A stretch of DNA of 64,000 bases from contig MU401586.1 in assembly GCA_022579005.1 (NCBI GenBank), positions 1-64,000 of the forward strand, in the 5' to 3' direction. The position numbers and the translations under genes were made by a program. Source of the DNA: Poronia punctata. Lineage: Eukaryota > Ascomycota > Sordariomycetes > Xylariales > Xylariaceae. The notes under the pieces were generated by a model. The model was not told the DNA's origin. It was given only the letters and a program-made list of their open reading frames with translations, and made no database searches. Below, in pieces: positions 1-64,000 of the stretch (positions within the stretch are counted from its first letter, which is position 1; every line of letters begins with the position of its first letter).

Positions 1-3000
1 TATTAAAACGTAAATATTTTATAAATATAAATATTTAGTTTTTTATATATTTATTATAAATTGCGTTAAACTTACTTTATTAAAAAAGTATATGCGTAGT
101 ATACGTATATAGTACGTAACCAGTATGTAAAGAGTATGTGTTCTTTACGTATTAAATACGTAAAGTATACGTATCCCTTTTATATTGCTAATAGGTTTTA
201 ATTAATTAAAGACCTTTATAGCTATATAAGACTTGCTAAAGAAAGTCTTTATAATTTCCTTTTTCTTTTTAATTAATTAAGTTAACATAGTACTATAAAT
301 AGTAACGTGTTATGATTACATTAACCCCTAGCCGGACTAACATTTTATATTAATAACTACTTTTTACTACTAAAATAGCTATTTAAATATTAAAGTAAAA
401 ATAAATATATTAATAAAAGCAATATTAAAAATATTATTATAACTTTATAAAAAAACGTAAAAACTAATTACTTATTAGTTATAAAAGCTTATAAATATAA
501 AAACTAAATAAGCAATAAGCTAGTAAAAGCTTTTAGCAATTATAAAAAGCTATAAGTACTAGTAGTAGTACTTTAAAAAAATAAATAAAACTTTTATAAT
601 ATAAATAAATTATATAGCTTTAAAAGGCATAGTTAACTTACTAGCATAAAACTTTTTAAAAAAGCTTGCTTGCTAAGTATATAAGCTAGCATAATTTAAT
701 TTTAATATAAAATATTAATTAAATATATTAAACTTAGTAAATAAACTATTAAAAAAGCTAAATTATATAGCTAAAAAGATTTAATATAAAAATATAATAT
801 TAATATTAAAAAAAAAGCTTTAACTAGTTAGCAAGCTGCTATAGTAAATATAGTAGTTATTAATAAAAATTTTGTTTAAAAAAAAAAAAAAAGTAAAGTA
901 TTAGCTTATACTATTAAAGTAGCTTAAAAAGCTTTATTAAACTTATACTTATTAGCTTATTTAATAATAAAAGTATAAATTATAAACTTATAAGCTTATA
1001 AAGCATTAAACTTTTATTATATAATTATAAATAATTTTTAAAAGTAAAATAGTAAAAAGTATTAATATATATGCTTAATTTATATATTATATACTATATA
1101 AATAATAGTAATAACTTATTTAGCAAAAGCTATTATTAAAAGCATAAAAACTACTTTTTTTAAAAAAAAAGCTAAAGCTATTATTTATAATTAATATATT
1201 TTATATATTAAAGCTAAAAAATTAGCTTAAAGCAAAATAGCTTTTAAATTAGTAGTTTTAATGCAATTTTATAAAATAGTTTATAAACTATAAGCTAAAA
1301 ACTTTATTTTTATAAAACTAGTAAAAATTATACGCTATAAAGCTAAAATACGTAAAAAATATTATATTAATAGTATAAATATATTATATTTTAAAAAATA
1401 GCTAGTAATTTTAGCTTAAAAAGCTTTAATAAAGCAACTAATATATTAATATTATAATAACTTAAAAGCTAAGCATATAAAAAAAAAAAAATAGCTAAGT
1501 TATTATAGCATAAGTTTTATTAAAAAAGCTTAAAGCAAAACGTTTAAAAATATATTACTAGCTATATATAATATAAAAAAGCTTAAAAGCTAAAGTATAA
1601 GCTTTATAAAAAGCTTTAGTTATTATTTTTATTAAAATAGCTTTTTTAAAAAATTAGCTTAAATTTTATTATAAAACTATTTTTATATATAAAAGTAAAT
1701 AGTAATATTTATAATATAATTTTAGTTATTATAAACTAGTTTATAAAAATAATATTATTTATTTTTATATAAAAAATGCTTAATACTACTAAGCTTATAG
1801 TAATTATATATTATAAAGTAAACTATTAGTATAGGTTTTTTAAAAAAATTATAAGTAATAAAAATAAACTTATTATAAGCAAATTTTAAAAAAAGTTTTA
1901 TAAAGTATAAAAAGTGCATTAGCAGCTATTTATTATATAGTATTTTTAAATTAATAACTAAATAAAATAAGTATACTAAACTTTAAAAAAGTATTTTTAT
2001 ATTTTTTATAATAATAAGCTAAATAGCTAAGTTAAAGTATTAATAAATGCTAAGTTTATATATAATAATAGCTAATATGTTACTATAAGCTATTTACTAT
2101 TTAAAGTATTATATAAATATTATTTAAAAAGTATTAAGTATATATTAAAGCAGCTTTAATTTAATATTTAAAAAATAAAAAAAAAGTTATAAGAAATAAA
2201 GGCTATATATTATATAGTTTATAAGCACTAAAAATAAGCAATAAAGTTAATATAAAAGTATTATAATAAGCGCTATATATTAAAAAAGTTTTAAATAAAT
2301 AACATAGTAAAGCTATTAATAGTATACTTTAAGTTTAAGTAAAAAAAAAAACTAGCTTTTATATATATTTAAATTAAAGTTATTAAAAAAGTAAAAACTT
2401 AAGCGTACTAAATCTAGTTGCTAAAAATTTATTTTTAAGTTTATAATATATTTTTTATATTATTATTTAAGCTATAAATAAACTAGCTAAAAAATGTTAA
2501 TAAAATAACGCTATTTAAGTTAAAAAATAAGTAAAAAAAATAAGTAGTAAAAAATATTGTTTAGTATTAAAAAAATTAAAATAAATAAAAATATTTAATA
2601 AAATAAAAAAGCTAGCTAATAAAATATAATACTTAAAAGCTAGCTAAATACTTAGTAAATATAAGCTATTTACTAAATTAATATAAAAAAAAAGTTAAAA
2701 AAGTTTATACTAAGTAAAATAATAAGTAAAGTAGTTATAATTAATATAATAAATATTAAATTATAAAGTATATATTTAGTTAATAAAAAAATAGCAAGCT
2801 ATTGCTAAGCAAGCTAAAGTTAAGCTATAAAATTATAAAAAATAAAAACTTATATTTTAATAAACTTATTATAATTTAAAATATATTTTAAACTATTAAT
2901 ATAAAAAGCATTATTATTAAATAAAAAGTTAGTAAGCAAAAGCTAAAAAGTAGCTAAAAAAGTAAATAATATACTATATTATTAAAATAGCTATAATTAA

Positions 3001-4273
3001 AAACAAGCAACATAGTTTAATAAATATTATAAATAAAGCTAATAGTAATAATAAAAACTATATTATAAGCAAAAATTTTTTAATAAGCTTTATTAGTACT
3101 AAAAAATGCTTTAATGTTTTTATTTTTATAAGCTTTTTTAAAGTTTAGCTTTTTATTAGCAGCTTTTAAAATAAATATATATAACTAGCGTAAATAAGCA
3201 TTTAAATTGCTTAAAAAGCTATTTTAATACTTTAAAAAAAAATAAAAAACTAGGCTTTATATATAATATTATTAAAGTTATTAAATAAAAGCTTTTTTTT
3301 GCTAATATAAAATTGCTAAATATTAGCAAATATATTAGCAAATAAGTAATAAAAATATAAACTATAAAAAAAGTAATTATAATAGTTAATAAATAATAAA
3401 TAATAACTAATTTTTAATAAATAGTAATATAGTATTGCTTTTTTTTTAATTAATATAACTAGCTTTTTTAAAAAAATAACTATACGCTAAAAAGCTAAGC
3501 TTGCTTTAAATAAACAAAATATATGTTAACTTATAGCAATAAAAGTGTTGTTTAATAAAGTAGCATTTATACTTATATTTTTATTTTTATTTTTATTTTT
3601 AGCTTTAGCAATAGTAGCTTAATAGTTTTGCTAAGCGTTTTTTATTTTAGTATAAAAATAAATAATATATTATATAATTTATTAAGCTATACTAATTAAA
3701 GCAAAAAGTATTTAAAAAAAAATAAACATTTAAGCAAACTAATAAGCAAAAAAGCAGCAAATATATAGCATAACAACTTTAGTAGTTTTTTTTATAAAAA
3801 ACATAATTAACGTTATTAAAGCAGCAAAAATAGTAAATATAAAAATTTAAATATATGCTAGAAATATAGTGCTAGTAAGGCTTTTTACTAAGTATTATTA
3901 TAATTTTTAGCTTATTACTATTTAGTTAAGCAAAATTATAGTTAAAATTAAAAATTTAATAGTTTAAAAATAATTAACTTATATTAGCATTAAAAGTATA
4001 CTAATATATAAACTTAAAATAAAAAAGCTTTAAAGGTAGCATAATAGTAGTTATTTAGCAAAAAGCTTAATAAAATAATAATACTAAAAAAAAAAGTAAA
4101 TATTAAAATAAGGTTATAAATAAAAAAAAATATATAAAGCTAAGTATAAGCTAATAAGTTAATAAAAAAATAGCTTATAAAAGCTAATAAATTAATTTAA
4201 TTAAAAAAATTAAAAATAGGCCTAATTAGCAAATATACTTATAAATGCTAAAATTGCTAAAAACTAGCAACTT

Positions 4274-4290
4274 AAAAGAGGGGGTAGTAT
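4274..4290 (+). repeat. Possible polypurine tract and LTR start of a + strand retroelement
   Basis: An unbroken purine run (AAAAGAGGGGG) is followed directly by TAGTATAATAAGGCAC, which could be a RIP-altered TG-starting LTR. If so, the decayed body lies at 1-4273 and its other LTR is outside the window. Only this junction supports the idea; I did not identify a second LTR copy or coding motifs. Confidence 0.2.
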
Positions 4291-6129
4291 AATAAGGCAC
4301 CTAGCTAAAAAAGCTATTTGCGCACAGACTACCTATTAGCTAAAGCTACGCTAACTAATAGCTAAAGCTTTGCTAGTTATACTTTTTTTTAATCTTTTTA
4401 GCTAGTCTAGTTACCTACTTAGCTAACTAAATAAAAGTTATCTAATATACCTAGTTTTTAAAATTGCTAGCAACATTACCTTATAACTACCTTATTGCTT
4501 AAACCCTTATATATACTTAGTTTAATTTATGCTAAAAACGTACGCATAAAGGCTTAAAGTAAGCTAAAAATTAAACGTTTTAAAGACAATATTTTAGTAA
4601 TAAGGTATAAAAGTAAAAATATCTTCTATTTTCTTTTAGTTTAGCTAAATAAAAACAGCTTAAAATATAGGCTATTATATAATAACTATAAAAAAAATTA
4701 TATTTTTTTTAAAAGCTAACAGCTTAGCTTAAAGCTTAGCATTTTTATTAATAAAATTGTTATATTTCTAAGCACTTATAAGCTTTTATTAGTTAAAGCT
4801 AGCAAGCAGCAAGTTAAGCATTTTAATACTATTAACTTCTTTTTTAACTATATTAAAGTTTAAAAGGCCTAGGAAAAATTAAAAAAATATAAAGTTATAT
4901 AATTATAATCTTTTACCTTTTAAGTTATTTTTAATACTGTTTAAATTGCTTATTTGCCTTTTTATTAAGCTATTTTTAGCTATTTTAATATTATCTTAAT
5001 TATTTTTAAGCCTAAGTACAAAGCTTTTATGTTTATATTAGTTTTCTTAGTTTTTTTGGCCTTTTTAGCCTTTTTAGTTAGGTTTTAAATTAGGTTCTAG
5101 CTTATTAAAAAAGATTTTATAACAAAAAGCCTTATTATAGCAACAAATCTAGTTTTTATAACAAGCTTTTTGTAGTATATTAAAAGTATTATTAAGCTAT
5201 GCAAAATTACGTAAAGTATAGCCTTTTTAAAGCATAGTTAAAACAAGTCAAGGTATAAAGCAATATAGAAAATTATAGTAATTATAATTAAAAACTGCTT
5301 TATAAAGGTTTTTTTTAAAAGTGTAAAGTATAAAAAAGATTTAATAAAAAGTGTATAAGTATATAAGTGTATAAGTATATAAAGTAGTTAGTTTAGCAAT
5401 AAAAGGCAAAAGTACTAATTACTAACTAACTACATTATTTTACTTATATACAACTTTTTAAAATAAGCTTTATTTATAATTAACGTTTAATTATAGCTTT
5501 TAATTAGCTTTATAGCAAACTTTAACTTTAGCACATTTATAGCCTTAGTAAGTTTGTTTATATACTTAACTAGCTAACTAAGTTATAAATATTAACTTAA
5601 TACTACGTTTTAAGCTATATTTAAAGCTTAAAGTTATAAAGTATATATATAACGCGTTTTATTTTATTAGTAAGTACCTTTAACAATTTTTTTATAATTT
5701 TTTTATATGTTATTTAGTTTATTATTAAAGCATTGCTTATAAGTAGTATTTTATTGTTATATACTTTAACTTAAAGTTTATATATTATATAAGTTACCTA
5801 CTAAGTTAAGTACTTTTTATATAGGTATAAAGTTTTAAATTATACCTATATTTAAAAATTTTTATTACCTTTAAACTTTATATACTCTTTTTACCTAGGT
5901 CTTTTCCTACCCTTTTATTTATTTTTATACTTTTTTATTTACCTTTTACTTTTGCCTTTTTTGCTTTTAATCCTTTATTATATAAGTTTATTTTGCTTAT
6001 ATAATTTTAATTAAAAGGCTAAAGACTTTATAAGTATGCTGCTAGGTTTGCAAAAAGAAAAAGGCCGTAGCAGTCTATTATAAGGTTAAGGTTAAAGAGA
6101 GCCTGTTGCTAGCGATTTTAAAGGACTAA

Positions 6130-6290
6130 GCAGCAGTAGCAGTTAGCCCGTTAGCAGTTAGCTTGTTAGTAGTTAGCTTAGCAGCATTACTTAGCCTGTT
6201 AGCAGTTAACCTGTTAGTATTACTTACCTTATTAGCAGTTAACTTGTTAGCATTACTTACCCTATTAGTAGTTAACCTAGTAGACCTGCT
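6130..6290. repeat. Degenerate short tandem repeats
   Basis: Repeated units built from GTTAGCAGTTA, CCTGTTAGCA and GCATTACTTA recur irregularly across this stretch inside the AT-rich block. It is less mutated than its surroundings and has no coding potential. Confidence 0.55.
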
Positions 6291-9065
6291 TATTAAGGTT
6301 TTAAAAACCTTTTTAAACTAACAATTATAACTTAATAAACACTAGTGCTTTTTTTAGTATTTTTAAATTTCTATTTTTATTTACTAATAATAAAAAGTAC
6401 TTATAGTTTAGCTATGCTTAAAAACTATGCTTTAAGTATTTTTAGTTTTGCTTAGTTTATTAGCATATAAAGCAATAAACAAAACACTAAAAGTTATATA
6501 TTATTTTTAAGACTTGCTAGTAGTTTTGCGCTTATAGTATATTATTTTTTATAAATAGCTATTATTTTCTATTTATTTTATTTTAAAATTTAAAAAAATA
6601 TTAACTTTGCTTTATTTAAGCTTAGCCTGTTTTTTTAACTATTTAAGCGTAATTTAATATTTTTAAGTTAGCGCTTAAGTAAGCTTTTAGTTTTTAAAGG
6701 TTAACTAATATATTATACGCTATAAACTATTATAACTTTTAAGCTATAAAAGTTAAATTTATTTAATAAATATAAAAGCTTTTTTAAAATAAGCACTAAT
6801 TTATTAATATAAACTATATATGAAAGTTTAGTTTATTAATAATATTTAAACACTTTTTAAAGTGCTTTAAAGCTTTTTAAAAACGCTTATTATAAAGACT
6901 TTAAAATATTATAGCTTAATAAATAAAAGCATAAAGCTTATTAAAAAGCAATATTTTTAGCTATTTTTTAAGCTTTATTGCTTAGCTATATATATATAAA
7001 AAAACATACTTATAATAAAGGTAATATTTAACTTTAAAAAGCTTACTTTTAAAGTTAAACAATAAAGCGTTAAAAGCAAAAGCACTACTAATAAAGCTAA
7101 ACTTACTAGCGTTATATTATAAGTAGCTATAGTTAAATAACTTAATAAAACTACTAAACTTTAGTTAATATTTAAGCTAAATATAAAATACTATTAAAAC
7201 TAATTTATTTTTTATAGCAAATTTTTTATTTTTAATATAATATTTAAAATATTTAAAAAGTATACTTTTACTACTAATAATATTAATAAGCTTTAATAAT
7301 TTTACTTTAATTAGCATAATAACTAGCAGTTTAAGTTTTTTTTTATATAAAGTTTATATTTATAGTATTAAAAATTTGCTAAGTTTAATTTAAATATTTT
7401 TAAGCTAGCTGCTACTATTTATAATAGCAACCTTAACTTTATAAATAAAATTAAAGCTTAATAAAAGTATTAAAAAGTTATAAAGCTTTAATTATTAAAG
7501 CTTATTTTTAATTTTGTTTAAAAGCTTTTTACTAAGCTTATAAACTATAAGCAAACATTTAAAAATAAAAACAGCTTAGCAGCGTACTTTATTTAGCTTA
7601 TATTTTTTACTTTAACGCTGCTTATATTTTATTATATTAAAAGTACTATTTTTATTATATTTTATATTAATTATAATGCTAATAAGTAAAATAAGCAAAC
7701 GCTTAAATAAAGGTTTTAAATAAAATATTATTAATATGTACTAAAGCTTAGCTTTTAAGTAATAATTTGCTAATGTTAATAAAAATATTTTTATTTAGCT
7801 TAAAATAGCTTTTAAGCGTTATAAAATAAGTAAAACTAATATTACTTTTAATAAATATATTTAAGTTAATAAAACTTCTTTTTTTTTGCTTTTTAGTTAT
7901 AAATTTAAACCTTGCTACTTTTTGCTTAATAATTTTATAGCTAATCTATTTTTAGCAATATTAATAAAAAAATAATAACAATAGCTATAGCTATAGTAAT
8001 AAAAATAAAAACAAAAACAAAGATAAAAATAAAGTAAAGCCTTTAGCACTTTTGCTTATATTACTTTGCTTTATAAAATAAAAGGCAGCACTAAAAGCAC
8101 TTTTACTAACTTATACTATTGCCTATAAAACAATTAGTATAAAAAGGTTTTTACTAAAAATAAAAAAAATATTAATTATAAGTTTAAAGTAAGTAAAAAA
8201 AAATAGTACTATTATTTATTATTATATACTATTTTTAAGTTATAACCTTTTTAGCTTTTTACTTAAGCTACTACAATACTAAGTTTTAGACTTTAATACT
8301 AATTTAAATACTAGCTTTTTTTTATATAGTAATAGTAGCTTATTTTCTAGTTTAAATAATATAAGCAATACTTTTAACACTTATATAAAAATAGTTAGTA
8401 AGTTTTACTATACTAATAAATATATATTTTTATTAAAACGTTGCTAAAGTATTTAGTACTTTTTATAAAGTACTAGTATAAATTTATAATTACTTTTTTT
8501 ATATTTAGTTAATTTTAAAAGTATTTTTTATTTTATTTATAAAAATAAATAAATATTATAATATAAAATATATGTTATAAAAAGGTTTATTTTTTCTTGT
8601 TATAAAAAAAATATATAATTTACTTTTAAAATATATTAGTTTAATAATATATAAAATATATTATATTTACTAGCCTAGCAATATACTAATTAGTTTTTAA
8701 TAAGTTTTAGCCAGTTTTTTATTTATAATTTAAATATAAAAACATATTAATTTATTTTATTTAAGTAAATATTTATAATTTATAATTAGTATATTATATA
8801 ATATTATCTTTTAAATAAAAGTATAGTATATATTTAATAAAAAATATACTATTAATTTACTAATGCAATAAAAAAGTACTTTTTATTTAAATTTATATAA
8901 AAAGTATATTTAACAACCTTGCCTAATAAGCCTTATAAATTTAATAAGCCTTATAGTCTTTATATAGGCCTTATAATCCTTGTACAAGGCTTGTTAGTAC
9001 TTATAAAATCTTGCTAAAGTATATATATATATTTAAAAATAATATAAAGGTAAAGTATAAGCGCA

Positions 9066-9196
9066 GGCGAGCAGGTATAGCAGGTATAGCAAGTATAGCA
9101 AATATAGCAGGTATAGCAGGTATAGCAGGTATAGCAGGTATAGCAGGTATAGCAAGTACCTTATAGCAGGTATAGCAGTATAGCAGTATAGCAGGT
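9066..9196. repeat. 9-bp minisatellite (GCAGGTATA)n
   Basis: At least a dozen copies of the 9-bp unit GCAGGTATA follow each other, several with G-to-A variants (GCAAGTATA, GCAAATATA) and some shortened to GCAGTATA. The array lies exactly at the edge of the AT-rich block and abuts the left copy of the inverted repeat at 9194-9336. Confidence 0.85.
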
Positions 9197-9336
9197 TATG
9201 TTATTTTTCTTTTTAATACTTAGGCAAAAGACGCTGCGTTGCAATCTGCATACTAGTGTTAAGTACCGAGACCTAAGTAGGGAACTCCTTAGATGTAGGA
9301 ATTTTTTAAGGTAGACGTAGGTAGGCTATAGACAGT
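9194..9336 (+). repeat. Left copy of a ~140-bp inverted repeat bounding the SDR/P450 island
   Basis: The sequence from GGTTATGTTATTTTTC to GGTAGGCTATA matches the reverse complement of 16950-17090 along its whole length. Most differences are C/T or G/A. Shared landmarks include GGCAAAAGAC, ATCTGCAT, GACCTAAGTAG and CTCCTTAGATGTAGGAATTT. Both copies sit at AT-rich/gene-island boundaries. Confidence 0.8.
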
Positions 9337-9946
9337 AGGTATCATCACAAGCTTTTAGTTTGAGCCAAAAGAGATGCTTGTCAATACTAACCCAAGTAGG
9401 TAAGTAGCTAATCCCGGGTTGATCCGGGCAAGAGATCCCGGATTCCGGGTATGTGCGTGTTCTTACACTAGGTTATAGCACTGCTGATGCTGTACATAGG
9501 AGGTAGCTACCTACCTTCTAAAAATAAGAGCGGCCAGTGGTGTGCCAAAGACAACCGAAATGTGCCGATCAATAACGATATGTAACATCGTACCATGTAC
9601 TGGCAAATTGGGGATCACATCATCACAGTGTGAAGATGGTCGCTTCATGGTGAGTTCGGAATCACTGTAGGCAAACACGATGTATGATTAATGGTCTTGT
9701 TGGAGGAAAAGGTTTTAGGGGGGGGGCCGGGGGGTGAGTATAGCTAGGATTGTACTTGCGTCGGCAGTCTCCCTTGCCTTGATGATACCATACAATTTGG
9801 CTGATAAGAGGCTTCTTAAGCCAGGTGCAGTTTCCTGAACACACAAGACATCCAGAACATGAACAAGCTTACCGATCAACTAATTGAATTTTTGACAATT
9901 CATACATCCTCTCCTGTTGCCGCCTAGCTCCTCCTTAATTGACGAG
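9337..9946. other. Upstream region of the SDR gene
   Basis: Ordinary-composition intergenic DNA with a G-rich run at about 9718-9736. It must hold the SDR promoter, but I see no convincing TATA box and no coding exon. Confidence 0.5.
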
Positions 9947-11173
9947 ATGGTCTTTTCCAAGATTCAAAGCTTTGTGACGCAATCATGGCCGCCCCGTCCA
10001 GTTCTCACTGGCAACAATATGGCCGCAAACTCCCAGGCCGGTCGCGTTTTCATTGTAACAGGAGGAAACTCCGGGATCGGTTTGGAGCTCTGCAAGTTGC
10101 TACTTAGTTCGGGCGCCACAGTCTACATGGCCTCCAGAAGCAAGGTCCGTCTACCATGATACCAAAGTAATACACGTGTTAGAGTTTGGAATGCGAGATC
10201 AACATTAATCCTGACGTTTTATGATGCAACAGGAAAAAGCAGAAGCGGCCATAGCATCCATTGTCATGGAGAAGAAGGGCCCAACAGCCATGGGGAATTT
10301 GAAGTTCTTGCATCTAGACCTGGCGGATCTGTCAAGCGTTAAGCAGGCTGCCTTGGCGTTCTCTGAACAGGAGACCAGGCTTGACGTACTCTGGAACAAT
10401 GCCGGAATCGGCGCGAACGGGGTCCAGTTCGGAGATCGCACAACTCAGGGGCTCGAAATCTTGCTGGGCACTCATTGTGTAGGAGCCTTACTTTTCACCG
10501 AGCTTCTCGTACCCAAGCTTAAGGCTGCAGCGAATGTAGATGCCAGCGGGTCTAAATCCGGGCCGAGTGGGATGACGCGTGTAGTGTGGACCTCCTCTGC
10601 CCTGGTCGATAGCGCGGCTCCAACTGATGGCATAGACTTTGCAGCGCTGGATGCAGGACTACAGGATCGGTTGGCCAACTATGCCATGTCCAAGGCGGGG
10701 GCGTGGATCTTGGGCCATGAGTTCGCAAGACGTCACCAACAAGATGGAATTCTTAGTGTGGTGGCAAATCCAGGTGAGACAACAAACACTTATACTTCAT
10801 CTCCTGTTGGGAGATGCCCAGAGAGTCGTCTATGCAAATAACAAAAGCACCTGATAACTAACGGCTACGGCCTATACTAGGAAATGTCAGAGGCGGCAGC
10901 TACGCGGGCACACCGCGCGTCCTCATGGCCATCTTGAATCTCACGATGCTACACCCGACCATATTTGGTGCTTATACGCATTTGTATGCCGGGCTATCAT
11001 CCGAAGTCAAGTGGGGGCATATGGGTAGTTACATAGTTCCGTGGGGCAGGCTCTGGGCAAATCATGTTCGCCAGGATATTGTCAAGGCGATGATGCCTGA
11101 AGAAGAAGGGGGGCTTGGATATGGTCAAAAGTTCTGGGGATGGTGTGAAGACAAATTCAGAGCCTTTGTCTAG
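9947..11173 (+). CDS. Short-chain dehydrogenase/reductase, 3 exons
   Basis: NAD(P)-dependent oxidoreductase of the classical SDR fold, probably acting on a carbonyl or hydroxyl of a small metabolite. Exons 9947-10144, 10233-10773 and 10881-11173 keep frame and give 343 residues. The introns (88 and 107 nt) have GT..AG ends and CTGAC or CTAAC branch points. The cofactor motif TGGNSGIG is at residues 38-45, NNAG at 121-124, candidate catalytic Ser187/188, and YAMSK gives Tyr216 and Lys220. The longer C-terminus resembles the retinol-dehydrogenase/protochlorophyllide-reductase-like branch. The start is the first in-frame ATG; an upstream in-frame TTG is not a credible fungal start. It lies between an AT-rich block and a P450 gene, which suggests secondary metabolism, but the substrate is unknown. 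Confidence 0.88.
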
Positions 11174-12120
11174 AGCTGGCTCGATGACAAGAGCCGCCAT
11201 ATCACTAAGAAAGAGCGGTGTAAGACGGCCCTCGTATCCAAGAACGAGAAATGAGACATGTCCTTGTAGAGCAAACGAAAGGTCCTGACGTGAAGAAGGC
11301 AGTATAGGGTGAAAGGAGGGTATGGACAGAAAACTACCTAATCAGATATCCCCAATAGTATGACACATGGAGGACCCCTGTTCAATCAATCCAGCTGCAT
11401 GCTGCGGCGAAGTAAAGACTAACTGAATCCGTTGGTGTCACCCTGAAAGAGTGCCAAGCACTTGTCCGTTACGATAATAAGGCAGGCTATGGTTGTACAT
11501 TTGTGATTTAATATCTTCTAAGGGCAGAGTAGCAAAGGCTTGCCAACGTTTGGGTATGGGGGTAGATTGGGGGTAGATTGCGTAGGATATACAAGGTCGT
11601 ATTTATCATGTACAAGCGTAGGTTCATGTTAGTTTCTATGTGCTTCTATGAACAGGAGACCCAGTATGGGGCCAGATGTAATAATGTATACAGTGTACCA
11701 CATCACCCTCATACTCTCTTGTTACATACTGGTAGTACACAAAATATACGATTTGGCCCCTGCAGAAATGTCCAAAGGTATCCCTAGACAACCTGTGCAA
11801 TGCACTCCTTGTGTAGTCCTGTAGGACCAAGCTTTAGCGAAAGGGTACTTATTTAGGGCTGTGAGAAACCTTGGAAGGCTCTTCTCAGCCTGCCCCGTTC
11901 ACTGCGCCAATTGCTACCCTACCACTCCTGCGTCAGCCTCTACAAACAAAGTTGTTCTTTCAATTTAGGAACTTAATTGCAGATCTTTTGATTTATCTGT
12001 AATGGGCAAGCCATGAATGCAGGTATCACGCATGATTGAGAAGATATGCCAATCTTAGCATGATCGCTACTTTGACTCAAGGCCCACTTCTATATAAATT
12101 ACTCAGCAGACGCATAGAGA
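11174..12120. other. Intergenic, downstream of the SDR gene
   Basis: Moderate-GC sequence with no recognisable exon. A short direct repeat of GGGGGTAGATT lies at about 11556-11579. Composition falls off into AT-rich DNA after about 12120. Confidence 0.5.
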
Positions 12121-13224
12121 CGTTTACAAATATATAGCGTTGTTATCTAATTAGTACATGGCTAAACCTTTGCCTCTTCTTTGCTAAGGTTTTTAGCAAT
12201 ATATACTGTTTCTTAAAGTGCATATTAAAGTACCTTGATATAAATCTCTAGTATATTAAGTATCTTTTACCTTATAGCGCAAAAAGGGGTTTTAAACATA
12301 GTTACTAAGAGCATTTTAACTAGTAAAAAGCATTTTTATTTAAAATATTTAATTTATTAATATATAACCTAGAAATTATTTTTAATATATATTATTTTAA
12401 CTATAAAAATCCTTTTTATTAAGTTTATAAGTTTAAATATATAAATTGTTTTTAATAAACATTATTTTTACTAGCTAAAACCTTTTTAATAATTATTTTT
12501 AACTAAAAAAATATTTTTCTTAAAAAAACGCTTGCTATAATAAGTTAAAGGCTAAAAAAAAAACTTGTTAATATTACTTATATTAAAACTAGTACTTATA
12601 AAAAAACCTTTTTTATATAAGTAGTTAGTTTAAATAAGTAGTATATAAGTAATTAAGCTATATTATATTATTATACTAATAATGTTATTATAAGTAAAAA
12701 TGTAAATTTTAAATATATAATTATAGTAATAAAAAAGTAATTAATAAAGCTTTTTTTACTAGTAATAAAGCTTTTTTATATATTAATTTAAATATATAAA
12801 GTTTTTAAATTTAAAACAATTTTTAGCTAAAAATATCTATTATACTTAAATATAAAAAGAGGTTTTTTTATATATTTATATTTAATACTTTTAAGCACTA
12901 CTTTAAAATATAAATAATAGTTTATAACTTAAATATATTAGCACTAAATTTTAAAGCTTAAAATAGTATATTACTAATTATTTACTTTTATTAAACTTAT
13001 ATTATATTAAAATAAATAAGTAATATTATAAGTATAAAAAATATTTAATTACTTTTTTATTTATATATTATGATTTTTAATATAAAACATTAAATTTTAA
13101 AAGTTAAAAGTATTTTTTAAATAGCTTTATATTATATTTATTTTATAATTTATTTTATATTTATTTTATATTTATTTAATATGCTTATAATAATAAAAGT
13201 AAAACTTTTAAATTTTAAAGTTAA

Positions 13225-13400
13225 TATAATAGTGCGTTATTATTAACTATTAAGCTATAAGGCTTACTAAAAGTAGTTATTGCTTAAATATTTTATATTT
13301 ATATAATTAAGCTATATATAGCCTAGGTTTTTTAAGTTTTATAAACTTATATTAACTTTTAGCTAAAAGGTTTTTAATAAGTACAGGTTGCTCTTTTATA
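13225..13400 (+). repeat. Direct repeat copy 1 (LTR-like, 176 bp)
   Basis: Matches 13800-13975 over the same length; nearly all differences are C/T or G/A. It begins TATAATAGTGCG where copy 2 has TGTAATAGTGCG, consistent with TG mutated to TA by RIP, and ends TTTTATA. A TG start suggests an LTR, but I found no flanking target-site duplication. Confidence 0.7.
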
Positions 13401-13799
13401 TTGCCTTTCGTTTTTAATAAATTGTCCTTAATTTAATAAAAATAATATAAGTAATTTAATTAATATAAATAATTTAATTAACAAATGCTTTTTAGTTATA
13501 ATTTAGTTAGCAAACAATCTTTTTATACAATTAAATTTAAGTAATTTTAATTAGCAAAACAATATCTTATAATACAATTTAACAATCTAACGATTAATGT
13601 TTAACTAGCTTTTCTAGAGGTATTATTTTTATACTATAGTACCTAGGTGTTTAATAGCGTTAATTGCACGTTGCTTTAAACGCTATATATTTAGCTACGT
13701 TTTAGCTATTAATTAGCTATAAAACTCTTATAACTTGTATATTAACTGCAAGACTTAAACCTATGCCTTTTAAAATACTGTTACACTAGGCAATAATAG

Positions 13800-13975
13800 T
13801 GTAATAGTGCGTTATTATTAACTGTTAAGCTATAAGGCTTACTTAAAGTAGTTATTGCTTAGATGTTTTACACTTATATAATTAGGCTATATATAGCCTA
13901 GGTTTTTTAAGTTTTATAAACTTGCGCTAACTTTTAGCTAAACGGTCTTTAATAAGTAAAGGTCGCTTTTTTATA
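13800..13975 (+). repeat. Direct repeat copy 2 (LTR-like, 176 bp)
   Basis: Partner of 13225-13400 at a spacing of 575 bp. It begins TGTAATAGTGCG and ends TTTTTTATA. Only about 400 bp lies between the copies, too little for a full retroelement, so this is a small non-autonomous or internally deleted element, or a tandem duplication. Confidence 0.7.
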
Positions 13976-14390
13976 ATAAATAGCTATAATAGCTATAAAA
14001 ACTATAGTTATTTTAAAGCTTAATTATACTTTATATTTATAAATAGATTATAAGCTAAAAAGCTAGAATTTAAAACTAAGATTTATATTATAACTATATA
14101 TATATATTTCTTCTAAGTTTTTTTAATAAGTAGCTTTTATTTATATTATTATAATCTATTAAAATCTATTTTATATATACTTATAATAAAGGCCTTTAGC
14201 TATTATGCTTATCTAGCTATATTAGCTATACTTTTAGCTATAACTATTAATAAATAAAGTTAATTAAGCAAATAATTACTAGGCTATTTTAAGTAAAATA
14301 ATAGGCAATAAATAAAAGCGCTATAAGTGTATATAATAAGGTTGTAATAATTGTAATATAGCTCTTTATAGCTTAGAAGCTTGTTAGTAC

Positions 14391-15085
14391 TTTTAGCACA
14401 GGCAAAATTAGGTAGGAAAAGATGTATCTCCTAGCTAGGCTGTTTAATTGGTTAATAATCCTGGTCGCTATGTCATACTTTCTTCACTACGCCGTCCCGG
14501 GCTCCAAAGGGATGATTTCCTAGGCCAACCTGCTTCTAGTGACCATGTTCAAAACCCTCCCCGCGCAGTAAGGTAGGTGCTGTAAGGAATAAGTTCCGAG
14601 GTGCTAGGTTGGTCTTGTACTCCACTTATGCGCGGTACGGGCCGTTATGGCTAACGAACGGCCCCTCTAGGTTTGTAGGTACGGTACTTTATTACTCACG
14701 TCAAGCGATGCTGGAAACCAACAGGACAAATAAAATAGGCGCTGTACTGTGACCCCCCTGTGATTCTTTCCCGCCTTTCAGGGCTGAGATTAGAATAATA
14801 AGAAACTTGGTTGTATCACGATTGCTGCTCCCTGGTGCAGACTCCAGAGAGACTGGAAGAAATATAGAAACCAACTTATTATTACTGCGTAGAGGGATCC
14901 ACCGGCGCCACCTCCACATTGCCAAGTCCCAGAAAGACTTGTACTAGCCACACCCACTGCATTCCTAGCCACCAACTCGCTGTCAACCAACTACCTAGGT
15001 AGGTAACCGTACACTTAGGTAGCATTCATGGACCACCTTCAATAGAATGACATGGGCAATAGAGCCATTGAGGCCACCTCTCCTT
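14391..15085. other. Intergenic, 3' side of the P450 gene
   Basis: Ordinary-composition DNA between the AT-rich block and the P450 stop codon. Short overlapping minus-strand frames here show no family motif. It presumably carries the P450 3' UTR. Confidence 0.5.
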
Positions 15086-16746
15086 CTAATTCACTACTAC
15101 AGCTCTTACTCCTTTGCTACCTGGTTTTGGCATAGGCTTGATCAGATCTACAGCAAACTCGACGTCCTTGGACGTCGTTTCGAAAAGGAGGAATTTGTGC
15201 CGACGAAACATGGTCGCAAGTGCGACATACAGCTCCATGACGGCCAGGTGCATGCCTATACAGCCCCGTGCGCCGCGACTAAACGAAACGATGTAGCGGG
15301 ACAGCGGTGTTACTCCGTCTGGCCCCTTGGGGTCACCAAGCCAGCGCTCTGGTCGAAACTCGAGTGGCGCAGGGAATATAGTACGATTTGTATGGTTGTG
15401 ATATGCATCCATGCTTACTGGTGTATTGGGGGGTATGACCAGATCGCCGTAGATCCAGCTGCCCAGTCTGTTTACCCGCGGCAGACGTTGGACAGACCCG
15501 AAAGACAGTCTTAGCGCTGCCGTTTGTTAATTTCTTTTCTGTTAACGGATAATAATCGAAGGTCTCATGTCGTACCTTCCCAGACGATAGCGGACAAGTA
15601 TGGAAGTTTTTCCAGTTGATCCCATGGCAGTATCTCGTTAGAGTTTGGTATGTAATGTTCCAGTTCGGCCCTCAGTCGACATTCAACAGACGCATCGTTG
15701 AGAATGTAGAATGATGCTACAGTGAGCGTCCACGTCGTCGTCTCGATGCCCGCACCGTTGACGAGCATTCCTTCTTGGGTTAACCTGTCTATCGTAAGGT
15801 CCTGGGGCGGAAGGTCCAACGAAGCTAGGATCTCATGGAATATCGTCGGGTGGACTGATTCGCTCGCTTCTATATTTTTACCCGACATGATCCTACTGAC
15901 TTGCTGCTTGATTTCTTGCCGATAGTCCAGAATGGGTCGCACAACTGGAGCGACTGTGCCCATGATCGAATCGGGGAGCAGTTGAAATATGCGCCCGAGA
16001 AATTGAAAGTGGGTGGTGTAATGAGCTACGTGAACAAAACTTTCCATGGCCTCAGGGAAGGGAGACTGGAAATTGGGCGCCAAAGAACAGACTGGGGGCA
16101 GAGCGAATGCCAACTCCCTGATCATATCAGCCGTCAGGCATGCCCACATTTGGTTAAGGTGAATAACCTGGCCGCTGAAGTCATTCGATAACCGATGAGA
16201 GATGCGATCTATGATAACTTGTAAGTCATCATTATAGCTCCTCGTACGAGTCATGGAGAAAAAGGGGGCAATTGCTGCACGTCGATGCCGATGTTTCTCA
16301 GCATGAACTGTACTGACGACCGACTGTGGAATGTTAAGCCGGTATTTGAACTTATCTGTCTTGTCGATCGGTCTAGATGGATGACTGTTACAGAATATTT
16401 CGTCATAAAATTCTGGATCATCGATATGAAGCTCATCAGGACTTATGCGTACGATGGGTCCATATCTCTCATGGAGTCTCTTGAGGTGGAACGCGAATTG
16501 ACCGCCTCCCTCGGAGATGAAATCGTAGTAAGCTTCGTACCAAAACGTCAAGGCGGCCAAAGCTGGGCCAGGAAATTTGGCAATAGGACTAAAATAGAGC
16601 CTCCAGAGAGTTAGACAAAGACAATATAGGAGTCCGAGGGTGGCTAGGACAGATACAGATCCGGGAACCAGAAAGCTTCCCAGAGTCTTAAAACTCTCAG
16701 TGACGGGAACCAAACCACCAAACAGGCATTCCACGAAATAATACAT
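15086..16746 (-). CDS. Cytochrome P450 monooxygenase, 2 exons
   Basis: Microsomal fungal P450 that would hydroxylate or oxidise a hydrophobic substrate using a P450 reductase partner. Exon 1 is 16746-15576 and exon 2 is 15516-15086. A 59-nt intron (GTACGA..GGCAG) splits codon 391, giving 533 residues. An N-terminal membrane anchor (about 33-52) precedes the proline-rich hinge KFPGPALAA. The I-helix is GAGIETTT (331-338), the K-helix ExxR is Glu390-Arg393, the PERF-like motif is FRPERW (444-449), and the heme loop FSRGARGCIG has ligand Cys476. All key residues are intact. Overall it recalls the CYP58/trichodiene-oxygenase-like group (from memory, not a search). It sits inside the inverted-repeat-bounded island with an SDR gene. 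Confidence 0.93.
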
Positions 16747-16949
16747 GCTGCAAACTGATTCAAATCTCTGAAAAGGCTACAAAACATAATTAGTACAAAG
16801 CGGGAAAACCTAGTCCTCACAGCTGCAGACGCATATAAATGGGAGGACTGGGTCCGCTTTATGCTGACCGGTCTCAAGGCGTCGGGCAATTACCGTGTGG
16901 CCCCAGAAGCAAAATATTATAGGTCAACTTTTAAACTTACTACAAGCCA
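16747..16949. promoter_or_regulatory. P450 upstream region
   Basis: About 200 bp between the P450 start and the right inverted repeat. An AT-rich motif at about 16831-16840 reads CATTTATATG on the minus strand, about 85 bp from the ATG, and could serve as a TATA element. Confidence 0.3.
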
Positions 16950-17090
16950 CTATCTAGCCCACCTATGTCTACCTTGAAAAATTCCTACATCTAAGGAGTT
17001 CTCTACTTAGGTCCCGATACTTAACGCCAGCATGCAGATCGCCACGCAGTGTCTTTTGCCCAAGTAACTCAAAGAAAAATGACATGACCT
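16950..17090 (-). repeat. Right copy of the ~140-bp inverted repeat
   Basis: Reverse complement of the 9194-9336 repeat with roughly 85% identity by eye, mostly transitions. This copy keeps more C and G than the left one (for example GGTCATGTCATT against GGTTATGTTATT), so the left copy appears more strongly RIP-altered. Confidence 0.8.
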
Positions 17091-17159
17091 GTACTTGCAG
17101 CCTGCTACCTTTTGCTACACTAGCTACCCACTTAAGTACCTTACCCTTAACCTGCTACA

Positions 17160-17160
<1 letters not shown>

Positions 17161-17202
<42 letters not shown>
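17161..17202. repeat. (CTGC)n microsatellite
   Basis: About ten uninterrupted copies of CTGC. It opens a chance reading frame rich in Leu-Pro-Ala-Cys, which is not a gene. Confidence 0.95.
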
Positions 17203-17289
17203 ACGTCCTTACCATATTTATGTATAAACCTACCTGCTTATAAGTATAGGTACTATACTACCTATGTTAATCAGGAGGTATTAACTTAG

Positions 17290-19480
17290 GGGTATATAGT
17301 AAGGCGCTATACTATAAATATATATTTAAAGAAAAGGGGTTAACGTGCACTAAGTAAACAAACTTATTAAATATAGAAATTTTTTAAAGTAAATATAAAT
17401 AGGCTAATAATTTTAATATATAATATATATAAGTATAAATAAATAAATATAGTTATAGTTATAGTTTATTAATATTTAACTTAAAAACTTAGTAATTAAT
17501 TTATTGCTATATTTTTATATAACCTTTTTTTAAGTTTATAATAAAAAAAACGCTTTTTATATAATTTAGCTTTTAACTTTATTTAAATATAATGCTATAA
17601 AAAACTTTTATTATACTTTTTAATAATAAAAGTAAAACTTTTTATTATTTAAGCTTTAAATTATTTTTTATTATAATATATTATACTTTTTTCTAGCTAT
17701 AAAGTACTAAAAATAATTACTATAATAAAGCTAAGTTAATTTTTTATTTAATATTAATATAAACTATTATTAAATAACTATATAAATTAAAAAGCAGTAG
17801 TTATAAAGTAAGTAAATAAATAAGTAAATATTTTAACTAATTAAAGATAAAGTATTTAATACTTAAATTTAAGTAAATATTTATAATAAAAAAATATATA
17901 AGCTAAGCTACTATAATTATTATAACTTTTTTTTATTACTTTTTAAAAATAGTTTATTTTTTTATTTATTTAAATAACTTTTATATATATTACTAGCTTT
18001 ATTTTCTTTATTTACTATATTTAGCTATAACTAAGTATATATGCTTTAAGTTAACTAATTAATTTAAATAGCTAGTAATAAGTTAATAAAGCTAAAGTAA
18101 ATATAGTAAAAAAAGGTTTTAATAGTAGTTTATATTATTATTAAATAAAGAATTAACCTAGGTTTGCTTTAATAATTATTGTTAATACTTTATAGCTAAA
18201 AAAGGCATAGTATATTATAATAAAAATAAAAAGCTTAAGCAATAAAAAGTTATATTTTTTTTTAAAAAAAGCTAAGCTTAAAAAAAGTAAATAGCTTAGT
18301 AGCGGTTTTTTATAATATTATTAACTTAATTTATAAATTTTAACTTTTATTATAAAAAGTATAGCAAAGGCTTTTTTTATAATATTATACTTAAATAAAC
18401 TTAAAAGCTAAGCAATATATAAAGTGTTTTTTTAATATAATTTAAAAAAGATTATATAAAAAAGTAGCAATAAAATAATTACTAAGTTTATAAGTTAAAT
18501 ATTATTAAACTTTAATTATAACTATATTATAGCTATTAAATAGTATATATAAAGTATAAATAAAATATATTTAAAATTATAATAAGTATAGTTTAATTTA
18601 ATTTAATTAATTTTTAATATAAAAAACGTTTTTTATTAAAGTTAAACTATACTTTTTAAAGCTATATATTATAAAGTTTTAAAAAAATTATAACTTACTT
18701 ATATTTAAGCTGCTTATATGTTTATATATGCTATTATAAAGCTTAAGCTTTATTACCTAGCTTTATTTCTTTTATTATTATTATTACTTTAAGCATATTT
18801 TTATAAAAAAGCTAGTTTTTTTTATAAACCTTGCTTATTTTATACTTTTTTTAAAAAAATGTTAAAAAGTCCGCTTTTTAAGTTTTAATAAGCATTAATA
18901 TTAAATTTACTACTAAGCTAATAAATTAAGCAACTAATATAATTAATTAGTTTAATTGCTTATTATACTAAATTTAATATATTTTTTAAGCATAGGTATA
19001 TAGTAGGTATACTTAGTATAATATCATTTTTTATAGTATTAGTTATAATAAAACTTTATATACTTGCTTTATTTTAGCTAAGTATTATAAACTATAAAAA
19101 ACGTGCACTTTTTACTTTATATAAAAATTAAACTTATAACTTAATATACTATAATACTTAGCAGCTTATTTAAGCAATAAAACTTTTAATTATTAAATTT
19201 ACTACTAAGCTAAAAAATTAAGCAACTAATGCAGTTATTAGTATTGTTGCTTATTATGCTAAATTTAACAATTAGCTTATATTTTTAAAGTTAACTATAA
19301 AAAAATGTGCTAGGAAGTTTTTCTCTCTTTATTGCTATAATAGTTATTTAAGTCTACATGCTTAAATTGTTTATGCTATAATAGGTATATAAGTATTTGT
19401 TAACATAAATATGTTTTTTAAGTAGTACATCTATTTTAAAGTAAAGCGTGCGTTAAATATAAGTAGTAATTAGGTATCTA
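17290..19480. repeat. AT-rich RIP block
   Basis: Strongly AT-rich, with stops in all frames and no recognisable element ends. It separates the P450 island from the NOR-1-like ketoreductase. Confidence 0.8.
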
Positions 19481-20057
19481 TTATTAGTGTAGTATTTTGG
19501 TCAGGATTAACCACAACCAAGTCCTACGTAGTTCTAACTTAGGAGTGAATAGTCCTATATTGTTACTCTATCGGATCATTGAGTAGGTATCTTAACACCT
19601 TGGGGCACCTAAGTAGGAGGTAGGGAAGGTCATTTGTGTCTCCAACTGGCTCCAGCCCCCACACCCTCGGCCCCTTGGACAGGGCCGTACCGTCTCACCG
19701 TACCGTAGAGCAGGAAAGTTGTTGGCTCACAGCCTGTTAACGCTATTACAACGCCTGGCGGTTGCTCTTTCTGCCGTCAAGGGGTTCCCGGCCTGCTGAT
19801 CTTCGCAAGCAACCCCGCACTACAGTCTACCCAAAACTCTGCCTTACCTCTCCTTATTTCTCTTATGTGATTGCACCTTCGCGAGGCCTGCCACACAATG
19901 CCCTTTAAAAACAGGAGTACCCACACGATTCCGTCGCAGAGGACAACCAAACGGTCAACTGGTGCTCTGTAGCTTCCACTTCCTCTCTTCAGTCCCCAAG
20001 CGACCTTGTTACTGCCATTGTAAGGGAGTTCCTCCAGAGGACGGCAGTGTTCCTGCG
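19481..20057. promoter_or_regulatory. Upstream region of the NOR-1-like SDR gene
   Basis: Composition returns to normal about 500 bp before the gene. No clear TATA box is seen. In-frame codons continue upstream of the chosen ATG, but without another ATG start. Confidence 0.4.
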
Positions 20058-21094
20058 ATGGATAACCCCGTCGTTGTAGTTATCACCGGTGTTAGCACAG
20101 GTATGTATACCCTTGTCTCTGCCTCATGCCAAAACCTGGAAATGCTCAAATGTTCTTCAGGCATAGGAAGGGAGTTGGCCGAACGATATCTCAAAAGACC
20201 TGATCACATTGTCGTGGGAAGCGTCCGAGACGAATCTAAGCCAGAAATTGCCACGCTCAAGGATGTTAAAGTCGCTCGTGGTTCCAAGCTGCTCTTAGTA
20301 CATATCGAGAGCACCTCGTTCACCGATACTGCCAAAGCCTTTGAGGTTGTTATGCAGTCTGGAATCGACTACGTAGACATTGTCATTGCTAATGCGGGAG
20401 GAAGTCCTCACGTGCAGCCGCTCGACAACGTTTCCGCCAAAGACATGATATCTAACTTCCACGTTAACGCAGTGGGGCCCCTAGTCCTGTTCCAGACTTT
20501 CAAGCCGCTGCTACAAAAGTCAAAGAGATCGCCCAAGTGGATATCAGTCTCTACCGGTGGTGGCTCTATTAGCCTCATGCAATCCATTCGATCCTGGGTT
20601 GGTCCCGCCTACGGCGCCTCGAAGGCGGCCTTGAACTGGATAACGTGGTGAGTGGTTGATCGTACTGGTTGTGTGCGATGTTACTCGTTCTACGTACTGC
20701 GTGTGATCAATAACTTACAAGTGTCTATCTCAGTGCGATACACTTTGAGAATGAGTGGCTCATTGCTGCCGCCATTCATCCCGGGTAGACATTCCCAAAC
20801 CCAACTTCTACTACCCTTGGGCAGTAACTTGCTAACTTGACTACAGTCTTGTCCAAACCGGCCCTGGAAACTGGGTTGCTCGAACGTTCGGTAACCTGGA
20901 GAAGGCCCCTATTACCATCGAGCATTGCGTTGACAGGATGCTGGACATCGTAAGTCTTCCGGCAAGGATTTAATTGGAGAAGCACCCCCAAAGAACCTGA
21001 CTAATATGCGCCCCGTCAGATTGACAACTCCAATCGCCAAATGACTTCTGGGAAGTTCATCAGGGCTATAGATGGTACTGAAATGACGTGGTAA
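20058..21094 (+). CDS. NOR-1-like ketoreductase (SDR), 5 exons
   Basis: Short-chain reductase resembling the norsolorinic-acid ketoreductase (NOR-1/AflD) type, which reduces polyketide ketones with NADPH. Exons 20058-20100, 20161-20647, 20734-20784, 20847-20949 and 21020-21094 join in frame to 252 residues. The introns are 60, 86, 62 and 70 nt with GTATGT, GTGAGT, GTAGAC and GTAAGT donors and CAG acceptors. The cofactor motif TGVSTGIG (10-17) forms only after intron 1 is removed, which supports the model. NAG is at 92-94, a serine cluster at 143-145, and YGASK gives Tyr165 and Lys169. The late block PGLVQTGPGNW is typical of the family. All active-site residues are present. It sits alone between AT-rich blocks and may belong with the PKS to its right; the substrate is inferred only. 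Confidence 0.9.
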
Positions 21095-21416
21095 AAACGG
21101 CCATGACTAAGTATATGGGGCCTTAATTCTGTTTTACCTTACAAGAAGCAAACGGCGTGGTGCTTGGTTAGGGCGGGGATAGATCTGCTATTATCCGGTA
21201 GCCGCTAATAACGGTAAAGCGCCTAGATAGTATAGTCGTTTTCAAACAAAGTGTTGGTAGAGCCACACCGCGCTAAATCGCAGTGTACCGTTTTTTTATT
21301 TACCTTACTTTTTCTAATTTCTAACCTTTACACTACCCTTTTGCCTAAAAAAGTGACTTTTTTAATTATAAACATGTCTTTAGATAAAATAAGGCGTATA
21401 TTTTAGCTAGGCTATA
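21095..21416. other. 3' flank of the ketoreductase gene
   Basis: Normal-composition DNA that becomes AT-rich within about 250 bp, ending at the left target-site duplication of the outer retroelement. Confidence 0.5.
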
Positions 21417-21421
21417 TATAA

Positions 21422-21598
21422 TATAATAACAAAGGTATAAAGTACCTCTATTAGACCTATATAAGAAATACGTCCTACCTTTATATTAAATAGGATTTTT
21501 TTTCTTTTTAGATATTAGTTTATGTTAACTATAGTACTTAATATACCTAATATTATACCTAACTATTTTTTTCTATATTTTTCCTTTTTACTATAACA
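21422..21598. repeat. Left LTR of the outer element
   Basis: 177 bp, from TATAATAACAAAGG to TACTATAACA. It pairs with 33953-34130. Confidence 0.75.
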
Positions 21599-22470
21599 AT
21601 TTTAATGTCTTTTTTATAGTTACTTATAATAAATATTAAAATATTATTACTTATATAATTAGTAATTTCTTTATATTAAAATTATATATATTATAAGTAT
21701 TATTTGCTTATATACTATATAGCTTTTATAATCTTTGCTACTTTATTAAATTAAAAAACTTTAATAAGTATTGCTTTATATATTAGCAATAATATAATAT
21801 ATTTAATTATATAAAATATTTTATTTATTTATATAAAGTAATTATTTACTTATATAATTATATTATACCTATTTACTTACTTTTAAAGCACTTATATTAT
21901 AGTTAAACAAAGTTTAAAAAAGCATTAAAGTATAGCTAAATTATATTTAATTATTATTAGCAAAAGGCTATATTATAAATAAAGATTTAATAATTTTATT
22001 ATGTTTTTATTTATATAAGTATAATACCTATGCAAAATTAAAGATTGCTATTTTAAGGTTTTTAAAAAGTACATTTTTAAAAAGTAGTTAAAAAAAGTAT
22101 TATAATGTTTAACATATAAGCATGCTTTTTAAAGCAAATCTAATAAGCTACTAAACCTGTTTTAAACTAGATTCTTTATATAATAAACTATAATTTAAAA
22201 AAGTACTTTAATATATATTATTAAAAAGGTGCTTTAAATTATTTTAAGTTTTAAGCTATGTTTTTAAAAGATTTTAAAAAAAATCTGCAATAACAAATAA
22301 AATAACAATAAGTTATAAGTTAAAAAGACTATGCAAATTTAAGCTAATTACTTAATATAATACCTTTAATTTAAATATAAATTAAATACTAGTATTATCT
22401 AGGTCACTTTTTAAAAAAAAAAGATTTTATATATTGCTAGTTAGCAACAAATAAATTATATTATAAAATA

Positions 22471-22762
22471 TCCGACAATAAGTTATAGCGAACAGAGTGG
22501 ATTGGGATAGGTGCAAAGCATTAAAAGTAAAACTATATGCTTAAAAATGTAATATAATTAACTATAATCTATTAAAAGTATTTAACTAGGTTTAAAGTGC
22601 TTTATATATTTCTAGTACCCTTTAAGTATAGGTATATGTTATATAATAGTCTAAGATATGCGCAGCATATTTTACTTTATCTAAGATAAGGTTACTATGT
22701 ACCTAGTTACCTAAAGTACTTTTAATACCTTTAAATTTAGGTTACATGCTTTATTTATTATA
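22471..22762 (-). repeat. 3' LTR of the nested Copia element
   Basis: 292 bp, TCCGACAATAAG to TTTATTATA on the + strand. Its first half kept more G/C than the other LTR, while its end is heavily converted (TTATTTATTATA against TCATCCGTTACA). Confidence 0.88.
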
Positions 22763-24207
22763 TACCCCTTATTTAAGGCTAACTATTATAAACAGCTTTA
22801 AATATTAACTAGCAAGATAATATAAGTAAATAAAAAAAAATTGTTACAAATAAAATAATAATATTAGCATATATAAACTAATTTTTAAATACGTTTGCAT
22901 ATTTAAAATACGTTGTAATAATTGCAAAGTGCTAGTAATTGTATAAATGCTAGCGATCTTTAGGTTTTTTTTAAATGCAAGTGCGTATTTAAAAATGCGT
23001 TATAATATATAGTAGTTAAAATAAGTTAAAGTAATTAAGTACTTTAGTACTTTATTGTCTATATAGGCTTATAAATATGTTAAATGTACTTATATTTAAA
23101 CTAGGTACTTTTAAGTATTTTATATTGTATTATAGTGCTTAGTTGCGTTTACTGTTTATTTACTTTACTTGCGCTAATACCTTTATAAGCTTAAATACTT
23201 TTTTAAATTTTTTAACCTTTTTTTTTTTATATTCTTGCTTTTATATTTTTTTATTTTACATACTTATTACTACTTTTTAGCGCGTAAGTATTAGTTTTTA
23301 ATTAATTTTTAAAGTATTTAAAACATTATTACGCTTTTTAATTATAAAGTAAGTAATACGCGCATTTTTTTTTTTGTTTAATGCTTGCTACGCTGTTTTA
23401 TAGTGTACAATGCAAAATTTAAACTTATTTTTAGTATATAAATAGTTTATTAGTTAAAAAAAAAGTTTTAAGCTATAGCTAAGCATACAAATGCAAACTT
23501 TAATATAAAAAATCTTGCTGCTCTTTTAGCCTAAGCTTATATAAAGGACTTTTATAGCGTAAGCAAGCGCAACTTAGCTTTTATAATGCTTTATTATAAA
23601 GAAAATAAAGCTAGTATGCTTATAAGCTTTTTTATATTATTTATAATGCTTGTTTAACTTATTTTAATTATAAGTTTGCTTTTGTTAAAGTATTTTATGC
23701 TTACGTTTAATATAGTCTTTAGCTTGTTGTTTAAAAAAAAGCAAAACTAATTACGTTATAAAAAAAGCTTTATAAAGCAAGTATTAAAAAATAAGCATTT
23801 TAACAATAATATAAATACTTATTTAAAAGTTGCTATTATTAGTTAAACTTTTATAGTAAAGGCTAATAAGCATTTAAATAATAATTTTAATGCTTATAAA
23901 AAGGTTGTTGCGCTTAAATAAGCTTTTAAAGTGCTTATAGTTATTTTTTATATCTTTTATACTAAGGTTTGCAGTTTGCTATTTTTTTATACAACGCTTA
24001 TGCTTTTTTTAATAGCAAAAGTTGCTTTTAGTACAATATTTGCACGTAATGCCTTTGCTAGCATAAACGCTGCTTATATTTTAAGGCGTGCTAAATAGTA
24101 GGCAAAGCGTGCGCTTTAGTTACCTGTTCTTTTACTATTTAATTTATTAAGCAAAAGTAATTTTATAATGCGTTATATTTATTAACGTTAGTAAAATAAT
24201 ATAAAAA

Positions 24208-24420
24208 AAGCTGCTAGTAAGTAGCTTAAAAATATTGTAAATAAAAATGTTGCTAGCAAGCAACTAAATAATACTGCAAGTACTTTTATACTTTTGCTTA
24301 AAGTATTAGTTGCTAGCAAGCAACTTAAATATATTGCAAATATTTTTATACTTTTACTTAAAGTATAGGTTGCTAGCAAGCAACTTAAAAATATTGCAAA
24401 TGCTTTTTTTATCTTTACTA
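24208..24420 (-). repeat. 60-bp tandem repeat in the 3' part of the Copia element
   Basis: The segment TTGCTAGCAAGCAACT recurs at 24250, 24310 and 24370 at a spacing of exactly 60 bp, with a shorter, diverged copy at about 24209. Because 60 is a multiple of three, the minus strand shows a 20-residue repeat (LSCLLAT..TLSKSIK) within an accidental-looking open frame (24484-24188). Each unit contains the palindrome GTTGCTAGCAAGCAAC, so a DNA or RNA structural role is as likely as a coding one. Confidence 0.75.
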
Positions 24421-26366
24421 TAATATTTTTTATAGTATTTAATTTAGTTATTAATTTTTTTGCTATATTAGTATAGCTAAGCAACTTTTTAATACTACAA
24501 ACACTTTAGTTAGTTTTAAAAGGCAGCAAAAAGCTTTAGCGCGCAAAAAAAATGTATACCCTGCTCTAATTAGCATTATAAGCTACAACTTATTATATTT
24601 TTTAATTAAAAGCACGTTTTTTGCCTTATATTTATTTTTATAGTAAAAATTATTATAAAAATCTTATATAATAAGTTAAAGCATTTTTAATTTATTATAA
24701 TGCTTGCTTTTTTATTTAACTATACTAATTTACTTTTGCTATATAGTTGCTTATTTTATTAAAAGGTTTTTTTTATGCTAAAAAAAAAAGCTGTTGCTTA
24801 AAAGCTATAAAAAGCTTTTAAGCGCAGTTTTCTTGTTTTTAGTTAAGGTCCCCTTTTAAAGTTTCTTTTTTTTGCATATATTATTTTACTGCGCGTTTTT
24901 AGTTTAGTAAAAAAAAAATAAGTATTAAAGCAATGCTTAAATATATTGTTTAACGCTAGTTTAAATCCGGTGCTTAATAAATAGTTACAAGTTTTATAAA
25001 CTATTTTTAATACTTTTGCTCTTATTAGCTTTAGTTTAAATACTTTTATTTTTATTAGCTTTAATTTTAATAAAAAAAGCAACAATAATAGCAATAATAG
25101 TATTTAGTTTAGCAAGTTTAATATAAACAAAAATTATATTTTATATTATAATTATATAAAGCTACGCACTTTAAATTAGCCTTTGCGTACTAATAAAGCT
25201 ATTTTTAAAACGCTTACTTTTTTTATTTATAAAAAAAAGCAAAAAGTTGTACTTAAATTATAACTAAGTGCTTATTAAAATGTTTTATATACTAATTATT
25301 TTTTAGCTATAATACGCAGTTTTGTTTATTTATTTTTTAAAATTAGTTATTATAATGTAGCTAACTTAAATTGCTATTTTTGCTTACGTTATACTACTAG
25401 CTAAGCTTATTGCCTACTTTTTACTTAAGTTATACTATATGCTAATGCTTTATTTAAAATGCTTAAAGCAAAAGTAACTATTAAAAATTAAATAAGTATT
25501 TTACTTTTATTTTTAATACTTATAAGTGTTTAACTTTATTTTAAAAAGTAAAAAAGTTGTATAAGTATATTAATACTTTAAACGGTTGTTATAGCAATCT
25601 TTACTAGCGCATTATTTACTTTTATTTTAAAAAAAATATTTAGTAGCAAGTATTTTTAAAAAAAATATAAAATACTATATTTTAAATACTTAAGCTAAAA
25701 AGTTATAAAGTTAAAAACGCAAAGCTTAATAAGCTTATAGTAAATAATAAAAAGCTTATTTTAGCTTAAAATATTACTATTAGTTTTTAAAGTCTTAGCA
25801 CTTTTTAGCAAAAAGTACGTAGTAGTAGTTATAGTGCTTATAAAGCTTGTAGTAGTTAAAGTTAGCAGCGTGCTACTAATGCTTAAGCAAAAAAAGTAAA
25901 AAAAAAGGGTAAAAAGTAAAAAGGCTTTTAAAAAAAATTAAATTAGTTTTGTCTTATGCTTATTTATTATTTATTGTTTTTAAGTAATCTTGCTTAGCTA
26001 GTTTAAATATAAATATTAAAGTTTTATAATAAACTCTTAATACTTATGCTTTTTTTTAATTAAAGTATAATACTTTACTACTTTTTAAGGTTAATTTTTT
26101 ATTTTAAGTAGTAGTATTAAAATTTATTATAAGTTTAGTAGTAATTTAAAATGCTTAAATGCTTTTTAAAATAAGTTTTTAATAAGTTTGTTAGCTAGCA
26201 TATTAGCTATTGCTATATACTTAATTTTAAATAAGCTTTTTTAATATTGCTTATATATTTATATATTTTATATATTAACATGTTTTAATTAAGTACTAAT
26301 ACGTTTTTTATTTTTTACTACTAAGCAAATTGCCTATATATTATTAAAGTAAATTTTCTAGTCCTA

Positions 26367-26750
26367 GTTAAAATTAAGCTTTATATTAGCTATTAAACGC
26401 TTTAATGCTATAGCTTCTTTACTTATTAGTTTTAAAACTATTAACTTTGCTTTTATAGTAAAAGTAAAAACTATATTTTATTAACATGCTTTTTAAATAA
26501 TTAGGCTTCCTTATAAACTTATTAAGTATTTATAAAAAAATTGCCGTATTTTTAAATTGTTAGCAAAAAACACATTTTTTACTATTACTAGTGCTTATAA
26601 GCTACTAAGAAAATAGTTTATTACTATTTCTAGCTTTTTAGTATAGTATAAATACTTAATAACTTAATTTACTATAACTAAATACTTTAAACCTAAGTTA
26701 GTTAAAAACTTTAATAAAAGTAATATAGCATATAATATATTTGCTTTTAT
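26367..26750 (-). pseudogene. Copia reverse transcriptase C-terminus/RNase H remnant
   Basis: Translating the minus strand gives K-A-N-I-L-Y-A-I..KFLTN-G-K-L, then VIKYLY-TKKLEI. This is recognisably the Copia block that reads roughly (K/R)xDIxYAxS..FLTNP.P.HL..VxRYLxGTK. Further on, a motif like F-A-N/D-D..KIR..YLISL-G, then KAKLIVLKLISKEAIALKRL, follows the RNase H block that ends in TEAE..AL...KEA. In-frame stops are TAA/TAG where Gln codons would be expected. It is non-functional and gives the orientation of the element. Confidence 0.75.
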
Positions 26751-28227
26751 TATAATTACTATATATATAATTAATTTTACGCGCTTTTAATACGCCTTAA
26801 TTTGCGCTTTTATTGCTGTGCTTTTAAACTTCTTTAGTTTTTTATAAGGTAGTAGTATATATAGTATTTAGCTTTTATTAGCTAGATTATAACGCTTAGC
26901 TACCTTTTTAATATATTAGTTATATAGCAAAAAAATTGTTTTCTTTTTCTTATTTTTTACTACTTTAATTTTAAAAAACTATATAATATTTTCTTAGTTT
27001 TTAATTTTATATACTTATTTAATACCTTAGGTTACTTAAAACGCTTACACTTTATAAAACTTTAAGTATAGTACTAAAAAATTGTTTATATAAAAAACTA
27101 CTAGTATTTAGCAGTCTTTGCTATAAAATAGGCAAGGTTTTTTTTTAAAAAGTATAAAACTAAGTTTTATTAGCATGCTTAAAAATTTTTTATACTAAAA
27201 AAAAAGCAAGTTTTTTAAACTATATAATACTTTTAAAAGTAGTATAACCTTATTAAAATGCTTTCCTATACTATTAAGCATATTATATACTACTAGCTTT
27301 TTACTTTTTTTACTTACGTTAAAAAACGCGCTTTTAATATTATACTATTTACATTTAAAACTAAAATAAGCTACTATTACTATAACTAGTTAAAAGGTTA
27401 AAGTAGCAAAAGTAGCTATATAAGTTAACTAGAAAATATTAGTTGCTTATTAATTTCCTTTTACTATTAGTTTAGCTTTATAGTTTATAAAATACTTTTT
27501 TTTATTAAACTTATAAGCAAACACCTATTTTAATAGCAGTAGCTTGCTTATTATATTTTTATATAAAATACGTTTTATAATATTAAGTACAAGCATTTAA
27601 TTTAGCTCCCTTTTTACGCTTTTTTTAAAATACTTTTTTAGCAAATATGTTATAAGGTTTTTTTAATGTTTAGGTTTTAGCTTTACTAAGTTGTTTTAAT
27701 AAATTTTCTTTTTTAAAAAAGCATTTAAACATTTTGCTTTTATTTACCTTACTGCTACTATAAACACAATATATAAGGTTTTATATTTTTAATCTTTTTA
27801 GTAAATTACTTTTAGTTAATTTAAAAAAAATGTTTTTAAAAAAGATTTCTAACACTTATTATTATTGTTTAGTATTATAATTATATTTTTACTATATATA
27901 AGTGTTGTAAATATATGCTAATTGCTTTTTTTAGCTTTATTATAAAATAAGAATTTATAAAGTTTTTTGCTTTTTTTAACTTATTTTAGGGGTTTTTACT
28001 AAGTATATTTTTTTTTTGTTTTTAGCTTCTTTATATTAAAAGCATTTAAACTCTATACTTTTTTTTTAAAAGCTTTGTTTTGCTTTTTTTTAAGTTATAT
28101 ATTAAAAGTATTAAAGTACTTTAAAGCATTATAAAAGTTTTCTTAATGCTTTAAAGCTTTTTTTTTTATTATTAAATATAGTTAAGCATTTAAAGTTATA
28201 TTTTAATGCTTTACTGTATTACTTTAT

Positions 28228-28497
28228 AAGCTTAAATGCTTTAAAGTAGCTATTTTTTATTTAAGCTACTTATTAATATTAGCTTATAGCGTCCTTTTTA
28301 GTATACTTAACTTTTATAGTCTTTGCCCTATACTTTGTGCACTTTTTTTAAGTGCTACTAGTGTACTGCCTTGTTGTTTAAGTTCTTAGTTACGCTATCT
28401 TTCTTGCCTAAGAGGCTCTAGCGTATTTTTAAAGGTTATAAGTTTTTGCTGCTAATATTGCAGGTTTTTAAGTAGCTTTACCTGCTCTTGCGCCGCA
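28228..28497 (-). repeat. Copia internal duplication, unit 1
   Basis: Direct repeat with unit 2 at a spacing of 301 bp. Shared landmarks are CTACTTATTAATATTAGCTT, GTACACTAGTAGCACTT-like (minus strand) and CTTGCCTAAGAGGCT. On the minus strand it reads as a Gln/Lys/Leu-rich, coiled-coil-like peptide whose only breaks are TAG/TAA codons at positions that look like Gln. Confidence 0.8.
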
Positions 28498-28530
28498 CTC
28501 CTTTAAATGCTTAACTATATCTAACGATAG

Positions 28531-28797
28531 AGGAGGAAGCTCTAAAGCAGCCGTTTTTTATCTAAGCTGCTTATTAATATTAGCTTGCGGCATTCTTTTT
28601 AGTATACTTAACCCTTATAGTCTTTGCTTTGTACTTTGTGCACTTTTTTTAAGTGCTACTAGTATACTGCTTTATTGTTTAAGTTCTTAGTTATGTTATC
28701 TCCTTTGCCTAAGAGGCTTTAGCGTATTTTTAGGGGTTATAAGTCCTTACTGCTAATGTTGCAGGTTTTTAAGTAGCTTTACTTGCTTTTGCGCTAT
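28531..28797 (-). repeat. Copia internal duplication, unit 2
   Basis: Second unit of the 301-bp-spaced pair. Compared with unit 1 the differences are mostly transitions. This part of the element has kept unusually high GC for the block. Confidence 0.8.
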
Positions 28798-31700
28798 ACT
28801 TACTTTTAACTTATAAGCTTATAAAAAGCTATTTAGGCCTTTAGTTAGTTTAAGCACACTTTTAGTTTTTTTTGTTACTAGCAGCGTATTAAGCAGTATC
28901 TTATAACTTAAAATATTTTTAGTCTTATTATTTAAAAGTTTATTAAAAAATAACATTAGTATTAGTTTAACTTTAATAAACTTATACTATATTATTTTTT
29001 AACTAATATGCTTATAAGTTTTTTTTAGGTTATAAAACTATATTTTATTAAACTTTATATTTTTAAATATAATTACCTACTTTATTGTAAGTATTTAAAT
29101 TTAGTATAAGTTAGTTATTATATACTTTACTATATATTTTGTATATGCTTAAGGTTTTGTTTTAAATACTTATTTTTAACAACTTGTAAGGAAATCTTGC
29201 TTTAATAAATAGCATTTGCATTTATATGCTATTATTTTTAACTAATTTAGTTTAAGATTACTTATTAGTACCTTTTTTACTTTTAGTATATATTAGCAAA
29301 AATAATGCATAAACTATATATAAAGCTTTTTAAGTAAGCTATAAAAATTATAAGCTTTTAAAAGGCTTTAGTTATATAACTATATTGCTGCTTAAATTAT
29401 TTTTAGCTATAGTTTAGTAAGCAAACGTACTTTGTTTATTATAGCAGTTAACTTGCATATAATCTATTATTTAGCTTGTTTACTTGCTTTTACTAGTTCT
29501 TTAACGTGTGCAAGTAAGGTCTTTATTGTAATTTTTTTTTTTTTATACTACTTTTTATACTTAGTCTTTTTTTTTATAACAATAACTACTTTTTTATTAT
29601 TATAGTAAAAAAAGTAAAAAGAAAGTTTAAACTAGCGTTTTACTTACTTTTTAAAACTAGTAAGCTTTTTAAGTACTAGTTTTAAGCTTTTTCTTTATAA
29701 TAAAAAGGCTTAAAGTATTTTGCTGTATTTGTTTTTTAGGACTAACATTTACGCAGATTTATTATAGCCTTTTTTATAGTTAAATAAATCTTAATAGATT
29801 TTTTAAAACAGCTAACTTGCGCAACGCTTTAAGGTCTAGCAAAACACTACTTTAGTTGCATAAGTAGTAATATAGCTATTATACTTAATATAGGGCGTTT
29901 TTTAGATCTTAACGTTTTATACTTTATTAGCTAAAGCTTGCAAAGCTTTTAAACCTAAGTGTTTTGCTTTTAAGTGCTATAATTTTTTTAAATTAGTTTG
30001 TAGTTATAGTAGGTTTTTAAAGGGTTAATATTTTTTTTTTGTAGTAGTTATTATAATCTTTGCAGCACTAAGTAAAATATTAAAAAATATTATAAAGTTT
30101 ACTAAGTAACTATTAAAGTAAAAGGATTAAAGCTTATATTTAAGAAAAACTAGGTTATAATAACGTGCAAGCATTTTAAGTATAGTATTGTACTTAATTA
30201 ATTTATATTAAAGCAAGTAGTTAAAACTATAATACTAAATCTTTTTTTGCTAAAGTTAAGCTTTTAAAATAATGTTAATATAAAAACCTTTAACTACGTT
30301 TATATTTTTTAAAACTAAGTTTTTTATATAAGGGCTTATAATCTTATTTATTACCTTTTAAATTATTTATTAACTTTTTTTAATTACTAAAAAGCTTGTA
30401 GTGCTAAATAGGACGCTGTTATTAAACATAGCTTAAAAGCTTTTTTTATTTAATAAATCTAGTTTATTAACTAAGTAAACTGCTTTATAGTTATTTAGTA
30501 CTATACTGTTTGCTAGTGCGTATTAAGGTTATTTAAGTATTATAAATATAGCAAAGTTTTTAGCTTTAATACTAAAGCTTACTAGATTAATTATTATATA
30601 GATCTAATTTTTAGGTAAATACTTGCTTTAGCTAGAATTTTTTTGCTTGTTTGATTTTCCCCTTTTTTTAAAGCTTATAAGTTTTAATAGTACCGCCTAC
30701 CCCTTTTTTATAATTTTTTATTAAAGTCCGTTTTACTTAGCAAGTAAGTAGCGCTTTTTAGTTTTTTTAATGTGCTTATTGCTTATTTAAAAACCTTTAA
30801 AGCTTATAGATCTAGTAGCAGCGCGCTAGAAGTAAGTATACTTACGTAATAACTATAAGTAATAGCTTTTCTTGTTTTTAAAAAAACACAAGCAAAACTT
30901 GCTTTTAAAAGCGTTCTTAGTACCTAACTTTGCTTAAAATGCTTTTACTTTTTTAAAGTTGTTTAAAACTGCTATTATAAAAATAGCTAAAATACTAGCT
31001 TTTTTTTAGTTTTTTAACTTTTAGTTATACTTTTTAAAGATTTTAGCATATTTTGCAAGCGTTAAAATTAATTTGCTAAGGGCTTAGCAGCAAAAAAGTT
31101 GCATTTTTTTATTTTAGGCTTACTTTAATACAATTTTAGTGCTTATTATAGTTAAAAAATTTTTTGCTACTAATAGCCTTTTAATATTTACTATATTATA
31201 ATTAAAAGCTTTGTTATACGCTGCTTGCTATTTTTTATACTACTTGCTTAGCTTAACTAAGCTTTTTTATGCTTTAGTAAGTACTTAATAATATATTTTT
31301 TAAGCAATTTATTAAAACTTAATATTATATAAGGCAACAATTCTTTTTAAGCGCTAAATAAAGTTTTATAGCGTATAATTACAATTTTAGTTTTAAAGCA
31401 CTTAAACTTAGCTTTTAAAGCAGTTATTAACTATTTTGTTAACTTAATTTTAAATAAAAGTTAAATACGCTTAAAACATAATAACCTATTTTTTATGCTT
31501 ATTATTTTTATTAATTATTGTTTTATATATAGCTTAAATTTTAGCCTTATTAAGGTTTAAAGTTTTAAAAAGGTTAAGCTTTTTATTATTTTAAAAGTTA
31601 TTAAAATAGCGTAGCTATGCTTTATAGTGTTTGCACAGTTAATGCTAAATAATAACCTTTTTTACTTTTTTTTTAGTAGGATTTTTATAAAGCTTTATTA

Positions 31701-32049
31701 AACTATAAATAGTTTTAAAAGTATTTAAGTTTACTTTTTTTTAAATGTTGCGCTAATAATAAATAAACTTAAGCTTTTAATACTACTTTGCCTAGTTATA
31801 AGCATTTTTAAAAGTAATATTTGCATTAATCTTATTTTTTAATATTTTAAATGCTTAAAAGCTTTTTAAGTTATATTAAAATGCTTATTTAAATAAAAAA
31901 GTATTAAAAAAGTTAAACGTGTTTAAAATAGTTTTAAATAAGTTAAAGTTTATATTAAATAGTTTATAAATAAGGGCTTAAAAATAAAGTTATAAGTAGT
32001 TAACTAGCTTTTAAGCTTTTAAAAGTAGCACTAGTCCTTTATAAGCAAA

Positions 32050-32062
32050 CTAAGCTTATAAC
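32050..32062 (-). other. Putative primer-binding site of the Copia element
   Basis: On the minus strand GTTATAAGCTTAG sits immediately after the 5' LTR. It fits the complement of the initiator tRNA-Met anticodon half (GTTATGAGCCCAG in my recollection of fungal iMet) with one G-to-A and two C-to-T changes, all RIP-type. Confidence 0.5.
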
Positions 32063-32354
32063 TCCGACAATAAGTTATAGCAAACAAAGTAGATTAAAAT
32101 AAGTATAAAGCATTAAAAGTAAAACTATACGCTTAAAAATATAATATAATTAACTATAATCTATTAAAAGTATTTAACTAGGTCTAAGGTGCTTTATATA
32201 TTTTTAGTACCTTTTAGGTATAGGTACATGTTATATAATAGTTTAAGATACGCGCAGCGTATCTTACCTTATTTAAGATAAGGTCACTATGTACCTGGTT
32301 ACCTAAGGTACTTCCAATACCTTTAGATCTAGGTTACATGCTTCATCCGTTACA
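32063..32354 (-). repeat. 5' LTR of the nested Copia element
   Basis: 292 bp, paired with 22471-22762. It carries the better preserved terminal segment ending CATCCGTTACA on the + strand, that is TGTAACGGATG on the minus strand. It is followed by the AAATA duplication. Confidence 0.88.
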
Positions 32355-33952
32355 AAATATTAATAATATTAAAAAATTAACAATAGCAATAAAATTAAAT
32401 TAATATTAACAAAAACAAAATTAACTTTAGCTAAAAAGCTAAACTATTAACAGTTTAAAGCTATTAAAAAATAGCTAAAAAAAAGCTAAAACAATAGCTA
32501 ATTAAATATAAAAATATTATTATTTTTTTTTAGTGCAATAATTTATTGCTATAACTTAGCGCTGTACTTTTTAGTTACAGCTTTTTTTAATTTTTTTATA
32601 AACAGGCTAATAGCTAAAAACTAAGCTAAAAAACTTATTTTTATTAGTTAAAAGCAAAAAAAGGTAGTATAAAAATACTAACAGTGCAAATTAAAACTTT
32701 AAAATTATTAAAAATATGTTTAAACTATATATAAATTATAAAACTTACTACGTTAATAGCAAGTTATTTAATTAAATTTTAAAGCAAAGTTTTAGTTTAA
32801 AAACAATGCTAACTATAAAAAACTATATTTTTTTTGCTTAAACTTTTTTTGCTAGTTAAATTATATATAAACTAATATATTAATACTATATAGCAAAAAG
32901 CAATATAAAAGCAAAATTAAGCTTTTGCAATTTTACTATAAAACGTAACTAAACTATTTTAAAATCTATTACTATTTTTATTAGCAATAGCTAAGCTATA
33001 TAAATTATTAAAAATAGTATAAGTAAAAAAAAGCAGCTTTAAACTACTTTAATAACTTAGCAACTTAAATTATATTAAACTATAACATTTTTAATAACTA
33101 AAAATAATAAAATATTAAAGGTTAGTAAAACGTATATAAAAAAAGTATAAATTAATATATAAGCTTATAAATATTATAAGCTTTTTAATAGGTTTTGTAA
33201 GAAAAAGCACTAAGATTTTTATAAATATATACTATATAAAGTAGTAAACCTTTATTTAGCTAAAAATTATATGTTATACGCTTAAAACAAAGCTAGCAAG
33301 CATTTAAAACTAAAATAATTTTTTAGCTATTATAAATACTATATTTTTAATTATATACTTTAGTACTTTGCTTATATAAGCTATAAAGTTTATAGCGCCT
33401 ACTATAAGCACGTTTACTAGCTATACTAGCTATACTACTTACATTACTTTAGCTAGCATTACTTTTACTTTTATTACCTTTATATTAGCTTTTATTTTTA
33501 TTATCTTTTTTATAGTAAACTATAAAATTAGCAGCAAAAGCTAACATTATATTAAATTAAGTATAAAATAAAAAAAAAGGCAAAAAAAAAGTAAAATAAG
33601 TATTAATAAATATAAAAAAAAAAAAGTTATAAAAAATAAAAAGTAAAATTAAAATAATAATAATAATAAAAGTATTAAAAATAGAAAATAAAAAAATTTA
33701 TATAAGTATTAGTAAAATATAAAAGTATATTAGTATATGTTTAAATTAACTATAAAATATACTTATAACAAACCTAACTTTAATACTTATAGTTTAATTA
33801 AAAAGTACTTAAGTACTTAAATACTAAACAATTTAATTAGTTAAGTTAATTAAAAGTTATAGCTAAAAAATACATAAATAGCTAAACTATATATACTTAA
33901 AATAATACTATTAATATACTTATAGTTAAATATAGTAAAAAAAGGGAATAAT

Positions 33953-34130
33953 TATAATAACAAAGATATAAAGTACTTTTATTAGACCTATATAAAAAAT
34001 ACGTCTTACCTTTATATTAAATAGGATTTCTTCTCTTTTTAAACATTAGTTTATATTAACTATAGTACTTAATATACCTAATGTTATACTTAACTATCCT
34101 TTCCTTATATCCTTCTTTTTTACTATAACA
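33953..34130. repeat. Right LTR of the outer element
   Basis: 178 bp, ends TACTATAACA, and is followed by the TATAA duplication and then directly by the minisatellite. Confidence 0.75.
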
Positions 34131-34135
34131 TATAA

Positions 34136-35165
34136 GGTTATTTACAAGTTAATAGGTTAAGCTATTTGCAAGTAAGTAGGTTAGCTAGTTTATTTACAGG
34201 TTTATTTGCAGGTTTATTTATAAGTAGGTAAGGTTAGCTAGTCTTTTTGCAGGTTTATTTGCAAGTAGGTAAGGTTAGCTGGTCTTTTTATAGGTCTATT
34301 TGCAAGTAAGTAGGTTAGCAGGTCTTTTAATAAGTAGGTAGATTAACTGGTTTTTTTGCAAGTTAATTTATAGGTCTTTTTGCAAGTAAGTAAGTAAGTA
34401 GGTTTATTTGCAAGTAGGTAGGTTAGTAGGTCTTTTTATAAGTAAGTAAGTTAACTAGTTTTTTTGCAGGTTTATTTACAGGTCTTTTTATAAGTAAGTA
34501 GGTAAGCAGGTTTATTTGCAAGTAAGTAAGTTAACTAGTTTTTTTGTAGGTCTTTTTATAGGTCTTTTTACAGGTCTTTTTATAAGTAAGTAAGTTAACT
34601 AGTTTTTTTGCAAGTAAGTAGGTTAACTAGTCTTTTTACAGGTTTATTTACAGGTTTATTTATAAGTAGGTAGGTTAACTGGTTTTTTTGCAGTTTTATT
34701 TACAAGTTAGTAGGTTAGCAGGTTTATTTATAAGTAGGTAGGTTAGTAGGTTTATTTATAAGTAAGTAAGTTAACTGGTCTTTTTGCAGGTCTTTTTATA
34801 GGTTTTTTTACAGTTTTATTTATAAGTAAGTAAGTTAGCAGGTCTTTTTATAAGTAAGTAAGTAAGCAGGTTTATTTATAAGTAAGTAAGTTACTAGGTC
34901 TTTTTATAGGTTTTTTTACAGGTCTTTTTGCAGTTTTATTTATAAGTAAATAGGTTAACTGGTCTTTTTGCAGGTCTTTTTGCAGTTTTATTTACAAGTA
35001 GGTAGGTTAGCAGGTCTTTTTGCAAGTAGGTAGGTAAGCAGGTTTATTTGCAAGTAAGTAGGTTAGCAGGTCTTTTTGTAAGTAGGTAGGTTAACTGGTC
35101 TTTTTGCAGGTTTATTTGCAAGTCTCTTTGCAAGTTAGTAGGCTAACTAGTCTCTTTGCAGGTTT
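34136..35165. repeat. 1-kb compound minisatellite
   Basis: About a kilobase of units assembled from GGTCTTTTTGCA or GGTTTATTTGCA (12 bp) and AGTAAGTAGGTTAACT or AGTAGGTAGGTTAGCA (16 bp) in varying order. The + strand is rich in G and T and poor in C. It begins right at the end of the outer LTR element. There is no coding capacity. Confidence 0.9.
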
Positions 35166-35690
35166 AAGAGGCTATAATGTAAAGTTAATTACATTGGTTA
35201 AAAACAGGTATAATACGCGTTAGTAACCTTATTTATACTAAAAAAAGCACATTAATAGCTTTAAAATAATATAGCCTTTAAAAATAAGTAGTTATAATGT
35301 TTTAAAAATTAAAAATAGCTTTAAAACAACCTTTTTAGCTAAAAAAGTAGTATAAAGGTTAAAAATTAAAAAAAGTAAAGTAGTTAAAAAAACAATATAT
35401 TGCAATTTAGTATAATATAGCTTTACTAACACTTTATTTAAAAATAACTATATAAGGTAGTAATAAGTTTATTATAAAGCAAAAATGTCTTATTTTAAAA
35501 GGTTTGCTTATATTAAGTACTTTTTTTAAACATTATTATTAAATAATTAAAGTAAATAACTTAAAGCTATTAAAGCAGTTAATACTATTAAAACTATAAA
35601 GCAACTAAAATTTTAGGTTTTATAAATTACTTAATAAAGCTTTTAAATAAATAAGCTAAATAGTAATAAGTACTAAATGGTCCTCATGCT
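35166..35690. repeat. AT-rich tail between the minisatellite and the polyketide locus
   Basis: RIP-like composition with no element ends recognised. GC content returns sharply at about 35680, close to the 3' end of the FAD oxidase gene. Confidence 0.6.
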
Positions 35691-35776
35691 AAGAAGCGGG
35701 GGGAACAGAACAGAAAACAGTTTAAATACTTATAGGTAGGTTAGGTACCTATCTGACATATCTCGACAAGCCCTAG

Positions 35777-37640
35777 CTACAATTTACACAACCGGCCACT
35801 CGACTCTAAGTCCTCTTTCCATTCCTCTGAGCCGACGCCTGTGCGGCTGTAGAACAGACCAGAAGGATCGTAAAGGCTCTTGACCTTTTTCAACTGGGCG
35901 TAATTGTCCCCATAGAGTTCTCGCTGCCAGTTAGGCTGCTCGAAATTCGCTTCATTCATGTACACCCCACCGCCCGGCGTGACCTTTTCAATGGCAGGCA
36001 TGATGACGGTGGTCAACTTGTTTTGGACCGCAAGCATATCTTTCCATGGCACCGTGAATTCCCAAGTGGCCCTCACGATGCATTGCAACAGCGATGAGCG
36101 CCATTGCGGGAACACAGCGTTGGAGTAGAGCGGTGGTTTGGACGCATTGGTTGCTACGCAGGTGACCGCAAACCCCGCTTCAACGGCAACTCGGAATGCC
36201 TTGGTGATTCTCTCAGCTGAATCTTGGCTCCCCAACAAGGCTCGAGGAACTAGCCGCCCTCCGGTTACCTGGGCCTCTGGGATGCTCGAGAATACGGTAG
36301 AGAAATAGAAGTCGAACATATCCAAAATCGTGGGGTGCTGAGTGACATTAAGCGGAATCGACACCCCTGTCAAGGCCACCGCTCCCCTGAGAGGTTCAAG
36401 AAGCTTCTTAGTAGACACCACACCTCGATCTGGAAATGCAATGGCATGCACATCAAGTGACGTCGCTGAAAGCGTGTATGCTACGAGAGCTCCCTCATCG
36501 ACCAGAGGACCTAGATTCGATTGAAAGTTGGTGACGGTGCTCCAAAATCTATCGATATCGCCGCCAGCTGACGCAACGTCCAGATAAGTCTTGGCGCCGC
36601 TCACTGTCCCATCTGGGAACGCACGTACCGTTGTTGAGACGACGACGGCGAAGGTGCCAGCTCCTCCACCGCTCAAAGCCCAGTACAGGTCTTGATGAGA
36701 CTTTGGACTGACGGTCACGTGCTTACCCTCAGCTGTCACGACCTCCCATTCCAGGACATTGTCTGCCGCTAGGCCATAGACCGAGGTCAAAAGCCCGTGA
36801 CCTCCCCCAGACGTGTAGCCACCGACTATTCCCACGTTCGGGCAGGTTCCAGCCAAGATGCGCAGTCCTTGTTTCTCCAGTGTGCTGCGAATATCGTTGA
36901 AGGTTATACCAGCCCCCATACGCACGGCTGGACCCGTGTAGTCGAGGGGGCCGCTGTACTTCTTCATAACTTTGATATCCTTCAGACCGTGTGTCCATAG
37001 TGACAGAGACCCTGCCCCGGTTGATCTTCCGAGAAAGCTTGGCAACGCCTGTCAGCTTGGTTTTCCCACATTGTGCTTGTTTATCTTACTCATGGCCGGT
37101 ATTCTTGATTACTAGTCTTATACTGTGTGTTGCTGCAAAGCGAATAGCAGCTTGGATGTCGCTGGCGCCCGCTACCGCCACCGAATAAGGAGCGTAGTTG
37201 CCCAGTCTACACGGAAGTTCTCTCGCCGAAAAGGGGTCACAGGAATGGTTTTGGAAAATAGGGGCTAGTATGTCCGGTGCAGACTCCAAGCTAAAACTTA
37301 TCGTTAATAATAACATTCGCAGGAAAAGGGATTCGGCAAGTGGAACAAACAATGTTCCGGAGAACGCCCACGTCTTCTTGAGGTTCTCACACGTTTCCGC
37401 AACATATTCGGGGTCATGGCAAGCAGACCCGAGGGGGTGGCTTGCTCGCAGACGACCGCCCACGGTCGAATTCAGCTGAGCCCAGTCGCGGTTGGTCGGC
37501 CAGGATCGGTCGCCGGGAAAGTTCTTGCACCGGCCCTGGATAAAGGTCTTGACTGAGTCGGAATAAGAGGGGTAAGCTGTTGTTAAGCTACAAAACAAGT
37601 ATAAGGTAAGGAAAGCTGGCCATGCTGGTTGTTTTAACAT
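35777..37640 (-). CDS. Secreted BBE-like FAD-linked oxidase, 3 exons
   Basis: Berberine-bridge-enzyme-type flavoprotein; such enzymes oxidise small molecules with O2 in many fungal gene clusters. Exons 37640-37351, 37290-37090 and 37037-35777 give 583 residues. The introns are 60 nt (in-frame, so it can be missed; GTTTGT..TTTTAG) and 52 nt (GTAAGA..CCAAG). A signal peptide spans about residues 1-22. NTGHD (160-164) supplies the FAD-linking His163. GTCPNVGIVGG has Cys229 at the second BBE flavin attachment position, followed by the glycine-rich SGGGHG loop. The C-terminal BBE motif runs NEANFEQPNWQ through LYDPSGLFY. The acceptor AAG at 37038 is chosen because it alone restores GHDFLGRS. It lies beside the hydrolase and PKS and is likely a tailoring enzyme. 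Confidence 0.9.
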
Positions 37641-37725
37641 CTTGATGAAGTTTCAAAGACACTAGCGAGGGCTCACGACAACACAGTCTCGCACTCGGTC
37701 GTTATTCACAATACGGTACGATCAC

Positions 37726-37733
37726 TTTTTATA
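37726..37733 (-). promoter_or_regulatory. TATA box of the FAD oxidase gene
   Basis: TATAAAAA on the minus strand about 90 bp before the start codon, a usual spacing for fungal promoters. Confidence 0.4.
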
Positions 37734-37859
37734 AAGCAAGCTTTTTTATTATGATTAAACTATTTAATAAGTTCACCTTGAGAGCAGTCGTTGGGGGCCG
37801 TTCTGCCTTCCTCACGCATCTATCAACATCAGAGTTGACAAGTTCCACAGCACTCATCG

Positions 37860-38159
37860 TTACAAGTCTGGGTCGTCTTCATACACAGCCCTGAAGTTGT
37901 TGCCCTTGCCACTCATGGTTACGGTGAACGTCAGCTTGGAGCTATTTTCGGCACCATCCATCCACAAAGTGGCATCACACCCGTTCTGCATATGGGTCGA
38001 GAGTCTCTCGTTTGAAGATGACATGCGCGTCTACATATGGAATCTGCATAAGAACGAGAATATGCGTACACTGTGCGCGCTAACCTGGGTGAACGAGAAC
38101 TGAAAAAATAGGACTACCGTTGCATTGGCCGACGTGTTGAACGAGTTCTGGCAAAGCTA
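37860..38159 (-). pseudogene. Unrecognised small gene, 3' exons only
   Basis: Minus-strand sequence too short for a simple ORF search. An exon at about 38156-38085 reads LCQNSFNTSANATVVLFF and on to SFTQ. A 99-nt intron follows (38084-37986, GTTAGC..ATGCAG). A last exon at 37985-37860 reads NGCDATLWMDGAENSS, then LTFTVTMSGKGNNFRA, and stops at TAA. The join is in frame and the peptide looks natural, with two Cys and N-glycosylation sites as in secreted proteins. No start exon is evident in the roughly 200 bp up to the hydrolase stop codon, so it may be the tail of a truncated gene. I do not recognise the family. Confidence 0.35.
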
Positions 38160-38358
38160 TCTGAGACCAAGGCAATATTACTACCCAATGTACCACATAT
38201 CCCTTCTGCACTGTAACTGTTGCATTAGGCCACTGGCCCCATCAGATGAAATCTACACAAGCTTGGAACGTATCATATCTCCCACCCACCCCCTGCAATG
38301 TTAGAGAGAGTCCTTCATTGGGTGATCGGCCATCTCCAACGAGTGGGATTGGCTTTAC

Positions 38359-39332
38359 TCAATCAACCCCCCACAGGCCGGAGAGATGCCGGCGGATAAA
38401 ATCAACCTGCATCTGCATTGTGGAACCAAAGCTTTCGCCGTCGAAGATATCCATGTGTCCTTTCCCCGGCACTACGTGCATGAATCGCGGCCCGGTCAAC
38501 TTCTCATAGATCAGGTCCTTCTGCTTTTCAGCTAACGAAATGCGATCCTCCTCGGGCGTGATGAGAATGGTTGGTGTCTGAGACAGGAGTCGCAGGGTAT
38601 GGAATGGATTCCAGGTCCTAATGTTGTAGTATGTCTGGATCGTGGTATTTATCTCGAAATCAGGAAGCTCTTGGAGCGATCTCTGGACTAGATGCAGCTC
38701 CTGTGCTCCGGAGCCTGCTCCAAATCCAGTTGGGTTTTCTCCCTTCAGATTTATCATAGGTAAGTAAAGGGGTTTGTTGCCAGTGATTTGCGACTCCCGA
38801 TCCTGCATAGCCTTACTCATGACCCCGCGTGACCTATTTTCGGGCAGCTCCCAGGTCGTCAGAGGACATACAGCGATTATTAACCGCACCCGAGGGTCGA
38901 GTGCAGCAGCAGAAAGTGCCACTGCTCCGCTAAAAGACATGCCCCAGATAGCTATCTTGTTTTGATCTACCCGTGGATCCGACTTTAGGAAAGTCACCGC
39001 ATCGTGGTAGTCGGATACCTGCTGTCCGGGATGAATATTGTTTCGGGGCACTCCATCGCTGGACCCAAGGGTACGTGGGTCATATGCTAGTGCTGTAACA
39101 CCATTCCCTTGAAAGACCACGGCTATCTTTGGCATCAGAGTTCTCCTTGTCAGATTGAACTTCTGTTGGATTAGCAATCAATACATACGCTCCGGGAAGC
39201 CGCACTCACGCCTGGAGTCATGACAATGGCAGGCCCGGGCTCACTGCCGGCCGCTGGATAGAGAGTTCCCCTTAGGGTCAACCCATCTAACGTCTTAAAC
39301 TCAACCTCCTCCGAATTTCGAGGCGTATCCAT
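38359..39332 (-). CDS. Alpha/beta hydrolase, af380-like polyketide transferase/hydrolase
   Basis: Serine hydrolase of 308 residues. Exon 1 is 39332-39210 (start ATGGATACG) and exon 2 is 39162-38359, separated by a 47-nt intron (GTGAGT, branch GCTAAT, AACAG). The nucleophile elbow GMSFSG gives Ser117; the probable acid is Asp247 in TPEEDR and the base His277 in GKGHMD. The N-terminal block VMTPG..FNLT is the signature I associate with the fumagillin polyketide transferase (Af380) family, whose members take chains from HR-PKSs lacking a release domain. It is divergent from the HR-PKS across about 900 bp and probably shares its control. The role in chain release is inferred from family and context; it could instead be an esterase of the X-Pro-peptidase-like group. 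Confidence 0.88.
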
Positions 39333-40238
39333 GATTGGCAAGAAACCAACAATAGTTGAGGTTTACGGGGAAAACGAAAGTGGTATCTGCCTCTTTGACA
39401 AGCAACAGAGTGGATTTCCAATATATATAATAAGATCAAGCGACTAGTACACAATGCTTTCGGTAGGAAGTCGCTGACGTGGAATGTGCAGTGCTCAGTG
39501 ACTCGATCTCGCGTATGTCTCCTGAGGGTCGTTGGTTCCTCCACACCACGGGGTAACAATAGGCAAAACTGTTTGGTGCGATCAGCATCATATCGCATCC
39601 CAGATGGTCCACGTTGATTATTCTCGCAATAAAAAGCAATAAAAAGGGTTTTTATGCACTAATTACCTGTGTAACCTAGGTATTTGCTTTCAGGCAGGCT
39701 CTGGCAAACAGAGTAAGCGGCGAGTGTAATGTAGCATGTCAGCTATCCACCTCTACCCTCTCCCCTCTTTTAACTGTGCCATGTTGACAGAAGGAGGAAT
39801 CCCGTCCCTTGGGGATTGACTTGTACTATGGATGTTGGAGTAGGTATGTTCTGAGTAGGCGTATATCCCGCATGAGGCGGGGCCGCGGGGTTGGGTGCCG
39901 GCGTGTAAGTACTATGTCAAATACGCACCCGACAACATACATTATCCCGTTAAGTGATCAACCGGTAATATGATGAACCATATTCCAGAACCAGGGTCTA
40001 GTTGTGGAAAAGCCTACCATGGGCATTCGGCAAGGTGTATACTAACATGCACATATCAACAGCCAGCCCTGCCTAAAAGTACGTAACTACACACCACAAC
40101 ACACATGATTGTACGGTGGAGTTGTTCCTTTATGTCCCTATCGAATGCCATTTAACCTCGCCAACGGCACGATGCAGTCTCCGGTTCCATTCTAAGTGAC
40201 CTACTACCTTGTTCACTCACCTCTCTGAGAGGTGATAC
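39333..40238. promoter_or_regulatory. Divergent promoter region between hydrolase and PKS
   Basis: A 906-bp intergenic region with both start codons facing outward, suited to co-regulation. A TATATATA run lies at 39421-39430, about 90 bp before the hydrolase ATG. GC-rich sequence containing CCGCGG and GCCGGC lies at about 39878-39902. I see no perfect Zn2Cys6-type CGG/CCG palindrome. Confidence 0.45.
39421..39430 (-). promoter_or_regulatory. TATA box of the hydrolase gene
   Basis: Run of alternating TA about 90 bp upstream of the hydrolase start codon. Confidence 0.35.
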
Positions 40239-43200
40239 ATGTCAAGGATGGCCGAGACATGTAAGACTCCAGTTGCTATCGTGGGCATGGCTTGCCGACT
40301 ACCCGGGCGATGCAGGAATCCCAGGGACCTTTGGGAGTTAATGAAGAATGGCAGAGTTGCTTCCAACGAGCCACCTGCAAGTCGCTTCAATATCAGTGGT
40401 CATTATGACTCCTCTCTTAAGCCATTCACAATGAAGACGCCCGGAGGGATGTTTATGGAACACGTCGACCCAGCCGACTTTGATGCTCCATTTTTCAACA
40501 TAAGCTTCGCAGATGCTATCTCTATGGATCCACAACAGAGGCTGCTGATGGAGGTATCTTATGAATGTCTCGAAAGCGCAGGCATAGCAAGGGAGAGTCT
40601 CGGTGGCAAGAAGATTGGTTGTATAATCGGAGCTAGCGCAGTTGGTGAGTGAGCTTTCAAAATCCTCGTGCCAGATCAGTTCTGTGAACCTCTCTATTGC
40701 GTCTATTGCGAACCGAGCCTAATTTCCTGATTGATGTGGAACAGACTACCAAGATATGGGGTGCAGGGACCCCGAGGATCGGGTCTTCTCTCCTACATTA
40801 GGTCTGAACCGGGCTCTTCTCAGCAACCGGATCAGCCACTTCTTCAACATACAAGGGCCGAGGTGAGTAAGTCTACTATCAGTCTACTACCAGTGCGTGC
40901 TAATATTTTAGGATAGCCTTACCGTTGATACTGCTTGCTCCAGCACTCTAATTGCCGTTGACCTTGCCTGCCTCTATCTCCAAAGTGGTCAAGCAGATGG
41001 GGTTTTGATTGGCGGTACAAATCTCTTCCTAAGTCCGGAACGGAATCAGGATATGGGCGCAATGCGCACTGCTGCCTCGGCCACGGGAAGATGTCACGTT
41101 TTTGATGTTGAAGCCGACGGCTACGTTACGGCAGAAGCGATTAACATGGTATACGTAAAAAGGCTGGACGATGCTGTCCGGGACAGGGATGCTATCCGGG
41201 CTGTTATTCTTGGCACCGCTTCTAACAGCTCCGGAAGGACCCCTGGCATCACTATGCCAAGCGCCGAGGCACAGGCAGCGGTTATACGAGCTTGCTATGC
41301 GAATGCGGGAATCCCAGTGGAACAATATAGTCAGACGGGCTACGTCGAGTGCCATGGGACCGGCACCTTGGCGGGGGACCCTATTGAAATCGCTGGCCTT
41401 TCGTTAACTTTTGGGCAATTTCGATCCGCCAGTGATCCTTTAATCATAGGCTCAGTAAAAGGCAACATTGGTCATTCTGAAGCAGCCGCGGGGCTGTCGG
41501 GACTCGTCAAGGCCGTGCTTGCAATCGAAAAAGGAGTCATCCCGGGAACAGCTACATTTATAACCCCAAACCCTGCAATCGACTTTGAAGGGGCCAAAGT
41601 CAGGGCATCGCGGCGATGGAGCCAATGGCCGTCTTCTTCCAAACGGAGAGCAAGCATCAACTCGTTCGGTTTCGGTGGTGCCAATGCCCATGTTGTAATC
41701 GAGTCCCCGGAATATTTGTTGCACGGCGTGGCTCCCTTTTACAAATCTACCTACCTGGACATGGACAAGATAGACGATGCGTTCTTCGAGGATGTCTGCA
41801 GCAGCGATGGACCTCAGTCCAAGGAAATAACCAAACCTTTGGTGCTTGTGGTGTCTGCAAACGACGAAAAGGCTCTAAAGGCGAGCGTTCACGCATTGTC
41901 ATCACATGTCATCAACCCCACAGTTGAGGTGTCTCTAGACGATCTAGCCTACACTCTGTCAGAGCGTCGAAGTAGGCTTCATCACCGTTCCTACAGCATA
42001 CGGAGGGGCCTAGAAGGGCTGTCAGCTGCATCTTTTGTTACAGGTAGCCGACCGCGGATTGGTGATGGGATACGGCTTGGCCTGGTCTTCAGCGGCCAGG
42101 GCGCGCAGTGGCCTATGATGGGCAGAGACATGATCCGGGAGTTGCCCCTTGCGAGGAAAACCATCGAGAGTCTCGATATGAGCCTGGCCGCACTCTCGGA
42201 ACCACCTGGATTCTCTCTGCTTCACCAGTTAACTGCGGACCTAGATCCCTTAGTGTTACGTGATCCGGTCATTTCCCAGCCTCTGACGACCGCTTTGCAA
42301 TTGGCTTATCTAGCTGTTCTATCCGACTGGGGAATCCGACCTCGGGCGGTGATTGGACATTCAAGTGGTGAGATTGCTGCGGCGGTGGCTGCCGGCTACC
42401 TCACAGCCCAAGAAGGCATACGGGTGGCATACCTACGCGGCCTAGCCATCAAACGGTCTTTGGTCGACGTACCACTCGGCATGCTTGCTGTTGGCCTCAT
42501 GAAAGAAGTCGCGCAGACCTATATATCTCACATCGACGATACTGCCCTGCAAATAGCTTGTTATAATAGCCCCAAGAGCGTCACCGTCTCCGGGCCTGTC
42601 AGTGCGCTGAAACAACTGCAGGAAAAGCTTCAGTTGGACGGACATTTTGCCCGTATGCTACAGGTTGACACGGCTTATCATTCGAAACACATTCACTCTT
42701 CCGGTCAACTGTACCGAGAACTTCTTCTCCGGCAATGTCCCACCAGTTGTTCCGGTAGCCACGAAATCGCCATGTATTCTACAGTTAATGGCACCCGGAT
42801 CAAAGAACCTATGAGTCTGGCCTACTGGGTCGACAACATGGTTTCACCCGTACAATTCAATGATGCGCTGTCTCAGATGATAGCTTCAGCCGAAAGAACC
42901 GGGTCCGATTCGGGTGTCAACTTTCTCGTTGAAGTTGGTCCCTCCAACACCCTTGCCGGACCCATTGCCCAAATCTTGGAATCCGAGTCCTTGAGGAAGG
43001 CCGCAGAGACCAACGAAAATCTGGATATTCCCTATTACCCGATTGCCAAACGAGGCCCCGACACTTTACTCTCCCTTTACCATGTGGCAGGGGCCGTCTT
43101 CGCGGCCGGCGGCCCAGTCGACTTCTCACGTGTGAACGAATACGGGATCGGAAAGCCACAGCCGTCCCTCCTTGTCGATCTACCGAGTTACACATGGACT

Positions 43201-46200
43201 CATTCCACCAAGTACTGGCACGAGGGACTGGCAAGCAGGGATTGGCGTTACCGTCAATTTCCACGACACGATCTCCTGGGATCGAAAATTCTGGGAACCA
43301 GTTGGAACTCGCCTACATGGCGTAACCGACTCAGTACCAAGGATATGCCTTGGCTAGTAGACCACAAGCTGGGCGAGCTTGTTGTCTTTCCTGGATCGGG
43401 ATATATCTGTATGGCCATGGAGGCGGCCTACCAGACAATGGCCATGGTGGAGTGGACGGACAAAGAACCTGATGCGTTTCAGTACCGGTTCAGAGACATC
43501 AAATTTACTCGAGCGCTCGTTTTGGATGAAGGTTCAGAAAATTCTCTCATCATGTTGAGCCTCTCGAAGACGTCTGTTCTCGCCGGATCATGGTACGAGT
43601 TCAAGATTCTATCCAACAAGGGGGCCATCGGGGAGGTGTGGCAAGACCACGCCACAGGGTTGGTACGATTGGAATCCGAGTTCACAAAGCATACGGCGTC
43701 TGAGGATATAACGGAGACACTGCACCAGCCAGTTTCCGCGGCACCGTGGTATAAATACACCAGCGAAGTCGGCTTTACCTATGGGCCGGCTTTCCAGAAG
43801 CATCTCACCATGGAATCCACTTCGGGACAACGCATCGGGCGATCCCATGTATCCATGGAGCCGCCTAGTTCGCCATGGAAACAATCACGCTACGTAATAC
43901 ATCCTGTATGCATGGACGGATGCTTTCAAACCGTTGTTGGCCCAGTTCATGCCGGCGACTATACATCCATGACTTCGGCATTGGTGCCGACTGGGATAAA
44001 AGTCCTGGTCATCCCGGCGAGAGCTCAGCAGCCAAGCGAAGCCATATCGCACGCCCGAGCGAATTATGCGGGTATAGGCAGGATGCAGCAGGCCAAGAAT
44101 TACTCCTGTGACTGCTCTGTGTATGACCCGAATGATGGCTCCTTGATCATGGACATGAGCGGACTGCGATTTTCGGAGCAGAATCCTTACCAGAACGCTA
44201 AGAAACCACAAGTGTACAGCCAGCTAATCTGGGATGTGGACATCTCAAAGATGACATACGAGATTGTCAACCATGTGGCCCAAGAAACAGTATCGGATCA
44301 GACAGCGAGGGGTGAAAGAGGTGGGGCTATGGTTGGACGATTCCTGGACTTGGTGGCCTTCAAGAAACCCAACCTTCGTGTTCTCGAAGTCAATTTGGAC
44401 TCGAGTGATGCTTCTAGCACGTGGCTAGATGAGCATCGAACTTATACCTCTGCCGGTATGCGAGCTGCGTTCTCGGGTTATGTATTCATGTCTGATGATG
44501 CAAACTCGATTGTTACCGTTCGAGATCGCTATGGGACCCCGCCAAACATAGAGTACATAATGGGTGATTTCGAGGAATCTGGACTGAATGTGGCTGGCCA
44601 GTTCGATCTCATCATCGTCAAATGTTGTGGTAGCCGCACTGGATGTCTGCATTCATACCACCATGTCCTGGAAAACATCAAGCTCGGTCTATCAGACGAC
44701 GGATTAGCAATACTCTGTCATGCTCAGAATGATGCAATCCGGGGTCCTTCTAATCTCGACCTGGAAGGGGATGATGCTCTCAGCATCTTCCAGTGGGAAG
44801 AATCTATTGCTATCATCCAACGACTACAGCCTAGGCCAAAGAGGGAGGAGGGCATATGCATCTCGAAGAATGTATACCTCGTCAGGATCGGAGAAGCAGA
44901 GCTAATACCACTGCAAAAGGGTCTTGCCAATGACACTTTATGGAATATGATTTGCCTTGAAGATCCGTTTCAAGTCCCACCACACAGTCAGGTGCTTATT
45001 GTCGACGAGCTCGAAAATGCCATCATATCGTCTCCAAGCCCACGTCAGTGGAATATTCTGAAGTACCTGATAGAATCCAGTTGTGCTATCCTTTGGGTCA
45101 CGAAAGGTGCACAGATGGAAGTCGACGAGCCTTCTCGGTCCACGATATTCGGCATGTTCCGCGTCATCCGTAATGAAGAACCACAGCTATCACTCATCAA
45201 TCTAGATGTTGAGAACGCATTTTCCCTAGCTACTATCCGCGCCATTGACGCGTGTCTCCTCAAACTTGGCAAGTCAAACCCCCTTGAAGATACCGAGTTT
45301 GTAGAGCGCCGGGGTATTATACACATTAGTCGTGTGTTCCCCGACACCCTTTTAAGCAATGAAAGTGCAGAAAGTCCGATGGGCCGAGCGCTTGAGCCCC
45401 GAAAATTACACGCCTCTAAAGAAACCATTCGGTTGAAAGCCGAGAGGGTTGGGGAGATAGACTCACTTTCCTATACTGAACACGCCCCTCAACTCCCGAG
45501 TCTTGCGCCTGGATTCGTCGAGATAGAAGTCAAAGCTGCGGGCGTGAACTTCAAAGATGTAGCTGCCGTGATTGGTATCATACCTGAGGACGAACATCGT
45601 CTGGGAGGGGAGGGAAGTGGAGTGATTTCCCGGGTAGCCTCAGACGTGACATGGTTCCAAGAGGGGCAACGCGTCGCCTTTTTCGCCAGAGGCGCATTTG
45701 GTAACCGAGTAAGGGCCAAGGCAGATCTGGTTCAGGAGATACCAAAGTCAATGAGCTTTGTGGAGGCGGCTACGATTCCCTGTGTGTATATGACGGCCGT
45801 CTACTCACTATTCCACCTCTGTCAGGTCAAGAAGGGTGATCGGGTTTTGATACATTCAGCTGCTGGCGGTGTCGGACTGGCTGCGGTCCAGATATGCCTT
45901 CATCTTGGTGCTATCGTGCGTTAATTCTTACTATGCCCCTCTTACCCTCCCTACGTATCAGGGCTTTTCCGTCACTAACAAGCTGTCCCTCTAGATATAC
46001 GCCACAGTCGGAACGCCAGAGAAACGTACCTTTCTCAAAATCCATTTTGACATCCCCGATAGTCGGATATTTTCATCGCGGAATACGTGTTTCGTAGACC
46101 AGATCTTCCATCACACGGGTGGTAAAGGTGTACACGTTATACTAAATTCATTAGCGGGCGACCTACTTGAAGCTTCTTGGAGCATCATTGCCGATAACGG

Positions 46201-47828
46201 AACCATGATAGAGATGGGCAAGAAGGACATAATCGAGAACAAAAGCCTGTCCCTGGAGCCGTTCTCTCGAGGAGCGACGTATCGCGCCTTCGACATGGGC
46301 ACAAGGAGCATTGACGACGATTTGAAGTCAAGGTAAGTAGACATTGAACTCGAAACACCATTCTGGAATGTTTCTGATTGCCATCTGATAACACAGGCTC
46401 CTAAAGAGAGTATTCGAGTTGCTGAACGATGGACACGTCAATCCCATCCCCAGGATCAACAAGTTCTCTTTTACTGATATCCCATCTGCTCTCAGAATGA
46501 TTCGCGGCGGCGGCCACATTGGAAAGGCGGTCATCTGCGATGACGGTAGCGACAATAATGACGACGTAACAGTGTTGGTTCGACCGTTCTCAAGGAGCAT
46601 GAGCATTTGTGCCGATAAAGCCTACTTGATCGTGGGCGGGTTGAAAGGAATCTGTGGGAAGCTAGCCGTCTATTTTGCGAGGAATGGTGCCAAGGATTTA
46701 AGTATTATGACAAGGAGCCGCTTTGATGACGAGTTATCTCAAAAAGCAGCCAGCGATATTAGGGCCTACGGCTGCCGGGTTCATCTTGTGCAAGGGGACG
46801 TGACATCGATCGACGATGTACGCGCAGCCTTTCATGCAAGCCATCCAGTGCCTGTGGGGGGAATCATCCATGGAGCCATGGTCCTTAGGGTAAGTTCCAA
46901 ACTCGGTAAAATCCACCAGCTTAAAATTGCGAGACATCTAGAACTAATGGTGCCCGTGTAGGATCGTACATTTGCCTCCATGACTTTAGACGAGTTCCAA
47001 GGGGCACTGGACTGCAAGGTCAAGGGAACATGGGCACTCCACACCGTCAGCATGGAACATGGTCCGAGTGTCGAGTTCTTTACCATGCTATCAAGTTTGT
47101 CCGGAGTATGCGGCACCAAGGGTCAAGCCAACTATGCAGCTGGGAGCGCATTCCTCGATGCATTCGCGTGCTATCGGCACCGACTTGGACTGCCAGCCTG
47201 CTCCTTGGACTTGGGGATTGTCGAAGACATCGGCTACATGGCCAATCACGAGGATGTGGCACAGCGGCACGACGAGTCCATCTGGCAGAGGCTAAATGAG
47301 AGGACTCTGCAGAGAGCCGTGGCCCTATCAGTTATCGAACAGCAACAGATCTCGGGTGCCCACATCATCAGTACGCGGAGCCGAACCCAGATTCTTACCG
47401 GCATGCACGTGCCGCAACCAGAAAACTCGCCGCTCCTGCTAGACGCCAGATTCCTTGGACTCCACATAGCCGACGTATCCAGCATGTTGACGAAACCCAA
47501 GTCGAACGCCATGACCAGGGAGGGCGTCAAGAAAGAGGTACAGGTGGTCCTGACAGCCATCCGCTCCAATACCAAGCCGCAGCCGGTCCTGCTCTCAATG
47601 GCCGTCAAGATTTTGGGCCACTACCTGTCCAAGGGCCTCAGACTGTCGGATCCGTTGGACCCGACGAGGCCCCTGTCTATCTACGGCATTGACTCCTTGG
47701 CTGCCGTAGAGTTTAGGAACTTCATCAAAATGGAGTTCGGCGTTGAAATTAGCGCGCTGGAGATTGTGGACGCATCGTCACTCAACGTGCTGTGCGAAAA
47801 GATGATTGACAGGATCAAGAGAAGCTGA
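40239..47828 (+). CDS. Highly reducing type I polyketide synthase, 6 exons
   Basis: Iterative HR-PKS of 2406 residues. Exons: 40239-40644, 40745-40862, 40917-45915, 45995-46332, 46397-46889, 46962-47828; all introns (54-100 nt) join in frame and rebuild conserved motifs. Domains: KS with Cys182 (VDTACSS), HGTGT and [10 protein letters not shown] with GHSSGE (Ser657); DH with His991 ([12 protein letters not shown]) and Asp1175; a methyltransferase-like stretch at about 1290-1480; ER with VNFKDV and [10 protein letters not shown] from about 2029 with Ser2163 and Tyr2176; C-terminal ACP with phosphopantetheine Ser2363 (GIDSL). No thioesterase or other release domain follows. Odd points: the SAM motif I is destroyed (VLEVNLDSS near 1330), the DH motif has Glu where HxxxG expects Gly, and the KR nucleotide loop reads [14 protein letters not shown] and ACP look intact. 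The product should be a reduced aliphatic chain, probably without C-methylation. Confidence 0.96.
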
Positions 47829-47891
47829 GTAGAACTTGCCTTCCTCTCGGTATAAAGAGATCGCACACCTTTATATTATTTTTAAATTACC

Positions 47892-48366
47892 TAGTCTTTG
47901 GGCTATGCTGGATTTGCTGTCGGGTCCGTACTACGTCTGCTGTTTTGCACTGGCAGACAGTTGCCAACGCCTGATACACAGTGTAAATAATTCCTTTGCT
48001 AAACTGTACGCAAAATCAATGTCCTGAGGTACTTGGCCCGGTACTGCCCAGCGCTTGCATTACTAAGTACATACTTACTAAATTAGGTATGTTGTAAACC
48101 TATATACCTATACCTATTACCTATATATAATAAGAATACTAACGCAAAGAGCACACATTGCCAATTAACCTTATGTTATTTTAAAAACGCAAAAGTTAAA
48201 AGTTAAAGGTTAAAGGTTAAAGGGCAAAGGTTAAAGGTAAAGGGTACTTGGGGGTTCGGAAGTTTTACCAGTCGGACTGTATTGCAAGTGCTTGCAGCAG
48301 CCTGCTAGTGCAGAACAGCAGACGTAGTACGGACCCGACAGCAGATCCAGCATAGCCCTAGTCTTT
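47892..48366. mobile_element. Non-autonomous TIR DNA transposon (MITE-like), 459 bp, with 8-bp TSD
   Basis: Positions 47900-47956 and 48302-48358 form 57-bp terminal inverted repeats with three mismatches, beginning GGGCTATGCTGGAT and containing CGGGTCCGTACTACGTCTGC. TAGTCTTT flanks both ends (47892-47899 and 48359-48366). If the outer G/C pair is counted as flank the duplication reads as 9 bp on one reading, but the 8-bp reading gives clean TIRs. An 8-bp duplication fits hAT, and long TIRs with 8-9 bp also fit Mutator-like elements. It encodes no transposase. The interior holds a 7-bp tandem array. It lies 71 bp past the PKS stop codon, so it may carry the PKS transcript end. Confidence 0.85.
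48190..48245. repeat. (GTTAAAG)n short tandem array inside the MITE
   Basis: About seven imperfect copies of the heptamer GTTAAAG/GTTAAAA. It is not the TTAGGG telomere repeat. Confidence 0.8.
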
Positions 48367-51300
48367 AACCGACCTATTAATACAAAAGATAAATAGAACC
48401 GCAAAGTCTAGGACAACATTTCGTTGTGGTTGGCCCTCCCCGAATATCCTCTATTATCATCTACATGTTGATAATGTATCAAGTGCTCTGCGCTATTTGT
48501 GACCGTTGGTGGGTGCGTATCGACTGGAGTGTAGACTTGCGTGAGAATAGTATGTCGCCGCCATCTTCGCGCTAGTTAAATAGATATTGAGGGGGCCCCG
48601 GGTTCTACGTAATCATCATATGTGACTTAAGGCAATCATGCACGCCAAAGCATACCTACTTATGCCATGTTTTCCGACTTAACTACCAGGACAGTAAAGA
48701 TGACCGATCAACATCAGATTCACAACTTCCTCAATACCTACCACTCTATTATATACACGTCTCATGATATCATGTCTTTTGTTTTCCCACTACCAAGCTG
48801 ACTTACGCAGAGCAACATGGGGGCAGCCAATATCTCCAGCTCCTGTTTCATCTATTTAACATTTTTTTTGCTTCCGCCTTGCTTACTCAGGAGGACATTG
48901 AACGTGTGTCGTCAGACAATCCCTACTATATGTTCATTCGCCGAGAAAAACCGTCGTGTACGGTAGACTTCAAGTAAGCGCAAGACCGGAATGGCAAGTT
49001 GCCAAACATGAAACTTGTTTCGGCCGCCGACCCTTCAGCCCCCTAGGGACCTTTCCTTGCTATCAAAGTAGGAGAGATATATGTATAGCCATGTACGCGC
49101 TTCTCTCTACCCAAGTATATCGTCGTCGTTTGGTAGCCACTTTGGGGGCAATATGCGTCCTTTTTTTCAACATCAACCGAAAAAGCACGCAAGTAGTTTA
49201 AAAAGGGGGATTACGTATAACGTCGCATGCATATATACATTCCATCCATCGTTCCAAGGGGCCTGTCGAATCTATCTCTAACAGCTGAAGAACCACGGTT
49301 TATTGTGCAACTTGGGGGTTGGGGGTTGAAGGCAAAGATCGTCTTACTGATGGCGCACACATGCAAAGAGGATAACCAGATGAGCGGCTAAAATCGGGGG
49401 CTAGAGAGAACCAGCAAGATTTTGCTGTGTCGCTCTATATCTTGTACATAAAACAGTACGCGAATGTCAGCTTTCATTCCATTCCATTTCAAGCACAACA
49501 ACAATGGAAAACGCGTTGTCCCAGTCTCAGCCATGTGCCTTGTGTCATGCTGCCTCGGTGCAATCATCCGCCACCCCAGTCGCATAAGTCCCACGCATCA
49601 TTTGGTAGAAAAACCGCCGAATGCTACCTTACCGGCCGACTGCTTATTATGTATGCGCCAATGCCACGTCCAATCCAGTCCCGTGGAACAGAGTATCATG
49701 GCTCAGCTCAGGGAGGGCCTGGTATGGATCCTTTATTTTTTAGATACTTGTTTGAAATGCTATTATCAACATATAGTCCGAGTCAACCCAGTTGCAGACC
49801 TACTCTCTTGTATGTCTATATATAAGGTACCCAGCTTGTTGGAAAATAAGAATTTTGTGCTTTTTCTGCCGGGCGTTTAAGAGTCTAAGGATGGTGATCA
49901 GGTCTATCCATCTAGTCTTGAAAACATGGAAAAAGGGATGTTATGATCATGTTCAATATGTGTTGATCTTTAACATGATTTGCCCTTTCCGTGTGACCCG
50001 GTCGCAATCTTGCTTTCAACAAAACTTGTGACTTCTAGCAAGACTCGATTTGGAGACATGCCCCGGTACCCCCATATTCGCCCTTATTCATTATCTTCTC
50101 GGGGGGGAATGCTTTAAACCTAAAACCTCTCTGATCAAGTCGGCGCTGAAATGTCACCAGACAATGGACTTGTCCTCCAACATTACTAGGACCAGATAAA
50201 AAAGCGCAAACAGTATGCAACTATAAAAAGAAGGAAACAACTAAAAAGCGATGATAAACATCACAGAAAAAACATACAACACCAGGGATTCGCTGGTCGT
50301 CACCGACCCAACTACTGATCTGGCGGTATCCGGCTTAGCTATGGGGGAGCGGACGGGACCCCGCGTTCTCCAGATCCTATGGTCGTATGTGATTACTCTC
50401 TGCACAGATATGGTTTATATACGCGAAAGACGGTTGGTCACAAGAATGGGGATGCGAGAAATTAACATACTCGTACCTGCTACCTTATTTATTTCGATTC
50501 CCTTACATTTAAACCCTCGCCACTTAGGTATATCGAGTCTATTTGCCAGCCGGCGGCATAAGAAGCTTTAATCTTTCTCACTCGTACAACAAGAGAGCGC
50601 CTAACCTATGCCTGGAGGGCAGACATCAGTTGAAATTCCACATTGTCCAGCCACTTCCCCCATCGGCCTCCGGTCATCTAATCTAATACCCCTCACGCCG
50701 CCGCCACCACAAAACACCCAAGCCCACTTCCACATCTAAATTGCAGGTAACGGCAGGCGATAATGCGCCCTGCCAGTTGGACATTTGGGGGAGGACAATA
50801 AAACGTCCACCTAATTAACATCTAATTATCCAGTAGCACAACCCACCTGTCAGAGTCTCAAGTAGATATTACCTAAGTACCTTAGGTTAGGTCGGTGCTA
50901 ATTAAACATTCTAACAATAACCTAGGTCTGAGCGTTTGAAAACGCGATCGATCAAGCCCGCAAGATGACTAGTTACCTACAGATAAACCGCCGTTTTGTA
51001 TCAGGAGACTCGATTAGCAACACCTACAAGAGATCATTTCCTACAATCCTTGATTACCCCGGAAAACCTACCTATACTTTTAAGGTGTTGCCTGTCTACC
51101 CCACCACATCCTTCATCCCCGCTAGGTTAAGACTAGGTTAGTGCAAGAGCGGGGATAGAGTCTTCGGGACTCGCGCGACACGGCAACGGGAGTGGCGGCA
51201 GCTAAATCATCCACTAACCAAGGTACATGATAGATCTCGAATCCTGCGGACAAGGGCAAGCAAATATCATCAGGTAAATTAAGAGCATGTACCTAAATAT

Positions 51301-52480
51301 CATACTTGTTCGCCCTTAGAGACACCAAGGGAATAGGTGCTGGTAGACCGTAGTAACCTAGATATGTTAGCTAGCTAAAACATAAACAAAATAAAAGACA
51401 ACATCATCAGCACTTGTTTTTCCTGCCTATAGCCGACGACAATATCGTGTAAACACCAGCAAAGAGCGGTAACCAACATCTTCTTTCCTTCTGAGATACT
51501 TAACCTTTGCCAAATCGTTCATGAGCGACTAGGTGATCACTAGGGTCGCCAACGTGCTACCCCTCGTGACTTTCACTCGAGGGGTCCTTGTCAGAATTAT
51601 TAGTGACGTATTCCCGGTAGATTGGGACGTGATGCGATCTCGACAGGGTTGGAAAAGAAAAAAGGCTACACTCGGCATTAGCTAAATATGAGCAACACGT
51701 TCCACCTACTTACCTACCCAGACATGTCCGTTTTCGTTTCGTTACCAATTTGTGTGGCTTCTGGATATTTTCTTTTCTTACGTAGCGACCATGCAAGTCA
51801 TGCATGATGCTGGGACCCCGGACAAAGGAAAAGGTTCTAGTGTCTGGGCATTCCATACCCATTTTTCGGCGTAGGTATTGTGGTCTGCTCTTTCCCACGC
51901 GGGCAGCCATATACTCCGATTGTGACCAATGCCCCATCGAGAAAGTTACCAGGGGTTCGATATACCAGTCTTGGCAGATGTGTTCAACTGGCCGTTGCAG
52001 TGGGGAACAGAAACAAAAAAAAATGGCAAATTTATCCTGTGACCTGAGACAGCCTGACTGATGAAAGAAGAATAATCCAGTCGCCGTCACGTTTGTCGCC
52101 CAGGGTCGCACCTTCTTCAATCGGAATCTCATGTCCGACGCTTAAAGCGTCTTTCTTCATCTCATGCCCGTCTATGAGCATCACGTTCAGCGTCGAGATG
52201 CAAAACAAGGCCGAGGGGCTGTATACCAAATAAGACCACAACATGTTGGACACGTTGAATCCTCTTTTCTTTCTTGTTTTCTTTTCCGGAGTCCTGTCTT
52301 GTTTGAACTTGTCTGACCGCCCCGTCTCGCCAGACTGTACCTATCATGAACAGACATAGGGGGTCACAGGATGCGGAGAGTGTCAGCATCACCATAGCAC
52401 GGCGCCGCACGGCACAGCAGAGGCAGCAGGGCCAACTTTAAACGGCAAAGAAAAGATCTCAATCAGACGATGAAGTAGTT
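48367..52480. other. Gene-poor interval
   Basis: About 4 kb of ordinary-composition DNA. The longest frames (49427-49880 on +, 51710-52132 on -, 50251-50571 on +) overlap each other or are low in plausibility and show no domain, signal peptide or paired splice signals that I trust. Repeated CCTAGGT/ACCTAAGTA motifs occur at 50875-50930. I annotate no gene here. Confidence 0.5.
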
Positions 52481-52481
52481 G

Positions 52482-52489
52482 TATATAAG
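52482..52489 (+). promoter_or_regulatory. TATA box of the Asp-box protein gene
   Basis: TATATAAG about 100 bp upstream of the start codon at 52581. Confidence 0.45.
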
Positions 52490-52580
52490 AGTCTCACCTT
52501 TAGGAAATGGCCGGGCCAACAAGAAACGCTGATCTTGGTCTGCTAAAGTCAACTTGCTGCTACCAAGAAATTTCGGTACC

Positions 52581-53806
52581 ATGATTCCTACCGCCTTCGC
52601 TCCCGTCCTTGCCTTGTTCGGCCTGTCCTTCGGGGCGCCTGTGTCTCTGGAGAAGCGCTCGCCGGGCCGCGTCGTGAATGCCGGCAACGCTGCAGTCATC
52701 GATCCCGCGGGTGTTTACATACGCGTCGCTTCGCTGAACAACGGGGGCCTTCTTGCCGGATATGCAGCATCGGATGGATCCCAGCACGTGTTGCGGACGG
52801 CCAAATCCACCGACGGTGGCCAGTCGTGGAACCGTCTGGGCGAGGTCTACCGTGCCGACGCTGCCACGCACGACGTAGATAATGCCTTTCCGCTGCAGAT
52901 ACCAGGAGGTCGTGTGCTCTACGCTTATCGGAACCATGACCGCACCAGTTCCGGCTACACTCGCTATCGTATCACCGTATCCTATTCAGATGACGGCGGG
53001 ATAACCTTCAAATATCTCTCCACCGTCGCCGAGCGTGCTGCTTCAGGTGTCAATGGTCTATGGGAGCCGTTTCTGCGCCTGGCGAATGACGGCACCTTGC
53101 AATGCTACTACTCTGCCGAGAGCGAAGCTACCAACCAGGATGGCTATATGAGACAATCTTCCGACGGCGGTAAGACTGTGAGTACTTGATTCTACAGCCT
53201 AGCCGGCGACCAAGACATACTGAGACCTCGATCTCTAGTGGTCAGCCCCTATCATGATATCAGGGGAAGGTCGTACTTCGAGAGACGGAATGATAGGCGT
53301 CGCAAAGATCGATAATAATGGCAATCTACTGTAAGTCTGGAACCCCTTGTAAAGCCCTGGAACCCTCCCCTCTTCTGGGGTATAAATCTTTTACTCACCG
53401 ACTTCATCGACGATATAGGGCCGTATTCGAAAACACCGAGTCGGGCGGGTTTTCCATCGACTATGTGATATCACACGATGACGGCCGAAGCTGGGGAGAA
53501 AGAACGAGACTGTACACGGCGGCAAACAACGGCGAAGCAACGGCGCCCCAAGTCGTCAACGTCGGGGGCACGTTAGTGGCCAGCTTTATGACGGACGAGA
53601 GCACTGGCAGTAACGGTTCTGATGGGGCTCAGATGAAAGTCATCACCAGTACAAATGGTGGGAAGACGTGGAGTGCCAGTGTTGTGACAGGCGATGTGGC
53701 CTCACACTGGCCCGGGCTATTTGCCCGGGATTCTACTCACTTCCTGGCCTTGTATTCGAAGAATGGACTAGGAGCGGTGAGTCAGCTGTATCAACTAGTG
53801 AACTAG
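52581..53806 (+). CDS. Secreted sialidase-fold (Asp-box/BNR) glycoside hydrolase, 3 exons
   Basis: Secreted protein of 358 residues with a predicted six-bladed propeller. Exons 52581-53177, 53239-53330 and 53419-53806 join in frame; introns are 61 nt (GTGAGT..CTCTAG) and 88 nt (GTAAGT..ATATAG). A signal peptide (about 1-18) is followed by a kexin-type LEKR site (23-26). Asp boxes of the S/T-x-D-x-G-x-x-W/F type: STDGGQSW (76-83), SDDGGITF (136-143), SSDGGKTW (193-200, completed across intron 1), SHDDGRSW and STNGGKTW. Such proteins include GH33 sialidases and GH93 exo-arabinanases; the secreted fungal context makes GH93-like plant-polymer degradation plausible, but I cannot assign the substrate. 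The start is the first ATG that gives the signal peptide. Confidence 0.85.
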
Positions 53807-56800
53807 ACGATGTCTTGCCATGTGAGTACCATAAGGGGAACAGAGGGGGGACCTTATCATTCTTGTATATAGCTTTTTGCATAGCAGGTATATGCATACA
53901 TCATGTCTTGTATATAGCTGTCATGTAAATATTCAACAGCTTTCCTTTTCGTCAACTAGTACCTGTAGTCCTACCTGCCTTTGCCCGTGTAAATGCTTCT
54001 CGATGTGCATTCTGACAACATGTTCCGCCAAGGTCGGGCACTTCCTGTCCCGGCAAATGCTTCCCTATTGTAACTGAGACATGGATTTGTCGGCACATTC
54101 AACAGTCTCGGACGAGAAACTGGTCTAAGACTGTTCAACACATGATGGCGCCACCGGCCGGCTCATCTAACTTCTTTCTCTTCTATTCCATGCATGCGCA
54201 TTAGGTGTTCTAGTCAAGAGACAGACACAGACAATCGAAACGGACCCTGCAGGCTTGCATGAAAGGCCAAGCCCGATACCTAGTCGATGTTGGCAATCTC
54301 CAGATGGTGTCGGTGTGATCAGCGGATAAGGTGGTCCTCGATATGCCAGCAATCGATCTCAGTCGTTGGGAGAGGTCTAGAATTTTGTGCAATGCTTCGT
54401 TATCTAGGATCAACGCACGACGTCCGCCGTTCCGCTTTTTCGGCACGCCACGGAAGAGGATAATGGCGGATAAGACGGCCTTGCGGAGCCCCAAGATCCA
54501 AGGGGCTGTACGACGAGATACCTATCACGTCGTGCAAAGAAAGGCATGAAGCTGTGTTACGCTGTACCCGAATGTGCTCTCCATTCGGAATCTCGGCGAC
54601 TAGGAGGGGCAAGGTCTATTTTCGGGTATGACTTTATTTAGGGTACCTCGAAAAAGACGTGCTAATACGGCCCATCGTAGCAGCATCGAAGTAGGTATTG
54701 AGTCAAGACCGCCCGCCTTATCTTGGCGTTGGTTGGCAGCTGCCCGACGGCGACGGTGTGGCTTACAAGTACACGTACACCGGTCTAAACCTCCCGCGAT
54801 AAGGTAAGTCGGCCAGAGCACGGCCACGATGTCGCAGGAACGGAAGAACGAAAACTGGGGGTACTACCTATGTGACGTAGAACCTCAACTTGCGCAGAGT
54901 TTTGCGATGCACGTCGCACATCGTTCATCCGATGCTCATCCGATGCTCATCAAGGCGACATGAACGCCAAGCGCCAATGGAACGTATGCGATATGGCACA
55001 TGTTGTTTAGCGCTATCGCAGCAAAACAGAAGCGCGGCCTTCAGGGTGTCACCCTTCAATGCCCTTCTGTTGCACGTCGGAACAGGCCCTGCTAGGAAAG
55101 CTTGTTCGACAAACCGGTGAGTTGGACCTCTGTTTACACGTCAGTCAAAGCTCAAATACGGGGAGAATTTTTCCAATGGTTTTCTTGGCTACCTGACTAA
55201 TGCTAAGGTGTAACGGCATTTCCCGCAGACACAGGCAGTTGCCACCGTTTCGATAGAAAAGTCGTCATCCGGTTTCAAATACCACGGCTCGATTGTGGCG
55301 CTGCAAGACTAGCTAAGTGGGCCTCTGGCGATAAAGACCCAACAAAGGTCTTGTACGTGTAAGTGCTTACGTTGTTCTGTACAGTATTCTGTAATGGGCA
55401 AAGCTATCTGGATTAGACTAGTTCATGTTGTAAGAATGAGTCCAAGAATGTTAGATATCAAGTCAGAATATGGATTTGGCCCGGCACTTCAGGTAGGCGG
55501 TAGGTAGGTGACTCTCAATCAAGCATCATATGTGCCTAACTGAGTACCTATTTGAAGACGCCCGGCCGATTGGATTGCATTCCTTCGTCATGTTTTGTAT
55601 GCAACACCCGTCCCTCCCCTGGTCCAAGGTCTGGCTCTTTAGGCACTGGGCCAAGATCACCTAATGACAGCCAAATGGGCCAAGTGCCGCTGTCACTTTT
55701 AGCGCTTCATGCCTTCTAATTCCGAGGCCCGCTAGCTGGTTAGGCCTGCTAGGGTCCGCCAGTAGAGGGCCCCGTCGGGCTGCATTGGTAGGCACGGCCC
55801 TTGCAGCTGCCTGGAAGGACCCGCTCTTCCCCTGGAAGTTGAAGTAGTTGACAATTTAACCCTGTGCGGCTCCTGTCGATCGTAACGCGCCAAGCTGATA
55901 AGACGAGGCTCCTGTCGAAACCTTCTCTTGGCTCCTAGGTTCTGCCTACTCGTAGGTCGTTGGGTTGTTAATGTCTGACGATCCTTGGTCTAAAACGTCC
56001 AAGGGAGAGGCTCTGCAATGGGTTCAGTTAATGAGTATAATTTGCAATACAATAGGTATCATCAGTCGTAATTTACCTAGCTAAGCAAAGTTTTAAGTGG
56101 AATAAATGTTAGGAGTAGAAAGGAACTGTGGACTGTTCTTATTGCACCTGCCAATGAGCACACATACAGTGTTTGAAGCCATTACAATACTCATATGGCA
56201 CCGAAGGTAGGTATTCTCCCTTGGCCCTTTGCTGTTGCCGACGATTCGCCACAACCCTCCAGGTACCACAATTCTGACCGATCTCTCAGAATCTTCGACT
56301 GCTCGCCAGCAGCTCTGAATCACAATACCGTCTTCTGTTTTACACGTACATGGGCATATGTTTGTTGTTATCGATATTCTACGTGACGGAACTCGGCTCA
56401 TCCCGAATGACTGATCTCTTTACTAACAGCCACAATGATATCAGTTGTACTCTGTGCCGTCATGAGTAGGTACGATAGAGGCAAACTTAGAGGGCCTTGA
56501 AACATTGGCCATGCATGAGGATCCATTTTAACCGCGGCGGGTCCGGCTCTGAAGACTTGCGGGCCATCCAGCACAAGCCTCACAGATCGTCAAAGCGACC
56601 CAATATTGATGCAAACCTCCTCTGGCATCAAAAAAGACCCAGTAACTTTGCTAGACTTGGCCACGGTCAGTTCTTGGCAGTCGAGCACCAAGATTATAGA
56701 CGTACTTTTGAGTTCCACTTGCCTTGGACTTGCCTTGCCGGTGGGTTGAGACTTCTACAGGTTCTCTGACTGCAGTCGCGCTTTCCTTCGACCTTAAGAA

Positions 56801-57006
56801 TGGTTTGTATCCGTCTCCGGACTTGGATTCTAAAATCAGAAAATCACGCTCGTTCCGTCTTCGTTTCTCACCTTTTGTTCGATATCCGGAGCTACTATTA
56901 GGGCTCGGGCCATTTTTCGGAACACTCTTTTATTGCCTACTTGTTAGTTTGGCCTTTCCTGCTTTAACATTTGTGGAAACAAACCCGCATACTATCGAAA
57001 ATAGTC
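53807..57006. other. Gene-poor interval
   Basis: About 3.2 kb without a gene I can support. Frames such as 54210-54494 (-) and 56497-56769 (+) carry no recognised domain. The last few hundred bases should contain the promoter and 5' UTR of the transporter gene. Confidence 0.45.
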
Positions 57007-58574
57007 ATGGCGATAGAAGAGAGACAGGAGCCGGCGAGGCTGTCCCCAGAGCATACGAAAATTATCTTTAATGCCATGTCTGCTTCGTCAAGTACGCCCA
57101 GAAACTTAGCCAACGATATACCACTCATTTCTATGACAAATGATGGTTCCGATGGTAGACCAGGCACTCCATTCGACGACACACCTACCGCTGTTAACTC
57201 CAGACGGCAGAGCTTTTCCAAAGATGTGGAGAGCCAAAATAATCAGATTAGTGTGGACATAAACGATCCCAATAGGCCCAAGATCGGACTGCGTGAGCGG
57301 ATGCACCATTTTACATGGGCTTGGTTCACATGGCCGATGAGCACGGGAGGACTTTCGCTTCGTGAGTAGCGCACCCTCTTTCCTTTTCACATATCCGGCG
57401 ACGTGGTCCACGATTTGCGTGGCATCGCTATCAATTCTGGTACAACTTGGACGAGACTAACCGGGGAAACCCCTGTTCACAGTAATATATGCCCAACCAT
57501 ATCAGTTTCCCGGCCTACGCCAAATAGGATTTGCCGTGTATATTCTGAACCTTATCATCTTTGTAACGCTCGTGGCGGCGATGATTACTCGGTTCGCTTT
57601 ACACAAAGGCGACCTACGGAAGTCGATAACGCACCCTCGTGAAGGCTTCTTCCTGCCCACCTTCTTCTTGGCCGTAGCAACCATCATCACCAGCACGGAG
57701 CGCTATGTCGTTCCCGAAAACGATGCGCCTCTCCGTGCATTTATCCTCATTGCGTTTTGGACATACCTCTTAGCGACTCTTGTGCTGGCTATTAGTCAAT
57801 ACAGTTACATATTCGCTCATCTCAAGATCCAACAGCACACAGTTATGCCGACTTTGATGCTGCCCATCTTCCCGTCCATGTTGTCAGGAACTATTGCATC
57901 TGTCATTGCAGAAACGCAACCAGAAATTGCTGCCATTCCCATCATTGTCGCCGGGCTCACATGCCAAGGTCTAGGCATATCAGTTGCCGTCCTGGTGTAT
58001 GCCCAGATGATAGGAAGGTTGATCCAATCAGGTATGTCGGCATTTGAAACAATGCGTTTTAACTCCGAATCATAAACGCCGATCCACTAACTTTTGGTTT
58101 GTAGACCTCCCAAACAGGGAACACCGACCGGGTCTCTTCATGAACGTCGGACCCCCGGCCTTCACGGCGTTGGCATTTATCGGCATGGCGAATGGGCTTC
58201 CCGACACCTTTGACCACAAAGGCGATGGCATATTAGACGCCAATGTAATCCGCACGCTTGCCGTCATCGCCGCTATATTCCTCTGGGCTCTCTCGTTGTG
58301 GTGGTGGGCCATCGGAGCCGTTGCCGTCATCAGCTCACCGCCCAAATACTTCCATCTGGGCTGGTGGGCCATGGTGTTTCCCAATACTGGATTCATCCTA
58401 GCCACCATATCCATCGCCAAGGAATTGCAAAACGTATACGTACTACGGTTCACGTCAGCGCTTTCCATCATCCTCGTTTCAACATATTTGTATGTGCTGG
58501 TCAACCAAATCAAGGCTTTCATCAAGCAGGATATTATGTATCCTGGCCGAGACGAAGACGTGGAGGACCATTGA
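57007..58574 (+). CDS. SLAC1/TDT-family anion transporter (sulfite/dicarboxylate type), 3 exons
   Basis: Plasma-membrane transporter of 457 residues in the family that includes yeast Ssu1 (sulfite efflux) and Schizosaccharomyces Mae1 (malate uptake). Exons 57007-57361, 57483-58031 and 58105-58574 join in frame; introns are 121 nt (GTGAGT, branch ACTAAC, CACAG) and 73 nt (GTATGT, CACTAAC, TTGTAG). A polar N-terminal tail of about 100 residues precedes the family signature FTWAWFTWPMSTGG. About ten hydrophobic segments follow, with typical blocks THPREGFFLPTFFLA, PGLFMNVGPPAFTA and WWAMVFPNTGF. The substrate is not decidable by eye. The extended Ser/Asp-rich N-terminus could be regulatory. Confidence 0.92.
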
Positions 58575-59056
58575 AGAAATTTGGAGGGGCAAAAGAAGAT
58601 TGCGTCCTCTCGCGTTCGTTTAGGTTTCAAGATGCATCCGATCTTGTCGTTCACCGCCGCATACCCACCACTATCTAATCAGCCTTGCCATATTAATCCT
58701 GTTTAATCATCGCTGGCGATATTCCCAACATTCGTTATTGTTGGTTTCCCTTTTACTTTTGAACGCATATCAATGCATAGACGGACGCGGTATTCTTCCT
58801 CATTTCTAACATACCTACACATACATATACCCATAATTACAGCTCAGACGCTCACACCATGAGCAATTCTACATCTAGATATACGTAATAAATTATACAC
58901 GTTTTTTTCTCTGCCAAACTATTACGACATTGACTAGATTATCGTGTGACTACGTACTCAACCCTGTCCATCCACAATCCGAGATGACTCGCGTAGCGTC
59001 AACTCACTCATCCTGACATAGCTTACCTTACGGTATGGATCGTCAACAACGTCACT
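58575..59056. other. Interval between the transporter and tRNA genes
   Basis: Transporter 3' flank with no further gene seen. Confidence 0.5.
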
Positions 59057-59193
59057 GCCCGGTTAGCTCAATCGGTAGAGCGTGAGACTCTTAATCTCAA
59101 GGTTGCGGGTAAGTCATGGAAAATAGTATGGTCGGCCACGAGCAAACCGAAAAACTAACAGAAGTTGAATAGGTTCGACCCCCGCATTGGGCT
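59057..59193 (+). tRNA. tRNA-Lys (anticodon CTT) interrupted in the T-arm
   Basis: The cloverleaf is clear: acceptor GCCCGGT (59057-59063) pairs with ATTGGGC (59186-59192); D-arm GCTC/GAGC; anticodon stem TGAGA/TCTCA around loop CTCTTAA with anticodon CTT (59090-59092); discriminator T. The T-stem GCGGG ends at 59109, but its loop TTCGACC starts only at 59174. The intervening 64 nt have spliceosomal-intron signals and are listed separately. There is no insertion next to the anticodon, where eukaryotic nuclear tRNA introns normally lie. The A box TAGCTCAATCGG (59064-59075) and B box GGTTCGACC (59172-59180) are both intact, so Pol III transcription is possible. Whether a functional tRNA is made depends on removal of the insert. 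Confidence 0.85.
59109..59172 (+). other. Spliceosomal-type intron candidate inside the tRNA-Lys gene
   Basis: 64 nt: donor GTAAGT at 59109, branch-point CTAAC at 59155-59159, acceptor AATAG ending at 59172, with the branch A 14 nt from the end. These match the protein-gene introns in this window, such as GTAAGT with CTAAC. Excision joins G59108 to G59173 and restores a perfect five-pair T-stem with a standard seven-base loop. The last G also completes the B box. An equivalent cut one base later is possible because both junctions share G. Confidence 0.75.
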
Positions 59194-59234
59194 CAATTCC
59201 TGATGCTCCCTGACTCTGTAGGGACTCAACCATC

Positions 59235-59242
59235 TTTTTTTT
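59235..59242 (+). terminator. Pol III terminator of the tRNA gene
   Basis: Run of eight T on the sense strand 42 bp after the discriminator base. It is the first T-run of four or more downstream. Confidence 0.7.
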
Positions 59243-59941
59243 CTTTCTTTTTCTGGCTGTTGTGTCTTTCCTACTATACCTGCACGGACTTCCTGGTGTT
59301 CTCTTTTATACAGTACTGTAACCTATATCTTTTTAGGTGTAATAATAATTATGTTTGTCATCGACGGCATTTGTACTCGTACTCGTTGACCAAAACAATT
59401 GCGCATTGTCGACCTTTTGTAAAGAGAATGGTTTCTGCAACCGTCACATACTCGTGGACGATCTTGGCCTCAAAAGTACTTGGACAAAGCATCTCATGTA
59501 ACACACCAGGCACAAAGAGGCCTTGCTCAAACAGATGATTTAACCTGCAGTTTACACATTTACGAGTAGTCTATCATGAGAGATACATCCCTTTTTTCTG
59601 AGCAATGGAAGAAGCTATTTTTGGCAGTGTACTTTATTATTTTATCTACTGTGATGACATGGGTATGTCGGGGCGTAGGCCTCGGTACATGCATGAGTTG
59701 GGTATTACCTGCAATTCAAGGGTAGCTAGCCTCCGTCCAGGGGGCGGGGTGTGGTGTGAACCTCTATATCCTTTCCTCATTATCATTCCCATCATCCCAT
59801 CCGGTAACGCCATCCATGAAATTACAAGTCCCGTTGTTCCCTCCATCATTACCTCGAATGACAAGCTGTTGTTGACATATAGGTAAGGTGTAAAAGATTT
59901 TCCTCCTCCCACAAGACAAAGTCGATTCAATTTCCACCGCT
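59243..59941. other. Interval between tRNA and GT2 genes
   Basis: About 700 bp with no supported exon. It contains the 3' flank of the glycosyltransferase gene. Confidence 0.5.
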
Positions 59942-61174
59942 CTAACCAGACTTGTTCTTATCCTGAGCCAATTCCTTGAGCGCCTGGCTTCCCCACTGCG
60001 TCTGGTTAAGCGTGAGCGCGGAATAGACGTTCAAGAACCCATGGGCATAGCCGAAAAGGATGGACGCGGGCACGTAGACGAGATCCTGCGGGTATCGGCA
60101 GAAATGCGGCACAAGCTTGACAATCTTGAGGAAGAAGATCCAAATGGCGAGAGCCAGATAGCAAGCCGTGGCGTCGATGTCCATGTCGCGAATCATGTAG
60201 CGCAGAGCAAGGAAGACGAGCAAGTCCCAGATGAGCGAGGGAGTCTGGAACTGCGAGGCGTAGATGTAGTAGAAGCCCCAGATGTGGCGGGGTGAGAACC
60301 AGTATGTCTCGGTGGACATGACTGTGAAGTTTCCCCGCCAGTGGGCGCGGGCCCAGCGGAGACATTGCGCGATGTACAGGTGTCCGGACTCGACTGTTGT
60401 CTCGATGGTGGCGCGACGGTCGGGTTGGATGGCGATTTTCCAGCCTTGGGCGTAGACGTACCGGGTGAGGCACTTGTCGTCGTCGGAGTTGAGCCGTTGG
60501 CCGTTCCAGGAATCGTTGCGGAAGTAATCCATGAAGTCTTCAGATTGGAGGATTTTGGTGCGGTAGGCTGCTGTTCGGCCGGAGAGAGTGGAGATGGAGC
60601 CGTCGAGGACATTGGTGGCGAGATTATTCCAGACTCGACGCTCGAGGTAGCCGATTCCGAGGAAGTTCCAGAAATCAGGGTTGTCGTTGCGACGGACGCG
60701 TTGACGGGGGCCGCCTGCGCCGACATTGGGGTCCTCGAAGACGGCGAGGAGATAGTCGAGGAAGCGAGGGGGCCAGAAGACGTCGTCGTCGGCAAGGACA
60801 CTGATAGGGGTGCGAATCTCGGGCAAGACCTTGAGGATCTGTTCGCGCTTATGAAGAGCTGGGATGCCGAGGACTTTGACTTTGATGGAGTTATCACGAC
60901 AGTACTTGGCAATATTGTCGACGTTAGCATCAGCCGTGACGATGAGGATGGCGGCAGGGGAGCAGGCCGTGATAGTTTGCAGACACTTGAGCAAATTCTC
61001 GGGACTCTTAAAGGTTGTTGGGATTACGACCGAGACATCTTGTCCGGTGTACTTGGGTGTCTCCTGGATGGGAATCGGCTTGGAGAGCATGTAAGTCGGG
61101 ATAGCCACGACTGCTCGGACATACCGAAAGGCAAAGACTCCGGCGAAAAGCGCGGTTGCAGCTGTGTTAGGCAT
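59942..61174 (-). CDS. Family 2 glycosyltransferase (hyphal polysaccharide synthase type)
   Basis: Single-exon gene of 410 residues. It encodes a processive-type membrane glycosyltransferase that would polymerise or transfer a sugar from a nucleotide donor. An N-terminal hydrophobic segment (about 8-30) precedes the GT-A core with VSVVIPTTFKS. The donor/metal site is ADDDV (Asp129-131), the second acidic cluster SDDDK is at 230-234, and the acceptor/product motif QCLRW is at 270-274, the QxxRW of hyaluronan, chitin and cellulose synthases. Three or four membrane helices follow from about 300. It resembles the fungal GT2 protein reported as needed for hyphal growth on surfaces in Zymoseptoria and Fusarium, and the Cps1-like group (from memory). 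The sugar is unknown. A TATA-like element lies about 170 bp upstream. Confidence 0.93.
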   Translation of the reverse strand: MPNTAATALFAGVFAFRYVRAVVAIPTYMLSKPIPIQETPKYTGQDVSVVIPTTFKSPENLLKCLQTITACSPAAILIVTADANVDNIAKYCRDNSIKVKVLGIPALHKREQILKVLPEIRTPISVLADDDVFWPPRFLDYLLAVFEDPNVGAGGPRQRVRRNDNPDFWNFLGIGYLERRVWNNLATNVLDGSISTLSGRTAAYRTKILQSEDFMDYFRNDSWNGQRLNSDDDKCLTRYVYAQGWKIAIQPDRRATIETTVESGHLYIAQCLRWARAHWRGNFTVMSTETYWFSPRHIWGFYYIYASQFQTPSLIWDLLVFLALRYMIRDMDIDATACYLALAIWIFFLKIVKLVPHFCRYPQDLVYVPASILFGYAHGFLNVYSALTLNQTQWGSQALKELAQDKNKSG

Positions 61175-62657
61175 GGTGTAAGTTGACGATGTTGATTCGA
61201 CAGTTCGTCAGGAGTTCAGGGGTTCAGGGGCGAGAGTGAAGCTGCTTGCAGTCTGAGCTCGGAACTGGTCAAGATGAGGTGGGTGAAGGATAGGAGAGAT
61301 GGTCGAAAAGGGGGGGAATTTTACGATGTCTCAAGCTTACATTTATACCCATCTTGAGGTCCAAACTGTTGTCTTCATACACCGACGGGCTTTGCATGAC
61401 AATAGGAGAGCTTCATTGCTCTCAATGATACTGTAACGAGGACGAATATATTGTCAGTGAAACGAATGGGTAGTTTGGCAACACCTTCGTTCATAAACCT
61501 ACAGTTCGGACATCACAGTAAGACATTCAAGGGACTCTATACATTGCCATTGTGTCAATGGACTATGGCGATGGGTACTGTAGCTTGCCTTTCATGTCAG
61601 GCGAGGAACAAAGGGGGCGTCCGAGGCGGGTACGAAGTCGGCTGTCACTACAGCATAATTCAGTAAGAACATGCATATACTTTGTCAATAAACACTCGTA
61701 CTGTTACGTACGATGGTACTTTACAATGGAAATGGTACTGATGCATGTCTAAGGACTATTTCTATTTACGTGCGTAGGTATTGTTCTGCTCTTGGTGGAG
61801 CTAACGCCGACCCCTGAGCAGGATGACAAATCCCGGCATTAGACACCCACCACATTCCTACACAATACAACTGATCCAACCACAGACTCTATTCTCTCTA
61901 TCATGTAGGTTATTCATTGTGGCCGACAAGGGGTCCAATGGGTTTACCGATGCTACGGCTACCAAGCCTACCCAAGTGATGACGGACGGGCCGACCCGTA
62001 GCCGAGCCCGTGGTAATACATCTCAATGTCCCCGACTCATCTCGCTCTATTGACCGCTGTCTGGAAGCATTTGTCATCTTCTACTATATGAAGAAACATG
62101 TCTTGTCCCCATCCTATGTCGATTGACAATGGGGGAAGCTACCTAATTGATGGTAGATAGGGCACTTCGCGGACGCATGCAAAATTGAACACTCAGTACC
62201 TTACATGGGGGGGGGGGGGGGGTCTGCAGATTTATCCTGGCCGTGCGACGGCCCTACCCTCTCCCCTGTAGCCTCCGTCGTGTCATTGGCATCTTTACTC
62301 GCGGCGACTTCCTCACCCCGAGAAATGGCGGGAGATTTGGGTCACCCCAAACCGACAAGAGATCACCATCACCGATTCATGAGCGGTGCGTTCGGCCACA
62401 ATTCCGGGGGCCTGGGGATGTGACTAGACTACAGACGATATATTCCATCTGATGAGGCGCCACTTGTATAATCACAACATGCCGGAACTTGTGCTTTACC
62501 AGTGCAAAAGTTGGCCGTCAAAATGCCTGTGGAATCCCACTTCTTCTCAATGCTATCACCTTCTCCCACCTTATAGCCTATGAGACCTAAGTTAAGTAGG
62601 ATGCAAGCTAAATCTTACCCCTTAGAACCGCCTCGGGGCAAACCGGCCTTTACCTAC
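61175..62657. other. GT2 upstream region and gene-poor interval
   Basis: No supported exon. It contains a run of 16 G at 62207-62222, which is also a place where sequencing or assembly errors are likely. Confidence 0.5.
61341..61348 (-). promoter_or_regulatory. TATA-like element of the GT2 gene
   Basis: GTATAAAT on the minus strand, 167-174 bp before the GT2 start codon. Confidence 0.35.
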
Positions 62658-62945
62658 CTACTCGGGTGACAGATCCTCCTCGGCCTGAACGGCATTTGCC
62701 ACAAGTATTTCCCTTTCCTCGGAACTATATACCCCTATCTTAACAAAGCCGTCTGCGAGGGATGTGACAGTTTCCACGAATTCACCATGCGTTGCAAACG
62801 GCGCCTGATCCCAGATCAAGTCCAGAAAAGCCGTGCCAGGCGAAATAATTCCCGACACAGGCACGTCATATAAAGGCAACCCGTCGTTGCGCTTCCGGTC
62901 CGGCACCCCGGTATCGGTAGCACCAAACACGACACTCGGCTCGAC
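62658..62945 (-). pseudogene. C-terminal gene fragment of unknown family
   Basis: Open frame reading PSVVFGATDTGVPDRKR at its start, then SGIISPGTAFLDLIWDQAP, HGEFVETVTSLADGFV, and a stop at 62658. It looks like the genuine C-terminus of a protein, with even composition and an amphipathic helix at the end. Its start is missing: upstream it runs straight into a GH127-like fragment in another frame. I do not recognise the family. It could be a real final exon if an upstream splice site exists, but none joins it to a credible start here. Confidence 0.4.
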
Positions 62946-63084
62946 ACGTCGAGGGAATGTACAGGTTCACCCAGAGCACTGTATTGTCGGCGGAGCGGAA
63001 GTATATGGTTTCTTGATACTTGGTGTGGCTTTCCATGCCAGTACCGCCACAGCATGTCCCCGCGTGATAAGGCATGGATGATCT
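62946..63084 (-). pseudogene. GH127-like (beta-L-arabinofuranosidase family) fragment
   Basis: The minus strand reads MPYHAGTCCGGTGMESHTKY, then QETIYFRSADNTVLWVNLYI, then PS. This matches the most conserved block of GH127/DUF1680 enzymes, Y..CCxGTGMExHxKY...IYF...L.VNLYIPS, whose paired Cys belong to the zinc/nucleophile site. Only about 45 residues survive. Beyond IPS the frame is lost at the short palindrome CTCGACGTGTCGAG and the other fragment (62658-62945) begins. Upstream sequence shows no continuation in frame. It is a relic of a secreted plant-cell-wall-active enzyme. Confidence 0.6.
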
Positions 63085-64000
63085 GGTACTTTCGTACCCC
63101 GGATTATTGTCAGGACTAACTACGGGTAGGTGGGGGAGGGGTCAGATAGATGACTTGATAAAGTTGCAATGCAGTAACCCCAACCGACTGGTACAGCTAA
63201 TGCCGTGACTTGCATCGGCACATATGGCTCGAAAGAGTGCATGTCAGAGGTGGGACCATTCGATACCAATTGATGGAGACGAGACAGCCCAATGCCTGTT
63301 GATCAAATACAAATTTAATGGAGTTGAATACTGCCTTTAAAGTTTTTAGTTTCGCATTTGTTTGATAATTAGAGGATTGATGACATTCGGACAACGAAGG
63401 CGATGATCTCTTCCGGAGAGTATCGGGAATGAAATTAGGTAGTCGCATACTCGTAGATTGGACATCTATACCACCTCTATACGTGGGATGGGGTATAGCT
63501 TAGTTCCTGTCAACCAATGAATAACCCTGGCATGAGCATTTTCAGGCAGCTTGCGGATCATCATAAGACAACATGTGAGTGTGGGCTACTTGTACAAACA
63601 TCCCCCCTATCTGATAAGAGCCACCCTGAAGAGTGAGACCCTTTATCTAGGTGTACCAATCTGTGATATAAGCCCATTGCGCCTACGAGTAAAGGACGTT
63701 ACTTTAAATACCAAACACTGTGCATATAGCCCGTCAACGCTTCTATACTCATGCCCTGATATTCATATACTGCAGCCGCCAATCTCAGAGCTACGGTAGC
63801 AGAGCTTACTTGGATTGCCGAGGACCAAACTAGTAACATCGCGGTCAACGGCGCACCTGCGAAGCAGACACAGGCTTTACTTACGCACCTTCCGGTCACC
63901 AATATTGATATGACGTACAGCAGATACCTGGGTAAACAGCTATAACAAGTAGTTATTATGTTGGAGCGACGAACATCTCACGGATTCTGCAAGTGCCAGG
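63085..64000. other. Right end of the window, no supported gene
   Basis: About 900 bp of ordinary composition. A + strand frame at about 63765-63945 reads plausibly (ANLRATVAELTWIAEDQ and on to a TAA) but has no start, splice support or family signature, so it is not called. Confidence 0.4.

Follow-up and report, generated by a model that had tools for sequence, protein, structure and literature searches.

Splicing by the spliceosome usually goes hand in hand with Pol II transcription, and rRNA is made by Pol I. In fission yeast the gene for U6, a Pol III gene, is described as being spliced from an mRNA-type intron (PMC10484740), and spliceosomal introns are reported in the 18S rRNA genes of ascomycetes (PMC11889510, citing Cubero 2000 and Bhattacharya 2000). 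For tRNA genes, a review (PMC4090602) describes noncanonical introns outside the anticodon loop, at 53/54 and at other T-arm sites among others, in archaea, nucleomorphs and Cyanidioschyzon merolae; the splicing mode of those in nucleomorphs is given there as unknown, and T-arm insertions in eukaryotes, nucleomorphs and C. merolae excepted, are treated as mostly supposed pseudogenes.

Against this background we analyzed a tRNA-Lys(CTT) gene of the fungus Poronia punctata that is interrupted in its T-arm, located in a 64,000-nucleotide stretch of nuclear DNA (the window). In our reading of the sequence the gene probably belongs to a dispersed nuclear tRNA-Lys(CTT) subfamily that carries a short U2-type (GT-AG) spliceosomal intron and is matured via the spliceosome. 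The likeness to fission yeast U6 lies in a spliceosomal intron within a noncoding gene transcribed by Pol III (PMC10484740). On the other hand, U6 is itself a part of the spliceosome and its intron lies near the catalytic bases, whereas here the interrupted gene encodes a tRNA and is multi-copy, and reverse splicing offers no ready explanation; U6 in this genome gave a single match with the whole model contained in 100 bases, and is thus without an insert. The ascomycete 18S rRNA introns are alike in being spliceosomal introns of structural RNA genes (PMC11889510), but they sit in Pol I rRNA genes and not in a tRNA gene. The noncanonical introns of archaea and C. merolae possess bulge-helix-bulge (BHB) motifs (PMC4090602), whereas those described here have no BHB and instead carry a 5' splice site, a branch site and a terminal AG. 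Canonical anticodon-loop introns are also present in this genome, for example in tRNA-Lys(TTT), and differ from the T-arm introns in both position and signals. The original prediction named no described case in a nuclear tRNA gene, and our search of the open literature, a body from which most subscription papers and bioRxiv fall away, agrees in that none was reported among the matches listed. We therefore found no earlier report of an mRNA-type intron in a nuclear tRNA gene, and priority is not proven.

The interrupted gene occupies positions 59057-59193 of the plus strand, as is evident on direct reading of the sequence, and the same interval reaches 49.5 bits with the Rfam tRNA model. Exon 1 (59057..59108) supplies tRNA positions 1-52, including the A box TAGCTCAATCGG (59064-59075) and the anticodon CTT (59090-59092), and exon 2 (59173..59193) supplies positions 53-73, that is, the remaining T-arm and the 3' strand of the acceptor. 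Between them lies a 64-nt intron of spliceosomal type (59109..59172) with the 5' splice site GTAAGT (59109-59114), a candidate branch site CTAAC (59155-59159) and the 3' splice site TAG (59170-59172). The split of the T-arm by an insert bearing these three signals, as originally predicted, is thus borne out by both the sequence and Rfam. Its placement between T-stem and T-loop was right as to the T-arm and needs a small correction as to the exact site: by its GT-AG borders the intron falls between positions 52 and 53, a single base into the T-stem, while the Rfam model puts the insert in the T-loop. Owing to a repeated G, the 52/53 and 53/54 placements are indistinguishable from sequence alone. 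Excision in silico restores a perfect T-arm and cloverleaf, as had been claimed. ARAGORN found no tRNA in the window, which is expected if the insert breaks that program's model of the T-arm.

All of the features of a Pol III gene (A box, B box and T-run terminator) are present. Both boxes had been said to survive the insertion, and they do, the B box GGTTCGACC (59172-59180) by virtue of the first G being the last base of the intron (59172); it is complete before splicing because this G stands in for position 52. The distance between the boxes grows from 44 nt to 103-110 nt in eight intact intron-bearing genes, and to 136 nt in a ninth, C43. A run of eight T residues (59235..59242) is the candidate Pol III terminator.

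The assembly from which the window derives (45.05 Mb in 573 contigs) was searched with two probes: a 35-base probe from exon 1, allowing up to 3 mismatches, matched at 14 places, and a 22-base probe from the 3' end, allowing up to 2, at 15, the additional one being on C43. Fifteen tRNA-Lys(CTT) genes were found in all, nine with an intron at the identical site and six without. The earlier assumption of a single interrupted gene was accordingly correct about the interruption and not about the number, which is that of a subfamily of nine. The intron-bearing genes are two on C8 (introns of 61 and 65 nt), one each on C14 (66 nt), C20 (59 nt), C77 (62 nt), C84 (64 nt), C96 (65 nt) and C133 (64 nt, the window copy), and C43 (91 nt), so that the eight intact copies have introns of 59-66 nt; the intronless genes are C4, C30, C117, C200, C206 and C270. 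Exon 1 is identical in 14 of the 15 genes, the exception being C43 with one extra base in the D-arm, and all 73 exon bases are identical in eight of the nine intron-bearing copies. Position 68 is T in all nine of these and in C270, and C in five of the six intronless genes. Hence C270 (12024-12096; L006, L057) encodes directly, without an intron, the RNA that splicing would yield from the intron-bearing genes, and judged by its sequence may represent either intron loss or the ancestral pre-intron state. C43 (393-414 plus the 5' half; L041, L058), with its extra D-arm base, 91-nt intron and poor trailer hairpin, is probably a decaying copy.

The splice signals are held in common across the nine introns. 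The 5' splice site is GTRAGY in 9/9, the two departures from GTAAGT being GTGAGT and GTAAGC, and all nine end in AG (TAG in eight, AAG in one). A YTRAY motif whose branch A stands 13-17 nt from the final intron base is present in 8/9 introns, as against 0.9/9 in shuffled interiors, and none of 20000 shuffled sets scored as high (the range tested, 13-21, having been picked after a first look); the exact CTAAC occurs in 5/9, as against 0.11 expected in shuffles, and the C77 intron has CTAAG in place of YTRAY. For a set of 2022 introns from Fusarium core genes, the published figures are G|GTRAGT at the 5' splice site, CTRAY in 91% and TTRAY in 4-5% at the branch, and YAG|R in 94% at the 3' end (PMC5677156). 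The signals of the tRNA introns agree with these figures, by which GTGAGT and GTAAGC count as common mRNA variants (PMC5677156). Candidate mRNA introns in the window also resemble the tRNA introns (31, as against 21 in the reversed control), and those with strong signals number 10, as against 0 in the reversed control, or 8 once two alternative ends are removed. Compared with this set of only 8 candidate mRNA introns, the tRNA introns are richer in A (39.9% vs 28.0%, p 0.004) and poorer in C (17.6% vs 23.6%, p 0.002), and the U-depletion that an adaptation to Pol III might bring was not seen (T 26.7% vs 28.8%, p 0.48). The C8a intron contains TTTT, which might act as a weak Pol III stop.

Given that noncanonical T-arm introns are known in archaea and Cyanidioschyzon (PMC4090602), we considered whether the inserts might similarly be cut by the tRNA endonuclease and joined by ligase. 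No BHB was found at either register: with the GT-AG borders 3/4 central pairs form (4/4 in C14), with 1/3 outer and 0-2 of 2 inner pairs, and at the next register 1/4 central, 2/3 outer and 1-2 of 2 inner. The introns lie at 52/53 and not at 37/38, the GTRAGY, branch site and AG are left unexplained by that pathway, and in four loci for other tRNAs that also contain introns (L015, L020, L021, L022) the insert is in the anticodon loop. Endonuclease cutting is in our judgment highly improbable. Group I and II introns have a catalytic core and run to hundreds of nucleotides; inserts of 59-91 nt are too short for a self-splicing intron of either kind, and this candidate was rejected. It is the combination of the signals with the elimination of other intron classes that points to the spliceosome as the agent of removal.

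The question of whether the interrupted genes are alive was approached through the DNA in and around them. The intron interiors are barely alignable, with 8/36 pairs reaching a shuffle z of at least 2 (C43 included) and the best pairs reaching 4.3, 3.6 and 3.5. Scraps are nevertheless shared between introns, for example ACATGTTCA in three copies, and such scraps suggest common descent of the introns, with the consequence that the nine are not nine independent cases. When about 3 kb at each of the 15 loci (1.9 kb for C43) were compared, with the gene and the first 60 bases of the trailer masked, the flanks gave a single match, of 20 bases, at E <= 0.001. The exons are identical while introns and flanks have diverged, and thus the exons stayed fixed, and the splice signals were kept, as the surrounding DNA turned over. 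Short-tract gene conversion could partly account for the exon identity, although very short tracts would be needed.

The original prediction had offered three options: a true spliceosomal intron, an introner-like insertion or a dead tRNA copy. A lone dead copy is excluded by eight intron-bearing copies with identical, intact exons in the midst of diverged introns and flanks. Another form of the idea is a dead family, in which one insertion killed a tRNA-Lys gene and the dead copies spread, being kept alike by gene conversion. The intronless genes could then supply the tRNA, C43 is visibly damaged, and the reviewed T-arm insertions of eukaryotes mostly affect one of many synonymous copies and are supposed pseudogenes (PMC4090602). 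However, conversion tracts would have to be confined to a 21-base exon with diverged sequence on both sides, no intron sequence being transferred. Position 68 is T in all nine intron genes and C in five of the six intronless ones; moreover, eight copies have no exon change and every splice site has been kept. Pseudogene signs (decayed stem, loop or promoter bases) are absent from these eight, C43 alone having the extra D-arm base. We regard the dead family as improbable. Of the circumstances that had been said to indicate a pseudogene, it holds that other copies could supply the cell, and with six intronless genes the cell need not depend on splicing for its tRNA-Lys(CTT); decay of the window copy was not seen within this genome.

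The remaining option, recent spread of an introner-like or other mobile insertion, would account for many copies at one site. However, a search of the 45-Mb assembly with the window's 64-nt insert alone as query, very common words being skipped, matched only the insert itself, the nine intron interiors are far from identical, and the inserts found are all in one gene family and at one site. We give this reading almost no weight. Among the three options the kept signals and the eight identical exon sets favor, strongly so by comparison within this one genome, the true spliceosomal intron.

All 15 genes, with or without the intron, share a downstream layout that begins with CAATTCCYRATGY and continues with a hairpin and then a T run. 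The T run, of 5-11 residues, lies 32-51 nt downstream in 15/15 genes, while in 35 other tRNAs of the genome a T4 begins at a median of 16 nt (38 loci were fetched, and L080, L082 and L089, with two tRNA matches each, were left out). Its presence after every gene is consistent with Pol III transcription. In the window copy the conserved trailer element CAATTCCTGATGC occupies 59194..59206, in the same register in 15/15 genes, and the motif CAATTCC is invariant across the family. On its own the trailer motif has 16 exact places in the genome, 14 adjoining tRNA-Lys(CTT) and 2 without a tRNA by eye, as against 2 in the reversed control; three tRNA-Lys(TTT) genes, compared over the first 30 bases downstream, showed no such trailer.

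The hairpin (59207..59224, with arms 59207-59213 and 59218-59224) has 7/7 pairs, G-U included, in 13/15 genes, 6/7 in the window copy and 3/7 in C43. Ten different 5' arms occur, and none of 5000 re-pairings of arms among the copies matched the observed pairing, so that the arms covary in 14/15 trailers. RNAalifold on a MAFFT alignment of the trailers returned no structure; the arms were counted directly because loops of unequal length misalign them. As a comparative result the hairpin is well supported.

Beyond the hairpin, the trailer segment CCTGATGC is able to form 8 base pairs, counting G-U, with GCATTGGG of exon 2. In general form CCYRATGY of the trailer faces GCATYGGG of the tRNA 3' end in the same register in 15/15 genes, and neither the difference at position 68 nor those in the trailer disrupt the pairing. 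This is weaker evidence than the hairpin, because the copies share descent and because an 8-pair helix also arises somewhere in 88/2000 shuffled trailers, and one of at least 8 in that stretch in 4/35 other tRNAs. A further element, CAACC (59227..59231), is complementary to GGTTG of the variable loop and T-stem; CAACC or CAGCC (CAACT in C43) is found in the nine intron genes, C270 and C117, and not in C4, C30, C200 or C206. Folding predicts an alternative structure better than the cloverleaf by 0.5-4.2 kcal/mol in 7/8 spliced intron precursors and 2/6 intronless precursors; for the window copy the cloverleaf is predicted better by 1.3 kcal/mol, and C43 was outside the fold test. The evidence for pairing of the trailer with the tRNA is suggestive.

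A structured trailer, longer than in most of the 35 other tRNAs, together with the usual coupling of splicing to Pol II, would suit a different product, namely a noncoding RNA that is made by Pol II and spliced, and that has a domain resembling a tRNA but does not function as one. Against this, the exons make up a perfect tRNA complete with promoter boxes, every copy is followed by a T run, and the intronless copies have a trailer of the same kind, and we consider such an RNA quite improbable.

If, as we favor, these are tRNA genes matured by the spliceosome, Pol III, guided by the intact A and B boxes, would transcribe leader, exon 1, intron, exon 2 and trailer and stop at the T run. The GUAAGU and CUAAC of the precursor would be recognized by the U1 and U2 snRNPs, and the spliceosome would join the tRNA halves and so restore the T-arm. 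Processing by RNase P and tRNase Z and the addition of CCA would then give a normal tRNA-Lys(CUU) for use in translation. A more elaborate proposal, which we think unlikely as it stands, is that in replacing the tRNA endonuclease the spliceosome is assisted by the conserved trailer. By engaging exon 2 and the variable loop in an alternative structure, the trailer would keep the T-arm splice sites open and delay end processing until after splicing, linking the supply of lysine tRNA to spliceosome activity. Any role of the trailer in splicing is speculation because the intronless genes share it.

Were spliceosomal maturation confirmed, the tRNA endonuclease would not be alone in splicing nuclear tRNA: the spliceosome would be processing a Pol III tRNA precursor, and would have to recognize its splice sites within a tightly folded RNA. 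Genes interrupted in the T-arm, of the kind missed by ARAGORN and mostly held to be pseudogenes in the review, could then be functional tRNA genes, and the family would offer a natural system of many copies in which to study how introns are gained, lost and constrained outside coding DNA.

A genome scan for T-arm inserts, suggested with the original prediction, yielded tRNA-Lys(CTT) genes and, by pattern, no other tRNA at the same site. The pattern GTRAGT-N{45,70}-AGGTTCGA occurs at 16 places (22 in the reversed control), 7 of them tRNA-Lys(CTT), and CTRAY-N{6,18}-AGGTTCRANNC at 27 (26 in the reversed control), 6 of them tRNA-Lys(CTT); by a simple text test none of the remaining places has an A-box-like stretch together with an upstream 5' splice site. 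These patterns cover one insertion site, and of the 2574 candidates for the Rfam tRNA scan 63 were scored. The family patterns had no match in viral and prokaryotic contigs, the expected outcome for a gene of a fungus.

At gathering score Rfam reported only tRNA and 5S rRNA in the window, the latter being its only Rfam rRNA gene (50271-50390, minus strand); 5.8S rRNA was not found in the assembly. Positions 1-36000 are very AT-rich (14.8 to 39% GC per 4 kb, the adjoining DNA having 45 to 52%), perhaps a repeat-mutated block. Two open frames at 41005-47828 have the polyketide synthase domains KS, AT, DH, an ADH_N stretch, KR and ACP, and are interpreted as a single gene for a highly reducing polyketide synthase. 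A glycosyltransferase (59942-61174) adjoins the tRNA gene, its best named relatives being ten Xylaria proteins of 60 to 65% identity (among the best 120 of 327); this one gene would probably place the host in the Xylariales (Sordariomycetes). Frames for a P450 and a berberine-type oxidase lie elsewhere in the window.
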